Positions 1-64,000 of a stretch of DNA of 64,000 nt are shown piece by piece; position 1 is the stretch's first letter; every line of letters begins with the position of its first letter. The stretch comes from Saprospiraceae bacterium (GTDB lineage: Bacteria > Bacteroidota > Bacteroidia > Chitinophagales > Saprospiraceae). The DNA lies in contig JAJCYI010000072.1 in the NCBI GenBank assembly GCA_029263015.1, positions 1 to 64,000 on the forward strand. The letters run 5' to 3'. Position numbers and translations under genes: made by a program. Below the pieces are notes generated by a model that ran no database searches, was not told the origin of the DNA, and was given only the letters and a program-made list of their open reading frames with translations.

Positions 1-167
1 AATAGACATCGTTCCTAAATAAATTTAAGGCATGGAAACAAGGGTTTTTTTGTCAGACGAGGCATTTTTTGAAGGAATAGCCGAAGCTATTGCTGAAAAA
101 GATAACGAAGTATGACGGAAAAAGACTGTTTAGCTGACTTAATAGTTATTTAGGAAAGATGTCTATT
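1..167. repeat. Long imperfect palindrome P1
   Basis: The first 22 bases (AATAGACATC, then TTCCTAAATAA after one mismatch) are repeated in inverted form at 146-167. The arms continue inward imperfectly, with TTTTTTGTCA near 50 against TGACGGAAAAA near 115. The centre, AATAGC-CGA-AGCTATT at 76-91, is itself a hairpin. It is one of a family of large palindromes in this window with a TAGC...GCTA apex. The right terminus overlaps the stop codon of the next gene on the minus strand. The element may extend left of the window. Confidence 0.75.
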
Positions 168-522
168 CTTGTTCTGTTCCTAAAAATACAAAATTGGCTC
201 CTAACTCGCTCAAAACGAAAAGACATAGTTCTCCGTCGTGATTTTTATAGACCAATTTGAAATCGTCCACTTTTTCCGGGGAAAGGATCTGTTTGGTTAC
301 GAATTCTTCAAGCGTGGAAGCATTCACAGACCAATTGCCCTTCACGGAATCCTTATCAACGATATTTATGCCAATATCGACTGAGTGCTGGTGAATAACG
401 AAGATGGGAAAGGAAGAAACCTCCTTCGTCAAAATGACTTCTGCAGCTTGGTTCAAAGTAGCTAAATAGGGTGATAGCTCTTCTCGTAATTGTTTGAATT
501 GTTGCGTATTGCCTTGTTGCAT
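163..522 (-). CDS. Conserved hypothetical protein, 119 aa
   Basis: This is a small soluble protein with no signal peptide or membrane segment. It has a glutamine-rich start followed by mixed alpha/beta sequence. I do not recognise a named domain. The composition, with acidic C-terminal half and regular hydrophobic spacing, looks like a real protein. It reads toward the window edge, and its TAG stop lies inside the terminal repeat of palindrome P1, so the last residues (EQE) may be supplied by that repeat. Function unknown. Confidence 0.55.
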   Translation of the reverse strand: MQQGNTQQFKQLREELSPYLATLNQAAEVILTKEVSSFPIFVIHQHSVDIGINIVDKDSVKGNWSVNASTLEEFVTKQILSPEKVDDFKLVYKNHDGELCLFVLSELGANFVFLGTEQE

Positions 523-785
523 GGTTGGTTGTGCGTTCTTGTCGTTGCAACGGTAAAAGTAGAAGTAATGTGGAGCGAAAAAAATAATCTCCAGTAAAAA
601 ATGAGATTAGCATTTTGATTTGCAGTGCCTCGCTTTACTTATTCAACAACTTCATTGAGACAAATAGTAAATATCCGCGGCAAAAAGGAACAGCTTCTTA
701 CCTTTGCATTTTCTTTATAAAGATTGCTAAAATAGGACTGCTTTTCCGCCTCCGGCAAAATGGTCCGACGCTTACCAAACTGTCC

Positions 786-2681
786 ATGAGTGATTTTATC
801 AAACACGAATGTGGTGTTGCAATGATCCGCTTGCTGAAGCCATTTGATTATTACATCGAAAAATACGGGACTGCCCTGTATGGCCTCAACAAACTTCAAT
901 TGTTGATGGAAAAACAACGGAACCGCGGCCAGGACGGGGCAGGCCTTGCCTCAGTAAAACTATACAGCAAACCTGGCAACAAAATCATTAACAGAAAGCG
1001 GAGCAATGGCCAAAAAGCGATCCAATCCATTTTCAGGGATGTGTATGGCAATTTCAACAAATTATCAAAAGAGAAAAGGAAAGATGTGCAGTGGATGAAG
1101 GAAAACGTACCATATTTGGGGGAGCTGATACTTGGCCACCTTCGTTATGGCACGCACGGAATAAATAGTGTAAAAAACTGTCACCCTTTCATTCGGAAAA
1201 GTAACTGGATCAACCGGACCTTGGTGATGGCAGGCAATTTCAACCTCACCAATGTTGATGAACTGTTCGACGAACTGGTAGGATATGGCCAATATCCCAT
1301 GGAACGAACCGATACCGTCACCGTTATGGAAAAAATCGGCCATTTTCTCGATGCCGAGGTTCAGCGACTTCATGCCTGGTATAAGCACGATTCCCATACC
1401 AACGAGGAGATCAATGAACTGATATTTGAGAACCTTGACATCCAAAAAATACTGAAAAAAGCTACCCGGGACTTTGATGGTGGATACACGATGGCTGGTG
1501 TGATCGGCCACGGTGATGCGTTTGTGGTGCGCGATCCCAATGGCATTCGGCCCGCATTCTATTACCAAGACGATGAGGTGGTCGTGGCGACTTCGGAGCG
1601 CCCTCCCATCCAGACGGCTTTCAATGTGCATATTTCAGAAGTGAAAGAAATCGAGCCTGGCCATGCGCTGATCGTCAGGAGGAATGGAACGGTGAGCCAA
1701 GTGCCTTTTGCCGAGCAGGGCGAACAGAAATCCTGTTCATTCGAGCGTATTTATTTTTCCCGTGGGAATGACCGGGATATTTATTCTGAAAGAAAAAAAC
1801 TTGGGGAGGAACTGGCAGAAAGGGTGCTTCAGGCGGTGGATTTCAACGTGGATCAAACCGTTTTTTCTTTTGTTCCAAATACAGCTGAAAGTGCTTTTGA
1901 AGGGATGGTGAAAGGTGTCGAAAAACGCTTGGTACACCTGAAGGCAGAAAAGGTAAAAGCACTGGGTAAAGATGCGGACATTGATGTAATAAAAAAGATC
2001 ATCTCCCAAACTGCGAGGGTGGAAAAACTCGTGCATAAAGATGCCAAACTCCGCACCTTCATCGCCGATGACGGTTCACGGGGCAACCTTGTTACGCATG
2101 GCTATGATGTTACCTATGGCATTGTCCAAAACGACGTTGACAACCTAGTGCTGCTGGACGACAGTATTGTTCGGGGCACAACTCTGCGCAATAGCATTAT
2201 CCGAATTGCAGCACGATTGCGCCCGAAAAAAATCATTATAGTTTCCAGCGCCCCCCAGATCCGTTACCCCGATTGCTATGGCATCGATATGTCAAAGATG
2301 AAAGATTTTGTTGCTTTTCAGGCATTGGTTGCCCTGCTGAAGGAAAACGGTAAAACCAACCTGCTGGACGAAGCATACGAGCGATGTGTCGCACAAAAGG
2401 ATCTTCCGAAAGAGGAAATAAAAAATGAAGTAAAACCACTTTATAGCACTTTCACATTAGAAGAAATCTCCAAAAAGATCGCCGAACTCGTCACGCCGCC
2501 CGAGGGTATCAAGCCAGAAGTGGAGGTCATTTACCAAAACCTGGAAGGACTGCACAAGGCCTGTCCCAATCACCTCGGCGATTGGTACTTCTCCGGCAAC
2601 TTCCCCACGCCTGGCGGGAATAGGGTGGTGAACAGGGCTTTTATGATTTATATGGAAGGGAAGGATGAAAGGGCGTATTGA
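786..2681 (+). CDS. purF: Amidophosphoribosyltransferase (PurF-type), 631 aa
   Basis: First committed step of purine synthesis: glutamine plus PRPP gives phosphoribosylamine. The ATG at 786 (MSDFIKHECGV) is chosen because it puts the likely catalytic Cys at residue 9; the open frame upstream of it is not family-like. Class II glutaminase motifs are visible (RGQDGAGLAS, GHLRYGTHG, RDPNGIRP). The PRPP-binding loop LLDDSIVRGTT is near residue 455. At about 630 residues it is longer than the usual 450-500 residue PurF, as in the long form I associate with Bacteroidota, with extra sequence between and after the two domains. It converges with the OmpA-type gene, with 9 bp between the stop codons. 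A TACCTTTG box at 699-706 is a possible promoter element. Confidence 0.9.
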   Translation: MSDFIKHECGVAMIRLLKPFDYYIEKYGTALYGLNKLQLLMEKQRNRGQDGAGLASVKLYSKPGNKIINRKRSNGQKAIQSIFRDVYGNFNKLSKEKRKDVQWMKENVPYLGELILGHLRYGTHGINSVKNCHPFIRKSNWINRTLVMAGNFNLTNVDELFDELVGYGQYPMERTDTVTVMEKIGHFLDAEVQRLHAWYKHDSHTNEEINELIFENLDIQKILKKATRDFDGGYTMAGVIGHGDAFVVRDPNGIRPAFYYQDDEVVVATSERPPIQTAFNVHISEVKEIEPGHALIVRRNGTVSQVPFAEQGEQKSCSFERIYFSRGNDRDIYSERKKLGEELAERVLQAVDFNVDQTVFSFVPNTAESAFEGMVKGVEKRLVHLKAEKVKALGKDADIDVIKKIISQTARVEKLVHKDAKLRTFIADDGSRGNLVTHGYDVTYGIVQNDVDNLVLLDDSIVRGTTLRNSIIRIAARLRPKKIIIVSSAPQIRYPDCYGIDMSKMKDFVAFQALVALLKENGKTNLLDEAYERCVAQKDLPKEEIKNEVKPLYSTFTLEEISKKIAELVTPPEGIKPEVEVIYQNLEGLHKACPNHLGDWYFSGNFPTPGGNRVVNRAFMIYMEGKDERAY

Positions 2682-2690
2682 TTCGCATTA

Positions 2691-3527
2691 TTAATTGGAT
2701 ACGACCCGAAATTCGGTTCGCTCATTTTCCAAATGCTCTGCCTCGGAGCAATCAACGCTATCCTTGCAACGGTTTTTCAAACGGTCTTCCCCAAACCCTA
2801 TTGCCGTCAGGCGGCTACGTTGTATTCCCATTGAAATTAGGTGTTCGGCTACTGCTTCTGCCCGCTTATGGGACAAGTTGCGGTTGTCTTCCGCTTCTCC
2901 ACGGGCATCTGTATGGGAACTGATTTCTACTCTAATATTAGGCTCGTCTTCCATCAACTCGAACAAAGAACTGTTGATTGTTTTTTTGCCTTCATCGTGC
3001 AATTCGCTGCTTTCCGGGCTGAAATAGATGGGCAGTTTGTTATAATCCAATAGGGCGCATTCGATTTCTTCCCAAACGGCTAGCCCTCCCATATCTTGTA
3101 TTTGCTGGGTCTCAAAATAACGGTATTCGAATAACTCTGTTTTGGCCGTGTCTTTCACCACTATTATTTCTAGTGTTTTCTCTGGGTCTGTTCCATAACA
3201 TAAAACCATGCAGTCCTTTGGATCGCTTGATCGGCAGTCCTCGGTTTTCAATCTATATGTCAATCTTTTGACGGTTGGGCTTAATACCAGGGTAAGGGTG
3301 TCTAATAGAGAAGCATCTATATCGCCCCCTGTGTAGATAGGGTAAACCCCCTCCTGTTTTTGATATGTTTCAGATGTAAAACGCCTGATGTAGCATTTGT
3401 CGAGAGTAGGGTTGTCAGATGAACGCTCCTGGGTTTTGAAACTGCTTTCCTCTGGTTCGCTCATATACTTGCTGATATTGCAGCCAATGCTTGAAAGGAG
3501 GAGGAGGTAAATGAGCAAGTTTTTCAT
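2691..3527 (-). CDS. OmpA-family lipoprotein, 278 aa
   Basis: The signal sequence ends in a lipobox (LLLLSSIGC, Cys16), so this is a predicted lipoprotein. The middle part is unassigned. Residues about 165-278 form an OmpA C-terminal peptidoglycan-binding domain: YFSPESSELHDEGK, then RVEISSHTDARGEAEDNRNL, then LSHKRAEAVAEHL and a C-terminal NERTEFRV. It probably tethers the outer membrane to the cell wall. It is a single gene, transcribed toward purF. The Cys pairs in the C-terminal part (RCKD...DCSE) suggest a disulfide. Confidence 0.85.
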   Translation of the reverse strand: MKNLLIYLLLLSSIGCNISKYMSEPEESSFKTQERSSDNPTLDKCYIRRFTSETYQKQEGVYPIYTGGDIDASLLDTLTLVLSPTVKRLTYRLKTEDCRSSDPKDCMVLCYGTDPEKTLEIIVVKDTAKTELFEYRYFETQQIQDMGGLAVWEEIECALLDYNKLPIYFSPESSELHDEGKKTINSSLFELMEDEPNIRVEISSHTDARGEAEDNRNLSHKRAEAVAEHLISMGIQRSRLTAIGFGEDRLKNRCKDSVDCSEAEHLENERTEFRVVSN

Positions 3528-3863
3528 GGATAAGGTGGTTAGGTGGGGTGGCCTTGGTTTTTTTTACAAGTGCAAAAGTATATTTTCAAAAATCATCCAG
3601 AAAATAACTTCTGAATTTTGGGCTCATGTTCTCAAGGTCCTGGTTTTCGAGATTTCGGCCACTTTGAAAGCAGTGTCTTTGACCGCTCCAGAATACTGCC
3701 CACGGGCAATTTCGGAAATTTCGCCCAGAACCAAACTGCAGGATTTCCGAAATTCGCCATGAACCTGACGTTTGCGCTGGGTTTGGCCTCCGATAATGGG
3801 TTTACTGAAATTTCGGAAACCAGCAAATCATGTAACATGAGCGAATGGCTTATCAAATGACAA
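3528..3863. other. Intergenic region, motif repeats only
   Basis: There is no convincing gene in these 336 bases. Short open frames on both strands look like noise. The motif ATTTCGGAAAT or half of it recurs several times between about 3645 and 3825 in both orientations, which makes the region weakly palindromic. No terminator with a T-tract is obvious. Confidence 0.4.
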
Positions 3864-4131
3864 CTAAATTCCCGTATCCAAACTGGAGTGGCCAAATATA
3901 AGTTCTTGCAATATGTCTGGCTCTCGCTCAATTTGATTTCTGCACATTTTCAATGCAGTTGGAAACGACCGAATTTCGCTTTCTATTTCATTCCAGCTTT
4001 TCTGCTGAAAATATATGTTCCTCAAAATAGAATTCAATAATTCGCTCCGGTTGTCATCACAATAATTGAGGCATAGGTTGTCAATCATATATTGAACCCT
4101 TTTCGATGGGGTGTATTTCAAAACTTCGGTT

Positions 4132-5315
4132 TCAAGCAGCTAATCGGTTAACTCGGTCAACCACTAAATCCCATCTTTGACTTTTAAAACATACTCTCAA
4201 ACTCAGCATTTTTTGAGCCCCTCCGTTTGACCATCTTTGTCCGGATCTTTTCATTCTTTGCTGAACCAAAGTCCGATGGGATGCTTCTATTGCTCCGGAA
4301 CCAATTTGGAGGCCCAAGCTTCGGTACAACTTATAATTCATTCGATTTTTATTTTTGTCCAAATACCGGATTTCTGTAAATTTTGTGTCTACTTGTTCGG
4401 GGGTCTTTGCTTTTAGTCCCCGTATGGAATCCAGCACTTGTTCCGTCCTGCTTTCCAATAGCCACTCCTTGTTCTGGTTTAACCAACTTTTAAACCTGGC
4501 GGGGTCATTTATTAACAGTTTGCCGATTTTGGACAAATGCTCTGTTACGTGATAATAATCCAATATGGCCCTGGCCCCGGGGTAGTTTTTCTTTATCCAA
4601 TTGTCTATCCAAATAGCCCCGTCCGTAACAAATACCAGCCTTTTCCCCAGTGATCTGTAATGGCTGATGCCCTTGTCAAAAATCTCCGTAAAACCAGTAC
4701 AGTGCCCTAAATGGGAAGCATATTGAGAATTTGTAACTTGCTGTCTGTTAGTACCTTTGCTCTGCTTTTCAATATCTGATTGCCGGAATACCCTGCCGAC
4801 TTTTACTTCCTGCCAGCCATCGTCGGTAAAGATCATTCCACCATCCATCTGAGCATAAACCACATCGTCCGGGCACACCTCCATTCGGGGCATGTCTTTT
4901 TTCAACCCCTCATCTATCAGCCCACCATAAGTGTCGGTAATACGGTAAAGCTGACTTGTGCTTATTTTGACTCTCAACAGTTTTTCAACGGTCTGGCCAG
5001 CCTGCCCATAAACTTCCATTTGGCAGATGAAAGTGGCCTGCTCCTGAAGATATGGACTGACCTTAAACCCGTTCAGGGGCTTGCTGAACGGATGGGTATT
5101 TTTGATAGATACTTTCCCGAAACGGGTCAGGATTTTTTTTTAACACGGTGGTCTTTTCCCGGGGAACTAATGTTTCGTTCCATAACCTCACGGCCTAGTT
5201 CAAGCCAAACCTCTTCAAACCTTTTTTCGTATTCGTAAAACTTTTTTTCCTTTTTCAGTTGCTCTAATTCCGGCCATTTTTCGACAGCCAACTTGAGAAA
5301 TTCTTTTTTGTCCAT
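4132..5315 (-). CDS. ISKra4-like transposase, two frames joined by a -1 shift
   Basis: The N-terminal frame (5315-5127) starts MDKKEFLKLAVEKWPELEQL and stops just after a run of nine A (plus-strand T at 5133-5141). A second frame, shifted by -1, continues at once with LTRFGKVSIKNTHPFSKPLN and runs through ICQMEVYGQAGQTV to the stop at 4132. Catalytic-type features are an Asp-containing segment (AQMDGGMIF), YYHVTEHLSKIGK and the C-terminal IGSGAIEASHRTLVQQRMKR with SGQRWSNGGAQ. Total about 394 residues. The A9 run could allow programmed -1 slippage or be an inactivating frameshift. Confidence 0.8.
5127..5141 (-). other. A9 slippery run at the transposase frame junction
   Basis: On the minus strand the sequence reads GTT followed by nine A, then TCC TGA. 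In the zero frame translation ends at this TGA. Slipping back one base on the A run opens the long second frame directly. The A-AAA-AAA heptamer is a classic -1 slippery sequence in insertion sequences. No downstream pseudoknot was worked out. Alternatively this is a one-base indel in a homopolymer. Confidence 0.55.
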
Positions 5316-5801
5316 AATATGTGATTTCTCAGCAAGATACTATCTTACACCGAAATTTTGAAATACACCCCATGCGTTGACAAATCATATTCAAGCAAAT
5401 AAAAAGGGTCGTAATTTTCTCCGGCAGGTTTTAATATAGAATCAATTGGTTTTTTTCCTTTGAATTTGACTGAATTAACTTCAGCGTCCACCATGAAGAA
5501 ATTCCCCCAAAGCCATCCTTTTTTTTCTTTCCGGTTAGGGTCAAAATGATCAAGGCTGCCTTTTTGTTTTGAATGAATTGCCGAGAAATAATGGCCATCC
5601 TGCCAATTGTCTTCAGCTAAATATTCAGGTTTGCAAAGTATTTGTTCCGTATATGCACATAGCCCATTTTGGCAATGGTATAATTGCATGATTATATCCA
5701 GATAATATCGGCCATTTGAGGAAGTGTATTTCCCGTGAGGCAAACCTTGCTCTTCAATGTTTTTTTCCCAGGCTTTGTAAACAGTAGAAAGGTTGCAATT
5801 T

Positions 5802-7124
5802 TTATTGATTTTTCTCATGTCTTGATATTGCCCAAGTACCCGAAAGGTCGTCTGACAAACGGAGGTATTTTTTGATTATACTTTTGTTTTCGGGGGTTGG
5901 ATTTTTTATTTCATCTTTTGAGAGATCCTTTACTTTGTCTTTTAAAATAGAAAGTTCTTGCATTTTTTCAGAACGCTTTTTGTCACTTCCTCTTGTGAGG
6001 TCAAATATCCTGGTCAATATTTGGTCGTAACGTAATATCTGTGGGTCGAGTCGATAATTTTTCACATGATTCTCCCCTTCATAATATTTCTCCCGATATA
6101 CTTTTCCGTTACTGTCAAATTTTAATTCTACTATTTCCCATGGTTCAAAAGAAGAAGCAATAATGGGCGAATGTGTCGCAAAAAAGAATTGTGAATTTTT
6201 TTCTTTATCGAAAGAAGTGTAATAATCTATTATTTCTTTTTGAATGTCGGGGTATAATGAATTTTCGGGTTCGTCCATAAGGACAATGCTGTCAGGTTTT
6301 AATAATTGATAGATAGGGAAAGCGGTATAGATTATTTGTTTTGTACCGGTGCTTAAATTTTCATAAGAAATAACATTATTATCGTCCAGCGATTTAATCG
6401 GCAGAATGTCTTTTTCTCGTACATCATCAATTTCTGTTTTTACGGCAAGATGAAAACGGTTTAGGAAAATATCAAGGCATTCTTTAGCGACAATCTCTGT
6501 TGGGTTTGGGTTTTCTTTTTTCCAAGTTTCAAGTTCTCCTTTAATGTTTTCAATTTTTTTGTCTATTAATTTTAAACGAAAATTTATTGAATCATTTTTA
6601 TGATCTTTTATTTTCTCAAAATATTCTTTCCATATTTTCTCTAATTTACCTTCATCGATTTTGTGAAAAAAAGGGGCGGTTTTATTTTCATATTTAACTG
6701 TAGATTCTTCAGCTATTAGAATGCTATTTTCTGGGTTTTCATTTTTGATATAAAAATTTGCAATTCCCGCAGGGAAAAATAATAAAGCATTTATTGAACC
6801 ACCATGTTCTGGGTAAAAAGTTTTCGGATCGCCATTGTCAACTTCTATTGGCCAACTGAATCTTTTTGTCCAAAATTTGAACTTCCTCAAAGAGCTTGGA
6901 GGATCGACAGGAACAAGTACACTTACATCCTCCTTTAGCTGTGAGTGTAAGCATGCATTTTTTATTTCCTCCAACAACGTTGTCTTCCCCGTCCCACTCT
7001 GCCCAATAAAACAAACTTTATCCAAAGGCTGCCCTTCTTTCTTATGCCGTTTCGGATAAGTCAAGTCCAGTTCAAAATCCTCGAACTGGTGATATTTTGA
7101 TATTTTTATTTTGCTTATTTTCAT
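5802..7124 (-). CDS. PtuA-like AAA/ABC-type ATPase (Septu-like defence), 440 aa
   Basis: SMC/ABC-like ATPase of the kind that pairs with an HNH nuclease in Septu antiphage systems. Visible motifs are the Walker A GQSGTGKTT near residue 42, the signature-like LSTGTKQ, the Walker B IVLMDEPENSLYP and the switch histidine FFATHSP. The middle (about 165-235) is charged and helical. It overlaps the HNH gene by 17 bp, which suggests translational coupling. It lies 38 bp downstream of a RecD2-like helicase on the same strand, so the three may be co-transcribed. The partner gene is broken by an insertion sequence, so the pair is probably not functional as it stands. The assignment rests on motifs and gene pairing; other AAA-HNH systems, such as retron-associated ones, look similar. 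Confidence 0.75.
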   Translation of the reverse strand: MKISKIKISKYHQFEDFELDLTYPKRHKKEGQPLDKVCFIGQSGTGKTTLLEEIKNACLHSQLKEDVSVLVPVDPPSSLRKFKFWTKRFSWPIEVDNGDPKTFYPEHGGSINALLFFPAGIANFYIKNENPENSILIAEESTVKYENKTAPFFHKIDEGKLEKIWKEYFEKIKDHKNDSINFRLKLIDKKIENIKGELETWKKENPNPTEIVAKECLDIFLNRFHLAVKTEIDDVREKDILPIKSLDDNNVISYENLSTGTKQIIYTAFPIYQLLKPDSIVLMDEPENSLYPDIQKEIIDYYTSFDKEKNSQFFFATHSPIIASSFEPWEIVELKFDSNGKVYREKYYEGENHVKNYRLDPQILRYDQILTRIFDLTRGSDKKRSEKMQELSILKDKVKDLSKDEIKNPTPENKSIIKKYLRLSDDLSGTWAISRHEKNQ

Positions 7125-7162
7125 AAGTATCGAGTTTTAAAATACCAAAGTTACAACAAAAT

Positions 7163-9322
7163 CTATCTCCCCATCGCCTCCCCCAATCCCGTAAACCGCT
7201 TCCCTGCCCCGTCATTCCGCACGGCCATATACAGCGCCTTTTTCGATCCTACCAGAATCACCAGTTTTTTGCCCCTCGTGATGCCGGTGTAGATCAAATT
7301 CCGGTACAGCATCATATAATGAGAAGTATGGATGGGGATAATGATGCAGGGGCACTCGCTGCCCTGGTACTTGTGGATGCTCACCGAGTAGGCCAGCGTC
7401 AGTTGGTCGAGGTCGGTGAAGTCGTAGGTGATGTCCCGGCCATCTATTTCCACGATCAATTCATGTTCCTCTCGGTCAATGTGGCGTATGTAGCCGACGT
7501 CGCCGTTGAATACATCTAAGTCATAATTGTTGCGGAGCTGCATCACCTTGTCGTTGATGTGGAAAGTGCGACCCAGCTTGACGAGTGGGTCATAACTCGG
7601 ATTGAGTTTTTTTTGTAAAACCTCGTTGAGGTTGCGGTTGCCGATGGTGCCTCGGTTCATCGGGCTGAGCACTTGAATGTCGAGGAAGGAATCGAATTTG
7701 TACGCCTTCGGCAATCGGGTCTCGACTAACTGGGTGATAATGGCAGGTATTTTTTCTGAATCCTCTTGTTCCATAAAAAAGAAATCGCTGTCCTTAACAT
7801 TTGAGATGTCAGGGAACTCTCCTGCATTCACCCGGTGGGCGTTGGTGATGATCCTCGAATGGGCGGCCTGCCGGAATATTTCTGTTAAACGGGTCAACGG
7901 AATTTTATCCGAATCAATCAAGTCTTGCAGTACACTGCCTGCTCCCACGCTTGGCAACTGATCCGCATCACCCACAAGGATTAAACGGGCAGTAGTTGGC
8001 ACTGCTTTCAGTAAATTGTACATCAGTACTGTATCGATCATGCTGGCCTCGTCAACGATCAACAGGTCGCAGTCGAGTGGATTTTCCTTGTTTTTTTTAA
8101 ATCCATTTATCGAAAAATCAAACTCCAGCAAAGTGTGGATGGTGCTGGCCTTCATGCCTGTGATTTCAGCCATCCTTTTGGCGGCACGGCCAGTCGGGGC
8201 AGCGAGCAATATTTTGCTGGTCATTTGGTGGCTGACCAGCAGTATGACTTTGGTGATGGTGCTTTTTCCCGTGCCCGGTCCGCCAGTGATGATATGGACT
8301 TTTTCGTTCAAAGATTTTCCTACGGCCAGGCGTTGGTTGTCCGCCAATTGGATGCCCAATTTCTTTTCTGCCCATGCGACAGCCTCTTTCTTTTTCACAG
8401 CCCGCAGGCCTGACATGCCATTAATCAAGCGTTTCAACTCTTTGCCAATGCCTTGTTCACAGACGTGGAAGAGTTGTAGCCAAACACATGCAACTGGCTC
8501 ATTGTCAACTATCAACGGTGCAGTCAGGATGCGTTTTTCTTGTTCTATGAATGCCAGTCGGGCAGCGATGAGGTTGGCATTCACTTCTAACAATTCTTGT
8601 GCTTTTTCGAGAAATTTATCAACTGGAAAACAAGTGTGCCCGTTATCAGAAATTTGGTGGAGGGCATATTCCACTCCAGCATCGATACGGATGTCGCTTT
8701 CCTTTTTTATGCCCATTTTTTGGGCCGTCTGGTCAGCCGTCTTGAAACCGATGCCCCAGATGTCGCGGGCCAATTGGAAGGGATTGTCTTTGATGACCCT
8801 GATACTGTCATCGCCATAAGTTTTGAAAACCTTTTGTGCATAGGTCGGGCTGATGCCATAGCCCATGAGAAAGGTCATCACTTCCCGAATGGCTTTTTGT
8901 TCCGACCATCCTGCTTTAATTTTTTCCAAACGCTTTGGTCCGATGCCGTCAATATCTTCTTGCAGCATGTCGGGGTTCTCATCAATAATGTCCAGCGTTT
9001 TTTCACCGTACTTGTTGACGATCTGTTCGGCGAAGTGCTTGCCGACACCTTTTATCATGCCGCTGGCGAGGTATTTTTTTATGCCTCGGATGGTAGCTGG
9101 TTGGGTGACCTGGTAGTCTTGTACTACGAATTGAAAACCAAATTTTGGGTCGTTTTTCCAAGATCCATCGCAGCGTAGTGTTTCCCCCACCTGCACCGAG
9201 GTCATGGTGCCGACGATGGTGGTGAGTTCTGCTTTTCCGCTTTCTTGTAGGCGTGCGACCGTCCAGCCGTTTTCGGCGTTCTGGAAAGTGATGCGTTCTA
9301 TGTGGCCGGTGATGGTGTCCAT
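7163..9322 (-). CDS. recD2: RecD2-like SF1B DNA helicase, 719 aa
   Basis: Predicted 5'-3' DNA helicase of the RecD2/YrrC type, which acts without RecBC. The N-terminal OB-like segment (GHIERITFQNAENGWTVARL) and helix-hairpin-helix segments (GIGPKRLEKIKAGW, DIWGIGFKTAD) precede the helicase core. Walker A GGPGTGKST is near residue 350. Also visible are the motifs AAPTGRAAKRM, LLIVDEASM, LVGDADQLPSVG and a C-terminal VSIHKYQGSE followed by YTGITRGKK. Length and domain order are as expected for the family. It sits between the Septu-like ATPase and the DUF5131 gene, and could be housekeeping or part of the defence region. Confidence 0.9.
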   Translation of the reverse strand: MDTITGHIERITFQNAENGWTVARLQESGKAELTTIVGTMTSVQVGETLRCDGSWKNDPKFGFQFVVQDYQVTQPATIRGIKKYLASGMIKGVGKHFAEQIVNKYGEKTLDIIDENPDMLQEDIDGIGPKRLEKIKAGWSEQKAIREVMTFLMGYGISPTYAQKVFKTYGDDSIRVIKDNPFQLARDIWGIGFKTADQTAQKMGIKKESDIRIDAGVEYALHQISDNGHTCFPVDKFLEKAQELLEVNANLIAARLAFIEQEKRILTAPLIVDNEPVACVWLQLFHVCEQGIGKELKRLINGMSGLRAVKKKEAVAWAEKKLGIQLADNQRLAVGKSLNEKVHIITGGPGTGKSTITKVILLVSHQMTSKILLAAPTGRAAKRMAEITGMKASTIHTLLEFDFSINGFKKNKENPLDCDLLIVDEASMIDTVLMYNLLKAVPTTARLILVGDADQLPSVGAGSVLQDLIDSDKIPLTRLTEIFRQAAHSRIITNAHRVNAGEFPDISNVKDSDFFFMEQEDSEKIPAIITQLVETRLPKAYKFDSFLDIQVLSPMNRGTIGNRNLNEVLQKKLNPSYDPLVKLGRTFHINDKVMQLRNNYDLDVFNGDVGYIRHIDREEHELIVEIDGRDITYDFTDLDQLTLAYSVSIHKYQGSECPCIIIPIHTSHYMMLYRNLIYTGITRGKKLVILVGSKKALYMAVRNDGAGKRFTGLGEAMGR

Positions 9323-9351
9323 GAATGGGCAAATATCGGGGAGAAAACAAA

Positions 9352-9385
9352 AGACCTACTAATTTATGTTAAAATAAGTAGGTCT
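9352..9385 (-). terminator. Rho-independent terminator after the TcmP/DUF5131 pair
   Basis: Arms AGACCTACT (9352-9360) and AGTAGGTCT (9377-9385) form a hairpin. Read on the minus strand it is followed by TTTTGTTTT. It lies just past the stop of the DUF5131 gene and 30 bp before the helicase start, so it separates the two transcription units. Confidence 0.7.
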
Positions 9386-9415
9386 AAAATTAAAAGGAAG
9401 TAAACAATCACTGAT

Positions 9416-10135
9416 TTAAGCAAGGCTACCAGTTAAGGGCATTTCATCATAAGTCTTTCCGTTAAGTGTTCTACCTGCTTTCTTTTTATTGGTGCCACCC
9501 CATTGCTTGAAAAAAAATGCGACTCCGTGTGCTTTACAGTTTTGTCTAATTTCTTCTACCCATTCTTTTTTCATGAGGCGCGGCTTTCGTCCACTTTCAC
9601 CTCCAACAATTACCCAATCTATCCCATTGATATTAAGACTTGGAAGTGGGGCAATCAAAGGCTCACAAGAAAGGAATTTTGTTTTAGCGTTTGTTCCTCT
9701 TAAATAATCGACTCGCTCTAAAACTTTTTCATCTTCTACCGATACCCCCATCCATATATTTTCTGTCCAATTTAATTCTTTGTGATATTCATATAATAAA
9801 TCACCCCTTTTTGTCAATACTTGAAATATGTGTTGAGGAAGATCATTCATTACTTTGAATACATCCTGAATGTAATCAAGCGGCACTTTTTCGTGAAATA
9901 AATCGCTCATAGAATTGACAAATACAACCTTTGGTTTTTTCCAAGTATAAGGAATATTCAAAGTTTCCGGATGTAATGTTAGTTCGAAGTTGTTTGCATA
10001 TTTTTCAACGCCCATTGCCTGTAGGCGACGAGACATGACTTCAGCATAACAATATTTGCAGCCTTGTGATATTTTGTTGCAGCCTGTTGTTGGGTTCCAG
10101 GTCATATCAGTCCATTCTATGCTTGATTGAGCCAT
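9416..10135 (-). CDS. DUF5131 / phage Gp37-Gp68 family protein, 239 aa
   Basis: The N-terminus, SIEWTDMTWNPTTGCNKIS, leads into three cysteines spaced C-x5-C-x2-C (GCNKISQGCKYCYAE), which look like a metal or iron-sulfur site reminiscent of radical SAM enzymes. Other conserved-looking segments are NSMSDLFHEKVP, QVLTKR, GVSVEDEKV, VIVGGESGRKPR and FFKQWGG. The family occurs in phages and next to TcmP genes. Its reaction is not known to me. It starts 9 bp after the tcmP stop, so the two are almost certainly one operon, closed by the terminator at 9352-9385. Confidence 0.85.
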   Translation of the reverse strand: MAQSSIEWTDMTWNPTTGCNKISQGCKYCYAEVMSRRLQAMGVEKYANNFELTLHPETLNIPYTWKKPKVVFVNSMSDLFHEKVPLDYIQDVFKVMNDLPQHIFQVLTKRGDLLYEYHKELNWTENIWMGVSVEDEKVLERVDYLRGTNAKTKFLSCEPLIAPLPSLNINGIDWVIVGGESGRKPRLMKKEWVEEIRQNCKAHGVAFFFKQWGGTNKKKAGRTLNGKTYDEMPLTGSLA

Positions 10136-10144
10136 GATACTTGA

Positions 10145-11272
10145 TTATTGTAGTTTGATTTTTGCACGAATTTTTTCACCTTCTTTATAATACTTATAGC
10201 TTATGTAGAACGATGATTTACGCACAGGTTTATTTTCCAAATCCAATACTTTTAGTCTTCCTTCTTTTTGAAGTTTATCAAGAATTTGATTTGTGTGTTT
10301 AGGTAAATGACCATTGAATAGAGTGAACTCATAAAGTTGTTTATTATTTACAGATCCTGTCCTCAAATAAGCCTCTATGCTTCTTTCAAACTTTTTAACG
10401 TTTGGAGTTTTTTCAAAAGTTGAAAAAAGGGTGTTTTCAGATTCGTAGCTCCAACCCCTGCCTTCTTCTTTATCAATTCCCCATTTGGCATCTAACATTC
10501 TATCAAATCCATAAATATGATTTGTAAAAAAGAACAGACAAAAAAACTGGTTAGTATCTCTTGAAATAACAAAGGAATCGACAAAATATGAATTCAATTT
10601 TTTCCTGAATGCATCAGTTAGGTTCTCAATGAATTCTAACCCAGTAGTACTCATAGGCCATTGGTTTTCTGGCACTAATTCCTCGATGAATTCTTTCAGG
10701 CTTTGGGGTGTGCCCTTTTCTACAAAACGAAACATATCTCGCGTTGGCAAAAACAATAAAACCTCTGAATTCCCAGAATCAAGTAAAGATTCAATGTCGC
10801 TAATGCGTATGTCTTTATAACCATAAGGATCAATAAAAATAAATGCCTTTGCCTTTTTTATTGATCTTATGTCTTTAGAAATTTTAGGCAGTAGGTCTCG
10901 ATAATCTTCGGTAGAGAAACGAATCTCGCCTATTTCTGCATGATGCAAATTACTCTCGCTAACAATTCTTTCTAGTTTTTCAACTTTATTATTCTGTAAA
11001 TCATTGAATAGACAATGAAATCCCATTGTTCTTTTTCGTTTAACTCTATTTGATTGATGAATGTCCTGAATTGTCTCTAGAATAGCCATCGGACTCCCTT
11101 TGCCACCGTTGTCATAAATTCCCTCACCACAGAAAAGATCATAAAGGAACACATTATCAATGTAAGGCGATTCGTTTAAAACATTAAGAAACCTTTCCAG
11201 GTAAGTTTTAAGAAGACGAATCTTAACTTCTGAATGTTGAAACATTGTAGTCTGGGAGTCTTTCAAGGCCAT
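10145..11272 (-). CDS. Three-Cys-motif partner protein TcmP, 375 aa
   Basis: Residues about 37-60 (FLYDLFCGEGIYDNGGKGSP) resemble motif I of SAM-dependent methyltransferases. AFIFIDPYGY near 145 resembles the DPPY-type motif IV. The C-terminal 80 residues look like a winged-helix (NKQLYEFTLFNGHLPKHTNQ). This matches the TcmP family, which is named for sitting beside the three-cysteine DUF5131 protein, exactly as here. The biochemical role is unknown; a nucleic-acid modifying pair is a reasonable inference from the two domain types. It is the first gene of the pair. Confidence 0.85.
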   Translation of the reverse strand: MALKDSQTTMFQHSEVKIRLLKTYLERFLNVLNESPYIDNVFLYDLFCGEGIYDNGGKGSPMAILETIQDIHQSNRVKRKRTMGFHCLFNDLQNNKVEKLERIVSESNLHHAEIGEIRFSTEDYRDLLPKISKDIRSIKKAKAFIFIDPYGYKDIRISDIESLLDSGNSEVLLFLPTRDMFRFVEKGTPQSLKEFIEELVPENQWPMSTTGLEFIENLTDAFRKKLNSYFVDSFVISRDTNQFFCLFFFTNHIYGFDRMLDAKWGIDKEEGRGWSYESENTLFSTFEKTPNVKKFERSIEAYLRTGSVNNKQLYEFTLFNGHLPKHTNQILDKLQKEGRLKVLDLENKPVRKSSFYISYKYYKEGEKIRAKIKLQ

Positions 11273-11368
11273 GTTAAAGAGGTTTTTTGAATGGTTTTTA
11301 AAACATTGAAAAACTTTTTGTGCGCAATTTAAAACAAATTATTTTAATTTCAAAACATATACTCCCCC

Positions 11369-12910
11369 TCACAACGGCACATTCCCATGTTTCTTCCTCG
11401 GCAGCCGCTCCACTTTATTTTCCAGCATCGTAAACGCCTTAATCAACTTCCGGCGGGTATCTTTTGGATCAATCACTTCGTCTATGAAACCACGTTCGGC
11501 AGCAGTATATGGGTTGGCAAAAAGTTCTTTGTATTCCTGTTCCTTTTGGGCCAGCATGGCAGCTGGGTCGTCGGATTCTTTTATTTCCTTTCGGAAAATG
11601 ATTTCACTCGCACCTTTGGCACCCATCACAGCAATTTCTGCTGATGGCCAGGCGAAGTTCATATCTGCGCCGATGTGCTTTGAGTTCATTACATCATAAG
11701 CGCCGCCATAAGCCTTGCGGGTAATGACAGTCACCCTCGGCACGGTCGCTTCACTGAAGGCATATAGTAATTTAGCGCCGTTCACGATGATGCCGTTCCA
11801 TTCCTGGTCCGTGCCAGGTAGGAATCCGGGGACATCTTCCAAAACCAATAGAGGAATGTTGAAGCAATCGCAAAAGCGCACAAAGCGGGCAGCTTTGCGG
11901 GAGGAATTGACATCCAAGACCCCCGCGAGGCTCATGGGCTGGTTGCCAACGATTCCGATGCTACGGCCAGCCAGTTTGGAAAACCCGACGACGATGTTCT
12001 CGGCAAATTCTTCGTGGATTTCAAAAAAAGAACCTTCATCAACGATCCCTTTTATCACATCCCGCATATCATAAGGCTGGTGGGCATTTTCAGGAATGAT
12101 GCCGGTGAGTTGTTCCCGTGTTTCTTCTCCCAATTGATAGGGTAGGCGAGGGGTTTTTTCTTCGCAATTCTGGGGCATGTACGAAAGAAGCATCTTTATT
12201 TTTTTGATGCAATCAATATCGTTCGAGGCAGTCAGGTGCGTCACGCCCGACTTGGTGGCGTGGGTGTGGGCACCGCCGAGTTCTTCACTTGTCACTTCCT
12301 CGTTGGTTACTGTTTTTACCACGTTGGGGCCCGTGACAAACATGTAGCTGGTATGCTCCACCATGATTGTAAAATCAGTCATGGCAGGTGAATAAACGGC
12401 TCCACCTGCACAGGGACCCATCACCGCTGAAATCTGTGGCACGACGCCTGAAGACCTGACATTTCGGTAAAAAATATCTGCATAACCGCCCAGTGACCGA
12501 ACCCCTTCTTGGATCCTCGCCCCACCAGAATCGTTCAGGCCGATGACAGGGGCGCCATTCTTCATGGCAAGGTCCATTATCTTGCAAATCTTCTCTGCAT
12601 GGGTTTCTGAGAGAGAGCCGCCAAACACAGTGAAATCTTGTGCGAAAACATAAACCAAACGGTCGTTCACTGTGCCATAGCCAGTGACCACGCCATCGCC
12701 AAGGAAGCGGTGTTTTTCCATGTCAAATTCCTTTGTACGATGCGTGACCAACATGCCGATTTCCTCGAATGAACCTTCGTCCATTAAAAAATGGATGCGT
12801 TCCCTAGCGGTCAGTTTACCTTTTTCGTGCTGTTTTTCGATGCGGTTCTCACCACCGCCCATGTGTGCTTCGGCTATTTTTGATTGGAGGAGTTCTAATT
12901 TTTTATCCAT
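11369..12910 (-). CDS. Acyl-CoA carboxylase, carboxyltransferase beta subunit, 513 aa
   Basis: Biotin-dependent carboxyltransferase of the propionyl-/methylmalonyl-CoA type. Visible features are [18 protein letters not shown], the oxyanion-type [12 protein letters not shown], the acyl-CoA site [17 protein letters not shown] and the C-terminal [17 protein letters not shown]. Length is typical (about 515). It is transcribed alone; the alpha subunit and biotin carrier are not in this window. Exact acyl substrate cannot be decided from sequence by eye. Confidence 0.9.
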
Positions 12911-13074
12911 GATAATTAGTTGGCAGTTTGCAGTAAACAGAATGCCGTAAGCAAGTGTACAATGCTAAACATCAATTGTTTACGGGCAATAGGGAGTTTC
13001 GTTCTTTCGGATATTCTTGATTGTTCTTTTTGTGGTTTTGTAAGAAAGCCTCATTCCTAAGCCTCTTCCAGAAT

Positions 13075-13115
13075 AAAAAAGAGGTGACATTTTGAATCAA
13101 TGTTACCTCTTTTTT
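13075..13115 (-). terminator. Rho-independent terminator after the bifunctional nuclease gene
   Basis: Arms AAAAAAGAGGTGACATT and AATGTTACCTCTTTTTT give a long stem with one mismatch, with A and T tracts on both sides, so it can work in both directions. It lies 37 bp past the stop of the minus-strand nuclease gene. Confidence 0.75.
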
Positions 13116-13120
13116 ATTTT

Positions 13121-13150
13121 GCCAACTGCCAACTGCCAACTGCCAACTGA
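13121..13150. repeat. Heptamer tandem repeat, (CCAACTG)4
   Basis: Four perfect direct copies of CCAACTG, immediately before the stop codon of the nuclease gene. A related but different heptamer array lies at 27751. It is too short and has no spacers, so it is not a CRISPR array. Confidence 0.8.
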
Positions 13151-13151
13151 A

Positions 13152-13757
13152 TCACCCTTCCTCCTGTCGCCTGTTTATTTCATCTCTTATTTTCGCAGCT
13201 TGCTCATAATCTTCCTTGGTGAGTACTTCTTCCAGCAAGCGATTCAATTCGTCAACAGAATAAGTTGTAAGTGAAGCTCCTTTTGCTGGGCCTTTTTTTC
13301 GGCGTGGACGCACACCGGCTTTGGCCGTTGCAGCTTTTTCTTCAGGCTCTTCCAGCACCACGCCAGCAGCGTCGAGGATAAACTCGTAAGTATAAATGGG
13401 GCAATTGAAGCGCACGGCCATGGCCAGTGCATCGGAGGTTCGGGAGTCAATTTCGAATATATCGCCGTTCTTTTCACAGATCAGGCGGGCATAAAAAATG
13501 CCGTCCAACAAGTTGTTGATTACAACTTCTTTAAGGTCTATGGTAAATGTTTCGAGTGCGTTTTTGAAAAGGTCGTGCGTGAGCGGGCGGTTGGGCGTCA
13601 TGCGTTCCATGGCAACTGCAATAGCCTGTGCTTCAAAACCGCCAATGACGATTGGCAGACGTCTGGAGCCGTGTTGTTCACCCAGCACAACGGCATAGTT
13701 GTGCGATTGTGTAACACTGTGGGAAAGCGCTACTATGTCTAGTTCGATCTTTCTCAT
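13152..13757 (-). CDS. Bifunctional nuclease (DUF151) with UvrB/C motif, 201 aa
   Basis: The start at 13757 (MRKIELDIVALSHSVTQSHN) is chosen because the family begins there. Residues 1-130 match the DUF151 bifunctional nuclease domain: YAVVLGEQHGSRRLPIVIG, EAQAIAVAMERM, RPLTHDLF, EIDSRTSDALAMAVRFNCPIY. A basic linker (RPRRKKGPAKG) leads to a C-terminal UvrB/UvrC-type helix pair (LNRLLEEVLTKEDYEQAAKI). Proteins of this composite form are common in Bacteroidota. Role uncertain; nucleic-acid cleavage or stress response. Confidence 0.85.
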   Translation of the reverse strand: MRKIELDIVALSHSVTQSHNYAVVLGEQHGSRRLPIVIGGFEAQAIAVAMERMTPNRPLTHDLFKNALETFTIDLKEVVINNLLDGIFYARLICEKNGDIFEIDSRTSDALAMAVRFNCPIYTYEFILDAAGVVLEEPEEKAATAKAGVRPRRKKGPAKGASLTTYSVDELNRLLEEVLTKEDYEQAAKIRDEINRRQEEG

Positions 13758-14057
13758 ATCCAATTTAAAGAACAGGGTTGAAAAAGTAAGTCTATAATCA
13801 CTCCTCCACAAATACCATCCTGCTCGATGGTCATTATTTCCCTCACTGGGAAAAGATTGCGAAATTCAGTGTTTCAAATGAAAAAAACAACTAATTCCTG
13901 ATAGCTTGTGCCAACCTAATTGAATTGCTTTTATTCAAGGTAAAGCTACATTGGGCATTGGGAAAGGTGGTAGGATTGCCAGTTATTTTTTGGTTAGCGG
14001 TTGCCAAAACCATGTTGGTGAAAGGTGGTATGTGAGCTTATGAAATACGACTCAGGG

Positions 14058-14807
14058 TCAACCCTCGAACCGCTGCCGCAATACTTCATAAAGCATGATT
14101 CCCGATGCAACGGATACATTGAACGAGTCTGTTTCTCCTTTTTGTGGTATGCTAAAACGTTCGTTTACCCGGCTGAGCAGGGCAGGGGCAACACCTTCGT
14201 CTTCTGATCCAACGATGAGGGCCGTGGGTGCGGTAAAATCAAATTCGAAGATGTGTTTTTGCGCGTGAAGATCACTTGCAAATACTTGTACGCCAGCGTT
14301 TTGTAAATATTCGACTGCCGAAACTAAACTGCCTTCTCGACAAACTGTGAGCCGTGTCAAAGCGCCTGCCGATGTTTTTAAAGCATCAGCATTGATGAGG
14401 GCTGATCCCGTTTTCGGGACGACGAGGGCGTGTGCACCACATACTTCGGCAGAACGGGCGATGGCACCAAGGTTTCGCACATCTGTGACTCGGTCGAGGA
14501 GGAGGATAAGTGGTGTCTCGCCTTTTTCATAAATCATCGGGACGACATCTTCCAGGCGGTAATAAGTGAGCAAGGCCAGATAGCCGATGATGCCTTGGTG
14601 GTTGCCGCCCGTGATCTTGCTGAGTTTTTCTTTCGGCACATATTGCAGGGGGATTTCGTGTTCCCTGCATAGGTGACGCACCTCTTTTTCGAAATCGCCG
14701 ACAGTCCCACGCTGAATGAATACTTTATCGAAATGGGAGCCTGAACGGATGGCATCAACGACAGGGTGGCGGCCAAAAATGATGTTGGTGGTTTTGCTTT
14801 GTTTCAA
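14058..14807 (-). CDS. rlmB: 23S rRNA (guanosine-2'-O)-methyltransferase RlmB, 249 aa
   Basis: SpoU/TrmH-type knotted methyltransferase that methylates G2251 (E. coli numbering) in the ribosomal P loop. Motifs are LLLDRVTDVRNLGAIARSAE, ALIVGSEDEGVAPALL and IPQKGETDSFNVSVASGIML. The start is inferred: the open frame continues to 14939, but the upstream part is low-complexity intergenic sequence. The conserved part begins with KQSKTTNIIFGRHPV after a TTG at 14805-14807. The true start could differ by a few codons. It is divergent from the ATPase gene at 15010. Confidence 0.88.
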   Translation of the reverse strand: MKQSKTTNIIFGRHPVVDAIRSGSHFDKVFIQRGTVGDFEKEVRHLCREHEIPLQYVPKEKLSKITGGNHQGIIGYLALLTYYRLEDVVPMIYEKGETPLILLLDRVTDVRNLGAIARSAEVCGAHALVVPKTGSALINADALKTSAGALTRLTVCREGSLVSAVEYLQNAGVQVFASDLHAQKHIFEFDFTAPTALIVGSEDEGVAPALLSRVNERFSIPQKGETDSFNVSVASGIMLYEVLRQRFEG

Positions 14808-14903
14808 AATGGGTGGATTGGAAATTAAGAAATTAGAAATTGGGAAATCCGGGCGGGAAGGTACGAAGGGTTTTTGGAAATGGGTGTGTGGGAGCGGTAT
14901 TGA

Positions 14904-14992
14904 CTTGCGGAATGTACATGATCTGTTTACTTTCCGCAAGCAAATATTTTTTTAACTTGCGGAAAGTGTTTATTTTTATCTACATTCCGCAA
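14904..14992 (+). promoter_or_regulatory. Two 37 bp dyads (CTTGCGGAA) upstream of the ATPase gene
   Basis: Four copies of CTTGCGGAANGT or its reverse lie at 14904-14916, 14928-14940, 14956-14968 and 14981-14992 (the last copy less complete). They form two inverted pairs of the same length (37 bp) whose starts are 52 bp apart, close to five DNA turns. They end 17 bp before the ATG at 15010. This looks like a paired operator that represses or autoregulates the ATPase gene and possibly rlmB. Confidence 0.65.
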
Positions 14993-15009
14993 TTCAAAAA
15001 CAGTTTACC

Positions 15010-16446
15010 ATGTCAAATCAACTGGTGGGAAGAAAAGAGGAGCGAGCCATTTTACAGACAGCATTGGAATCCAATGAAGCAGAGATGGTTTCTATTATTG
15101 GCCGCCGCCGGGTGGGTAAAACCTTTTTGGTTCGCTCTTATTTCAAAGACCGGATTGTCTTCGAGATTTCGGGATTACAGAATGCGAATGGGAGTGGGCA
15201 GTTGCGGAATTTTGCCAATCAGCTAAAACACTTTTCGGGTTCTCAAATCTCGATCAAGCCGCCTTCGGATTGGCTGGAGGCTTTTTTTATGCTGGTGGAA
15301 TATTTGAATACAATTGACCAAAAGAAAAAGCCCGTTGTATTTTTCGATGAGGTGCCTTGGATGGCTACGCACAAATCCGGTTTTCTCACAGGGCTGAGTT
15401 ATTTTTGGAATTCTTGGGCCGTCCAGCAAAACATCGTTGTCGTGATTTGCGGTTCTTCCGCTTCTTGGATGATCCAGAAAATCCTTCGAGACAAAGGGGG
15501 TTTGCACAACCGGGTCACCAAACGCATCAGGTTGCACCCATTTACCCTTGCCGAGACCGAAGAATATTTTTCCGTTCGGGGCATCCACTTCGAGCGCTAC
15601 CAATTGCTGCAACTGTACATGGCTATTGGCGGCATCCCACATTATCTCAAAGAAATAGAAGGGGGTAAAAGTGCTACACAGAATATTGACAAAATCTGTT
15701 TCAGTGAAAGTGGCATTTTGCGGGATGAATTTTTGAGCCTCTACCCCGCTTTGTTCGATCACGCAGACTACCACATTGCCATGATCCGAGCATTGGCTGC
15801 CAAACCCCAGGGCATGACCCGCACAGATTTGATCAAAACTTCTGGGCTTCCCGAAAGTGGCCGTATCACGAAGGTTTTGGAAGAATTGTCCGAATCGGGG
15901 TTCATTACTGCCTACCCTCCGTTTGGCAAGAAAAAAAAGCTCATGCTTTTTCGACTGACAGATGAATATTCACTTTTTTATCTGCGATTTATAGAAAGGA
16001 ACCTGCTCGAAAAAGAAGGCGTATGGTCGGCTCTCCGCCAGACCCAGCCATACAAAATATGGTGCGGCTATGCTTTTGAAAATGTCTGCCTGAAACACAT
16101 TCCACAGATCAAACAGGCATTAGGCATTTCAGGCATTTATACCCGATCGTCTTCCTTTCTAAAAAAGCCCGATGCCGACGGCCCCGGTGTTCAGGTAGAT
16201 CTATTGATTGACCGCAACGACCAAACCATCAACCTGGTAGAAATCAAATTCTCTAATGATGGATTTACGATTACCAGAGAATATGCAAAAAAGCTACGTA
16301 ACAAAATCCAGATATTCCGCCAAAGCAGCAAGACTCGCAAGCAGGTTTTCCTGACCCTCATCTCCACCTTTGGCCTCAAGCAAAATATGCATAGCGTCGG
16401 GCTGGTGGACAATGATTTGGACTTGGAGGTTTTGTTTGAGGGGTAA
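15010..16446 (+). CDS. ATPase with C-terminal DUF234 (nuclease-like) domain, 478 aa
   Basis: STAND/AAA-type ATPase. Walker A is GRRRVGKTF near residue 33, Walker B is VVFFDEVPW near 100 and VICGSSASWM follows. A winged-helix segment lies around 255-320 (GMTRTDLIKTSGLPESGRIT). The C-terminal part has VDLLIDRNDQTINLVEIKFS, the D...E-x-K pattern of a PD-(D/E)xK nuclease fold, as expected for DUF234. Such stand-alone ATPases are abundant in Bacteroidota and archaea and their function is not settled. The upstream dyads suggest tight control. It converges with the restriction enzyme gene with 80 bp between. Confidence 0.85.
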   Translation: MSNQLVGRKEERAILQTALESNEAEMVSIIGRRRVGKTFLVRSYFKDRIVFEISGLQNANGSGQLRNFANQLKHFSGSQISIKPPSDWLEAFFMLVEYLNTIDQKKKPVVFFDEVPWMATHKSGFLTGLSYFWNSWAVQQNIVVVICGSSASWMIQKILRDKGGLHNRVTKRIRLHPFTLAETEEYFSVRGIHFERYQLLQLYMAIGGIPHYLKEIEGGKSATQNIDKICFSESGILRDEFLSLYPALFDHADYHIAMIRALAAKPQGMTRTDLIKTSGLPESGRITKVLEELSESGFITAYPPFGKKKKLMLFRLTDEYSLFYLRFIERNLLEKEGVWSALRQTQPYKIWCGYAFENVCLKHIPQIKQALGISGIYTRSSSFLKKPDADGPGVQVDLLIDRNDQTINLVEIKFSNDGFTITREYAKKLRNKIQIFRQSSKTRKQVFLTLISTFGLKQNMHSVGLVDNDLDLEVLFEG

Positions 16447-16526
16447 TTCCACCTCACTGAAAGGGGGCAAAGCCCTGCACCCACAGATGGTAGCTTTGAC
16501 TAAAGAATACCGGATTGTACTGGCCA

Positions 16527-17747
16527 CTAAAATAAAGTGGTCACAAACTTAGTTGGTTGCCTGTTTTGGACCAGTTGTATGAATTCAGAAAAATTCATCA
16601 ACCAATTTTGTTGTTCCGTTAAATAAGTTTCGTGTAAAGAATTGGGCAATACAAGCAGAAGATTTTTCGCATGCATTTCATTTGTTTGGTTGGTGCTGAT
16701 GCCAGGTTCTAAGGTAAAGAGGTGTTTCTTATCAATCCTTTCAGCTTCTGCAAGAACTTGTCTCCATCTGTCCTTGCAGGTGGATTTTGATCCCAGCATA
16801 GTGAGGTTTGAGGTCGAGAACGACGGGTCGTGATATTGCTCAATTCCTGGAAAGATAAAATCGGGTTTTGATTTGTTTTCTGTCACTTTCTCTCTGGAAT
16901 AAGTAACCTTGTAGTCAATCAACACCTGTTCCAAGTGGTTCTCAAGGGCATATCCTGCCCTCGACTTTCTCCTGTTGTGAACGCTTAGCGAAAAACGAAT
17001 GAAATCATCAACTTCGTGGAATCCTATCTGGATTCTTTCCTGGACTATATGCCTTTCCAAGGTCTTGAACATTAGTTCTTCGCGGTCAACCCAGGCAAGC
17101 AAAGCTTGGTCGGGGTCATCAAGAGAAGATACTATGTCACATGTACCTCTTGCAAAAGCCGAAAAAACGCGGGTCGAAGGGAAGGTCGTACCAAAACGCT
17201 CAAGGATCATTTCGAGCCAGTCAGTGGTCTCTGGTTCCACTTCAACCCCCAACGTTTCAAGGATAGTCCTTTCAGCAAACCCCAGTGTCCTGTTCGCTTC
17301 TCCTTCTATTTCCTTCGCCTTGAAAGTGGTATTTTCATCAGTGATGCCGAAAAGCCAGAGTGTCTGCCTTTCATAAGTGCTGCCTTCCTTGACAACGAGG
17401 AAAAGCACAGAACCGTCGGACTTTTTTCCAACAACGAGAAGGTCTCCTGGGGCTGCTTGTTCGGTCACGCCATTCCCTTGGAAATATAGGCGGTATTCTG
17501 CAGAGCGGTGAGACTGGTTTCCCCTTGAATCGTACCATGTGAAAGAACCAGATTCTGAAATTATTTCATTTTCGTCATCGCCCATGTAGAGATAACTACC
17601 TCTCATTTCAATCTTGTCCCGTCCGAAAATTTTGACCATCCCCCTCACACCATTGATTTCGTGCTGATTGGAAACGGCCATGTCAGCCTCGACGGGTCTG
17701 AGTTTCTTTACTGCAACGCCTGAAAAGTATTGGGATAATCTGGTCAT
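16527..17747 (-). CDS. EcoRII-like type II restriction endonuclease, 406 aa
   Basis: The C-terminal half carries the EcoRII catalytic pattern: YALENHLEQVL near 275, then KPDFIFPG, LTMLGSKSTCKDRWRQVL and an ARI-like ERIDKKHLFTLEPGIS. The N-terminal half (about 1-180) fits the EcoRII effector DNA-binding domain. Length is as expected (EcoRII is 404). EcoRII cuts before CCWGG and needs two sites. The gene follows its methyltransferase on the same strand after a 114 bp gap, the order seen in many R-M pairs. Specificity is inferred from the relatives, not tested. Confidence 0.88.
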   Translation of the reverse strand: MTRLSQYFSGVAVKKLRPVEADMAVSNQHEINGVRGMVKIFGRDKIEMRGSYLYMGDDENEIISESGSFTWYDSRGNQSHRSAEYRLYFQGNGVTEQAAPGDLLVVGKKSDGSVLFLVVKEGSTYERQTLWLFGITDENTTFKAKEIEGEANRTLGFAERTILETLGVEVEPETTDWLEMILERFGTTFPSTRVFSAFARGTCDIVSSLDDPDQALLAWVDREELMFKTLERHIVQERIQIGFHEVDDFIRFSLSVHNRRKSRAGYALENHLEQVLIDYKVTYSREKVTENKSKPDFIFPGIEQYHDPSFSTSNLTMLGSKSTCKDRWRQVLAEAERIDKKHLFTLEPGISTNQTNEMHAKNLLLVLPNSLHETYLTEQQNWLMNFSEFIQLVQNRQPTKFVTTLF

Positions 17748-17861
17748 TTGGTTATGGTTTGTGAAGATAATTAAATTTGAAGGGGGCTAATGTCTTCTAA
17801 TGGGATGCCTGTGGCAACTTACTAATTCACAATTCAGATGGAGCTATTTTTTATGGATTTA

Positions 17862-19064
17862 TCAGTCTTTAATCAATTTCACGACCTGCTTCCCAATAGC
17901 ATGTATTAAAGGCACTACTACAGAGTTACCAAATTGCCTGTATGCCTGATTGTCCGATACTGGAATAACAAACTTCTCTGGGTAACCCTGTAGTCTTGCA
18001 CATTCTCTCGGTGTAAGCCTTCTTGGGTTTTTGCCTTCTTGGGGGATCAGTATCTCTGCACCGTCTTTATAATACCTTGCGCTGATTGTTCTTGTAATGC
18101 CATCGAAATTTATCAGCCCATAGCCAAATCCATTTCCTTTGGCCTTGTGCTTTTTAGCATATTCCTGTAAGTATTTCCACAGGTTGTCCGACAATGTGTA
18201 TTTATCATCCACTTCATCCTCAAGAATATCTTCAACGGCGTGAGTGGGTTTAGGCATTTCTGGGAACTGGAATTTTTCCTCGCCATTAAATACGGTTTTG
18301 TCAAATCCGGCGATAAATATCCTCTCTCTGTGCTGGGGTACGAAATGCTTTCCATCAAGCACCTGGGTGTGGATGGAATAGCCCAGTTCTTCCAATGCCC
18401 CTTTAATTACTTGAAAGGTCTTCCCTTTATCGTGGGAAACAAGGTTTTTTACATTTTCAAGCAAAAATCCTTTAGGTCTTTTAGATTCGAGAATTCTTAC
18501 AATATCGAAGAACAGCGTACCCTGTGTTTCATCCTTAAAACCATGCTGTCTGCCCAGGCTGTTTTTTTTGCTGACTCCGGCAATGGAAAATGGTTGGCAT
18601 GGAAATCCAGCCACTAGTATATCATGTTCCGGTATGTTCCGTTCATTTATTTTGGTGATGTCTCCGAATGGCACTTCTCCAAAATTCGCTTCGTAGGTTT
18701 TTTTTGAAAATTTATTCCATTCTGAAGAAAAAACACATTTTCCTCCTAGTTTCTGGAAAGCATATCTGAATCCACCGATGCCTGCAAATAAGTCGATGAA
18801 TTTAAATTTGGGGTTTTTCTGGGGAGAAAATGGTACATCCCAAACGATGGGTAGTTCAAACTGAAATTCCGAATCCTTAGCTACATCTATTTCCTCTAGA
18901 TATTCATTGGCCTCAGGAATGTAATAATCTTTCATTCCATTTTTTTTATTCTGAAGAAAATGGGTCAGGTAAGCCAACCCTTCATTTTCTATTCCCTTGA
19001 TTCTTCTATCATCAAATTTCAACTTCTTGCGAAGTTCAGAGTATTTTACTGTCTTTCTAACCAT
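17862..19064 (-). CDS. C5-cytosine DNA methyltransferase (Dcm/M.EcoRII-like), 400 aa
   Basis: Methylates cytosine C5 in the cognate restriction site. Motif I is FKFIDLFAGIGGFRYAF near 87; motif IV, with the catalytic Cys, is AGFPCQPFSIAG; motif VI is FLLENVKNL; motif VIII is QHRERIFIAGF; motifs IX and X are RRLTPRECARLQGYP and FGNSVVVP. The target-recognition part, GNGFGYGLI followed by ISARYYKDGAEILI, is what I recall from E. coli Dcm, which supports CCWGG. An N-terminal extension of about 85 residues is also present in Dcm/M.EcoRII. It is the upstream gene of the R-M pair. Confidence 0.9.
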   Translation of the reverse strand: MVRKTVKYSELRKKLKFDDRRIKGIENEGLAYLTHFLQNKKNGMKDYYIPEANEYLEEIDVAKDSEFQFELPIVWDVPFSPQKNPKFKFIDLFAGIGGFRYAFQKLGGKCVFSSEWNKFSKKTYEANFGEVPFGDITKINERNIPEHDILVAGFPCQPFSIAGVSKKNSLGRQHGFKDETQGTLFFDIVRILESKRPKGFLLENVKNLVSHDKGKTFQVIKGALEELGYSIHTQVLDGKHFVPQHRERIFIAGFDKTVFNGEEKFQFPEMPKPTHAVEDILEDEVDDKYTLSDNLWKYLQEYAKKHKAKGNGFGYGLINFDGITRTISARYYKDGAEILIPQEGKNPRRLTPRECARLQGYPEKFVIPVSDNQAYRQFGNSVVVPLIHAIGKQVVKLIKD

Positions 19065-19189
19065 AATAGTACCTTCAATTTTTTCAAGTCCTTGGTTTGT
19101 TTTGATGTCGCTTCCTCAAAAAGCAGTTTTTATTTTTAACTGCTCGCATCTTTCTATTGAATTTTCCTCTGGACAGTACATCCATTTAG

Positions 19190-19197
19190 CAAAGATA
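19190..19197 (-). promoter_or_regulatory. Candidate -7 box (TATCTTTG) for the R-M pair
   Basis: The minus strand reads TATCTTTG, matching the Bacteroidota TAnnTTTG consensus, 126 bp upstream of the methyltransferase ATG. The -33 region (TTTT around 19216) is only weakly matched. A leader over 100 bases long would result. Confidence 0.4.
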
Positions 19198-20071
19198 CAA
19201 TTTGTTTGATGAGTAAAACTTGTTATATCTATTTGTATTCGATAAGTGCTGGGCGTGAGTCTTTCTGGAGTCGATGAGTGTCTCATGGGATTTAACTTTT
19301 ATGGGGTTTAGAACATAGTGGTAGCCTAAATTTACCAAGACAGTTTTGTTTCTCTGGCACAGGGACTGAGCCCTTTGGCCTGCTTTGCGTGTCGGTCTTC
19401 CCGCCTCCATCCAAGTCATTGGTTACAATCCTATGGCAGCGAGGTTTGGCCTCAATATAGTAATATACCCCATTTGCTTAAACCTGGTTTAATCGATGGA
19501 AATAAGACCTGACAGGTTTTCAAAACCTGTCAGATCTGGCCGATAAGTCTTCGGATAAAAAAGACTACTGCCGAAATTTTAAGGGCCGAAATTTCTCTTA
19601 ACACCCCTTAATTTGGAACAACTGATGCAATCTTAGATCAGTGGATTACTGGAAACACAATTTTTGATATGCGTCAACCCGATTTGTTATATGATTGGAT
19701 TTTATTACAAATTTATTGGTGAGAGTGGGGCTGAAATAGTCACAGGACACAGTCCAGCGCCAGCGGGAAAACAGCTCTCTTATTCATCAAGATAGGAGTA
19801 CCTTGTCCTTCCGTTCGAAATTTTTTAAGAGGCACGAATTAACCTGTTTTATTAGGTTAGTGTTAGTATTAAGATCCGCCGGACGTGGAAGTACGGCCGG
19901 TTTTTTTATCCCACTTTGTTGAGTTTCTCATTTGAAGGATTTCCCCTCGAAGACAAAGCAGACATCGGAAACATCACAGGGAAGCGAAAACTTAGTAAGG
20001 ATGGCGATGTGTTATTGACGATATTTGCCCAGCTGGAAGGCACTTCTAAAATTCCGTATAGCTGGTTTTAC
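19198..20071. other. Intergenic region with hairpins and possible small transcript
   Basis: Apart from the sites listed separately, this stretch has no gene I can support. It contains a perfect 12 bp-arm hairpin at 19509-19533 (CTGACAGGTTTT and inverse). A T-tailed terminator at 19879-19907 has no obvious gene upstream. A 61-codon open frame at 19916-20101 ends inside the MITE-like repeat and may be a truncated remnant; I cannot name it. Confidence 0.4.
19879..19907 (+). terminator. Terminator-like hairpin without an annotated gene upstream
   Basis: CCGGACGT and ACGGCCGG form an eight-pair stem with one mismatch around a GGAAGT loop, followed directly by seven T. A plus-strand terminator here implies a transcript from the region around 19640-19880, where no protein gene is visible; a small RNA is possible. 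Confidence 0.5.
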
Positions 20072-20211
20072 CTTGTTGTTTCAAGTTTAGCGCCAGCGTA
20101 ACTTGAAACAATTTCAACAAGCAGGCCGCATCTGTAAGGCCAGTCTAAGCAGTCGCAGCCGGCCCGTGGGGGAATCGCAAGTTGCACTGCGCTAAACTTG
20201 CGACAACTGGT
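20072..20211. repeat. MITE-like repeat, copy 1 (140 bp)
   Basis: It begins CTTGTTGTTTCAAGTTTAGC and ends CGCTAAACTTGCGACAACTG, giving imperfect terminal inverted repeats around a CAAGTTTAGCGC core. Each end also folds as its own hairpin. A second copy lies at 24141-24296 in the same orientation. No transposase is nearby. Confidence 0.75.
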
Positions 20212-20321
20212 AAAATCAAAAATACAACACTTGGCCTATTTATTTAGGCCATCTTCATGCAACAATGCCCATACTAACATTAAAGTCGTTTTTGAAGTTG
20301 CTTTTCTATAAAACAGATAAT

Positions 20322-20882
20322 ATGAAGCTATACATCAAATATATGGTCAGTTTAAGATGTAAAATGTTGGTAATGGAAGAGCTGAAAAAACTGGGTTTGA
20401 ATTATGTTGTTGTTGATTTGGGCATGGTTGAAATTTTGGAAGACATTACCCAGGAACAACAGGAATTACTGCGCAATAACCTAACCAGATCAGGTTTGGA
20501 ACTTTTGGATAATAAAAGGAGCATATTGATTGAAAAAATAAAAAATGTAATTACTGAAATGATCCATTATACTGATGAATTGCCTAAAGTGAATTATTCT
20601 GACTATATCAGTGAAAAATTAGGTTACGATTACACCTACCTGGCCAACACATTTTCCGAAGTTAAAGGAATTACTATACAGCAGTTTATTATTCTCCATA
20701 AGATTGAAAGAGTAAAGGAATTAATTCTATATGATGAACTCAACTTATCCGAAATTGCATTTAAACTGCATTATAGCAGCCCTGCACATCTGTCCAACCA
20801 GTTCAAGAAGGTGACTGGCCTCACTCCTTCCTTTTACAAAAATATGAAGCTAAAAAGGAATAAGAATTTAGAAAACATGTGA
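20322..20882 (+). CDS. AraC-family transcriptional regulator, 186 aa
   Basis: The start at 20322 (MKLYIKYMVSLRCKMLVMEE) is preferred over an upstream ATG because homologues I know begin here. Residues about 85-180 form the AraC double helix-turn-helix: SDYISEKLGYDYTYLANTFS, then KIERVKELILYDELNLSEIA and YSSPAHLSNQFKKVTGLTPS. The N-terminal 80 residues are a small domain without a sugar-binding cupin (LNYVVVDLGMVEILEDITQE). This short form is common in Bacteroidota. It stands alone after the first MITE-like repeat. Targets unknown. Confidence 0.85.
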   Translation: MKLYIKYMVSLRCKMLVMEELKKLGLNYVVVDLGMVEILEDITQEQQELLRNNLTRSGLELLDNKRSILIEKIKNVITEMIHYTDELPKVNYSDYISEKLGYDYTYLANTFSEVKGITIQQFIILHKIERVKELILYDELNLSEIAFKLHYSSPAHLSNQFKKVTGLTPSFYKNMKLKRNKNLENM

Positions 20883-21094
20883 TATGTGTAAGTATTGTTT
20901 GTAGATGTACAATGTTTCACCAGCCGTTTAGCCATAGCTTTGAGCTATTAGACTTTATTGGAAATTAGGAAATTGCTAACCGATTGATTTTCAATTCTTC
21001 CTAAATTTCTATTTTCTCAATTTTCAATTTCTACTTTTCAGATGGGTTGCCTTACTCCATTTCAAGATTCCATTAAATCGCACCATAAAACAAT

Positions 21095-21949
21095 ATGAAC
21101 TATACCTATCTAATTGTTCCTATCGTCATACTTTTTTTGGCAGGGATCAGAATTGTCAGGCCTACCCACAAAGGGTTAATTGAACGCCTAGGGAAATACA
21201 AAAAATTGGCAGGGCCAGGTTTTCATTGGATAATACCAATGATAGACCGTTTGTTTTTGGTGAATATAACTGAGCAAATGGTTGATGCTGAGCCACAAGA
21301 AATAATCACCAATGACAATCTAAATGCCAGCGTTGATGCCCAAGTCTATTTCAGGGTGAAATCAGATGAAGAGAGTGTGAAAGGATCAACCTATGACGTT
21401 AATAACTACCAGTGGCAGATAGTAAATCTGGCACGTACCACCCTGCGTAATATTATAGGTACACTTACTTTAAAATCTGCCAATAGTGAACGTGGAAGGA
21501 TCAATATGGAACTTCATGAAACGCTTCATAAAGAAACCCAGAGTTGGGGAATTGAAATAATACGCACAGAATTAAAACAGATTGACCCACCTAAGGATGT
21601 TCAGGAAACGATGAACAAGGTAGTCAAAGCGGAAAATGAAAAAATTGCTGCCATTGATTCTGCGACTGCCGCTGAAACAGTAGCAGATGGCGTAAAGCGT
21701 GCAAAAATAAAAGAAGCCGAAGGTTACAAACGGGCTAAAATATTACATGCCGAAGGAGAAGCCGAAGCCATTAAATTAGTGAATGATGCAGCCGATAAAT
21801 ATTTTATTGGAAATGCTCAATTGTTGAGAAAATTAGAGGCTATGGAAACAGCCCTTAAAAACAATGCTAAAATTGTTGTCCCTCCTGGTTCAGATCTGGT
21901 GAATATAATTGGAGAAATGGCTGGCGTAATTCCATTGAACAGAAAATAA
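21095..21949 (+). CDS. Stomatin/SPFH-domain membrane protein, 284 aa
   Basis: One N-terminal membrane segment (YLIVPIVILFLAGIRIV) is followed by the SPFH/Band 7 domain: RPTHKGLIERLGKYKKLAGP, FHWIIPMIDR and VYFRVKSDEE. A coiled C-terminal stretch rich in AEGEAEA-type heptads comes next. This is the typical slipin/stomatin layout, about 280 residues. Such proteins form membrane microdomain scaffolds and often pair with an NfeD protein, which is absent here. A different SPFH protein lies at 25363. Confidence 0.9.
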   Translation: MNYTYLIVPIVILFLAGIRIVRPTHKGLIERLGKYKKLAGPGFHWIIPMIDRLFLVNITEQMVDAEPQEIITNDNLNASVDAQVYFRVKSDEESVKGSTYDVNNYQWQIVNLARTTLRNIIGTLTLKSANSERGRINMELHETLHKETQSWGIEIIRTELKQIDPPKDVQETMNKVVKAENEKIAAIDSATAAETVADGVKRAKIKEAEGYKRAKILHAEGEAEAIKLVNDAADKYFIGNAQLLRKLEAMETALKNNAKIVVPPGSDLVNIIGEMAGVIPLNRK

Positions 21950-22056
21950 AAAGAATTTTAATTATAAGTAAGTGAGCAAATCAAAATTAAGCCTGTTTGA
22001 AATTGTTTTTTCAAAATAATTTCAAACATATCTTGATTTTATAAACCAAAATAATA

Positions 22057-22191
22057 ATGGCAAAAGAGAAGAAAGACAAGAACCAAAAACAAAAATCAGA
22101 TAAAAAAGCTCCTGCGATGAACCTGAAAGAAAAAAGAGCTGCAAAAGCGGCTAAACGGAAAGAAAAAAAGAACGCCAGTTCTGATCTGTAG
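22057..22191 (+). CDS. Small, very basic protein, 44 aa
   Basis: Reads MAKEKKDKNQKQKSDKK and ends KRKEKKNASSDL, with about 16 lysines in 44 residues and no hydrophobic core. It starts 107 bp after the stomatin stop on the same strand. Composition suggests nucleic-acid or ribosome binding or a disordered tail protein. It is too short for confident family assignment; small lysine-rich frames like this recur in Bacteroidota. Confidence 0.5.
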   Translation: MAKEKKDKNQKQKSDKKAPAMNLKEKRAAKAAKRKEKKNASSDL

Positions 22192-22285
22192 TTTTTTTTG
22201 GTTTCAGGCAATCAATAAAATACGTAGCTCTACCTAAAATAGAAAATGTAGATCTACTTCAAATTTGGTATCTGTACATTGAATA

Positions 22286-22324
22286 CATGGCAGGTTTAAC
22301 CACTAAGTCGGTAAACCTGCCATG
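22286..22324 (+). promoter_or_regulatory. Perfect hairpin in the cupin leader
   Basis: CATGGCAGGTTTA at 22286-22298 is repeated in exact inverse at 22312-22324, ending 33 bp before the cupin ATG. There is no T-tract, so it is more likely an operator or leader structure than a terminator. Confidence 0.5.
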
Positions 22325-22357
22325 GCTCTTGTTGGTACCTTCAGCCGCACTGTATGA

Positions 22358-22717
22358 ATGTTGCTCAATGAAAACGATGAATATGTAAAGTCAAAAATTT
22401 TCAAAACAGTAGAACTACTTGAATACATTCCAAAGTCGGTGGTGATCAAATCTATTGTCAGAAAAACGACTGGCAGTATCAGCGTTTTTTCATTTGATTC
22501 CGGTGAAGTGCTTACCAGAAAAACCTCTCCTTTCGATACCTTCATCCAAGTCATTGACGGAAAAGCTGAAATCATTATTGATGGTACGTCCAACTTATTG
22601 GAAACCGGTGAATCCATCATCATTCCTGCCCATCACCGCCACACGATAAAGGCCAATGTAAAATTTAAAATACTATCGACCATTATCAAAAGTGGGTATG
22701 AAGAAATAAACTTGTAA
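22358..22717 (+). CDS. Cupin-domain protein, 119 aa
   Basis: A single cupin barrel: motif 1 around PFDTFIQVIDGKAEIIIDG with DGTSNLLETGESIIIP, then motif 2 AHHRHTIKANVKFK. Metal-binding His residues appear in HHRH, while the first motif lacks the usual HxH pair, so the metal site may be partial. The function of such small cupins cannot be read from sequence. It ends 2 bp before the next small gene, so they are probably co-transcribed. Confidence 0.8.
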   Translation: MLLNENDEYVKSKIFKTVELLEYIPKSVVIKSIVRKTTGSISVFSFDSGEVLTRKTSPFDTFIQVIDGKAEIIIDGTSNLLETGESIIIPAHHRHTIKANVKFKILSTIIKSGYEEINL

Positions 22718-22719
22718 AT

Positions 22720-22914
22720 ATGAAAATGCCAAAAAGAGACAATAAGTATAAAGAAGGTTCAGCCATCTATGCCAATGTCGCCCCTTCCCTGAAATTGATC
22801 ATCAGGCGTTATGTTAACAGGATATATTATTGCAAGGTAGCGGGAGACCCTACCCTGAAAGAACGGGTATATTTTGAAAGGGAACTGACTTCCATTCCGG
22901 TAAAGACAGCATGA
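22720..22914 (+). CDS. Conserved small protein, 64 aa
   Basis: Charged small protein with KYKEGSAIYANVAPSLKLII followed by RRYVNRIYYCKVAGDPTLKE. The same pattern occurs in small proteins that I recall from other Bacteroidota. It probably forms a small beta barrel. It is separated from the cupin gene by 2 bp. No function known. Confidence 0.65.
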   Translation: MKMPKRDNKYKEGSAIYANVAPSLKLIIRRYVNRIYYCKVAGDPTLKERVYFERELTSIPVKTA

Positions 22915-23026
22915 TACAGTAACCAAGGACTGCACAGAACTGTAAACGGCAACTGCCAAAGAGGATCTCGTTGCAGCCTCCAAATCCAAGGCTGGTGAAA
23001 GTGATCGCGTAGGCAAACCCATCGGG

Positions 23027-23287
23027 ATGAAAGCTTTGTTTACTCATTTCCTAAGAGATATTGTTTTTATATCACTAGGCATTCTTGCGGCTGGTTTCGG
23101 GCTCAAAGGTTTTGTTACTTATAAGCAGAGTATCCAACTTATAGAACTCCTTCATCTTCGTAATCTCCATACCATAAAAAATGCCCAGGGATGGTTTTCC
23201 CTGGGCACACATATCTTACACTCGAAACCTATTAAAGGTAAAACCCATCATTTGGAAACGATTGAATGTGTAAGGCTAGCGGTTTGA
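23027..23287 (+). pseudogene. YitT-family membrane protein, N-terminal remnant
   Basis: Only residues 9-29 (FLRDIVFISLGILAAGFGLKG) look like a known family: the first membrane segment of YitT/DUF161 proteins, which are normally near 280 residues. After about 23125 the similarity stops and the frame runs into the terminator of the opposite-strand RRM gene. The same frame is open upstream to a TAA near 22951. It is probably a leftover of a deleted transporter-like gene. Confidence 0.5.
23182..23207 (-). terminator. Terminator of the RRM gene
   Basis: TGCCCAGGG and CCCTGGGCA form a nine-pair stem; on the minus strand it is followed by TTTTTT. It lies 112 bp past the RRM stop codon and inside the YitT remnant. 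Confidence 0.7.
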
Positions 23288-23318
23288 GCCGCCGATACTA
23301 TTTCTATCTAAGCTTTAA

Positions 23319-23585
23319 TTAGCTGCGATTATTGGAGTGCTCCTTTCTCGGCTCGGCTTTTTTCACCACAATGTTATGACCAGCAAGATCAGAGTCATTC
23401 AACGCTTCAATAGCGGTCGTAGCGGCGGTATCGTCATCCATTTCGACAAATCCAAATCCTTTTGAACGGCTGGTAAATTTGTCAGTGATAACATTGGCTG
23501 AAGAAACGGTTCCGTATTCTTCAAATACTGTCCTCAATTCGTCACTTGTAGTGTCGTAGTTGAGTTTTGCAATAAATAAATTCAT
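23319..23585 (-). CDS. RRM-domain RNA-binding protein, 88 aa
   Basis: The ATG at 23585 starts directly with RNP2 (NLFIAKLNY); the longer open frame upstream is not family-like. RNP1 is KGFGFVEM near residue 43. A short basic tail (KKAEPRKEHSNNRS) follows the domain. These single-RRM proteins are common in Bacteroidota and cyanobacteria and are often cold-induced RNA chaperones. It has its own terminator. The long leader (AT-rich, 23586-23850) may carry regulation. Confidence 0.9.
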   Translation of the reverse strand: MNLFIAKLNYDTTSDELRTVFEEYGTVSSANVITDKFTSRSKGFGFVEMDDDTAATTAIEALNDSDLAGHNIVVKKAEPRKEHSNNRS

Positions 23586-24140
23586 AAAAAAAATGATAAA
23601 TGATAAAATAAGAAACCAAAAGTCAGTGTCAATGGCCATTTTCTCTAAGGGTAAATCACCTCGGAAAGATGGCCAAAAAGCATCCGTGTTAAAGAACAGG
23701 CATTGAATGATAATCAGGAAATTTTATGACTTGGCGACTGATTAGGAAGGGAAGCTATAAAAATGCGGGCTATCGAAGGAATGACTCGAACTTAACATTT
23801 TGATCTCTTTAAGTTCATCGTGCAAACGTGGGAGTTGGGATTAAGTTGTGAATTGGAGCATTTATTATTGGTAAAGTTTACCTTATTAAGTATCACGTAT
23901 AAGTATGAGCGCACAAAATGTTGAATATTAAGACTTTGTGTTTAGAAAAAAATATGATATGCCACCAGCTGATCAGACGGTGGATTTTGTTTTATCTTGT
24001 TTATAGCTGTAACGTTTTCTCCCCAATTCCTTGAGCTTTCGGAAATGAGAAACCAGTGCATGTCGAAAGGCCGGCTTTAAATTGTAGGTAAAACCATGCT
24101 CTTTTGCAGTCACTTACACTATGGGGGTAAGTATATTTCA
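23586..24140. other. Intergenic region, no gene seen
   Basis: An AT-rich leader region of the RRM gene followed by sequence without a credible frame. Short open frames on the minus strand near 24001-24189 run across the MITE-like repeat and are not supported. No tRNA or clear terminator was found. Confidence 0.4.
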
Positions 24141-24296
24141 CTTGTTGTTTCAAGTTTAACGCCAGCGTAACCTGAAACAACTTTAACAAGCAGATCGTAT
24201 AACAAGCAGATCGTATTTGTCAGGCCGGACTTAGCAGTCACAGCCGGACTTTGGGGGAATCGCAAGTTGCGCTGCGCTAAACTTGCGACAACTGGT
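24141..24296. repeat. MITE-like repeat, copy 2 (156 bp)
   Basis: Same ends and core as the copy at 20072-20211. It is 16 bp longer because AACAAGCAGATCGTAT is duplicated in tandem in the middle. Both copies lie in gene-free stretches. Confidence 0.75.
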
Positions 24297-24319
24297 GACT
24301 AAGACGTGAGAGGGGGATT

Positions 24320-24700
24320 TTATGATTTTTTCAGTTGGTTATTTTTGATTTCTTTTAGGTGATCCAACACCTCCATCATCACTGGGTTTTCTGTGGCATT
24401 ATTTCTCATTTCCTCTTTCCTTAGCCCTAATTTAGTATCAAAATATCCCAAAACAAGAGACACTAAAATGAAAGAGATCATTACCAAAGGATAAAATATA
24501 AGCCTGTTTTCATCTAACAATTCTCGAACGCTGGAATCATTAATTGAATTTAAGAACACAAACGCAATCATCACAAAATTGATATAGCCTAGATACATTT
24601 TTGCCCTATCAAGATATATTTTCCATCTGACCAATGTTTTTTTAGTCATTGGTATCCCCAAAATTTTTACTTTTTTTAGTTGAACATTCTTGTTTTTCAT
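24320..24700 (-). CDS. Two-span membrane protein, 126 aa, unknown
   Basis: Two predicted membrane segments, YLGYINFVMIAFVFLNSI near 37-54 and FYPLVMISFILVSLVLGYF near 68-86, with a basic N-terminus and a charged helical tail. I do not recognise a family. It stands alone, with a MITE-like repeat just downstream and the tRNA gene upstream. Confidence 0.6.
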   Translation of the reverse strand: MKNKNVQLKKVKILGIPMTKKTLVRWKIYLDRAKMYLGYINFVMIAFVFLNSINDSSVRELLDENRLIFYPLVMISFILVSLVLGYFDTKLGLRKEEMRNNATENPVMMEVLDHLKEIKNNQLKKS

Positions 24701-24850
24701 AAGCTTTTTATTTTTTGAAATAATAGGATTTCTTTCATTACACCACTGACTCCATAATAATCAAAAATAAAAACCTAATCTCTATTGACGACTCTCCCTG
24801 CCTTCGGTCAGCTACTACAAAAGTATTTGACATCATTTACCAAAACAAGA

Positions 24851-24877
24851 AAAGCCCTGCCGATATGGCAAGGCTTT
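24851..24877 (-). terminator. Terminator of the tRNA-Ala gene
   Basis: A stem made from AAAGCCTTGCC and GGCAGGGCTTT (minus strand, one mismatch) followed by TTCTTGTTTT, ten bases past the tRNA. Confidence 0.7.
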
Positions 24878-24885
24878 AACTTTTT

Positions 24886-24960
<75 letters not shown>

Positions 24961-25098
24961 GTTTTTTCAATGAATAATGGACAATGTGTAGTGAATAATG
25001 ATTGAACCAAATTGTTCATTGCTAATTATTCCTTGCTCCTTCTCATTTGCGGTTGCGAAATTAAATATTTTTGGGAAATCCGTTAGTTAAATCACATT

Positions 25099-25287
25099 TT
25101 AAGTTTGCTCGTTATCTTTCGAGGGTTTCTTACCTTCCACTTTGCTGCGCCGCTTGGCCTCTTTCAATTTCTGGGAAATGATCCACTCCAGCTGCCCGTT
25201 CACGCTGCGGAACTCATCGGCAGCCCATTTCTCCACGGCGGCGTAGAGGTCTTCGTCAATTCGCAGGACAAATTTCTTCTTTGGCAT
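25099..25287 (-). CDS. Arc-type ribbon-helix-helix DNA-binding protein, 62 aa
   Basis: KKKFVLRIDEDLYAAVEKWA begins an Arc-like ribbon-helix-helix fold (beta strand then two helices), ending in a lysine-rich tail. It lies 75 bp after the SPFH gene on the same strand, with a word-hairpin between them. The pairing of an SPFH protein with a small Arc protein recurs in Bacteroidota. Probable local repressor or accessory of the SPFH protein. Confidence 0.85.
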   Translation of the reverse strand: MPKKKFVLRIDEDLYAAVEKWAADEFRSVNGQLEWIISQKLKEAKRRSKVEGKKPSKDNEQT

Positions 25288-25300
25288 TTTTTAGTGATCG

Positions 25301-25353
25301 GTGATTAGTGACCAGTGATTAGTGAAATCAACTAATCACTGGTCACTAATCAC
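25301..25353. repeat. Intergenic hairpin with 23 bp perfect arms
   Basis: GTGATTAGTGACCAGTGATT at 25301 (continuing AGT) is exactly inverted at 25331-25353. Each arm is itself built of near-copies of GTGATTAGT. One of several such word-built hairpins between genes in this window. Confidence 0.75.
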
Positions 25354-25362
25354 TATTTGCTT

Positions 25363-26214
25363 TTATTGATGCAAAGTGCCAGTGTTCAATACTGGAGTAG
25401 CCTCTTTGTCGGCGCAAAGCACAACCATAAGGTTGCTGACCATGGCGGCTTTTTTATCTTCATCCAAATGAATTACGTCTTTTTTGGAAAGATCATCCAA
25501 GGCCATTTCTACCATGCTGACTGCGCCTTCCACAATCTTGAAACGGGCAGCAACGATGGCCTCCGCCTGTTGCCTTTTCAGCATTGCACTCGCAATTTCT
25601 TGGGCATAAGCCAGATAACCAATCCTTGCCTCCATGACTTCGATGCCAGCAATGGTAAGGCGTTCGCCAAGCTCTTTCTCCAAAGCATGGTTAACTTCAT
25701 CGACGCCTGAGCGAAGGGTCACTTCTTCCTGTTTATCGTCAAAATTATCATATGAATAAGTACCTGCCATTTGCCGGACGGCGGCATCGCTCTGCACCAT
25801 GACGAAGTGCTCGTATTTGTCCACATCAAAAGCGGCCTTGAACGTGTCCTTCACTCGCCAAACTGTAATGACGCTGATGAGGATGGGGTTGCCCCGCTTG
25901 TCGTTCACTTTTACCCTTTCGCTCTCAAAATTACGGGCACGTAGGGAAATGGGCTTCCTGCTGTAAAATGGGTTTACCCAAAAAAAGCCGTTGTCTTTCA
26001 CTGTTCCTTTGTATTCTCCAAAGAGGGTCAGTACGCGGGAGCCGTTTGGATTGATGAAAAAGAAACCAGCTAACATTATTAAGATAAGCGCCCCCAAGAA
26101 AAGAGCCCAAAGTATTTGGCTTGAAACAACTAAATATATGGTTGCGACAATTACGACCAACCAAACCAACAACATGATGTAACCTGAAATCGGACGAACT
26201 GTTTTTTCTTTCAT
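25363..26214 (-). CDS. SPFH-domain protein, 283 aa
   Basis: Two N-terminal membrane segments (about 13-31 and 34-53) precede an SPFH/Band 7 domain: FINPNGSRVLTLFGEYKGTV, FWVNPFYSRKPISLRARNFE and VITVWRVKDTFKAAFDVD. The C-terminal part is helical. This differs from the stomatin at 21095 by its double membrane anchor. The next gene downstream is the Arc-type regulator. Likely a membrane-domain organiser; the partner is unknown. Confidence 0.88.
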   Translation of the reverse strand: MKEKTVRPISGYIMLLVWLVVIVATIYLVVSSQILWALFLGALILIMLAGFFFINPNGSRVLTLFGEYKGTVKDNGFFWVNPFYSRKPISLRARNFESERVKVNDKRGNPILISVITVWRVKDTFKAAFDVDKYEHFVMVQSDAAVRQMAGTYSYDNFDDKQEEVTLRSGVDEVNHALEKELGERLTIAGIEVMEARIGYLAYAQEIASAMLKRQQAEAIVAARFKIVEGAVSMVEMALDDLSKKDVIHLDEDKKAAMVSNLMVVLCADKEATPVLNTGTLHQ

Positions 26215-26323
26215 GGTAGTTTTATTTTGATATTAAAATGATGTCATAAAGATATTTAAATGAATCATAAATATCAAGTTCTTTTCGATAAATGGTGTTT
26301 GTTTCCCCATGAATACAAAAAAA

Positions 26324-26355
26324 GGGGCTTGCTGGATGAAGTTCCAGCAAGCCCC
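26324..26355 (-). terminator. Terminator of the ABC exporter operon
   Basis: GGGGCTTGCTGGA and TCCAGCAAGCCCC form a 13-pair perfect stem; on the minus strand seven T follow at once. It lies 23 bp past the permease stop. Confidence 0.9.
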
Positions 26356-26378
26356 TTAGGGATTATTCCCCGCTTCTA

Positions 26379-27707
26379 TCATTCCTTATAGAACAACCAC
26401 TTTCCGAGTTCTTTCAAAGTCACTTTCTTGCCGTACATCAAAATGCCGACCCGGTAAATCCTCCCCGCTAGCCAAACAAAGAACAGCGCAGAGGCCGCAA
26501 GCACGACCATAGATGTCAATAGTTCCCACAAGGGCGGCTCAAAAGCAAGGCGGGCTGGCATGAGCACCGGAGAAAACAAGGGTATGATAGACATCCAGGT
26601 AGCCAACGGGCTTGTCGGGTTTTCTATGACAGGACTGATAAGGATGATGGCAATAATGATTGGTGCCATGGCCACAAAAGTAATTGGCTGGCTTTCGCCG
26701 AGGTCGTCCCCCATGGCTGAACCGACAGCCGCAAACAGGGAGGCATAAATAAAGTAGCCGCCAATAAAATAAAATAGGAATACCGGAATAATGTAACCCC
26801 AGTTCTGTGATTTGAGTACATTCAGGTTTTCCATCACCGCTGACATTTCTGGGGGTGGACCACCACCCTGCATGGGGCCTTGCTGTGCTTCTGCCATTGT
26901 CTCCATGGGGATGAACATGCCGACTACCGATATCAATGCAATGGTCATTCCTATCCAGATAAACATTTGCGTAAGGCCAACAGCGCTCACGCCAATGATT
27001 TTGCCAAGCATCAACTGGAATGGCTTTACAGAAGAAATGATCACTTCCACGATCCGGTTTGTTTTTTCTTCCATTACCGATCGCATTATCATGGTGCCGT
27101 AAATCAGCAGGACAATATAAATTATGAAACCAGAAACAAATCCAATGGCAGTTGCGATTCCAGCACTGTTTTGTTTGTCACTTTCGATCAGTTCGCCAGC
27201 TTCGTTTTTTGTCAGCTCTTTTTCCTTGAGCGAAACGTCGGGTCTAAAACTGTTTAGTATGTCTTCGTCATACCCAGATCGCTTAATGTTGTGGTTTTCA
27301 ACACTTTTGGCAATCTTCCGCTCAATGCTTGACTTTGACCCAAGTGACAGCTGTCCTTCCGAAAAATAATACACCTCCATGGCTTCTTCGCCCGAATCGG
27401 GCAGGGCGGGGATGTGCAATACGCCATCGTAGCCCATATTGTTATAGTTGGCTTTCAGATCGTTGATTGGCTCACTGCGAAGTTCATACTGAACTTCCTG
27501 AGTCGTATCAGTTGGCGGGACAAACACGCCCGATACATCTTTTACTGCTATTGTTTTTGATTCTTTGCCAGCATAAATAGCCAATAGGGCGGGCACGGTA
27601 AACAATGCAACAAAAATGAGCGGAGAGAGCAGGGTGATCAGGATAAAACTTTTCTTTTTGACCCTTGTCAAATATTCCCGCTGTATGATTAGACCAAGTT
27701 TATTCAT
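26379..27707 (-). CDS. ABC-2 type exporter permease (NatB-like), 442 aa
   Basis: An N-terminal cytoplasmic start and first membrane helix (ILITLLSPLIFVALFTVPALLA), then a periplasmic part of about 140 residues, then five or so helices from about 185 on (ATAIGFVSGFIIYIVLLIYG, IGVSAVGLTQMFIWIGMTIAL, LASLFAAVGSAMGDDLGESQ-like ABC-2 signature). Length and layout fit NatB. It pairs with the ATPase gene 74 bp upstream. The substrate is unknown; relatives export sodium, antibiotics or peptides. Confidence 0.88.
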   Translation of the reverse strand: MNKLGLIIQREYLTRVKKKSFILITLLSPLIFVALFTVPALLAIYAGKESKTIAVKDVSGVFVPPTDTTQEVQYELRSEPINDLKANYNNMGYDGVLHIPALPDSGEEAMEVYYFSEGQLSLGSKSSIERKIAKSVENHNIKRSGYDEDILNSFRPDVSLKEKELTKNEAGELIESDKQNSAGIATAIGFVSGFIIYIVLLIYGTMIMRSVMEEKTNRIVEVIISSVKPFQLMLGKIIGVSAVGLTQMFIWIGMTIALISVVGMFIPMETMAEAQQGPMQGGGPPPEMSAVMENLNVLKSQNWGYIIPVFLFYFIGGYFIYASLFAAVGSAMGDDLGESQPITFVAMAPIIIAIILISPVIENPTSPLATWMSIIPLFSPVLMPARLAFEPPLWELLTSMVVLAASALFFVWLAGRIYRVGILMYGKKVTLKELGKWLFYKE

Positions 27708-27750
27708 TGATGATATAGTGATTAGAAATTAGTGATTGGTTTTCAGAATT

Positions 27751-28702
<952 letters not shown>

Positions 28703-28928
28703 ATTGGTTATTCGTATGTTAGTTAGAGTTTATCCTAAAAAATAATGCGAGGGCAAGATAGCAGGTTGTTAGGGAAATGTTAAGGCATTTCTATTTAGGT
28801 CGACTTTTTATAGATGAAATGTGCCGTTCAAGAATGGTCGCTTTTTAGAAAAGCTCCAAAGCGATTAGCGGAGAAACAATATTTGGCGCAATCTGAGTTA
28901 CAATGCCGCTCATGGGCATAACTTTAAT

Positions 28929-29157
28929 AGACTTGTACGGTTCTGACAATCAGTTATTTAGCCTGTCCCGTAGGGACTCAACGTCGGTAACAAAAATGAC
29001 GATCTTCCGATTCCGTCCCGTAGGGACGTAACATAGGTCGGTAACATTCACATTACGTCCCTACGGGACGAAGAAAGGTCGGCTCTGGTTCATTGCTACC
29101 GATGTTGCGTCCCTACGGGACGAAGTAACACATTAGTTATCAGAACCGAACAAGTCT
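28929..29157. repeat. Palindromic element P8 with four CGTCCCTACGGGACG modules
   Basis: The ends are 18 bp inverted repeats, AGACTTGTACGGTTCTGA at 28929-28946 and its inverse with one mismatch at 29140-29157. Inside are four copies of a 13-15 bp palindrome (GTCCCGTAGGGAC core) at 28965, 29014, 29056 and 29108, the first two in one orientation and the last two in the other. The word TCGGTAAC recurs between them. The right end forms the last codons of a toxin gene. Confidence 0.85.
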
Positions 29158-29367
29158 AATATTGTAGTTGAACTGTTTTATTACGGTCCTTCTTTTGTCA
29201 TTGTATATTTTCTGAAAAATGAGTGGGTTCTTTTCTATTCGTAGCGACTCCTTCTCAAAGGCAAGAATGAATTTTTGACCGAGGCCATTTTGTTGGCCTT
29301 CGTAATACGTCCAAGCCTCCCTTAAATCTTGGAGAGCTTCTACTTGGACAATAATGGTGTAGTTCAT
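29140..29367 (-). pseudogene. RelE/ParE-type toxin, C-terminally truncated, 75 aa
   Basis: MNYTIIVQVEALQDLREAWT and YYEGQQNGLGQKFILAFEKE are typical of ParE toxins. It ends FNYNIRLVRF, whereas family members continue for about 20-25 residues with strands after FNYNI. The final six codons, including the stop, are exactly the 18 bp terminal repeat of element P8, so insertion of P8 replaced the natural C-terminus. It overlaps the antitoxin by 4 bp. The missing 3' end is not found on the far side of P8. Confidence 0.78.
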
Positions 29368-29603
29368 AGCTTGAACTCGGCTAATGCTTCTTCCAATGAT
29401 ACGGCACTTGATTTACCGTTCTGGAAATTTGCATCCCTCCTATCCAATTCTTTTTTCCAAATATCAGAAAGAACAAAAGGTTGGTTTAGTTTTTCTGAGG
29501 AGGGGGAAGCAAAAACTTGCAAAAAGAATTGCATCAATTCCAATTGTTCTGTTTTTGTCAGTTTCAAAAAAGATTCTTTTATGGTTGCTGCCTGTAAAGT
29601 CAT
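29364..29603 (-). CDS. Antitoxin of a ParE/RelE module, 79 aa
   Basis: Small acidic protein with KESFLKLTKTEQLELMQFFL at the N-terminus and SAVSLEEALAEF at the C-terminus, the pattern of short addiction-module antitoxins that pair with ParE-like toxins. It starts the two-gene unit and overlaps the toxin by 4 bp. It looks intact, while the toxin is cut short. Confidence 0.75.
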   Translation of the reverse strand: MTLQAATIKESFLKLTKTEQLELMQFFLQVFASPSSEKLNQPFVLSDIWKKELDRRDANFQNGKSSAVSLEEALAEFKL

Positions 29604-29778
29604 GTGAAAAACTGTTGGATTTAATTACAATATTAAACCAATTTTATTGAAATTCAAATCAATATTCTTGGCTTGTCCCATTGCAACAATTATTTGTTTA
29701 TGTCCTTTCATATTGTGTTGACACTAAAAAGAGCAATCGTATTGTCTTGTTAGTTTTTTCGATGAAATGGAATACCCA

Positions 29779-29811
29779 AGAAGCGTGGCTTTTCTAAAAA
29801 GCCACGCTTCT
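29779..29811. terminator. Perfect 15 bp hairpin, terminator-like
   Basis: AGAAGCGTGGCTTTT and its exact inverse around a three-base loop. It lies 7 bp after the stop of the porin-like fragment on the minus strand, so it is probably the original terminator of that lost gene. Confidence 0.6.
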
Positions 29812-29818
29812 GCAGCAT

Positions 29819-30000
29819 TTACAACATCGGAACAACAACTGAAAGCTTGTAAAAATCATTTGGATAATTGGAGTCTTTGAAGTTCTTCCCTAAAGAAATA
29901 CGGAAATCATAGCGCTCACCTACCGTGAATTTTGCGTAAGCACCAACTTATCAGCTTTGTTCAAAGTGATTTCCCAAATAAGTATTGCCTTTTGCAGCCT
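29819..30000 (-). pseudogene. C-terminal remnant of an outer-membrane barrel protein
   Basis: The minus strand encodes VGAYAKFTVGERYDFRISLG followed by KNFKDSNYPNDFYKLSVVVP-ML and a stop. Alternating hydrophobic residues fit final barrel strands. In the same frame two stop codons (TGA TAA) separate it from upstream codons KGNTYLGNHFEQS. No start or upstream gene remains. A terminator-like hairpin follows it. Confidence 0.6.
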
Positions 30001-30048
30001 AACATCTAGGCACGCATAAATTTACCCCTGGAAAGATAATCACATCTT

Positions 30049-31929
30049 TTACACCTCTGCCATCTCAACCTCCTCTTCCACCTTATCCAATTCTACCCTC
30101 AAGTTATCTATAATAAACACCTGTCGGGTGGGTGTATTTTTGCCCATGTAATAGGAAAGCAACTGATCCAACTCAGTGTCTTCCTGCAACACCACCGGCT
30201 CCAGGCGCATATTTTCATTGATGAAATCTTTGAATTCTCCAGGTGATATTTCACCCAGTCCCTTGAAGCGGGTAATCTCTGCCTTGCCGCGCAACGTTTG
30301 GATCGCCTTCTGTTTCTCAGTTTCGCTGTAACAGTAAAATGTTTTGCGTTTATCACGCACCCGGAAAAGGGGTGTCTGCAATATATATAGGTGTCCATTT
30401 CGTACTAAATCAGGAAAAAACTGCAGGAAAAAAGTGAGCAGCAACAGGCGGATGTGCATACCATCTACATCGGCATCGGTAGCGATCACTACCTGGTTGT
30501 AGCGCAGGTCGTCCATGTCATTTTCGATGTTGAGGGCATGTTGCAGTAAGTTCAGTTCTTCATTTTGGTAAACGATTTTTTTGGACATGCCAAAACAATT
30601 GAGCGGCTTGCCCCGCAAGCTGAACACTGCTTGCGAAGGCACATGCCTTGCCTTGGTGATGCTGCCACTTGCGGAGTCCCCTTCGGTGATAAATATCGTC
30701 GTGGCCAATCGGTTTTCTTCAGATGTTTTCCGTGGCGAATCATTATAGTGATTTCGGCAATCCCTCAACTTCTTGTTGTGGAGGTTGGCTTTTTTTGCCC
30801 GGTCGTTTGCCAGTTTTTTGATGCCTGCGATTTCCTTCCGCTCCCGTTCCGACTGTACAATCCGATTTTGGATGGCTTTGGCCACTCCCTCATTTTTGTG
30901 AAGAAAATTGTCAAGTTCCCTTTTTAGAAAATCATTGATAAATGTGCGGACAGTTGGTCCTTCTGGGCCCATATCGAATGAGCCAAGTTTTGTTTTTGTC
31001 TGCGATTCGAAAATGGGTTCTTCCACCCTGACGCTGATGGCTGCGACGATAGAGGCCCGCACATCTTTTGCATCGTAGTTTTTATTGAAAAAGTCACGTA
31101 CCACTCTTACGATGGACTCTTTGAATGCATTCAAATGCGTACCACCCTGCGTGGTGTTCTGCCCATTTACAAATGAGTGATATTGTTCTCCGTAATGGTT
31201 GCCGTGCGAAATGGCTACCTCAATATCTTCACCGGCCAAGTGGATGATCGGATATCTCAAAGTCTCTTTCTGGGTCTTGTTGCTCAATAGGTCGAGCAAG
31301 CCTTTGCGGGAGTACATCGTCTTTCCGTTATAATGCATTTTCAGCCCAGAATTCAAGTAGGCATAATTCCACAACTGACTCTCCACATATTCTGTGCGGT
31401 AACGGTAATTTTTAAAGACTGAGCTGTCTGGTTTGAAAAGCACGAACGTACCGTTTTCCTCGCCGGTCTTCGTCAGTCTATGGTCTTTGGTGATATTCCC
31501 GATCTGGAATTCCGCCACTTTCATTTTGCCTTCCCGCACTGACTGCACCTTAAAATAATCGGAGAGCGCATTCACCGCCTTGGAGCCGACCCCGTTCAGG
31601 CCAACAGATTTTTTAAATGCTTTGCTGTCGTATTTCCCGCCAGTGTTGATCTGTGAAACACAGTCCACGACTTTCCCTAACGGAATGCCTCGGCCAAAGT
31701 CCCGCACTTCCACAATGCCGTCATTAATTTTTACTTCTATATCTTTTCCGAAGCCCATTATGTATTCGTCGATACAGTTGTCGAGCACCTCTTTCAGCAG
31801 CACATAAATGCCATCATCGGCAGAGGAGCCATCGCCCAATTTTCCAATGTACATGCCTGGGCGCATGCGTATGTGTTCCCGCCAATCGAGGGATTTGATA
31901 TTGTCTTCGGTGTAGGTTACTTGTGACAT
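30049..31929 (-). CDS. parE: DNA topoisomerase IV subunit B (ParE), 626 aa
   Basis: Type IIA topoisomerase ATPase subunit that decatenates chromosomes with ParC. GHKL motifs [22 protein letters not shown] and [14 protein letters not shown] mark the ATP site. TOPRIM motifs [10 protein letters not shown] and [16 protein letters not shown] follow in the second half. At 626 residues it is the short form without the GyrB insertion. It starts 12 bp after the stop of a Fic gene on the same strand, so the two probably share a transcript. ParC is not in the window. Confidence 0.92.
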
Positions 31930-31941
31930 TTAATTTATGAA

Positions 31942-33294
31942 TTATGATTTGTTTTGGGATTTGGCTTTTTCGATTTGTTGGTTGATGAAGTCGGCGTGGG
32001 CTTTGGTCTCTGCTCTTACAAATTCAATAACTTCGTTATCAGTTAATTCTTCATGATCATAATTAAGTCTAATTAATTCATTGTCTTTTGAATCTTTAAC
32101 CGAATAGTGGTAGATGTCGAATTCAAATGTAATGCTTGATGTATAGTTGAAGTTATCAATGTCTTTCCTATTAAATTTCTCAAATTCATATTTAATCGAA
32201 AATGAATGAAGGCGCTTCCAAACGAGTCTTATCTTTCTGGTGCTAATATTTTCAACTATTTCTTTAGCGTCCCTATATATTGCTGACATGGACTTTTCCT
32301 GTAAATATGCATCATGATAGAATTTTTTAAATTTTGAAGATTCTTCAGAAAATTTACTTATTAATTTTGGAATTGATTTTTCATATATTTTTTGAACTAA
32401 TTCACTTGTCCTTTTAACCAACCTTTCAGCTCCAATTCTATTTAGTTGAAGTTCAATCAACGTAATTTCCTTATCCACATCATCTTCCTCATCAATATTC
32501 TCCCCTTTAGCCCCCCGAATCATCAAGTCCAACGACTCCTCCAAATTCTTTCCAATATATTCGAAAAATGGAACAATCATTCCCGCATCGGACTGTTGAA
32601 GTGCAGCGATATAATTGTCCTTGTCTTTCGTTTTTATGATGACAGGTGGGTAGCCATTTTTCATTAAAATGAAGTTCATCAAAATTCTCGCTGTGCGGCC
32701 ATTGCCGTCATCGAAAGGATGGATGCGTATGAACTTGTAATGAAATTCAGCGGCCAACAAAAGTGGATGTGTTTCAGGATCGGTTTCTTTTTCCCTATAC
32801 CAATTGATGAGGTCACTCATCATAGCAGGAGTTTCCTCTGGTGTTGCAAATCGAAAAGTTTCACCAGTCGGAGTGAGCACGTGATTAGGCATAGATTTGT
32901 AAACACCCACCTGAATGATTCTTTTTGCAGGTATGCCTTCGGGCGTGATGGTGGGGGATTCATAAGATTCTTTCAAAATCAATTTGTGCAGTTCCCTAAT
33001 AAAATTTTCAGTCAAAGGACGATCTTCTTTGACCACCTCTTCTACCCATTTGACGGCCTCATCGTGCCCTGTTATTTCAAAATGGTCTTTTAACGGTTTG
33101 CCTGCTGCGGTAATGCCAAACAAAATCAGGGCTTTCGTTTCGCCATAGCTTAACGAGTTGCCTTCCAAGTGGTTAGAATGGAAATTCCAGTCAAGACGAA
33201 GCTTCTGCATAATTGCAGCCTCCTGATCTTTGTCAAGTGGGCGGAAACCATCCAACTCCGCTTTCATTGCCGTGACTTTTTTTAAAATTTCCAT
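31942..33294 (-). CDS. Fic-family adenylyltransferase (class II), 450 aa
   Basis: The active-site motif HPFDDGNGRTARILMN (near residue 195) is a full Fic motif HxFxxGNGR. The N-terminal inhibitory helix motif SNHLEGN (S-x3-E-G) marks a class II, self-inhibited enzyme. A beta-hairpin flap precedes the motif. The start at 33294 (MEILKKVTAM) is chosen because the 33 residues upstream are not family-like. The C-terminal part, about 200 residues, is extra and helical. It sits directly upstream of parE; known FicT toxins AMPylate GyrB and ParE, so the neighbour is a natural candidate target. Confidence 0.88.
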   Translation of the reverse strand: MEILKKVTAMKAELDGFRPLDKDQEAAIMQKLRLDWNFHSNHLEGNSLSYGETKALILFGITAAGKPLKDHFEITGHDEAVKWVEEVVKEDRPLTENFIRELHKLILKESYESPTITPEGIPAKRIIQVGVYKSMPNHVLTPTGETFRFATPEETPAMMSDLINWYREKETDPETHPLLLAAEFHYKFIRIHPFDDGNGRTARILMNFILMKNGYPPVIIKTKDKDNYIAALQQSDAGMIVPFFEYIGKNLEESLDLMIRGAKGENIDEEDDVDKEITLIELQLNRIGAERLVKRTSELVQKIYEKSIPKLISKFSEESSKFKKFYHDAYLQEKSMSAIYRDAKEIVENISTRKIRLVWKRLHSFSIKYEFEKFNRKDIDNFNYTSSITFEFDIYHYSVKDSKDNELIRLNYDHEELTDNEVIEFVRAETKAHADFINQQIEKAKSQNKS

Positions 33295-33442
33295 ATCTGG
33301 TTTTGCATTAAACCAATCAGTCGAATTACCTGTTTGGCCATTTGAGAAACAAACCCCAATTTTACACAAAGCTAAACATTTTTTAGCCGCCAAAACAAAT
33401 TGTTTTTTATATTAAAACAAAAACATTTGACGGGTTTGTAAA

Positions 33443-33952
33443 ATGCATTTCAAAAAAACATACCACCTTCATCCAGCCATGCAACTGCTTTACAAGGCCA
33501 TTCAAAAGGAGCGGTACATGAAGCTCATTTTGGCGCTGTGCTTAATGGTCAGTGGTGTGATTTTCCCGTACCTATTTTTTCAGAAAAACAGCTTCGTGAC
33601 TGTGGCGGGGCTGGCCGTACTGCTCATCGGGATTCAGATGATGCTCGGGATCATCCGAACTCCTCAGGCGGTTGACGAACGGCTCTGGTTCTTGCTCAAT
33701 GATAACCCCAAGCAAATTGTCTGGGTTTATTCTGTCACTACCCGGACGATGCCATTTGGCTTTCATCTTTGGGATGCTGGCACGATGTATTTCAAATTAT
33801 TGGACGGGAATGAAATAAGTATAAATTTGCCCGTAAAGAAAATGAAAATGGTATCTAAATTTTTAAACCGATTACTGCCACATGCTACCTTTGGATATTC
33901 GGATGAACGGCACTGGCAATTTGAAAAAGACCCAAAAACATTGTTGAAATGA
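33443..33952 (+). CDS. Membrane-anchored hypothetical protein, 169 aa
   Basis: Two hydrophobic segments (LILALCLMVSGVIFPYLFF and FVTVAGLAVLLIGIQMMLGI) lie near residues 28-70. A cytoplasmic domain with PKQIVWVYSVTTRTMPFGFH and a basic C-terminus follows. It overlaps the HTTM gene by ATGA (4 bp), so translation is coupled. No family recognised. It is transcribed divergently from fic. Confidence 0.7.
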   Translation: MHFKKTYHLHPAMQLLYKAIQKERYMKLILALCLMVSGVIFPYLFFQKNSFVTVAGLAVLLIGIQMMLGIIRTPQAVDERLWFLLNDNPKQIVWVYSVTTRTMPFGFHLWDAGTMYFKLLDGNEISINLPVKKMKMVSKFLNRLLPHATFGYSDERHWQFEKDPKTLLK

Positions 33953-35331
33953 ATAAACTCTTTCAGCCTGTTGATATAGCCCCGCTTGTTTTTTTTCGGG
34001 TTGTTTTTGGCATCCTTGGGTTTGCTGATGTCATTGGTGTTTGGATTTATTACCATTTATATAAAGGCTATTTTGATCCAGGTAATTACCAATTCAAATA
34101 CATAGGTTTTGAGTGGGCCGTTACGCTACCGGAGCCATTTATGTCCCTGTTTTTTTTGGTATTGATGGCTGCATCCATCTTTATTATTTTGGGGAGGAAC
34201 TACCGGGTCAGTGCCCTCATCTTTGCCATTGGGTTCACGTGGCAATTTTTATTGGAAAAAGCACTTTATTTAAATCATGGTTATTTGTTTTGCTGGATCA
34301 GTTGGGTTATGGTGTTTCTGCCCGCCAACTGCCAATGGTCTTATGACGCAGTAAAAAATCCAGCATTAAAAAGCGAAACAGTGGAACGGTGGAGCTTGTG
34401 GATATTACCATTTTTTATGGGCGTGGTTTATTTTTATGGTGGGATCGCCAAAATAAATCCGGATTGGCTAAACGGCAGTCCCCTTAATATTTGGTTAAAG
34501 AATGTTGCCAACATGCCATTATTAGGGCCAGTTTGGGGACATGAAATAACACCGTACATCATGTCGTGGAGTGGGATGGTGCTCGACCTGTCCGCACCTT
34601 TTTTATTGATGTTCAGCAGAACGAGAAAGTGGATATTGGGATTTATTTTGTTTTTTCATTTAACCAATACCTTGATATTTCAAATTGGCATTTTCCCCTG
34701 GTTGTCCATTAGTTTAAGTCTTTTATATTTCCCTCCAACCGATTTCAGGAAGTGGTTTTCGTTTTTAAAAAATAAAATAAAAAAACTATCGAAAGTGGAA
34801 TTATGGTGGGATCGAATCAGCCCACAAACTGCTCCATTTGACTCAGTGAGTACGCCGCCAGCATTCCCCCGTAAAAAAGTCATTCCATGCCTTTCCATCA
34901 TCATTTTGATTCACTTAATTATTCCGTTGCGGCATTATTGGTTTGATGGCAATGTGGCGTGGACAGAAGAAGGGCATCGTTACGCTTGGCGCATGATGTT
35001 GCGGACCAAACATGGGTATGGAACGTTCAGGATAAAAAACTTGGATACGGAAGAAATCGTCAGAATAAAAGTCAAGGATTACCTCACTGACCGGCAAAGG
35101 CAAAAGCTGTTTACCCACCCAGATATGATCTGGCAATTCGCTCAATATTTAAAAAAAGTATGGAAAGAGGAAGGAAAGGGAAATATTGAAATATACGCTG
35201 ATATAAAAGCACGCTTAAATGGCCACAGTAGGCAACAATTTATCGATCCTAATATTGATTTGTCCAAAGAAGATTACGATCTTTTTTCAGAATCAGAATG
35301 GATTTCAACCTATGAAATGAACAATGATTAA
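33949..35331 (+). CDS. HTTM-domain membrane protein, 460 aa
   Basis: Resembles the HTTM (vitamin K gamma-carboxylase-like) family: FFRVVFGILGFADVIGVWIY, then WILPFFMGVVYFYGGIAKIN and PDWLNG with many membrane helices up to about residue 330. A soluble C-terminal part of about 110 residues contains WRMMLRTKHGYGTF. Family members in Bacteroidota are single-copy; the bacterial reaction is not established. Coupled to the upstream 169-residue membrane protein. Confidence 0.85.
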   Translation: MNKLFQPVDIAPLVFFRVVFGILGFADVIGVWIYYHLYKGYFDPGNYQFKYIGFEWAVTLPEPFMSLFFLVLMAASIFIILGRNYRVSALIFAIGFTWQFLLEKALYLNHGYLFCWISWVMVFLPANCQWSYDAVKNPALKSETVERWSLWILPFFMGVVYFYGGIAKINPDWLNGSPLNIWLKNVANMPLLGPVWGHEITPYIMSWSGMVLDLSAPFLLMFSRTRKWILGFILFFHLTNTLIFQIGIFPWLSISLSLLYFPPTDFRKWFSFLKNKIKKLSKVELWWDRISPQTAPFDSVSTPPAFPRKKVIPCLSIIILIHLIIPLRHYWFDGNVAWTEEGHRYAWRMMLRTKHGYGTFRIKNLDTEEIVRIKVKDYLTDRQRQKLFTHPDMIWQFAQYLKKVWKEEGKGNIEIYADIKARLNGHSRQQFIDPNIDLSKEDYDLFSESEWISTYEMNND

Positions 35332-35356
35332 CGAGTAATGAATAATTGTTCGTTGT

Positions 35357-36286
35357 TTATTTTTTCACGGTAAGAGAGAAAATATCGTGTCGTTGATAAT
35401 GTCCAGTTGTATCTAATGTCATGCGCTCGCCCAATATTTGGTCCAAGTCTTTTATAGTGTGATAAATGATTCCTTCTTTCTCGAATTGTGGTTCGAGGTC
35501 AAAAAAACCATTTGGTAAAATGACACATGACCCGCCATTTAAAATCCATTTATCTGGATTGTTTTTTAAATGATCGGGTAATTCCAATTCATCTGGAAAA
35601 TCACTTGCTTTCATCATCTGTCCCGCAGCGATGACAAAACACCGGCCTTCAAATGCATAATGGCGGCTGGCCACCTGCAACATTTCATGTACCTGTGGCC
35701 ATAAGGCAAGATGTATCAGTTCTCCATCGTTGTGAAGCACTTGGCGGGACAGTGGCATGAAATGTTCCCAACAAATAAGTCCGCTTATTTTTCCAAGTGT
35801 TGTATTCGCAGAATGAAGTCCCCTTGCGTCACCCTGCCCATACAATAGTTTTTCAGTAAAAGTCGGCATCAGTTTACGGTGGTGTATAACCAGTTTGCCA
35901 GTAGAGTCAAACAAAAGGAATGAATTATAAAGCGTGCCATTTCCTGGGCCTTCGGGCACTGTTTCATTGACGCCAATACCGATTACAACTTTATTAGTTT
36001 TGGCTAAATCCGAAATAAACTTAGTCGCTTTACCGGGGACCGTGATGCTGTTTTTTATCATGCGGGCAAAAACATGCTTTGTGGGTTTGTGGTCCCATAA
36101 AGCCATATTGGGGCAGTGGTCGAGCCATGCAGGGTAACCGCACAACCAGCATTCCCCAAAAACAATTAATTCGGCTGCATTGGATACAGCTTCATGGACC
36201 ATGGATTCCAGCTTTTGCAGACTAAGTGGAAGGTTGTCAAATACCGGCCCTTCCTGGACAATAGCAATATTGATTTGATCTCTCAT
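35357..36286 (-). CDS. Nitrilase-type carbon-nitrogen hydrolase, 309 aa
   Basis: The catalytic triad is visible: Glu in VFGECWLCGYPAWLD near 45, Lys in IHHRKLMPTF near 134 and Cys in GLICWEHFMPL near 168. The context after the Cys (WEHFMPLSR) is as in true nitrilases (branch 1). Length is typical. It would convert a nitrile to the acid and ammonia. It stands alone and converges with the HTTM gene. Confidence 0.88.
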   Translation of the reverse strand: MRDQINIAIVQEGPVFDNLPLSLQKLESMVHEAVSNAAELIVFGECWLCGYPAWLDHCPNMALWDHKPTKHVFARMIKNSITVPGKATKFISDLAKTNKVVIGIGVNETVPEGPGNGTLYNSFLLFDSTGKLVIHHRKLMPTFTEKLLYGQGDARGLHSANTTLGKISGLICWEHFMPLSRQVLHNDGELIHLALWPQVHEMLQVASRHYAFEGRCFVIAAGQMMKASDFPDELELPDHLKNNPDKWILNGGSCVILPNGFFDLEPQFEKEGIIYHTIKDLDQILGERMTLDTTGHYQRHDIFSLTVKK

Positions 36287-36360
36287 ATTAAGAAATTCAA
36301 TTTGCAGTAAATTTAAAATCGTCAGGGGAGTGGTTTAAAGGTATATAGGTTTACGGTTTA

Positions 36361-36523
36361 GAGCATGTTGGGGATTTAGGTTTCGAGTGAAAAAGTGTCT
36401 ATTTTTTGATGAAACAAGGCGGGAAATTGGGAGCATAGCCATAGCTACATGACTAATTTCGCAACGCCGTGTCATCAAAAAAGAGGCACTTTTATCGCCG
36501 GAAGTTAAATCCCCAACATGCTC
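36361..36523. repeat. Long palindrome P2 (163 bp)
   Basis: Perfect 18 bp ends: GAGCATGTTGGGGATTTA at 36361 and its exact inverse ending at 36523. The arms continue with GTGTCTATTTTTTGATGA against TCATCAAAAAAGAGGCAC. The apex is CATAGCCATAGCTAC at 36434-36448. Confidence 0.85.
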
Positions 36524-36637
36524 GTAATGGTATCCAGTCTTTCCGATAAACCAAAAGATCGTAAACCAATAAACCAGCGCTCAAATAATTCTGTGTAGTA
36601 ACCGCAAACTCACCTTTTTCAATATTCCACAAAAAAT

Positions 36638-36674
36638 AAAAAGGGCCATTGCCTGAACGGCCTTGACCCTTTTT
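36638..36674 (-). terminator. Terminator after the AT-hook protein gene
   Basis: AAAAAGGG and CCCTTTTT bracket an inner GGCC-containing stem; T-tracts lie on both sides. It is 20 bp past the stop codon on the minus strand. Confidence 0.65.
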
Positions 36675-36694
36675 GTTTGTATGCTAAACCGTGA

Positions 36695-37495
36695 TTATCC
36701 TTTTGCCAATTTAGCAGCAAGATCCGCCCATGTTGTTGGGTTGCGGAATTTGCTCATGTTGTTGGCTTTCAATAAATCTTTGTATTTGTCAACGCTGGTA
36801 GCAGCCATGTCTTTAAAAGTAGAAACGCCATTGGCTTTTAGCATAGTAGCTACTTTGTCACCAACACCTTTTACCCGTGTGAGGTCATCACCAACAATGG
36901 CTGGCTTCGCCTTAGCTGGGCGTCCACGACGACCCGCAGGCTTTTTAGGAGCGGCAGCTTTTTTGGCAGCAGCTGGGCGTCCACGTTTTTTAGGAGCGGC
37001 AGATACGGCGGCAGTTTTGGCTTTGGCCGGGCGTCCTCTTTTTTTAGGGGCGGCAGTAGCTGCAGGAGCGGCAGCTTTTTTGGCAGCAGCTGGGCGTCCA
37101 CGTTTTTTAGGAGCGGCAGATACGGCGGCAGTTTTGGCTTTAGCCGGACGACCTCTTTTTTTAGGAGCGGCAGTAGCTGCAGTAGCATCCGCAGTTTTAG
37201 CTTTAGCCGGGCGTCCACGACGCCCAGGTTTTTTCACACCTTTCTTTTTGGCAGCTGGACGTCCCCTCCCTTTTTTAGTGGGCATGGCCGCTGACTTAGC
37301 CGCGGCAGCTTCAGCTTTCGCAGCATCAAGTGATGCTTGTGCCTGTACAGCTGCAGCTTCTGAAAGTTTAGCTGCTCCTTCAAAAGTTTTCAACCTTGCT
37401 TTAACAGCCCTATGTTCAGCTTTCAATGCAGCTTTTGCATGCCTGTTGGCTTCTTTAGCCCTTTTTAAGGCTTCTTTTAATTGTACTAATTCCAT
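36695..37495 (-). CDS. Histone H1-like AT-hook protein with C-terminal HhH-like domain, 266 aa
   Basis: Residues 1-75 are a charged helical head. Residues about 77-200 are lysine/alanine/proline-rich with seven or so GRP AT hooks (KKRGRPAKAK, GRRGRPAKAK, KGRGRPAAKK). The last 65 residues (LTRVKGVGDKVATMLKANGV then FKDMAATSVDKYKDLLKANN) form a helix-hairpin-helix-like domain. Predicted minor-groove binder that compacts AT-rich DNA. The DNA encoding the hooks contains a 117 bp tandem repeat, so the hook number may vary between strains. Confidence 0.8.
   Translation of the reverse strand: MELVQLKEALKRAKEANRHAKAALKAEHRAVKARLKTFEGAAKLSEAAAVQAQASLDAAKAEAAAAKSAAMPTKKGRGRPAAKKKGVKKPGRRGRPAKAKTADATAATAAPKKRGRPAKAKTAAVSAAPKKRGRPAAAKKAAAPAATAAPKKRGRPAKAKTAAVSAAPKKRGRPAAAKKAAAPKKPAGRRGRPAKAKPAIVGDDLTRVKGVGDKVATMLKANGVSTFKDMAATSVDKYKDLLKANNMSKFRNPTTWADLAAKLAKG
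36954..37187. repeat. 117 bp tandem repeat inside the AT-hook gene
   Basis: Two consecutive near-identical 117 bp units (39 codons) begin at 36954 and 37071, each starting GCAGCTTTTTTGGCAGCAGC. Each encodes two AT hooks. The unit length is a multiple of three, so gain or loss keeps the frame. Confidence 0.8.
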
Positions 37496-38738
37496 TTATT
37501 AAAATTCGATTGATGCAGGATATGGAAGATAAAAACCTGTTTTGTCCCTTATCCTAATTCCCGCTGTTTGAGTATTTAAGAAAATTAATTTTAGACATTT
37601 GGGATCGTGCAAAGAATGACTTATAATATTTGACTGATTCAATTGCCTTTATTTCTCACTTAGAAAATATTCATTATGTCGACGCAACTTCCATTTTAAA
37701 GCGACCTGCCTGCCGGTAGGCAGGAAACTAAAGACCAAAATAATATAGAGAACCTGTCATAATTTATTTTTTGCATGACCCTTGATAAGGTGATGCCGTG
37801 TTATTTATACTGGTCAGCTAAAGAATTGTTACTCAATGGCTTCATCTACTTTTTCTCGATAAAACTATAAAACGCCAATGGGCATCAAATACATTTCAAA
37901 AAGGCCAGTTGTTTTTAATCTATTTTATTAGTTAGGTTACAATCAAAGACATCGTTTGAGAATGTTTTTTTGATTGAAATTTGGTAGTTAATAAGGGACG
38001 GTGAATGATTGAATAGTTGGTGAAGTCGTTATGTGGTGGTATTGAAAACAAATATTTTTCTATTGATGGAATCACTAAAATCCTATTAAGTTAGAAGATG
38101 TTTTCCATAGAGCAATTTTAATGCCTATACTTTAATCAATGTTAATTTCAAACTTAACAAACAAATTAATTATGCTGCAAATATATAACTCTTTGAAGAA
38201 AAAGCATTGATTAAAGGTAATTAATTGAATTTCAGATGGTTTGGATCTTAAAAAAATAACCAAAAATTTTATAAACATTACCCGAGAACTTCGTTGAAAT
38301 ATTTCAAATGATGTCCTTTAAGGGAAGAAGTAAAAATAAATTACCGAACCCAATTGCTCTTTGCCCCTTCTAAATGGACTTATAAAAATCAAAATCAGCT
38401 AGGCTATGTTTGATTTTGGAACGCCATTTAAAAGGAAAAATACCGATATGTTTTGGAGTAGTTTATTTATACTTCTTTACTCAGACTGTCGGCAGAAAGG
38501 AATTAATAATAGGCAAAATCGGGAAGTTATTCTTTGGTTGTTACTGAACCGGCCAAGAATACCGAAAGCTGGTAAAGTTGTTAATTCCAGCTGATTGCTT
38601 TCCGCGTTTGGCAGGATCCTTTAGTTTTGTCCTTGTCTCCTTAAATTCCAGATGCAACATTAACTGGACAAGTATGTAAAATCTGTAAGCTTGTTCATAT
38701 TTAAATGAAAAGGCGCCATATCTCTAAATTATAGTATA
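37496..38738. other. 1.2 kb AT-rich intergenic region
   Basis: No protein gene is supported. The stretch is AT-rich and includes a CCTGCCTGCCGGTAGGCAGG hairpin near 37710 and palindrome P3 at 38334-38468. A 62-codon open frame at 38406-38594 starts inside P3 and is discarded. The 60 bp before 38739 hold the promoter region of the thioredoxin-like gene. Confidence 0.5.
38334..38468. repeat. Long palindrome P3 (135 bp)
   Basis: Outer arms AAATAAATTACC and (inverse) AAATAAACTACT. Middle arms CCTTCTAAATGG against CCATTTAAAAGG. Inner arms AAAATCAAA against TTTGATTTT. The apex is CAGCTAGGCTATG at 38396-38408, the same TAGC/GCTA type as the other palindromes. Confidence 0.7.
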
Positions 38739-39869
38739 ATGAAATCAAAATTTTGTTTAACCCTTCCAATACTTATTTGCTTGCAAGGGATATTGTTTTC
38801 CCAAGAAATACGGTACGACAAAGTGGATTTTCGTGAATCCCCTGAATGGGCAGAAATTTTAGTTGCCGCTCGTCAAACGGGCAAATTGATTTTCCTGGAT
38901 GGATATACGACTTGGTGCCGACCTTGTAAAAAAATGGACAAACAAGTTTTTACTCAAAAGGAAGTGGCAAATTATTTTAATCAAAAATTCATCAACGTTA
39001 AGTATGACATGGAAAAAGGGGAGGGGCTTGACCTAAAATTGAGATATGGGATCAGTGCATTTCCAACCTACTTGTTTATTTCGGGCAGCGGTGAAGTGTT
39101 GCACCGGATTGTTGGAGCATATACCGAGGGCAATGATTTTCTTGATTATTCCATCCTTGCCGATAAACCTGGAAAATCATTTACCGACCTGCAAAAAAGA
39201 TATAGGAGTGGTGAACGAAATTCTGAATTAATTTTCAGTTACTTAAAAGCACTTCGGATGGCAGGTGAATTGGAAAAAGAAAAAGGGATTGTAAACGATT
39301 ATCTAAGACTGATGACTGCCGAACATTTTATGGATGCCTCTTATTGGGGCATCGTAAAAACGTTCTTGAAAGACCCGGCTTCACGTGAATTCCGCATCTT
39401 AATGGAAAATAGAAACGATATAGGAGAGGCCATTGGCCAGGATGAAGTTGACCAAAAAATATTTTCCGTATTGGATGGGAAGATTGTCAAGTCTATGGAT
39501 TTTAACAATTGGAATGATTCAAAAAAAGACGACGAGGAAACGGTTATCCAGTTAATTAAAAACACAGATTTCCCGCAGCGCAATGAATTACTTTCCCGGG
39601 CGTTGGTGGCCCAGCATTATCGCAACGGCGACTATTACGATTTTGTGGCGGTAGTCGATGCCATGATAAATTTTAGGTTACTAGGGAATGCTGAAAACCA
39701 ACCTGAATTATTTTTGGAATATGCCAGTATCATCAACAAAATGGTCGTGGACGAAGGGCTATTAAAAAGAGCCTTGCATTGGGTTGATGGGATTGATATG
39801 AATGAGCTAACCCTGACCGGAAAAACAAAATATTTTAAAGTGAAAGAAGCGTTGGGGGGAAAAATATAG
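38739..39869 (+). CDS. Secreted thioredoxin-like protein, 376 aa
   Basis: The signal peptide (ILICLQGILFSQ) is followed by a thioredoxin domain with active site TTWCRPCKKMD near residue 62 and the cis-Pro segment ISAFPTYLFIS near 107. The remaining 230 residues are helical and unassigned. Predicted periplasmic thiol reductase or isomerase. It stands alone on the plus strand, and converges with the aldehyde dehydrogenase across palindrome P4. Confidence 0.82.
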   Translation: MKSKFCLTLPILICLQGILFSQEIRYDKVDFRESPEWAEILVAARQTGKLIFLDGYTTWCRPCKKMDKQVFTQKEVANYFNQKFINVKYDMEKGEGLDLKLRYGISAFPTYLFISGSGEVLHRIVGAYTEGNDFLDYSILADKPGKSFTDLQKRYRSGERNSELIFSYLKALRMAGELEKEKGIVNDYLRLMTAEHFMDASYWGIVKTFLKDPASREFRILMENRNDIGEAIGQDEVDQKIFSVLDGKIVKSMDFNNWNDSKKDDEETVIQLIKNTDFPQRNELLSRALVAQHYRNGDYYDFVAVVDAMINFRLLGNAENQPELFLEYASIINKMVVDEGLLKRALHWVDGIDMNELTLTGKTKYFKVKEALGGKI

Positions 39870-39905
39870 ATCAATTGAACGGTCATTGTTTTTGTGACAA
39901 AAGTA

Positions 39906-40067
39906 AGGGAGTTGGAAATAAATAACCTACCCGTTATGGCGAAGCTATTTTTTCTTGTAAAGGTGCTTTAAAAATTAAGCATAGCTGGGCTTACGGTTCA
40001 TTTTTAAAGCACCTTTGAAGGAAAAAGAGCGAGTCAGAATGGATAGGTTATTTGTTTCCAGCTCCCT
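39906..40067. repeat. Long palindrome P4 (162 bp)
   Basis: Ends AGGGAGTTGGAAATAAATAA (left) and, inverted, AGGGAGCTGGAAACAAATAA (right), both continuing CCTAYCC. Inner arms include AAAGGTGCTTTAAAAAT. The apex is CATAGCTGGGCTTACG near 39980. It lies between convergent genes. Confidence 0.85.
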
Positions 40068-40156
40068 AATATCAATAATTTGTGAATCTTGAATTTATTT
40101 AAACGCCATTCCTTATTTCAATTTTCAATTTGTTAAAGGCATTGATATAAAAAAAA

Positions 40157-40185
40157 GGGGATCGCAGCTTATCACTACGATCCCC
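40157..40185 (-). terminator. Terminator of the aldehyde dehydrogenase gene
   Basis: GGGGATCG and CGATCCCC form a strong stem; on the minus strand eight T follow. It is 46 bp past the stop codon. Confidence 0.85.
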
Positions 40186-40230
40186 TTGCTATGTTTTCTA
40201 CTCAGTAAAGAAGCGTCGCTTCTTAAATAA

Positions 40231-41760
40231 TCACCCTAAATCAAATTTGATCCCCTGCGCCAATGGCAGTTCCGCACTGTAATTGATCGTGTTTGTTTGC
40301 CGGCGCATATAAGCCTTCCATGCATCGGAACCGCTTTCGCGGCCACCGCCCGTTTCTTTTTCACCACCAAAGGCACCGCCGATTTCAGCGCCGCTGGTAC
40401 CGATGTTCACATTAGCAATTCCACAATCTGAGCCAGCAGTAGAAAGGAATTTTTCGGCCTCCCGCATATTCATTGTCATAATGGCGGAAGAGAGGCCCTG
40501 TGGCACATTGTTTTGAATATGGATGGCCTCGTTGAGGTCTTTGTATTTCATCAAATATAAAATTGGAGCAAAAGTCTCGTGCTGCACGATTGCCATGTCG
40601 GGCTTGACTTCGGCGATGCAGGGTTTCACATAACAGCCGCTTTCGTGGCCGTCACCTTCCAGCACGCCGCCTTCCACGAGGAATTTGCCGCCCTGCTCTT
40701 TACATGCTTCGATGGAATTCAGGTAATTGTTCACTGCATCCTCATCGATCAGCGGGCCAACGTGGTTGTTCTGATCGAGTGGGTCACCAATGCGAAGTTG
40801 GCCGTAAGCTTTGGTAAGCTTGTTTTTTATTTCGTCAAAAATGCTGTCGTGGATGATGAGACGACGAGTAGAGGTACAGCGTTGCCCACAGGTACCGACA
40901 GCTCCGAACAATGCTCCTGTCAACACCACGTCCATGTCGCTGCTTGGGGTGATGATGATGGCATTATTGCCCCCCAGTTCGAGTAAGCTACGACCCAAAC
41001 GGCCAGCGACTGTTTGCCCAACGATTTTGCCCATGCGGGTACTTCCTGTAGCCGAAACGAGCGGCACCCGACTATCCTTGGTCATGAATTCGCCGACCTT
41101 GTAATTGCCGTTGATGATGCAACTGACACCTTCCGGCACATCGTTTTCTTCCAATACTTTTTTCAGGATGTTCTGGCAGGCTACTCCGCAGAGTGGTGCT
41201 TTTTCTGAAGGTTTCCATACACAAACATCGCCGCAGACAAGGGCGAGCATGGCATTCCAGGACCAGACAGCCACTGGAAAATTGAACGCTGAGATGATGC
41301 CGACAATGCCGAGCGGGTGCCACTGCTCGTACATGCGGTGTTGCGGCCTTTCAGAGTGCATGCTCAGGCCATAGAGTTGACGGCTGAGGCCCACGGCGAA
41401 ATCGCAGATGTCGATCATCTCTTGCACTTCTCCCCAACCTTCTTGTAGCGATTTGCCCATTTCATAACTCACCAATCTGCCGAGTGGGTCTTTGTATTTG
41501 CGGAGCGCATCGCCGTACTGGCGGACTACTTCACCACGCTTTGGCGCTGGAATTTCGCGCCAAACCTTAAAAGCCTCCTGGGCTTTTTCGATCACGGCTT
41601 CGTATTGTTCTTTAGTGGTCTGGCTCACGCTGCCGATGAATTCGCCGTCCACAGGTGAGATCGATTTGATGTATTTACGGGATTTTTCATCGAGCAGGCC
41701 AGTGCTGGTACCTGCATTATTTCTTTTGAGTCCGAGTTTTTTCAGGAATTTTTTTTTCAT
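40231..41760 (-). CDS. ALDH7-type aldehyde dehydrogenase, 509 aa
   Basis: NAD-dependent aldehyde dehydrogenase of the aminoadipate-semialdehyde (ALDH7A1/AmaB) type used in lysine breakdown. Motifs are LLELGGNNAIIITPSSDMD, the catalytic Cys in GTCGQRCTSTRRL, AFNFPVAVWSWN and the C-terminal signature GGAFGGEKETGGGRESGSDA. The NNA after LELGG and the C-terminal segment fit ALDH7. Length is typical. It stands alone. Confidence 0.9.
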   Translation of the reverse strand: MKKKFLKKLGLKRNNAGTSTGLLDEKSRKYIKSISPVDGEFIGSVSQTTKEQYEAVIEKAQEAFKVWREIPAPKRGEVVRQYGDALRKYKDPLGRLVSYEMGKSLQEGWGEVQEMIDICDFAVGLSRQLYGLSMHSERPQHRMYEQWHPLGIVGIISAFNFPVAVWSWNAMLALVCGDVCVWKPSEKAPLCGVACQNILKKVLEENDVPEGVSCIINGNYKVGEFMTKDSRVPLVSATGSTRMGKIVGQTVAGRLGRSLLELGGNNAIIITPSSDMDVVLTGALFGAVGTCGQRCTSTRRLIIHDSIFDEIKNKLTKAYGQLRIGDPLDQNNHVGPLIDEDAVNNYLNSIEACKEQGGKFLVEGGVLEGDGHESGCYVKPCIAEVKPDMAIVQHETFAPILYLMKYKDLNEAIHIQNNVPQGLSSAIMTMNMREAEKFLSTAGSDCGIANVNIGTSGAEIGGAFGGEKETGGGRESGSDAWKAYMRRQTNTINYSAELPLAQGIKFDLG

Positions 41761-41833
41761 GAATCAATGAATCAACGATAGGGTGAGGGAATGACTGAAT
41801 CATCTCCTTATCCTATCCATATGTATTAGGTTA

Positions 41834-41994
41834 AGGGATTAGGAAAAAAATAACCTACCCACTCAAACTTGTTCTTTTTAAATAGGAAAAACTTTAAAAA
41901 TCCTTACGTAGCTTGGCTATGTGCGGTTTTTAAAATTCTTCCTATTCAAAAATTACGGCGCTTTAGCGGGTATCTTATTTATTTCCTAACCCCT
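41834..41994. repeat. Long palindrome P5 (161 bp)
   Basis: Ends AGGGATTAGGAAAAAAATAA and, inverted, AGGGGTTAGGAAATAAATAA. The apex is ACGTAGCTTGGCTATGT at 41906-41922. It is almost identical, in inverted orientation, to P6 on the other side of the 42133-42666 gene, with about 10 or fewer differences over 161 bp by eye. Confidence 0.9.
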
Positions 41995-42132
41995 AAGGTA
42001 ATTTTTGCGGGCGCAAATATAGGATTGTTACATGGTTTCATGGTTTCACTGTTTCACTGCTATATGGTTTCATTGTTGATGGCCTAAAACAATTGAACAA
42101 TCAAGCCAGGAAGCCATGTAACAATGAACCAT

Positions 42133-42666
42133 TCACCTCACATCAAACTCCAGGTCAAGGGAAATCTCAAAAGTGCCGTTGGGCGGGAACCAAGTGCCGA
42201 GTTCTATTTGGATGTTTACATTTTCGGCGAGTACTTGCTTGGTGAGGTCGTCAACATTGCTGCCGAAAAGCCCCCAGGAAGAACCTTTGCCTTGCTGCGA
42301 CTCCAAATTCTCTTCATACCAAAATGCTTCCGTTCCGCACCGTGGCCCAAGCTCTCCGGGCAGACAGATCCTAACGGCAATTTCCTGAATAAAATCGAGG
42401 CTGTGATCAGCGAAGGGTAGGTAAATCCGCGCTGTCCTGGGGCGGATGCTGTTGATGTTGGTAGTGTCAATGCCCTGTGCATTCAATAGGGTCATAGCGT
42501 TGAATTTGACGTTATTGATGGGTGGGTAGTAAAATTCCAGGGCATCCATAGTTGGGTTGACTTCAAACCTTAAATTGGTGACGGGAATGGTGAAAAGGGA
42601 GGGGTCTTCTTTTTTGCAAGAAAAAAACAGGAAGGAGACAAATAATAACAGGGATAATTGTTTCAT
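42133..42666 (-). CDS. Putative lipoprotein flanked by palindromes, 177 aa
   Basis: Signal sequence with lipobox FVSFLFFSC (Cys17) followed by KKEDPS. The mature part is beta-rich with no known domain. It contains two Cys (RICLPGELGPRCG) that could form a disulfide. No family recognised. It is enclosed between inverted copies P5 and P6, each 161 bp. Confidence 0.75.
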   Translation of the reverse strand: MKQLSLLLFVSFLFFSCKKEDPSLFTIPVTNLRFEVNPTMDALEFYYPPINNVKFNAMTLLNAQGIDTTNINSIRPRTARIYLPFADHSLDFIQEIAVRICLPGELGPRCGTEAFWYEENLESQQGKGSSWGLFGSNVDDLTKQVLAENVNIQIELGTWFPPNGTFEISLDLEFDVR

Positions 42667-42683
42667 AACAAATATTTATTTTA

Positions 42684-42844
42684 AGGGGTTAGGAAATAAA
42701 TAAGATGCCCGCTAAAGCGCCGTAATTTTTAAATAGGAAGAATTTTAAAAACCGCACATAGCCAAGCTATGTAAGGATTTTTAAAGGTTTTCATATTTAA
42801 AAAGAACAAGTTTGAGTGGGCAGGTTATTTTTTTCCTAATCCCT
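42684..42844. repeat. Long palindrome P6 (161 bp), inverted copy of P5
   Basis: The reverse complement reads through as P5 with only scattered differences (CCTGCCC for CCTACCC, TATGAAAACC for TAGGAAAAAC). The apex is ACATAGCCAAGCTATGT at 42756-42772. It sits 18 bp upstream of the lipoprotein start and before the divergent ligase gene. Confidence 0.9.
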
Positions 42845-43026
42845 AAAACAGCAAAAATACAGGCTGCCGAAATTTTATGCACCAGTGTATTTGGCTAATT
42901 TTATTTTATTTCATTTTTTTGGAAAACCAACTTTGAAAAGGCAACCCCTCATCAACCAACCCATTTCCCAACTCAAAGTTGAAATATACCCAACACTCAA
43001 TAATTCAATAACTCAAAACTTTCCAA

Positions 43027-44964
43027 ATGGGCGAACAAAAAGTATCTCTGGTAAAGGATCAAAAAGAACTTCAGGCATTTGTACGCCGCCTGCTCAATGA
43101 TGTGAGTGCCCTAGAGCACATGTTGGAAAACGACTGGTTTGAGTCGGACATTGTGCGCATCGGTGCAGAACAGGAAATGTGCCTGGTACATGCCAAAACC
43201 TTCAAGCCTGCCAAAATCAATATGGAGGTCATTGAGAAAATGAAAAAGTATAAATGGCTGGACACTGAGTTGGCACAGTTCAATCTGGAAACCAACCTGA
43301 CACCATATGAATTTAAAGGGGATGCCCTGCGGAAATTGGAAGAAGAAAACTTGGGGTACCTGAAAAAAATCAGGAAAACTGTTGAGCAGATGGGCGCGAA
43401 AGTCGTGTTGACCGGCATCCTCCCAACACTGCGTAAATTTGACCTTGAGTTGGAAAACCTGACCCCCAACCCCCGATACCATGCGCTCATGGCCTCGATA
43501 CACGGCCAGTTGATCGGGAATAATTTCGAGGTAAACCTCAATGGTATTGATGAACTCAACATCACGCATGATTCGCCGCTCTTGGAGGCCTGCAACACCA
43601 GTTTCCAAGTACATTTACAGGTTGCTCCCGCAGATTTTGTAAGACTCTATAACATCGCACAGACAATAACGGGACCAGTGGTTGCCCTTTCAGCCAATTC
43701 GCCTTTGGTATTTGGCAAAAGGCTGTGGCATGAATCGAGGATTGCAATGTTCCAGCAATCGGTGGATACGCGTACTTCCCAACAGCATCTCCGTGAACGC
43801 AGCCCTCGGGTGAATTTTGGCAACGATTGGCTGCACAGTTCCATCCTCGAAATTTATAAGGAAGACATTTCCCGTTTCCGGGTGCTGATGACCGCTGATG
43901 AAAAGGAGGATTCGTGGGAAAAAATAAATGCTGGACTGACGCCTAGCCTGAAAGCACTGCAAGTCCACAATTCTACTGTTTACCGCTGGAACCGGCCATG
44001 TTATGGTATCAGTAGTAATGGTAAGCCCCATCTCCGCATCGAAAACAGGGTGCTGCCTGCTGGACCTACTATCATTGATGCCACAGCAAATGCCGCTTTT
44101 TGGCTCGGGGCTGTGGTCGGCATGAACAGCCAATATGGCGATATTACCAAAAAATTGAGCTGGGATGATGTGCGGGACAATTTCATCAAAGCTTCGCGTT
44201 ATGGGATTGATTCCAAATTCACTTGGTTTAATGATAAAAAATTTACCGCAGCCGACCTGATCTTGAAAGAATTGATTCCAATTGCCCGGGAAGGGCTTGT
44301 GGAACGAAAAATTGACAGCGCCGACATTGACCGCTACCTTGGGCTTGTGGAGGAAAGGGTGAAACAACATTGCACTGGTGCAAGGTGGCAGTTGAGGGCT
44401 TTCACCAAACTAAAACAATCCATCACCAAAGATGAAGCTGCTGCAGTGCTCACTGCCTCCATCATCGAAAACCAGGAAAAAGAAATGCCGGTACACAAAT
44501 GGAAAATGCCTGACCCGGGAGACCTTCGGGAATATGTGCCATCCCGATTGCGTGTAGATGAATTCATGACCACTGACCTCATCACGGTCCAAAAAGAAGA
44601 TTTGATAGACCTGGTGACGGAAATGATGAACTGGCATAAAGTGCGCTACATGCCTGTGGAAGATTCAAAAAGTAATCTGGTGGGCCTAATTACGTCTCGA
44701 AGACTGCTGAAGTTTTATAGCCACAAATCGCAGAAGAACAGCCAAGAAGTTGCTTTGGTTGAAAATGTGATGATCAAAGAACCAATCACCATCTCGCCAA
44801 AAGCTACTATTACAGAAGCGCTCAGGATTATGCGGGAAAACAAGGTTGGCTGCCTGCCCGTCGTGGTTGACGAAAGCAAAGAACTGACAGGTATTATCAC
44901 TGAAATGGATTTCCTTCGGGTGTCGGCAAGGTTGATAGAAAGGTTGGAGGCGGAGGAAGGCTAG
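43027..44964 (+). CDS. Glutamate-cysteine ligase-like (GCS2) protein fused to CBS domains, 645 aa
   Basis: Residues about 35-500 fit a GCS2-type carboxylate-amine ligase: IVRIGAEQEMCLV, LETNLTPYEF, HASSF-like CNTSFQVHLQV, FWLGAVVGMNSQYGDI. Residues about 515-640 are a CBS pair (VDEFMTTDLITVQKEDLIDL and VENVMIKEPITISPKATITE), which bind adenosyl ligands and probably control activity. The substrate is uncertain; glutamate plus cysteine is the family reaction. The gene is followed by a bidirectional terminator. Confidence 0.85.
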   Translation: MGEQKVSLVKDQKELQAFVRRLLNDVSALEHMLENDWFESDIVRIGAEQEMCLVHAKTFKPAKINMEVIEKMKKYKWLDTELAQFNLETNLTPYEFKGDALRKLEEENLGYLKKIRKTVEQMGAKVVLTGILPTLRKFDLELENLTPNPRYHALMASIHGQLIGNNFEVNLNGIDELNITHDSPLLEACNTSFQVHLQVAPADFVRLYNIAQTITGPVVALSANSPLVFGKRLWHESRIAMFQQSVDTRTSQQHLRERSPRVNFGNDWLHSSILEIYKEDISRFRVLMTADEKEDSWEKINAGLTPSLKALQVHNSTVYRWNRPCYGISSNGKPHLRIENRVLPAGPTIIDATANAAFWLGAVVGMNSQYGDITKKLSWDDVRDNFIKASRYGIDSKFTWFNDKKFTAADLILKELIPIAREGLVERKIDSADIDRYLGLVEERVKQHCTGARWQLRAFTKLKQSITKDEAAAVLTASIIENQEKEMPVHKWKMPDPGDLREYVPSRLRVDEFMTTDLITVQKEDLIDLVTEMMNWHKVRYMPVEDSKSNLVGLITSRRLLKFYSHKSQKNSQEVALVENVMIKEPITISPKATITEALRIMRENKVGCLPVVVDESKELTGIITEMDFLRVSARLIERLEAEEG

Positions 44965-44975
44965 GGTGGGCTGAT

Positions 44976-45024
44976 GTTTTTTCCGAAAGGGTAGGAATTC
45001 AATTTCCACCCTTTTGGAAAAAAC
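44976..45024. terminator. Bidirectional terminator
   Basis: GTTTTTTCC...AAAGGGT and ACCCTTT...GGAAAAAAC make a long stem with A/T tracts, between convergent genes that end at 44964 and 45042. Confidence 0.85.
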
Positions 45025-45041
45025 AACAGCGTGTTTGATAA

Positions 45042-45452
45042 TCATTTCTCAAACACCACATTTAACTGACTCGAAACGACGGGATGGCCTGGTGTACCAA
45101 AAGGGGTGGTTTCGTTAATATGCTTTACCAATCCTTCAAGCGGCAATGAAACAGTGATCCAATATTCCGGCTTGGAAAGCCCACTGAATTGGTGTTTGCC
45201 AAGAGCATCGGTTTCTCCTTTTACTTCCTCGTCCATATTGTCGGTTCGGTCCTGTTCTGTGTCATAAAGATATATCTGGGCACCGATAGCAGGTATCAAG
45301 CCAGTGTCGGTTTCTATTTCCACCAGCACATCTAATGTGCTGTTTTCAAAATGGATGGGAGGATCATCAGTTTGATTAGAATCATCGTCCGAGCAGGCAG
45401 TAAAAAAGAAAAGGGAGAATACGAGAAAGAAGGGAATGGCTTTGGTTTTCAT
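45042..45452 (-). CDS. Putative lipoprotein, 136 aa
   Basis: Lipobox FFFTACSDDD (Cys20) with a run of acidic residues after it, the usual outer-membrane or surface export signal in Bacteroidota. The rest resembles a carboxypeptidase-regulatory-like beta fold (VLVEIETDTGLIPAIGAQIY and GETDALGKHQFSGL). No enzyme motif. A TACCTTTG box at 45481-45488 precedes it. Confidence 0.72.
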   Translation of the reverse strand: MKTKAIPFFLVFSLFFFTACSDDDSNQTDDPPIHFENSTLDVLVEIETDTGLIPAIGAQIYLYDTEQDRTDNMDEEVKGETDALGKHQFSGLSKPEYWITVSLPLEGLVKHINETTPFGTPGHPVVSSQLNVVFEK

Positions 45453-45480
45453 AATTTGGTTATTTTGTTGATTAATGTCC

Positions 45481-45488
45481 CAAAGGTA
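45481..45488 (-). promoter_or_regulatory. Candidate -7 box (TACCTTTG) for the 45452 gene
   Basis: The minus strand reads TACCTTTG, 28 bp upstream of the ATG. A TTG in the -33 area (near 45511) is slightly too far for the usual spacing. Confidence 0.45.
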
Positions 45489-45540
45489 ACAATTCAGGTA
45501 CTAATTGTAGCAATCGATTAACCATGAAATGAAGAAAATG

Positions 45541-45568
45541 TTGGTTTTGGCTAACAGCTTTACATTTG
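45541..45568 (+). promoter_or_regulatory. Promoter for the TlpA-like gene at 45573
   Basis: TTG at 45541-45543, a 17 bp spacer, then TACATTTG at 45561-45568, a good TAnnTTTG match. The ATG is only 4 bp further on, so transcription should begin at or inside the start codon, giving a leaderless message. Confidence 0.6.
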
Positions 45569-45572
45569 CAAT

Positions 45573-46115
45573 ATGAATAATCTAAAACCTTTCAAGTTTA
45601 TCCTCCTTGTTGTCCTGGGCGTGTTCGGATTCCAGGCTGCTAAAAATTATTACATGCAGCCCAGTGTTGATGACGGTGAAAAAGTCCATGACTTTTCTGC
45701 TACTTTGGCAGATGGATCTCCTTTTAAAATGTCAGACCTGCGAGGCCAGTATGTCCTGCTCGATTTTTGGGGCAGTTGGTGTGGCCCATGTATTGCCGAA
45801 ATGCCCCACCTGAAAGAGCTTTATGGAAGATATGGTAATGTGAAATTTAAAAACGATGTCGGTTTTACCATTGTCAGTGTTGCAGTCGAAAAGGATGAGA
45901 GCCGCTGGCGGAGGGCGCTTGAACGTTATAAGATGCCCTGGGAATACCAAGTCGTTGACCTTGCCAGCAGCCTCCGGTTTTTCAATTCGCCCATAGCCGC
46001 TGAATATGGCGTAAAGCAAGTTCCTACCAAAATTTTGATTGATGAAAAGGGAGTAATTCTCAGCGTCGATCAATCTGTTGAGGAAATAGCTGCTTTTTTA
46101 GAATCACAGAAATGA
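45573..46115 (+). CDS. TlpA-like membrane-anchored thioredoxin, 180 aa
   Basis: An N-terminal membrane anchor (FILLVVLGVFGFQA) is followed by a TlpA/ResA fold: VHDFSATLADGSPFKMSDLR, GQYVLLDFWGSWCGPCIAEM (active site CGPC) and the cis-Pro GVKQVPTKILID. Predicted periplasmic disulfide reductase, for example in cytochrome c maturation. Convergent with a second TlpA-like gene at 46183. Confidence 0.88.
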   Translation: MNNLKPFKFILLVVLGVFGFQAAKNYYMQPSVDDGEKVHDFSATLADGSPFKMSDLRGQYVLLDFWGSWCGPCIAEMPHLKELYGRYGNVKFKNDVGFTIVSVAVEKDESRWRRALERYKMPWEYQVVDLASSLRFFNSPIAAEYGVKQVPTKILIDEKGVILSVDQSVEEIAAFLESQK

Positions 46116-46182
46116 TGATTGATTTATGATTGCTGAGTTATAATTGATTGTGGTGAAGCACTCATCAATCATCATTCATCAA

Positions 46183-46731
46183 TCATAAATTTTTGACCCA
46201 CTCAAACAATTGATCTTCATCGCCAGGGCGGTACTTGCGCTTGTGGTGCGCGATGTTACCATTTTTGTCGAGGAGGAAAACTTGCGGCAGGCCGTTGAGG
46301 TTGCCAGGCATTATTTTACCGAACTCGCGGTTATAGTCATGGTAAGCAAGAAAAGGCCAATTGCTCTTTTTTACTCTTTGGATGAACTGGTCTGCGTTCC
46401 TTGGCCAATCAATAGAGATGGCGTAAAGGTTGAAATCTGCTTCTTGTTTCCACTGTTCGTATTTCCCCGAAATAGCCCCCATCTCAGCCCTGCACGGGGC
46501 ACAGGTCGTCAGCCAAAAGAGCAGGATAGTAGGTTTTCCATTTTTTTCAAAAACGGTTTTGGTGTTCAACGTATCACTTTCGCCATTACGAATTGAAATG
46601 TCGTATGGGTAATTGCTTTCTATTTCGGCGCCAGGCCTACCAGTATCTTTATAATAGTGGGCGGAAGAGGTTTGAGTAAACCCAGTGAAAGAAAAGAATA
46701 GTAAAGCGGATATGGTCAGATATTTATACAT
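46183..46731 (-). CDS. Periplasmic TlpA-like thioredoxin, 182 aa
   Basis: Signal peptide (LLFFSFTGFTQ) then a TlpA-type domain with active site WLTTCAPCRAEM (CAPC). The cis-Pro segment is NLNGLPQVFLLDKNG. It differs from the neighbouring 45573 protein in having a cleavable signal and CAPC in place of CGPC. It is 77 bp from the next gene, hemJ, on the same strand. Confidence 0.85.
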   Translation of the reverse strand: MYKYLTISALLFFSFTGFTQTSSAHYYKDTGRPGAEIESNYPYDISIRNGESDTLNTKTVFEKNGKPTILLFWLTTCAPCRAEMGAISGKYEQWKQEADFNLYAISIDWPRNADQFIQRVKKSNWPFLAYHDYNREFGKIMPGNLNGLPQVFLLDKNGNIAHHKRKYRPGDEDQLFEWVKNL

Positions 46732-46808
46732 GCTTTTTTATTAAAATCGATGCGAATGTTGTGCCTAACTTGACAATAAAACCATGGAGCAATGAAACAA
46801 TGAACCCC

Positions 46809-47348
46809 TTAACCCTCTCTTCTCTTTTTGTAAATTTTAGCAAAAGTAAACATCATAAGTCCAAAACTTAGAATTCCTGCCAATGTGTACCAAACGTTGA
46901 ATGCGTTGCGGTAAACGGCCAACAGTACAATAGCGACAAGGAACAAGGTTGGCACCTCGTTCAACAACCTGAACTGAAAGGAATTGAATGGTACTTCACC
47001 TTTTTCCAGTTTTATGATGAGATTTCTGCAATATAGATGATAAGCACTGAGCAAGATCAATAGGACGAGTTTGGCTTGCATCCACCAATTGGTTTCCAAC
47101 CATCCCACCCCATAGATGTACAACATAAAAAGCCCACATAACCAAGTGATTATCATGGCGGGGTTGCAGATAATCTTATAGACCCGCCATTGCATTAAAT
47201 TGAACTGGCGAGATAAAATATCACCTTCCGGCTGTGGTTTATCCAATGCTTCTACATGGTATACAAACATTCGGACCAAGTAAAACATACCTGCGAACCA
47301 AGCTACAAAACCAATAATGTGTAAAGATTTGAAAAGTGGTAAAAGCAT
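46809..47348 (-). CDS. hemJ: HemJ-type protoporphyrinogen oxidase, 179 aa
   Basis: Membrane protein with four to five helices. KSLHIIGFVAWFAGMFYLVR places the conserved His in the first helix, and the third and fourth helices (NPAMIITWLCGLFML and WMQAKLVLLILLSAYHLYC) carry further conserved residues. Length is typical of UPF0093/HemJ. It oxidises protoporphyrinogen IX in heme synthesis. It is divergent from the DUF5606 gene. Confidence 0.85.
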   Translation of the reverse strand: MLLPLFKSLHIIGFVAWFAGMFYLVRMFVYHVEALDKPQPEGDILSRQFNLMQWRVYKIICNPAMIITWLCGLFMLYIYGVGWLETNWWMQAKLVLLILLSAYHLYCRNLIIKLEKGEVPFNSFQFRLLNEVPTLFLVAIVLLAVYRNAFNVWYTLAGILSFGLMMFTFAKIYKKRREG

Positions 47349-47377
47349 TTTGTGAGATGTGTTTTTTTATACCTTTG
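47348..47377 (+). promoter_or_regulatory. Promoter for the DUF5606 gene
   Basis: TTTTG at 47348-47352, 17 bp spacer, TACCTTTG at 47370-47377: a full match to the Bacteroidota -33/-7 pattern, about 84 bp upstream of the ATG at 47461. The leader contains the word-hairpin at 47388-47440. Confidence 0.65.
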
Positions 47378-47387
47378 CGGCCTTTTA

Positions 47388-47440
47388 ATGATGGTGTGAG
47401 TGAATGATGCTATGAAAGAATCAATCACTCACACCATCAT
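47388..47440 (+). repeat. Word-built hairpin in the DUF5606 leader
   Basis: ATGATGGTGTGAGTGA and its inverse TCACTCACACCATCAT pair across a 20 bp loop. Partial further copies (TCACTCATTCTATCAT) extend to 47457. Confidence 0.65.
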
Positions 47441-47460
47441 TCACTCATTCTATCATTATT

Positions 47461-47880
47461 ATGAACCTGAAAGATTTTGTAGTTGTCACTGGCCTGTCGG
47501 GAGTACAGAGGATTGTTTCTACTAAGGACAATGGCATGTTGGTGGCCAATATTGACAGCGGTAAGATAAAATTTGCATCTACCCGCAAACACCAGTTTTC
47601 CCCTTTGGAAACCATTTCAATTTATACGGATGATGATGATTCTGTTGAATTGAAAGTCGTTTTCCAAAACATGCTCGACCAAATGGAAGACAACCCGATT
47701 CCGGAAATCAAATCTCCTTCTGATAAGCTCCGGGAATATTTCACGGACATTTTACCCAACCACGATCGTGACCAAGTTCACATCAGCGATATCAAAAAAG
47801 CAATCCGCTGGTTTCAGTTCTTGAACGAAAGGGGATTGTTGGCAGCAAGCGAGGAGGAAGGATCGGAAGAGGAAGAATAA
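47461..47880 (+). CDS. DUF5606-domain protein, 139 aa
   Basis: MNLKDFVVVTGLSGVQRIVS begins a small beta domain (FASTRKHQFSPLETISIYTD). A helical part (PSDKLREYFTDILPNHDRDQ) and an acidic tail follow. I recall this as a conserved Bacteroidota-only family of unknown function. The tail (EEEGSEEEE) is strongly acidic. Single gene with a good promoter. Confidence 0.82.
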   Translation: MNLKDFVVVTGLSGVQRIVSTKDNGMLVANIDSGKIKFASTRKHQFSPLETISIYTDDDDSVELKVVFQNMLDQMEDNPIPEIKSPSDKLREYFTDILPNHDRDQVHISDIKKAIRWFQFLNERGLLAASEEEGSEEEE

Positions 47881-47889
47881 CAGCGAGGT

Positions 47890-47980
47890 GGTTTTTGGTT
47901 CTTAGTTCCTGGTTCTTGGTTCTTGGTTTGGAGTATCATCAAACCAAAAACCAGGAACCAAGAACCAAGAACCAGTAACC
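47890..47980. repeat. Word-built hairpin between convergent genes
   Basis: The left arm is made of near-copies of TTGGTTCT/TTGGTTCC and the right arm of their inverse AGAACCAA/GGAACCAA. It separates the convergent DUF5606 and aminotransferase-fold genes and probably serves as terminator for both. Confidence 0.75.
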
Positions 47981-47986
47981 TTCAAA

Positions 47987-49243
47987 TCACCGTGCTGCAA
48001 TACCTTCCATGTACTTCTCAGCGGCAGCTTTATATTCACCACCCTGCAATTTATCCTTGATTTTGGTAAAGGCATTGATGGTTTCTTTGATGTCCTTTTG
48101 AGTATGAACGGCAGTAGGGATCAAGCGGAGCAGGATCATCCCTTTAGGTACGACTGGATAAACCACGATGGAGCAAAAAATGTTGTGGTTTTCCCGCAGG
48201 TCATACGTCAGTGCCATTGCCTCGCCTACTTCTCCGTGCATGTAAACAGGTGTTACACAACTATTTGTGTTCCCAATATCAAAACCGGCAGACTTCAAGC
48301 CGTTTTGTAAAGCACTTACATTGCGCCATAGGTTCATGCGGAGTTCAGGCATAGTCCGCAGCATTTCCAACCGCTTCAATGCACCAATAACGATGGGCAT
48401 AGGTACGGATTTGGCAAACATTTGCGACCGCATGTTGTATTTCATGTACTTTATAACTTCTTTTTCACCAGCGAAAAATGCACCGATACTCGCCATGGAT
48501 TTGGCGAAAGTCGAGAAGTAAATATCAATTTCATCCATTACTCCCTGTTCCTCGCCAGCGCCAGCGCCAGTTTCGCCAAGAGTACCAAAGCCGTGAGCAT
48601 CGTCCACTAATAGCCGGAACTTATATTTGGATTTTAAGGCTACGATTTCCCTCAACTTGCCCTGATCACCGCGCATCCCAAAAACACCTTCCGTGATGAC
48701 GAGGATACCGCCGCCTGTTTGTTCAGCTAACTTGGTCGCCCGCCCCAGGTTTTTGTCGAGACTTTCAACGTTGTTGTGTTCAAATACAAAACGCTTGCCC
48801 TGGTGCATCCTTACACCATCAATGATGCAGGCATGGGATTCAGAGTCATAAACACAAACATCGTGGCGGCCCAGTAGGCAATCGATACCGGATGACATGC
48901 CCTGGTAGCCGAAGTTGACCAACATGGCCGATTCCCTTTTTACAAACTTGGCAAGTTCATTTTCTAATTGATCGTGGTATTTGGTGGCGCCACTCATAAT
49001 TCGAGCGCCCATTGGGTAGGCCATGCCCCAGTCTTTGGCAGCCTGTGCATCCACTTCACGTATTTCGGGGTGGTTGGCTAGGCCGAGGTAACTGTTAATA
49101 CTCCAGCAAACTACTTCTTTACCCTGGAACATCATGCGGTTGCCTATTTCACCTTCTAATTGGGGGAAGGTAAAATAACCTTCGGCTACATCCGAAAACC
49201 TGCCAATGTTGCCAAGGGTCGTGATTTTATCAAAAATATCCAT
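47987..49243 (-). CDS. Serine palmitoyltransferase-like PLP enzyme, 418 aa
   Basis: Alpha-oxoamine synthase fold: INSYLGLANHPEIREVDAQA, MSGATKYHDQLENELAKF, VDDAHGFGTLGETGAG, the PLP lysine in STFAKSMASIGAF near 250 and the C-terminal LLRLIPTAVHTQKDI. The family also contains BioF and KBL; the size and N-terminal extension fit the serine palmitoyltransferase-like enzymes of Bacteroidota that start sphingolipid synthesis. It has a long structured leader. Confidence 0.8.
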   Translation of the reverse strand: MDIFDKITTLGNIGRFSDVAEGYFTFPQLEGEIGNRMMFQGKEVVCWSINSYLGLANHPEIREVDAQAAKDWGMAYPMGARIMSGATKYHDQLENELAKFVKRESAMLVNFGYQGMSSGIDCLLGRHDVCVYDSESHACIIDGVRMHQGKRFVFEHNNVESLDKNLGRATKLAEQTGGGILVITEGVFGMRGDQGKLREIVALKSKYKFRLLVDDAHGFGTLGETGAGAGEEQGVMDEIDIYFSTFAKSMASIGAFFAGEKEVIKYMKYNMRSQMFAKSVPMPIVIGALKRLEMLRTMPELRMNLWRNVSALQNGLKSAGFDIGNTNSCVTPVYMHGEVGEAMALTYDLRENHNIFCSIVVYPVVPKGMILLRLIPTAVHTQKDIKETINAFTKIKDKLQGGEYKAAAEKYMEGIAAR

Positions 49244-49344
49244 AACGTTGCTTTATAATTTGAGAACTGAAAATTAAGAGACTGAAAACCAATTGGTTAG
49301 CCTTTTGTAATTTGCAGTTTTCAATTTTAACTTATAAACAAAAG

Positions 49345-49435
49345 GGCTGTACAAAAAAAGTGCAAACCCGTGAAGAACAGGGATTTCACTTCTTTTATAC
49401 AGCCACTTAGCGAGGACGAATGTGGGGCAAAGGTA
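49345..49435 (-). promoter_or_regulatory. -7 box followed by a large leader hairpin
   Basis: TACCTTTG on the minus strand at 49428-49435 is followed 24 bp later by a 60 bp hairpin (GGCTGTA ... TACAGCC at 49404-49345, with inner GAAGTG...CACTTTTTTT). The aminotransferase-fold gene starts 102 bp after it. It may be a leader attenuator of that gene, or simply the terminator of the upstream gene ending at 49505. Confidence 0.45.
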
Positions 49436-49504
49436 AGAATAGTTAATCTTTGAACAGCATATTTAGGGAAATAAGAACCGTACTGAAAAACCTCTGCTAT
49501 TTGC

Positions 49505-50269
49505 CTATTGTTTCTTTAGTATTTTCAACCTCCGGTCGATCTCGTCAATCAACTGCTTTTGCAGGTCAATTTTTTGGTTGGTATTCACCTGTTGTTCGTG
49601 GTTGATCACGATGTTTTCTTTTGCCTCTTCTATCTTCTTTTCATAGCTTTTGATATTTTTGTGGTAGCTCTCGTTCTGGCGGGTTAGTTGTTTTAAGTCC
49701 CCCTCCATGGTTTTGAGTTTTTTCTCAAATCCTTTCAATTCTGCACGGGTGTTTTCGATTTTTACTTCATGTGCATATTTTTGCAACATCCGCTCAACTT
49801 CTCCATAATTCTTAGAACGGCCAGATTCAAGAAATTCATCACCGAGGTCGAACCAGACCATCATTTCCATGTCTCCAGAACCAGAACCTTCCTTAGAAGC
49901 ACGTGAGTAAATATTTATCGGTGAAACTCCGTTTATGGCAACAATCTCTGCACCCGTTGTGGTGTATTCATTCCTGCCGCCTTTCGACTTTTTGGTTTTG
50001 CCCCCATAATCTTTCATGTATTTTTTCCAAACATCCTCAACGAGTTTTTCATCAGCTGTGACCAATTTAACTACGATGGCATTTTGAATTCCCTGGGACA
50101 TGGATTCATCACTTTCAAAAACCCTTGCCTCTTTTAGCAGTTCCGCCTTGTTCAACTTAGGTACTGTAGATTCAGGTGTAATTTCATCGAGATTCAATTC
50201 GTCTTGAGCCATTGTAAATTGGCTGACAAGTAGCAGTGCGACAGTGATAAGAAGAGGGAATTTTTTCAT
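49505..50269 (-). CDS. Secreted coiled-coil protein, 254 aa, unknown
   Basis: Signal peptide (LLITVALLLVSQFTMAQ) then a mixed domain up to about 155 (ESMSQGIQNAIVVKLVTADE) and a long coiled coil from about 160 to 254 (LKGFEKKLKTMEGDLKQLTR and later EKKIEEAKENIVINHEQQVN). I do not recognise the family; coiled-coil periplasmic proteins of this length are common in Bacteroidota. Confidence 0.75.
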   Translation of the reverse strand: MKKFPLLITVALLLVSQFTMAQDELNLDEITPESTVPKLNKAELLKEARVFESDESMSQGIQNAIVVKLVTADEKLVEDVWKKYMKDYGGKTKKSKGGRNEYTTTGAEIVAINGVSPINIYSRASKEGSGSGDMEMMVWFDLGDEFLESGRSKNYGEVERMLQKYAHEVKIENTRAELKGFEKKLKTMEGDLKQLTRQNESYHKNIKSYEKKIEEAKENIVINHEQQVNTNQKIDLQKQLIDEIDRRLKILKKQ

Positions 50270-50538
50270 GATGTTATTATTTATGGAATGAAAAATTAAT
50301 TAGGATTGAAGGAAATCAAATCCTTGAAATAACTCCTTAAATGTACTCTTGACAATAGACGTTAGACAATTTAACGTAAGAACAGTTTTATATTCATTTT
50401 TACCCAGCGCAATTTATTTCTGATTTTCTGATGTCTAACGGTTATATTTCTAATATCAAAAGCCCAGTTAGTTAACCATAAGACTTAAGAATGGATAAGC
50501 GTCACATTTCATTATGGACAAATGTTCCAGATAGGAAG

Positions 50539-51279
50539 TCAATAACCCCTCCCGCTATCAAGATCGTAATTCGGCTGGGTATGTTGCCCGTCCTGGTGGA
50601 ACTTACGAATAATGTCAGCTACTTCGTGCGGCTCATCCACAATTGAGAATAGGTCGAGATCTTTCGCATTTATATTGTGCGCTTTGTCAAGCATGGTGCT
50701 TTTGATCCAGTCCATCAACCCGCTCCAATACCCAGAATCGAAAAGGATCACAGGCACCTCATCAATAGTATCAGTTTGGATCAGGGTGAGTACTTCGAAC
50801 ATTTCATCCATGGTGCCAAAGCCACCGGGCATAATGACAAATGCCTGTGCATATTTTACGAACATCACTTTGCGGACAAAAAAGTACCGATGCTCAAAAT
50901 TTTTATCTGAATCGATAAAAGGATTGTGGTTCTGCTCGAATGGAAGGTGAATATTCAGGCCAATGGAAGTTCCATTATTCATGGCAGCACCTTTGTTGCC
51001 AGCCTCCATGATGCCAGGGCCGCCTCCGGTAATGATACCCCATCCTTCTTGAGTCAACAATCGAGCAATTTCGGAGGCCTGTTTATAATAAGGATGGTCA
51101 GGTTTGGTACGGGCAGATCCAAAAATAGAAACGCAAGGACCGTAAGTATTCAACCGTTCAAATCCATTAACAAATTCGGATATCACTTTGAACATGGTCC
51201 AAGAGTTTTCCGCTTTTATTGCATGCCAGTGTCTTCTTTCAAATTTAGTTTCGGGGAGGTTGTTTTGATTCTCATTCAT
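50539..51279 (-). CDS. LOG-family protein (TIGR00730 type), 246 aa
   Basis: Rossmann-fold protein with both signature motifs: GGGPGIMEAGNKGA near 91 and MPGGFGTMDEMFEVLT near 158 (PGGxGTxxE). Family members cleave nucleoside monophosphates (for example cytokinin ribotides) to the base and ribose phosphate. Length with a short N-terminal extension is typical. Confidence 0.88.
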   Translation of the reverse strand: MNENQNNLPETKFERRHWHAIKAENSWTMFKVISEFVNGFERLNTYGPCVSIFGSARTKPDHPYYKQASEIARLLTQEGWGIITGGGPGIMEAGNKGAAMNNGTSIGLNIHLPFEQNHNPFIDSDKNFEHRYFFVRKVMFVKYAQAFVIMPGGFGTMDEMFEVLTLIQTDTIDEVPVILFDSGYWSGLMDWIKSTMLDKAHNINAKDLDLFSIVDEPHEVADIIRKFHQDGQHTQPNYDLDSGRGY

Positions 51280-51354
51280 ATATTAATAAGTGTTTACCGA
51301 AGAATTGCTCCGGATCGTTAAGGGGTGATTGGTTAGAGAGGAATGCAAAGCTAA

Positions 51355-51399
51355 GTAACGATGAGGTAATAAGTTGTCAGCTTATTACCTCATCGTTAC
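51355..51399. repeat. Perfect 19 bp hairpin upstream of the LOG gene
   Basis: GTAACGATGAGGTAATAAG and its exact inverse around a 7 bp loop. It lies between the LOG gene (start 51279) and the terminator of the sigma-54 activator. There is no T-tract on either side, so an operator or leader role is possible. Confidence 0.65.
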
Positions 51400-51451
51400 T
51401 AACGTTTTTGGGGTGAAAAGTAAAAATAAAAAAGACCTGCCAGTTTCAACA

Positions 51452-51484
51452 AAAAAGTCCACCTAAAGGTTAGGTGGACTTTTT
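51452..51484 (-). terminator. Terminator of the sigma-54 activator gene
   Basis: AAAAAGTCCACCTAA and its exact inverse around AGG, followed by T-tracts; 50 bp past the stop. Confidence 0.9.
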
Positions 51485-51534
51485 CTATTTGCTGTTTTGG
51501 GATTATTGTTTTCGAACAAGTCCATTTTTCAAAA

Positions 51535-52728
51535 TCATCCCTCTTTGCCATTGGACGGCCGTTGGAATGGACCAACGTATTGGAGCACATCGTCGGCAGT
51601 AATCTGCTTGCCACTCAGTATAATGAGCCGCTCTACTACGTTTCGCAGTTCACGAATATTGCCAGTCCAGTTGACATTTTGCAAAGCAACCAAAGCTTCT
51701 TTAGTCATCTTTTTCGGAGAAATCCCATATTCAGTACAAATTTGTTCAATGAAATGGGTGGTCAACTGAGGGATGTCCTCTCGGCGATCGTTCAAAGGTG
51801 GCACATCAATAATGATGACAGCCAAGCGGTGGTACAAATCCTCCCTGAAACACTTGGCTTCGATTTCTCTGCGGAGGTCTTTGTTGGTTGCTGCCAATAT
51901 CCTCACATCCACACGGATTTCTTTGTCCCCACCCACCCTGGTGATCTTGCTTTCTTGCAGTGCACGTAGCACCTTGGCCTGGGCATCGAGACTCATGTCG
52001 CCGATTTCATCAAGAAAAATAGTGCCTCCATTAGCCTGTTCGAATTTTCCGATGCGTTGTTTGTGTGCCGAGGTAAAGGAGCCTTTTTCGTGTCCAAAAA
52101 GCTCACTTTCAATAAGTTCAGAAGGGATGGCGGCGCAGTTGACTTCAACGATCGGTCCACGGCCTCGGTTGCTTTTTTCATGAATCCAACGGGCAACCAA
52201 TTCTTTTCCCGTACCGTTTTTTCCCGTGATTAAAACCCTGGCTTCTGTTGGGGCTATTTTGTCAATGGTTTCTTTAATTTTTATCATTGCCTTTGAGTCG
52301 CCGATCATTTCCTGGGTCTTGGAATTGGCAACCTTTTTCTTCAACACTTTAGCCTCTGTAACAAGGCTGGACTTATCCATGGCATTTCGGACAGTAATGA
52401 GCAATCGGTTTAAGTCTGGTGGTTTGGAAATGAAATCGAACGCCCCTTTTTTTACTGCTTCCACGGCAGTATCAATGTTGGCGTGCCCTGAGATCATGAC
52501 CACTGGGGTGTCTGGGGCGAGGGTTTGGATGCGCTCCAATGCTTCCATGCCATCCATCTTCGGCATTTTGATGTCCATTAGAATAACGTCGTACTGCGTT
52601 TTTTTCAATTGAACAAGGCATTCGAGGCCATCGGAGGCTTCTTCTACTTTGAATTTCTCGAACTCCAAAATTTCTTTTAGTGTCCTTCTGATCGGTGTTT
52701 CGTCGTCAACAATAAGAACTTTTGCCAT
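51535..52728 (-). CDS. NtrC-type response regulator without DNA-binding tail, 397 aa
   Basis: Receiver domain (VLIVDDETPI, phospho-Asp in VILMDIKMPKMDG near 54, Lys in KKGAFDFISKP) is followed by the AAA+ domain: Walker A ITGKNGTGKE (variant), the sigma-54 contact loop FGHEKGSFTSA, Walker B GGTIFLDEIGDM and the arginine-containing REDLYHRL. The protein ends at LQYVGPFQRPSNGKEG with no Fis-type helix-turn-helix, which normally adds about 50-60 residues. A terminator lies 50 bp downstream, so the tail is not nearby in another frame. It must act from solution or be truncated. Confidence 0.88.
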   Translation of the reverse strand: MAKVLIVDDETPIRRTLKEILEFEKFKVEEASDGLECLVQLKKTQYDVILMDIKMPKMDGMEALERIQTLAPDTPVVMISGHANIDTAVEAVKKGAFDFISKPPDLNRLLITVRNAMDKSSLVTEAKVLKKKVANSKTQEMIGDSKAMIKIKETIDKIAPTEARVLITGKNGTGKELVARWIHEKSNRGRGPIVEVNCAAIPSELIESELFGHEKGSFTSAHKQRIGKFEQANGGTIFLDEIGDMSLDAQAKVLRALQESKITRVGGDKEIRVDVRILAATNKDLRREIEAKCFREDLYHRLAVIIIDVPPLNDRREDIPQLTTHFIEQICTEYGISPKKMTKEALVALQNVNWTGNIRELRNVVERLIILSGKQITADDVLQYVGPFQRPSNGKEG

Positions 52729-53103
52729 GAGATAAAGGTAACTTTTTCTGTAAAATATATATTATGAAAAATATTATGTCTGAATGTGGATTGTACGCCA
52801 AAGTTAGGCAATTGGTTGCAAAGAAAATCTGCTTCACTGTGCTATTTTGAACGCTTTGTTTTAAGCCGCAGGAAATGCTGAGGAACTATGGTTTTTGTAA
52901 TCTCTTAAGATAAAGGAATGTATGACGATGGGTAAGTTATTTTAACCAATGAACATCAAAGGTATTCAATATTTGAGAGAACTACTATTATATGTTTATT
53001 TTTTATATAAAAAAGGGGGTGGCCGGAACAACCCGACAACCCCATAATATTAACTATCGTTTTTCTTTATTTAAACCTCATTCCTTGATTCACCGTTCCT
53101 AAA
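52729..53103. other. Intergenic region
   Basis: AT-rich leader of the sigma-54 activator and the trailer of the GIN gene. There is no gene I can support. It contains the terminator at 53015-53043. Confidence 0.4.
53015..53043 (-). terminator. Terminator of the GIN lipoprotein gene
   Basis: GGGGTTGTCGGG and CCGGCCACCCCC on the minus strand give an imperfect stem followed by TTTTTT, 60 bp past the stop. Confidence 0.55.
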
Positions 53104-53832
53104 TCAATTTGCATCGACCACTCTCCCTGACCCTGTGATTTCAACGTCCAGTTCAGGGAATCCTTTGAAGTACACATCGCCGCTGCCCGTGATTTTTATT
53201 TTTAAAAACTCTAATACATGAAGGGATGCATCTCCAGATCCAGTAATTTCAAGATCGGCACGTTCGGTTATCAGTTTGAATGCACCAACATCACCGCTAC
53301 CCGTGATCCTGCAATCAAATTGTTCGGCTTCGCCTTCCAATTCGATGTTACCAGAGCCACTGATTTTAGCATCAATATTTTGGGAAAACAAACCGAGGCA
53401 AAGTGTCCCTGAACCACTGATTCGGAGGGTAATGTTTTCAGGGTCAAAAAACGTTTCTCCTGTTATTTCGCCCGAGCCTGATATTTCAAGATATTCTACT
53501 TTCGGCATGGTGATAAAAATGTCCAGGTCATAGTTTTTGACACAATGGTCAAATTCGATATCCCAGGTGTCGTTTCTTACGTTCAATTCCAGTTGGTCAA
53601 TGACATTCTGCTCGCCTTTGGCCAATACTTCAAAAAAATCTCCTTGGGTGATGTAAACATTGGCACTGACTTTTAAATCAATTCCCGTGAAGTCGGAAAG
53701 ATTCAACACTTGCTCGACGACAGGCCCATCTCCGTTTTCGCAGTCATGGAAAAAATTATCATCGTCCACACACGAGTAGATAGTCAAAAAGGCAATAAAC
53801 ACTGGGAGGAAAAAGAAATTTTGTTTTTTCAT
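53104..53832 (-). CDS. GIN-domain (DUF2807) lipoprotein, 242 aa
   Basis: Lipobox FLTIYSCVDDD (Cys21) then a DUF2807/GIN beta-solenoid: FTGIDLKVSANVYITQGDFF, followed by seven rungs each ending in ISGSG, ITGSG or similar (EISGSGEITG, LRISGSGTLC, KISGSGNIEL, RITGSGDVGA, EITGSGDASL, KITGSGDVYF, EITGSGRVVD). Surface-exposed, function unknown; the family is abundant in Bacteroidota. It lies downstream of the first barrel gene on the same strand. Confidence 0.88.
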   Translation of the reverse strand: MKKQNFFFLPVFIAFLTIYSCVDDDNFFHDCENGDGPVVEQVLNLSDFTGIDLKVSANVYITQGDFFEVLAKGEQNVIDQLELNVRNDTWDIEFDHCVKNYDLDIFITMPKVEYLEISGSGEITGETFFDPENITLRISGSGTLCLGLFSQNIDAKISGSGNIELEGEAEQFDCRITGSGDVGAFKLITERADLEITGSGDASLHVLEFLKIKITGSGDVYFKGFPELDVEITGSGRVVDAN

Positions 53833-53883
53833 GTCTTTAGATTTGTTATTGTTACTAAGCGGTCAAACAATGAAGCCATGGAT

Positions 53884-54492
53884 TTACCAATCCCTATGGC
53901 GGTCGCGGCCAAAACCACCAATGCGGAAAGTTAGTGTGCCAGTCATGCTTTCCAGGTCGTCCTGGTTAAAATTAGGTGAATCATCAAGGCCGTTCATAAA
54001 TCTGTAACCGACCGAGGCGGCTATGCGGAACCAATTGAACACATTCACTTCAAGCCCAGCTTCAGGCGTGATTGCAAAGAAGGAATCATCGTAGTCAAAA
54101 TTGTTGTCGAAGTCGATATTGACAGCACCCCATCCTGCCTTTAGGCTTGAAAACAGGTGTAGCGCTTTGTGTTGTGGGGTCGTGTAACCTATCCAAAAGC
54201 CTCCGTGCCCCATGTCTAGTCTTTCAAAATCACTATCAAAAAGATCATCTTCGATCATGCCAAGGCCATAAGCCCCAATAAAAAAATCGCCGGCCACAAA
54301 GGCCAAACCACCGCCCACAGAAGTGTTCCAGTTATCTTGAAGATTACTGTATTCGATAATTGGCGACAAAAAGAACCCAGTCCTACCAGTGATATTAGCA
54401 AGGGTCTCGTCCCGCTCGTTGCCGTGCCAACGTTGCGCAAAAACTTGCATGGCAAATAGTGCCAAGACTGCTATACAGATTGATTTTTTCAT
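53884..54492 (-). CDS. Outer-membrane beta-barrel-like protein, 202 aa
   Basis: Signal peptide (IAVLALFAMQVFAQ) and a small barrel of alternating strands: GFFLSPIIEYSNLQDNWNTS, VAGDFFIGAYGLGMIEDD, GGFWIGYTTPQHKALHLFSS, FAITPEAGLEVNVFNWFRIA and a final TGTLTFRIGGFG. It is a paralogue of the protein at 54760 (shared GGFWIGY, HKA, PEAG, FRIAA and RFGGFG-type segments). Function unknown. Confidence 0.8.
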   Translation of the reverse strand: MKKSICIAVLALFAMQVFAQRWHGNERDETLANITGRTGFFLSPIIEYSNLQDNWNTSVGGGLAFVAGDFFIGAYGLGMIEDDLFDSDFERLDMGHGGFWIGYTTPQHKALHLFSSLKAGWGAVNIDFDNNFDYDDSFFAITPEAGLEVNVFNWFRIAASVGYRFMNGLDDSPNFNQDDLESMTGTLTFRIGGFGRDRHRDW

Positions 54493-54510
54493 TTTATGAA
54501 TTTTTAATTT

Positions 54511-54612
54511 TTGGTAAAAAAATAACCTTATCCAAGTGCGTAGCCATGGAGATGGATGACTATTATGAAGCTTTGAAAAAGCTTATAATAGCTACGGGTT
54601 AGTTATTGATCC
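54511..54612. repeat. Palindrome P7 between the paralogous barrel genes
   Basis: It starts TTGGTAAAAAAATAACCTTA, close to the P4-P6 terminus. An outer stem CGTAGC/GCTACG and an inner perfect hairpin (CTATTATGAAGCTTT with inverse) are present. It is the most degraded member of the family. Confidence 0.55.
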
Positions 54613-54759
54613 TTATGTAATAATAATGTTATGGTGCTTCCCCGACTTGGTTACTTTGAAGCTGTAGACAAAGTGTTGAATTTGTGAAATTCCAAGAATC
54701 GGTGCCCATCAGTTTGCTTAATGAACTGGTCGCCAAAACTTTCTACTTTCTACTTTCAC

Positions 54760-55362
54760 TCAGTCCCATTCACTCCCAAATCCACCAAAGCGGAGCGTCA
54801 AAACGGCACCGAAGCCCGACAGATCGCTGTCGGAGAAATTGTCCAATTTGTCCAAACCGCTCACAAGGCGGTAGTTGGCTGTTGCAGCAATGCGGAAGAA
54901 GGAAAATACATTCAGTTCAATGCCTGCTTCAGGAGTGAGGACAAAAATGTTGTCATTGAAAGAATTAATGGTTTCATCATCACTGATAAAAGCTTCCCGG
55001 AACCGTGCTTTCCCCCAGCCAATTTTTAATGAGGTGAATGGGTGAATAGCCTTGTGCTGCACGGGGACATATCCGATCCAGAAACCACCATGTTTGAATT
55101 TGACACGTTCCTTTGTTTCATTAAAATTTTTGTTCAACTCGGATGTGCCATGTCCATAACCGCCCAAGAAAAAATCATCCATTACGATTGCGCCGCCGCC
55201 GCCGCCAGCAGTTTCTAAATCATCGCCGAGGTCTGAGTATTCAAAGATTGGTCCCCCAAAAGCGCCGATCCGATTCACATCTGAAAATAGGGTTTGATCA
55301 TTCTGAGAAAAAAGTATTACTGAGGATAAAAGCGCAAGTGTGGTCAGAAAATAGTTTTTCAT
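54760..55362 (-). CDS. Outer-membrane beta-barrel-like protein, paralogue, 200 aa
   Basis: Signal peptide (TLALLSSVILFSQ) and the same strand pattern as the 53884 protein: GPIFEYSDLGDDLETAGGGG, MDDFFLGGYGHGTSE, KHGGFWIGYVPVQHKAIHPF, LTPEAGIELNVFSFFRIAAT, VLTLRFGGFGSEWD. Tandem duplication with divergence. A run of GGC/GCC codons encodes a glycine stretch near residue 52. Confidence 0.8.
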   Translation of the reverse strand: MKNYFLTTLALLSSVILFSQNDQTLFSDVNRIGAFGGPIFEYSDLGDDLETAGGGGGAIVMDDFFLGGYGHGTSELNKNFNETKERVKFKHGGFWIGYVPVQHKAIHPFTSLKIGWGKARFREAFISDDETINSFNDNIFVLTPEAGIELNVFSFFRIAATANYRLVSGLDKLDNFSDSDLSGFGAVLTLRFGGFGSEWD

Positions 55363-55380
55363 TGCTTCGTTGTTTCATTG

Positions 55381-55449
55381 CTCCATGGTTTCATTCCTTC
55401 ATGGTTTCATTGCAAAACAATAGAACCGTGAATCCATGAAACTATGGAG
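55381..55449. repeat. Word-built hairpin, GTTTCAT type
   Basis: CTCCATGGTTTCAT... and the inverse ATGAAACTATGGAG form an imperfect stem built from near-copies of ATGGTTTCATT. It separates the STN protein gene from the barrel genes. Confidence 0.6.
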
Positions 55450-55455
55450 TTCATT

Positions 55456-57123
55456 TTAAAATCTAAACCCAGCATTTACACCAACCCATGCTTTCAGGCT
55501 GGTATTGCTGGCAAGGTCTTCATCTATCAAGGCGTAGGGAACAACTGGTGAACCGATTTCGCCTGTTTCAACATTGCGGAGCTGTGAAACCATCGCATTG
55601 AATGTTGGGCCAAGGAAAAAACCGATGCTGCGTCCAATTTGGTGGTTCCACAGGAAGCGGAACTGGCCGATGCTGTTGAGCGTATTCGTCCAGGTCTGAT
55701 TTTCGTTGATGTGGATAGCCATCAGTTCCCAGTTGAAATGTGCCTTGGGAGTAACCTTTGTTACCGTCCCGATTCCGTAGCCTAGTCCCCAGATATAGCT
55801 TCCGTCACCTGGTGGAACTTGTGCTCCTATATGAAAGATGTTGTAAAATGCATTTGCCCCTAGTTTGAATTGAATATTTCCGTGTAAAATTTCACTTCCG
55901 TATATTTCAACTTTGTTATAGCCTCGTTTCACAATGTTTATCAGTGCAATCGGTACGCCGCTCACTGTGTCAGAAACGTTTATCAATGCGATCTGAAAAC
56001 CTTTTACATGGCCAGTTGAGATGTTCATGATGCCTCCTAACTGTAAGATTTCTACATCACCTGCTTTGTTGAAAAGTCCACTGATCTGCGCTTTTGTCCT
56101 GCCATTGCTGATGTTTAAAAGCCCTGCTGCTTGTAATGCCTGCGCATCGCCGCCCGCGCGGTTCATGAGGCCTGCAGCCTGTAAGCCTGCTACATTGCCA
56201 TCAGCCCAATTGATAGCGCCAGCAGCCTGAGCGGCCTGCACATCGTTGGTAAGGTTGATAATGCCAGCAGCTTGGAGGCCTCTGGTCATGCCCTCGTTTT
56301 TGTTAAAAATCCCTCCCACTTGTGTGCCGGTCACGTTGCGGGCAACTTTGTTACCAATTCCGGCCAACTGAAAACCTTTCATATCCTTGTTCACCGTGTT
56401 CATAATAGTGCCTACTTCCAATCCGTCCACGCCACCACTTTCACCCCAGAGAAGGTTCATTGACAGGTTATTGGTGACATTTGGACTTGCTCCGGTGTTG
56501 GTTCCAATTTTTGGTAGCAAGGAAACTTGAGCGAGCCGTTTATTGTCGGTAGGTTTCAAAGTGTATTCAGCACGGGTGCGCCATTTCTCAAAATTCAAAA
56601 GTGTCCGGTCGAATGGGTACATTTCCCCGTCCCGGTTTACGGGGCGGGTTTCTGGCATCTCTAGGGTAATTACTGAATCGGAAGATATGCGTCCTTCCTC
56701 TGGTTCAGGTTCTTCTATACTAACCAAAACGGCAGGCGGTTCTTCTTCTGGTAGTTCAATAATTGGAGGAGCGGAGGTCTTTTCTTTTTTTCTGGACTGA
56801 CTTAAACGTTTATCAGGGTTGCTTCTCAGGACGATATGCTGCCCAATGCGAGAATAGACAATAGGTGTTTTTTCGAACAATATGTCCAGTCCTTTTGAAA
56901 GGGGGGTATTTTCCACTTTTGCGCTTACCTTCTGTCGCACGTTTACCTTGCTGCTGCTGTAGGAAAATTTAACATTATAATTTTCGGAAATATCATCAAG
57001 GGCATCTTTCACGCGTGTTCTTTCGTATTCAAAAGTTACTTCTGTACCAAGCATTTCATATTGTGCTATGGCAATATTTGAAGTAAACTGTAAGAGTATT
57101 AAAACCGGAATCAGTGGTTTCAT
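55456..57123 (-). CDS. STN-domain protein with QAAG surface repeats, 555 aa
   Basis: Signal peptide, then an STN (secretin/TonB short N-terminal) domain at about 25-105: TRVKDALDDISENYNVKFSY, KVENTPLSKGLDILFEKTPI. A Pro/Glu-rich linker leads to about nine repeats of roughly 20 residues between 235 and 405 with the pattern V-x-G-x-Q-x-A-G-x-x-N (LQAAGIINL, AQAAGAINW, LQAAGLMNR, LQAAGLLNI, LQLGGIMNI). The C-terminal 150 residues are barrel-like. It sits downstream of an ECF sigma and FecR gene in place of the usual TonB receptor. Confidence 0.8.
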   Translation of the reverse strand: MKPLIPVLILLQFTSNIAIAQYEMLGTEVTFEYERTRVKDALDDISENYNVKFSYSSSKVNVRQKVSAKVENTPLSKGLDILFEKTPIVYSRIGQHIVLRSNPDKRLSQSRKKEKTSAPPIIELPEEEPPAVLVSIEEPEPEEGRISSDSVITLEMPETRPVNRDGEMYPFDRTLLNFEKWRTRAEYTLKPTDNKRLAQVSLLPKIGTNTGASPNVTNNLSMNLLWGESGGVDGLEVGTIMNTVNKDMKGFQLAGIGNKVARNVTGTQVGGIFNKNEGMTRGLQAAGIINLTNDVQAAQAAGAINWADGNVAGLQAAGLMNRAGGDAQALQAAGLLNISNGRTKAQISGLFNKAGDVEILQLGGIMNISTGHVKGFQIALINVSDTVSGVPIALINIVKRGYNKVEIYGSEILHGNIQFKLGANAFYNIFHIGAQVPPGDGSYIWGLGYGIGTVTKVTPKAHFNWELMAIHINENQTWTNTLNSIGQFRFLWNHQIGRSIGFFLGPTFNAMVSQLRNVETGEIGSPVVPYALIDEDLASNTSLKAWVGVNAGFRF

Positions 57124-57315
57124 GTAAACGATAGTCTTGTAGATTGCCGAATAGTTTAAAAATGAATTTAGTACTTTATTGCTTAGACAACCATGTAATT
57201 ATTCAGTTCCAGTCTTCAGTTTTTGTAGTTTGATAAGTGCCTATACGCTGATAGTAGAATGATATGGTTATCAAAATCCAAAGCTCAAAGTTACCAGACA
57301 TTTACACAATAACGA

Positions 57316-58353
57316 TCAATTGTCTGGTCTGCAGCCTTTGCCAACGAGCAGGTAGGTTTCGTGGTTCTTTTGAATGTCCACTTCAATCGAAGCTCCAATC
57401 ACATCCAAAATTTCGTTTAAGTCTGGATTATCAAAAGTAGAGTTGAGGGTACACTCATAAATCATTTCATTCGATACTTGTATTTCGGTACCAAAAAAGC
57501 GTTCCAAGGTCGTGATCACATCTTTTATTAAAGTCTCGTCGAATGTCAAATGCATGGTTTTCCAGGAGGTGGCGTTGCTTATTTTATCTTCCACCATTTC
57601 TACCCGTTTTTCTTTTTTGTAAACAACCCCCGATGTGCCGGCTGGCAATTTAACAGGAGCAGCGGTATTGTTTGTTGTGGCCAAAGCCACTGTTCCAGTT
57701 TCCACTGTTACTTCTATTTTTTCTTCTTTGGGGTAGGCTCGGACGTTGAACGAAGTACCCAGTACCGTGGTCGTTGCTCCGCCGCTGATTATTTCAAAAG
57801 GTTTTTTGTCCAAATGTTCCACTTCAAAGAATGCTTCCCCTGCCAGTTCTATCTTCCGTTCCACAAACTTTTCATCATAAACTATTTTGGAATTTTCGTT
57901 CAACCATATTTGGCTTCCATCAGGCAGTAGGATTTCTTTCTTTTCGTTTTCGTGTGTCTCTATTTCAACGTAGGTTGGAGAATCTGAACCTTGCGCTAAC
58001 CACCGTAACCCAGCTCCAACAAGCAACAAAATTGCGGCAGCAACACTCCAGCGGACGATCCTTTTCGACAAGGGGATTATTTTGGTTGCCGAACGGTCAA
58101 AATCCTTGGCGCTTTCAGAAACTGCTGAACTGGTTTCATTATCGATTTTCGACCAAGCAGCATCCATGTCGGCTTCGAAAGGCGATGTGTCTGCACCTTC
58201 TGCCATGTTCCAGACTTGCTCCATTTGCTCAAAGAACTCTTGGTGCTCTTCCTCGGCACTCGTCCAAGCGAACAATTTTTCTTTCTCAGCTAGCGATGAA
58301 TCACCTGCTAGAAATTTAGCAATCAGTTCTGAATATTTGTCAATGTCTTTCAC
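57316..58353 (-). CDS. FecR-family anti-sigma factor, 345 aa
   Basis: N-terminal cytoplasmic part (1-95) that binds the sigma factor, one membrane helix (WSVAAAILLLVGAGLRW) near 105, then the periplasmic FecR domain: ILLPDGSQIWLNENSKIVYD, ERKIELAGEAFFEVEHLDKK, PFEIISGG, TTVLGTSFNVRAYP and a C-terminal STN-like segment. It follows the sigma gene (109 bp gap) and precedes the STN-repeat protein. Confidence 0.9.
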   Translation of the reverse strand: MKDIDKYSELIAKFLAGDSSLAEKEKLFAWTSAEEEHQEFFEQMEQVWNMAEGADTSPFEADMDAAWSKIDNETSSAVSESAKDFDRSATKIIPLSKRIVRWSVAAAILLLVGAGLRWLAQGSDSPTYVEIETHENEKKEILLPDGSQIWLNENSKIVYDEKFVERKIELAGEAFFEVEHLDKKPFEIISGGATTTVLGTSFNVRAYPKEEKIEVTVETGTVALATTNNTAAPVKLPAGTSGVVYKKEKRVEMVEDKISNATSWKTMHLTFDETLIKDVITTLERFFGTEIQVSNEMIYECTLNSTFDNPDLNEILDVIGASIEVDIQKNHETYLLVGKGCRPDN

Positions 58354-58461
58354 GTGCAGATACCTTTTTCAAATTAAGGATGCGAACTAAAATAAAGCCC
58401 CCCTATCCGATTTCTTGATTTTGTAAAACTTTAAACTATGAAAAGCTTCTTGGTTTGTGGG

Positions 58462-59070
58462 TTAACCATCCAAATAGGGTTTTAGGGCTTTTCGCATCAC
58501 TCGCAAAGCCTTTCCCATTTGGTGTTCCACTGTTTTTTTTGAAATGCCCATTTCATCAGCGATTTCCTGATAGCTCTTTCCCTCAAAACGACTGAGTTGG
58601 AAAACTGCTCGGCACCTCGGCGGCAATGTGTCAACAGCCAGGCGGACTTGTTCTTCAAGTTCCCCCTGCAAAAAACCTTGCTCGACATCCTGCTCTGGTT
58701 GGAAAGGGGTTGTTGCTGTTATCTCTTCCGGTGATTTGTTTTTTTTGCTCCGCAACCAGCCCAATGCTTCATTGATGGCCATTCGGTGTAGGTAAGCGCC
58801 TGGCGATGTGGTAATCGTAATGCTGTCCCTTTTTTCCCAGAAACGGATGAAGACTTGTTGGGCCAAGTCTTCGGTGACGCCTCTTTCCCCGACCAGCCTG
58901 TGGATGGCTGCACAGACAGGACGATAGTGCGCTTCAAAGAGGTCTTTGAGCACGGTCTTGTCGTTGGTGTGAAGTCTTGTGGTCAGGTTTTGCAAATAAA
59001 TAAAGAGTTGAAGGATTGAATTTTGAGGAGTGACAAAGTTATACAAACCTTCAATTCCTTTTCCTTTCAT
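58462..59070 (-). CDS. ECF-type RNA polymerase sigma factor, about 202 aa
   Basis: Region 2 (LFEAHYRPVCAAIHRLV then EDLAQQVFIRFWEKRDSI) and region 4 (LAVDTLPPRCRAVFQLSRFE followed by GKSYQEIADEMGISKKTVEH) are clear. The start is uncertain: an ATG at 59068-59070 is used here, but the residues up to about 58995 are low complexity, and a TTG at 58995 (LQNLTTRLHTNDK) may be the true start. Controlled by the FecR protein encoded next to it. Confidence 0.88.
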   Translation of the reverse strand: MKGKGIEGLYNFVTPQNSILQLFIYLQNLTTRLHTNDKTVLKDLFEAHYRPVCAAIHRLVGERGVTEDLAQQVFIRFWEKRDSITITTSPGAYLHRMAINEALGWLRSKKNKSPEEITATTPFQPEQDVEQGFLQGELEEQVRLAVDTLPPRCRAVFQLSRFEGKSYQEIADEMGISKKTVEHQMGKALRVMRKALKPYLDG

Positions 59071-59195
59071 TCCTTTCCCAAAAAAGGCAATGATAAAAAA
59101 TAATCTTCCAACGGCGAAAGACAAATCTTTGCTGACTGTTCAATAATTTGAAACAAGGCTGCGTTTTAATTTTTTTTTCACAAAACCTTATATTA

Positions 59196-60056
59196 ATGAA
59201 AACCCTTGCTTGCCTTGCCTATATGGCCATTTCCTCTTTCTTTCTCCCCACACTTTTTACTGAATCGATGACCTTGAATGAAGCCCTTGATAAAGGGTAT
59301 GTTACATTGGAAGTTACTGGAGAAGGCGGATACTCAGGTGACTGCCTGAAAGTAAAATTGGAAAACACTTACAAAAGGAACATAGAAGTGACCATACCTG
59401 CCGGGCAGATATTTGAACCGGGAGATCCTGATTTGCAGGACATTATGGTTGCCAAAGAAGAAGTTCTTTTAGTCGAAAAAGACAAATCGAGAATTGCTCG
59501 TCTTTTTGGCTTTTGTGTGGAAGCCGGGGATGGCTCGCCAGGCGAGGGCAGTCCTTTTGGCTTGGGGAGAATGGCTACTGGCAACTTATTGAAATTTGCG
59601 CTGTACCTCAGCATCCAAAAACAGTATAAAAATGATTTTGCGCAATATGCCGTATGGGCCGTGAGCGACGAGGAAAGATTGGAAGGGATCGGCGACCCAG
59701 CACTTGCGAAAGAAGTTGCGAAGTTACTTGGTAAACCTGAACCCCAGTATCACGTGCAATACCAGCAGCCTGACCAGAGTCGCTTATTGCCAGGTACGCC
59801 TGTGTCGGCTCAGCGGGAGGGGTTGTCCATGAACGGCCTTTTTTATTACACTTTGGAATCGGAGCGGCCTGTTAATTTTGAATTATACAATGAAGCAGAC
59901 GAAATGATCCATGCATTTTTTCAAAACAGGAAGCAGCTCAGGGGTTATCACAAATTCCGGTTTGAGTTCGAAATCAGTAATTTACCGAGAGGGAAATATT
60001 CTGCAAGAATGATAAGCGGGGGGAGTGTGATCGAAGAGTTGAGCGTGGAATTTTGA
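59196..60056 (+). CDS. Secreted protein of unknown function, 286 aa
   Basis: The start at 59196 gives a proper signal peptide (MKTLACLAYMAISSFFLPTL); 16 extra codons upstream are not needed. A beta domain (YVTLEVTGEGGYSGDCLKVK, IEVTIPAGQIFEPGDPDLQD) is followed by helices (GNLLKFALYLSIQKQYKNDF). A C-terminal domain with YYTLESERPVNFELYNEADE and KYSARMISGGSVIEELSVEF resembles a secretion or adhesion tail. No family recognised. It is divergent from the ECF sigma gene. Confidence 0.7.
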   Translation: MKTLACLAYMAISSFFLPTLFTESMTLNEALDKGYVTLEVTGEGGYSGDCLKVKLENTYKRNIEVTIPAGQIFEPGDPDLQDIMVAKEEVLLVEKDKSRIARLFGFCVEAGDGSPGEGSPFGLGRMATGNLLKFALYLSIQKQYKNDFAQYAVWAVSDEERLEGIGDPALAKEVAKLLGKPEPQYHVQYQQPDQSRLLPGTPVSAQREGLSMNGLFYYTLESERPVNFELYNEADEMIHAFFQNRKQLRGYHKFRFEFEISNLPRGKYSARMISGGSVIEELSVEF

Positions 60057-60131
60057 GTTTCTGAGAGTTTGAGTTTCTGAGTTCGTGAGCATAGTGCTCA
60101 AAAACTCAGAAACTCACGAACTCAGAAACTC
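60057..60131. repeat. Word-built hairpin, GAGTTTCTGA type
   Basis: Arms made of GAGTTTCTGAG and GAGTTCGTGAG words pair with CTCAGAAACTC and CTCACGAACTC, across ATAGT. It lies between convergent genes and probably terminates both. Confidence 0.75.
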
Positions 60132-63100
60132 TTACTGCACAACTACCTTCCGTACAATGCTGCCCTCTTCAGAGCTGACCTTGAGGAAGTAGAAGCCTGC
60201 AGGTATTTCGCTCACATTCAGTTGAGCATTGTGATTGCCCTGGATGCTGATTGTTTGAGCTGCCACAGTTTTTCCATCTAAAGTCATGAGACTCAAGTTG
60301 AGATCTTGTGCCATTTCACTATTGAAACCTACATTGAGCACATTGTCAACAGGGTTTGGATAAACGAGAATGGATACGTTTTCCAGTTGCTCGTCGGTGC
60401 TGTTGAATAATTGTGACTCCACAATAGTACCTTCTTCCGGAGCAATGGTACATTCATTGTCACCACCTGCCGTAGTGATACAAGTCTCGCCATTATAAGC
60501 TAACATGTCCTGGAATTCGATATCGTCAATGAGCCAGCCACCGTTTTGAACGAAGGTGTTGTCATCGGTGCCGAAGCGGAAGCGGATGTGGATTTCTTGG
60601 CCTATCCAATCACTAAGATCGACATAGGTAGCCTCGAATTCATCCCCGCTGAAGCCGGTATAGGCCATCAGGTTAGGGACGACGAATGTTCCGAATTGGA
60701 TAAAGCCGGGATAGCCATTGCGGAGCATCCGGTCAGGTACTTGGGTCCAGCTGTTGTCATTGATGTTTTTGACATCGACTACGCCACCATCGGCACCCGG
60801 TTCGGTATCGTACTTATGGAAAAACCTAAGCACAGGACGGTTGCCGGTAACAGTCCACGCTGCATCGGGTGTCAGTTCGAGGAGTATGCGGCTTTCCGTT
60901 TCAATGTCTTGGGCAAACCACGAGAAGTCATCCGTGTTGCCGCCAAAGGCATCGGTGATTTCCCAGATACTGGCAGGGGTATCGCCCAAGAAGTTGATCT
61001 CCCAGTTTTCGTCTGCATTTTCATCAATAACTTCATCTACCCAGTATAGATCCGACCATTTGTTGGGGTCAGTAGAAAGCTTGTAGGTAATGGTCTCTTC
61101 ACCGCCAAATAGGATATCGTTCAGGGTAAATGTAATCACATCGCCCTGTACATCGGCAGTTACATTGGCAGAACCTAGAATGTATTGAGTGCCGTTAGGG
61201 ATTTGGTCAGTGACCTTAATGCCAGTTGCTGTTTCGGTTTTACAATTGCTGATTAAGATGGTTACATCAATTTCGTCACCTGCATCAATGAAGTCATTGA
61301 CGGATTTGGTGATGGTGATTTTGTCACGGCATTCACATGGTAAATCAAACGCTTCTATTTCGTCGCCAACTACATCGGAGGTTCCTTGACTGGCACTGAA
61401 GCCACAGCCCCGGCGGGCAAATGTTTCCCAGATCATGCATTGATTAGCACCACCGTATAAAGCTACATCAGCAGCTAGAATGGCATCCCGGCCATCTACA
61501 AAACCAGGTAAACAAGGTTGGGTTTTCATTCCCTCAAATACCAGACGGATGGCCATATTATTGCCACCTGTTCCATTGTGGAGATCTTCATCCCACCCGT
61601 ATTGGTCAGCAAACGCCCAGTACATATCCCAGATCATGGTACACCAAACAGCTCCTACGCCATGTGGAACAGACTCGCCTGGTAATGAGCTATAAGTGAG
61701 TGGGTTGATTGCCATATCGATAGAATATGGAAACCTCCTGATTCCGTTGCCGTCAGGGGCAGCTCCTATGGCGTAATTGCCAACGCCCCTTTTCATATTA
61801 CCGGTGTCACCTGGTTTCGCTGATGTGATAAGCGCCATAAAATCGCTCCATCCTTCGCCCATCTGCTCGCTGCCACCTAGACAACCTGCTTGGCCGGGAC
61901 CTCCAGTCAAGCGGTTGGAAATGCCGTGGCCATATTCGTGGGCTATGATGCCATTGTCGAGGTCTGAATCAGCTTGTGCAGGAACTACTGGAGCTGGAAG
62001 TTCGAACCTGGCAATCAGGCCGTTGCCGGCAAATTGGCGAATTGCTTGGCAATTCACGGAAGACATAAATACCACTGGTATGTTTGCATCTGCTCCAACG
62101 GCACCTGGCGCCATATTTATGGTGTTATCTTCAAAGTTGCAGATAATCACGCCTATTGCCCCAGCATCTTGCGCTTGTACTGTTTTAAATCCAAACTCAC
62201 ATCCACCACGGTCAATCAATGCTACTTTTCCGTCGAGTTCAGTACCGTTCAGGACGTTCTCACAGCCATCGGAAGCAAGTGGCTCGGTCACTCCATCATC
62301 CAAGATGACTACTTCACCAACAACGGGCACATCTGTAATGTATGCGCCAGCGCCCCAATCGCCAGCTGAAGGAGTACCTACCTCGTATCCTCCAGCCACA
62401 GAAGCTGGCTCGTCGATACTGAATGGATCACCTCCAAGATTCCAGCGGAACATTTGCATCCTTCCGCTTTGGCCATCTGGCGGGGTAGAGAAGTTGGCAT
62501 TGTTGGTGCCACTGCCGTCCTGCCCTTCGGCATTCACTTGGTCAACACCCAATCCCATTCCTGAATAATTGGTAGTCTGGAAATTGCCCGATACTTCGTC
62601 AAATCCATAATGGTAGGTGAAATCGTGCATGATGTTGTTCATATAGAACAAGTTGACAATAGCTGCATCGGTATATTGGTCAGGTTCGAAGGTATCTTCC
62701 CAATCAAAATCAAAAATTAAATCGATACCGCCATCAGGCTCATTGCCAGAAGAAGCATTGGCATTATTGCTATCTTCATAGGCGTGCACGTTATTACCAC
62801 GGGTAATGGTAAATTCTGCTCCATCCACACCATCGATGTCGTGCCATGCGTATGGGGAAGCAACTGTATCGTGCGGTTCTATGACCATCTCTCGTGCCCC
62901 ATGTATTGGACTTTCGACAGGTATTGGCCAAATATTATAAGTTTCACCAGCAAGCATGCTGGTCGCGGTGTTTTTTTCTATGTTTTCAAAATCGTGTGAA
63001 TGATCGCTACAATTGTGATCTGCGCGGGTAAATGATTGTCCATCCACTTTACAGTAAACAGTCCAGTTGTGCTCATCGAGGATCTGGCCTGTCACTGCAT

Positions 63101-63680
63101 CAATCCTGGTGCTCCACATGTCAGAAGATTTCACGGGATACCAAGTAACATTCCAAGCGAGCAGGACTTCGTTCTTAAATTGCTGGAAATTAAGACTTAC
63201 TTTAATGTCTTCATGAGCAATGTTGCCTTTGTCAAAAACGAATTCCTGATCGTTTTGGTCAAGCAGCCTCAATTCTTCGAAGGGAATATCGAGATGGGCA
63301 GCCAGGTTTTGTACAGCCTTTTCAGGACTGATAATTGGCGTGCTTGTATTCACTTTGGAAGCAAGTGCATTGACAAAACGCTTCCCAACGTAAAACACCT
63401 CTCCATCTTTAGAAATGTTCAGGTTGACAATGGCATTGTAAACAGGAATGTTGTTGTGTGTCTGCATGAAATACACCCTGCTGATGCCAGTCTTTTCATC
63501 GGTGTACATGTCACTGACGGTCATCCCGTCTATGTCCTGTGCAGACAAGCCCCAGCTTTCTGAATTGGAACGGACGTGCTCAAGGGCAATATCAAGAGGT
63601 GTGGCCTGTTGTGCGAACAAAGTGCTGCCCGCAAATAGCAGCGCCAACAAAAAACTAAATTGGGTACTGTTCAATTTCAT
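60132..63680 (-). CDS. M36 (fungalysin) metalloprotease with T9SS sorting tail, 1182 aa
   Basis: Signal peptide (LLALLFAGSTLFAQ), then an FTP/PepSY propeptide (about 30-210) and the M36 catalytic domain with the zinc motif HEYGHGISNRLTGG near residue 581 and a second ligand region GEGWSDFMAL. A PA domain (about 440-560) is inserted in the catalytic part. A DUF11-like domain (about 795-870), a MAM/immune-inhibitor-type beta domain (about 880-1070) and a Por/T9SS C-terminal sorting domain (LVYPNPVDNVLNV ... EGSIVRKVVVQ) follow. Secreted protease, exported through the type IX system. Confidence 0.92.
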   Translation of the reverse strand: MKLNSTQFSFLLALLFAGSTLFAQQATPLDIALEHVRSNSESWGLSAQDIDGMTVSDMYTDEKTGISRVYFMQTHNNIPVYNAIVNLNISKDGEVFYVGKRFVNALASKVNTSTPIISPEKAVQNLAAHLDIPFEELRLLDQNDQEFVFDKGNIAHEDIKVSLNFQQFKNEVLLAWNVTWYPVKSSDMWSTRIDAVTGQILDEHNWTVYCKVDGQSFTRADHNCSDHSHDFENIEKNTATSMLAGETYNIWPIPVESPIHGAREMVIEPHDTVASPYAWHDIDGVDGAEFTITRGNNVHAYEDSNNANASSGNEPDGGIDLIFDFDWEDTFEPDQYTDAAIVNLFYMNNIMHDFTYHYGFDEVSGNFQTTNYSGMGLGVDQVNAEGQDGSGTNNANFSTPPDGQSGRMQMFRWNLGGDPFSIDEPASVAGGYEVGTPSAGDWGAGAYITDVPVVGEVVILDDGVTEPLASDGCENVLNGTELDGKVALIDRGGCEFGFKTVQAQDAGAIGVIICNFEDNTINMAPGAVGADANIPVVFMSSVNCQAIRQFAGNGLIARFELPAPVVPAQADSDLDNGIIAHEYGHGISNRLTGGPGQAGCLGGSEQMGEGWSDFMALITSAKPGDTGNMKRGVGNYAIGAAPDGNGIRRFPYSIDMAINPLTYSSLPGESVPHGVGAVWCTMIWDMYWAFADQYGWDEDLHNGTGGNNMAIRLVFEGMKTQPCLPGFVDGRDAILAADVALYGGANQCMIWETFARRGCGFSASQGTSDVVGDEIEAFDLPCECRDKITITKSVNDFIDAGDEIDVTILISNCKTETATGIKVTDQIPNGTQYILGSANVTADVQGDVITFTLNDILFGGEETITYKLSTDPNKWSDLYWVDEVIDENADENWEINFLGDTPASIWEITDAFGGNTDDFSWFAQDIETESRILLELTPDAAWTVTGNRPVLRFFHKYDTEPGADGGVVDVKNINDNSWTQVPDRMLRNGYPGFIQFGTFVVPNLMAYTGFSGDEFEATYVDLSDWIGQEIHIRFRFGTDDNTFVQNGGWLIDDIEFQDMLAYNGETCITTAGGDNECTIAPEEGTIVESQLFNSTDEQLENVSILVYPNPVDNVLNVGFNSEMAQDLNLSLMTLDGKTVAAQTISIQGNHNAQLNVSEIPAGFYFLKVSSEEGSIVRKVVVQ

Positions 63681-64000
63681 ACTTTTATAGTTTAGATAAA
63701 TGATTGTTCCCGTTTGTGTGATCGAGCAGGCAAGTTGATTTGGAGGGCTAGTAAGCAGCCAAGGAATTGGCGTGACATCACAGGCTAACTCACACGTTAC
63801 TTCTGGAACTACTCAACAGCAACTGTACAGGGAACTGGTTAGACAATTATTTCCTAAGTTGGCAAAAATAGTTTTTTACAGGAAAGCATTATAATAAACA
63901 CCTGAAAATACAAGCGGCACGACAAATTCAGTTTGCAGTGGGCAGTAAGCTGTAATGCAGTGGGCAATTCAGAGGCAGCGTTTTACTGCCTTCTGTTCAC
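63681..64000. other. Window end, no gene seen
   Basis: The promoter region of the M36 protease gene, then AT-rich sequence. From about 63934 the words GCAGTGGGCAGTAAG and TTTTACTGCC begin what looks like another word-built hairpin, cut by the window edge. Confidence 0.35.

Follow-up and report, generated by a model that had tools for sequence, protein, structure and literature searches.

In the 64,000-nt stretch of Saprospiraceae DNA analysed here (hereafter, the window), a gene pair downstream of recD2 is, with good probability, a Septu module of a threonine-bearing type whose nuclease gene was broken by an insertion sequence of the ISMich2 group, leaving an effector that is probably inactive or weakened. 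The locus lies on the minus strand (2691-9322) and comprises, in order, recD2, a PtuA-like ATPase gene, an HNH frame, the insertion sequence, a short frame and an OmpA-like gene (2691-3527). The recD2 helicase gene (7163-9322) is the conserved neighbour upstream of ptuA and anchors what proved to be a variable site. The PtuA-like gene (5802-7124) is an open frame of 440 aa and is followed by the N-terminal part of the HNH (PtuB-like) gene (5345-5818), which reads as 157 aa, i.e., 149 native residues and 8 contributed by the end of the insertion sequence. The element itself is 1264 bp long (4108-5371), and beyond it lies the C-terminal part of the HNH gene (3864-4107; 80 aa and a stop).

Family of the ATPase/HNH pair and its cysteine motif

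The PtuA-like protein matched the PADLOC PtuA1 model (PDLC00274, E 2.3e-70) as well as AAA_15 (E 9.6e-23), and contains both a Walker A (GQSGTGKT) and a Walker B (LMDEPE) motif. The HNH fragment matched PADLOC PtuB1 (PDLC00347, E 4.8e-8) and the retron-associated HNH_I-A model (E 1.7e-5), and the same two models matched all five intact homologues scanned (P0001 against HNH_I-A, E 5.4e-11). The NCBIfam model for retron Ec78 PtuB also matched homologues P0001 (E 2.2e-6) and P0004 (E 7.4e-10), both far under its cut-off. These matches bear out the Septu-like identity proposed in an earlier, sequence-only reading of this DNA. In Pfam, the window's HNH parts gave no match at E values up to 1, and the HNH homologues gave only weak, unrelated matches and no clear family.

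For more distant comparisons, we used a profile of five intact homologues from other genomes, made without any window sequence (the A2 profile). Against the PDB it matched PtuB chains at E 8.9e-5 to 0.016 (best four, others being weaker). In the three alignments shown, the C-terminal region of the solved PtuB chains aligned to that of the window's HNH family, and their CAYCE was placed on the window's CAYTE, the CAYCE stretch accounting for only 6-8 bits; the 9kjx chain, matched by P0004, likewise carries CAYCE. Judged by these comparisons, the window's HNH protein is only distantly similar to studied PtuB. Two AlphaFold runs of three HNH sequences each yielded mean pLDDT values of 37.4 and 41.3, too poor for the break to be placed in a fold.

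As in Septu (PtuA-PtuB), the ATPase gene has an HNH gene directly downstream that overlaps or adjoins it, in the window and likewise in homologous loci, and the H and N of the HNH motif are kept. Unlike Septu, the second Cys of CAYC is Thr here, the later C-x2-C of many Cys-type loci is absent, sequence similarity is low, and the HNH gene is interrupted. The pair also resembles the PtuA/PtuB effectors of type I-A retrons (Ec78/Eco7, Ec83/Eco4) in the HNH_I-A match and the weak Ec78 PtuB match described above. However, no reverse transcriptase was found among the neighbouring ORFs scanned (RecD2, DUF5131, TcmP, OmpA, PurF-like and transposase), and for an msr-msd RNA, Rfam gave no match at the gathering score across 2600-9500; a retron was rejected on these two grounds. 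By its sequence, the pair is a two-gene Septu-type module, predicted to be anti-phage, and belongs to a branch of a known defence family that has drawn little attention.

We then considered the CAYTE motif, which the sequence-only reading had called degenerate and a possible mark of an unusual subtype. CAYC is present in all four solved PtuB sequences whose alignments were inspected, and the window departs from this C-x2-C pattern; since the PADLOC PtuB models still match, C-x2-C was not treated as a strict Septu requirement. Among the 16 intact homologues, the second-Cys position is Thr in 15 and Ser in one, so that degeneracy as a sign of decay was rejected, while the unusual subtype stands. 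A broader survey covered 51 loci matching the HNH profile, after exclusion of loci belonging to the window, of repeat retrievals of a gene and of everything from L071 onwards. A PtuA of the window's type (profile score of 90 or more) accompanied 21 of the 51, and every one of these had Thr or Ser (19 T, 2 S; the automatic count of 18 T and 3 S had taken an earlier motif in L021, whose true motif is CAYT). The other 30 comprised 18 with Cys, five with Thr (L009, L026, L041, L042 and L045) and seven in which no motif was found. Further Cys residues (e.g., CxxC) follow W-x-N-[LF] in many Cys-type loci, and CxxC was absent after W-x-N-[LF] in the Thr-type loci for which that stretch was printed. 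The Thr type is thus a stable branch, and its HNH presumably binds no zinc. Neither a Thr-type PtuB nor an interrupted Septu was found in the literature titles or abstract openings searched.

Two further observations concern this family. Three of the Thr loci (L041, L042 and L045) have frames of 571-582 aa with the HNH profile match near the N-terminus, two of them matching the PtuA profile weakly; these may be single-chain HNH-ATPase proteins of the Thr type. In addition, the window's genome has a second HNH gene (L029, G000:C161), of the C-x2-C type, with no PtuA match in its 1.5-kb flanks.

The interrupted HNH gene and its insertion sequence

The window matched the A2 profile on both sides of the element: profile positions 1-148 fall at 5366-5818 (E 4.2e-64), 6 bases of which belong to one end of the element, and positions 154-216 fall at 3921-4121 (E 8.5e-8), 14 bases of which belong to the other end. 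The stranded 80-aa C-terminal part aligned to the ends of intact homologues. We then aligned the junction with 17 homologues, 16 intact and one broken. In the window, the native N-terminal part ends in LSTH (residue 149) and the native C-terminal part begins with SKRVQ; in all 17 homologues these are separated by 12-15 residues (most commonly 12), which are missing in the window save for one base of the linker stretch. Given the commonest linker length, about 35 bp of the HNH gene would be gone. From LSTH, the HNH frame enters the element for eight codons (GVYFKISV) and then meets a TAA at 5345-5347. It is thus well supported by the alignments that the HNH gene is truly one gene, interrupted in the linker between its HNH core and its C-terminal part.

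Most of what had been read from the letters alone agrees with this. The two halves align to one uninterrupted family, the part beyond the element fits that family, the PtuA-like and HNH genes overlap by 17 bp (5802-5818), and intact alleles exist in relatives, namely at 16 loci with an open HNH gene. The proposed 1264-bp ISKra4-type element was likewise recovered, its ORFB matching the ISKra4 transposase model NF033572 (E 1.9e-50) between inverted repeats. One detail needs amending: the HNH frame had been said to stop inside the terminal repeat, and while the stop is within the element, it falls just past the 23-bp repeat (5349-5371) and outside it.

Comparison of the element's ends placed the left terminal inverted repeat (GGGGTGTATTTCAAAACTTCGGT) at 4108-4130 and the right one at 5349-5371; the two ends match without a difference for 16 bp and agree at 22 of their first 23 positions. 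Two transposase frames lie between them on the minus strand, ORFA (5127-5315, 62 aa) and ORFB (4132-5019, 295 aa from the first ATG). They stand in a -1 relation at a run of nine A (5133-5141), the presumed site of a -1 frameshift from ORFA to ORFB, predicted from the sequence, and the ORFB frame is open upstream of its first ATG as far as this run. ORFB scored 172 bits over positions 131-422 of the 422-position model; this falls short of the cut-off of 205 set for the whole protein, probably because the scan covered ORFB alone, starting at its ATG. The A9 run is also present in a relative of the element in genome G127 (about 70% identical). Seven related elements (L104-L109 and L117), out of 30 transposase loci, were examined, and an A8-A9 run precedes ORFB in six of them, the distant L117 being the one without. 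As the ISMich2 group has a conserved -1 frameshift according to PMC3942029, we assigned the element to this group of the ISKra4 family (p-MULT 4), which it resembles in its transposase family, its pair of ORFs offset by -1 at an A-run and its terminal inverted repeats.

The window's copy is unlike the group in having no direct repeat and in missing about 35 bp of its target. For the group, PMC3942029 reports direct repeats 8 or 9 bp long, and perfect repeats of this length flank four of the seven related elements (L104, L105, L108 and L117). At the boundaries tested for the window's copy, no 8-9 bp direct repeat was found, and a search for repeats 6-10 bp long that allowed one mismatch returned nothing except one 5/6 match. 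Taken alone, this absence is weak evidence, since the three remaining related elements (L106, L107 and L109) also have none at their tested boundaries. Together with the roughly 12 missing codons, it led us to reject a clean insertion with target duplication, and suggests instead a small deletion during or after insertion, or recombination of two copies.

These same features, i.e., the absent repeat and the missing 35 bp, would also be expected had the element been misassembled into an HNH gene that is intact in the real genome, and the genome is indeed a draft in 245 contigs. However, this draft holds a single complete copy of the element, which is assembled through inside a 75.9-kb contig, whereas elements present in several copies tend to be found where contigs break off, as is the case for the related element in G127. 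We therefore judge a misassembly highly improbable and take the interruption to be real. Elsewhere in the genome, tblastn detected a distant transposase (G000:C139, 29% identity). Two candidates for further copies were rejected: L002 (G000:C70, about 1380-1525) is a miniature element of about 146 bp whose ends are like those of the window's element and which has no room for a transposase, and L003 is a lone IS-like end.

Functional state of the broken pair

The HNH fragment keeps C54, H91, N106 and N115, of which H91 and N106 are invariant in all five rows of the A2 alignment. In an E. coli Septu system, as described in PMC13096335, defence depends on the PtuA Walker motifs as well as on the H-N-H motif of PtuB, including H75 and N91 of the latter. 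By motif and spacing, we equate H91 and N106 of the window with these two residues. What the fragment has lost amounts to about 90 native residues (the 12 or so missing and the 80 beyond the element), and this region holds positions that are invariant in A2, e.g., R182, F210, T212, A213 and M216. Moreover, for retron-Eco7, PtuA alone or PtuB alone gave no growth arrest (PMC11555353). Given the lost conserved region and the inactivity of either retron-Eco7 protein alone, a silent system is likeliest; some activity may persist, since the truncated HNH keeps H91 and N106. The sequence-only reading had the pair as probably disabled. We likewise consider the Septu system of the window likely to be disabled or silent, with the qualification that the PtuA frame is open and the HNH catalytic core is kept.

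The course of events can be pictured as follows. PtuA reportedly assembles with PtuB. Before the break, judging from the family, PtuA would have bound PtuB and restrained its activity, and upon infection the HNH protein would have cut nucleic acid, which in characterised relatives is DNA or tRNA, resulting in aborted infection. An element of the ISMich2 group would then have inserted in the linker that joins the HNH core to the C-terminal region, and during or after this insertion about 35 bp of the gene, along with any target duplication, would have been lost. The result would be an open PtuA frame beside a 157-aa HNH fragment lacking about 90 native residues, and an effector that is probably inactive or weakened. 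The C-terminal frame is still open, which suggests that the event was recent. As such, it is an ordinary kind of gene loss, with the nuclease gene split by a jumping gene and its partner gene intact.

A different outcome would be that the truncated HNH protein, i.e., the core with its 8-residue tail from the element, still works with PtuA, its C-terminal region being dispensable or supplied in trans. The latter would start from the first listed start of the C-terminal frame, a TTG at 4121 that lies within the element's end, 10 bases past the transposase stop. Neither PtuA nor the HNH core contains stops, and the four residues named above are kept. In addition, in another species of the genus (G006) the HNH gene has an in-frame TAA after residue 146, close to the 149 native residues of the window, again with an open PtuA. 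Two species of the genus thus have HNH genes that break off only a few codons apart, and by simple counting the chance of two breaks so close is a few per cent. However, the G006 assembly is fragmented (650 contigs) and its TAA may accordingly be an error; a third broken copy (L028, G384:C2), which matches only profile 82-211 and contains a TAG, shows no match to PtuA within 1.5 kb on either side; and the C-terminal part is kept in all 16 intact homologues, with its invariant positions in the five A2 rows. A working truncated protein is, on this balance, unlikely. We find it a little harder still to credit that loss of the PtuB C-terminus at this one linker is recurrent and tolerated or selected, with the short HNH-core form (146 and 157 aa) serving as an attenuated or retuned effector in a Cys-poor Septu branch. 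An effector that lost its function through the insertion remains our preferred reading.

Distribution of the pair and the site downstream of recD2

The HNH fragment found matches in five of 100 relatives, the window's own genome included, and at two loci of a GTDB contig collection. With the A2 profile, any match at all, counting distant ones and the window's genome, was obtained in 9/395 genomes of a phylum set, 28/398 of a family set and 22/396 of an order set, these three sets overlapping. Near-full-profile loci, each counted once, comprised 16 with open HNH genes and two with broken ones (the window and G006), with G757 (L033) counted as the same record as L010 on account of identical scores.

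Within the genus, recD2 is present in 13 of 14 genomes, including that of the window, and we compared the region of the window with the 12 others. A PtuA-HNH pair lies downstream of recD2 in three of these regions: the window, G006 and G009. In G009 the HNH gene is open, and ptuA is set off from recD2 by about 0.45 kb of additional sequence (L097, about 3069-3512), which contains a 90-bp duplicate of the 3' end of recD2 together with a short array of GTGCGAACAAAATTGT-like tandem repeats. G010, whose recD2 shows the highest similarity (88%), retains 94 bp from the start of ptuA, 92.6% identical, at about 7690-7783 of locus L091. Beyond it is an opposite-strand pair (5754-7684) matching PADLOC AbiLi (E 1.9e-92) and AbiLii (E 3.1e-21), and this AbiL-like pair likely replaced Septu at the same site. 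Two regions (G007 and G011) have a similar-looking ATPase gene at the place of ptuA, and the other seven gave no match to the window's PtuA. Overall, this site appears to be a hotspot of defence turnover.

Around recD2 itself, two other features were noted. In G008, the 5' end of recD2 (residues 1-33) occurs an additional time about 6 kb ahead of the complete gene (L092, about 1973-2071 in the orientation of recD2), which hints that an insertion took place at the gene's other end. In the window, DUF5131 and TcmP-like genes adjoin each other upstream of recD2 (9416-11272, minus strand) and correspond to the PADLOC candidate system PDC-M30 (E 2.7e-125 and 1.1e-140).

The distribution also bears on whether the pair is instead a housekeeping ATPase/nuclease unit. 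Such a role would fit the intact homologue P0001, which had no match in the phage or plasmid records searched. Against it stand the patchy presence of the profile in the three genome sets, the location at a site that is occupied by an AbiL-like pair in a relative, and the occurrence of broken copies in three genomes, and we hold a housekeeping role to be very improbable. Taking the pair as a Septu-type defence module, the recD2 site offers a compact case of defence-gene turnover, in which sister species carry Septu intact, broken, or as a scar beside an AbiL-like pair.

Taken together, the window provides a naturally broken Septu effector allele. Its partner gene is open, and a congeneric species has an intact homologue at the corresponding position. 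PtuB proteins with CAY[TS]E form a non-degenerate branch that is found repeatedly across genomes of the phylum. This branch and the recD2 site are more useful than the insertion event, which is ordinary, and they make a question testable: are the C-x2-C site and the C-terminal part needed by PtuB?
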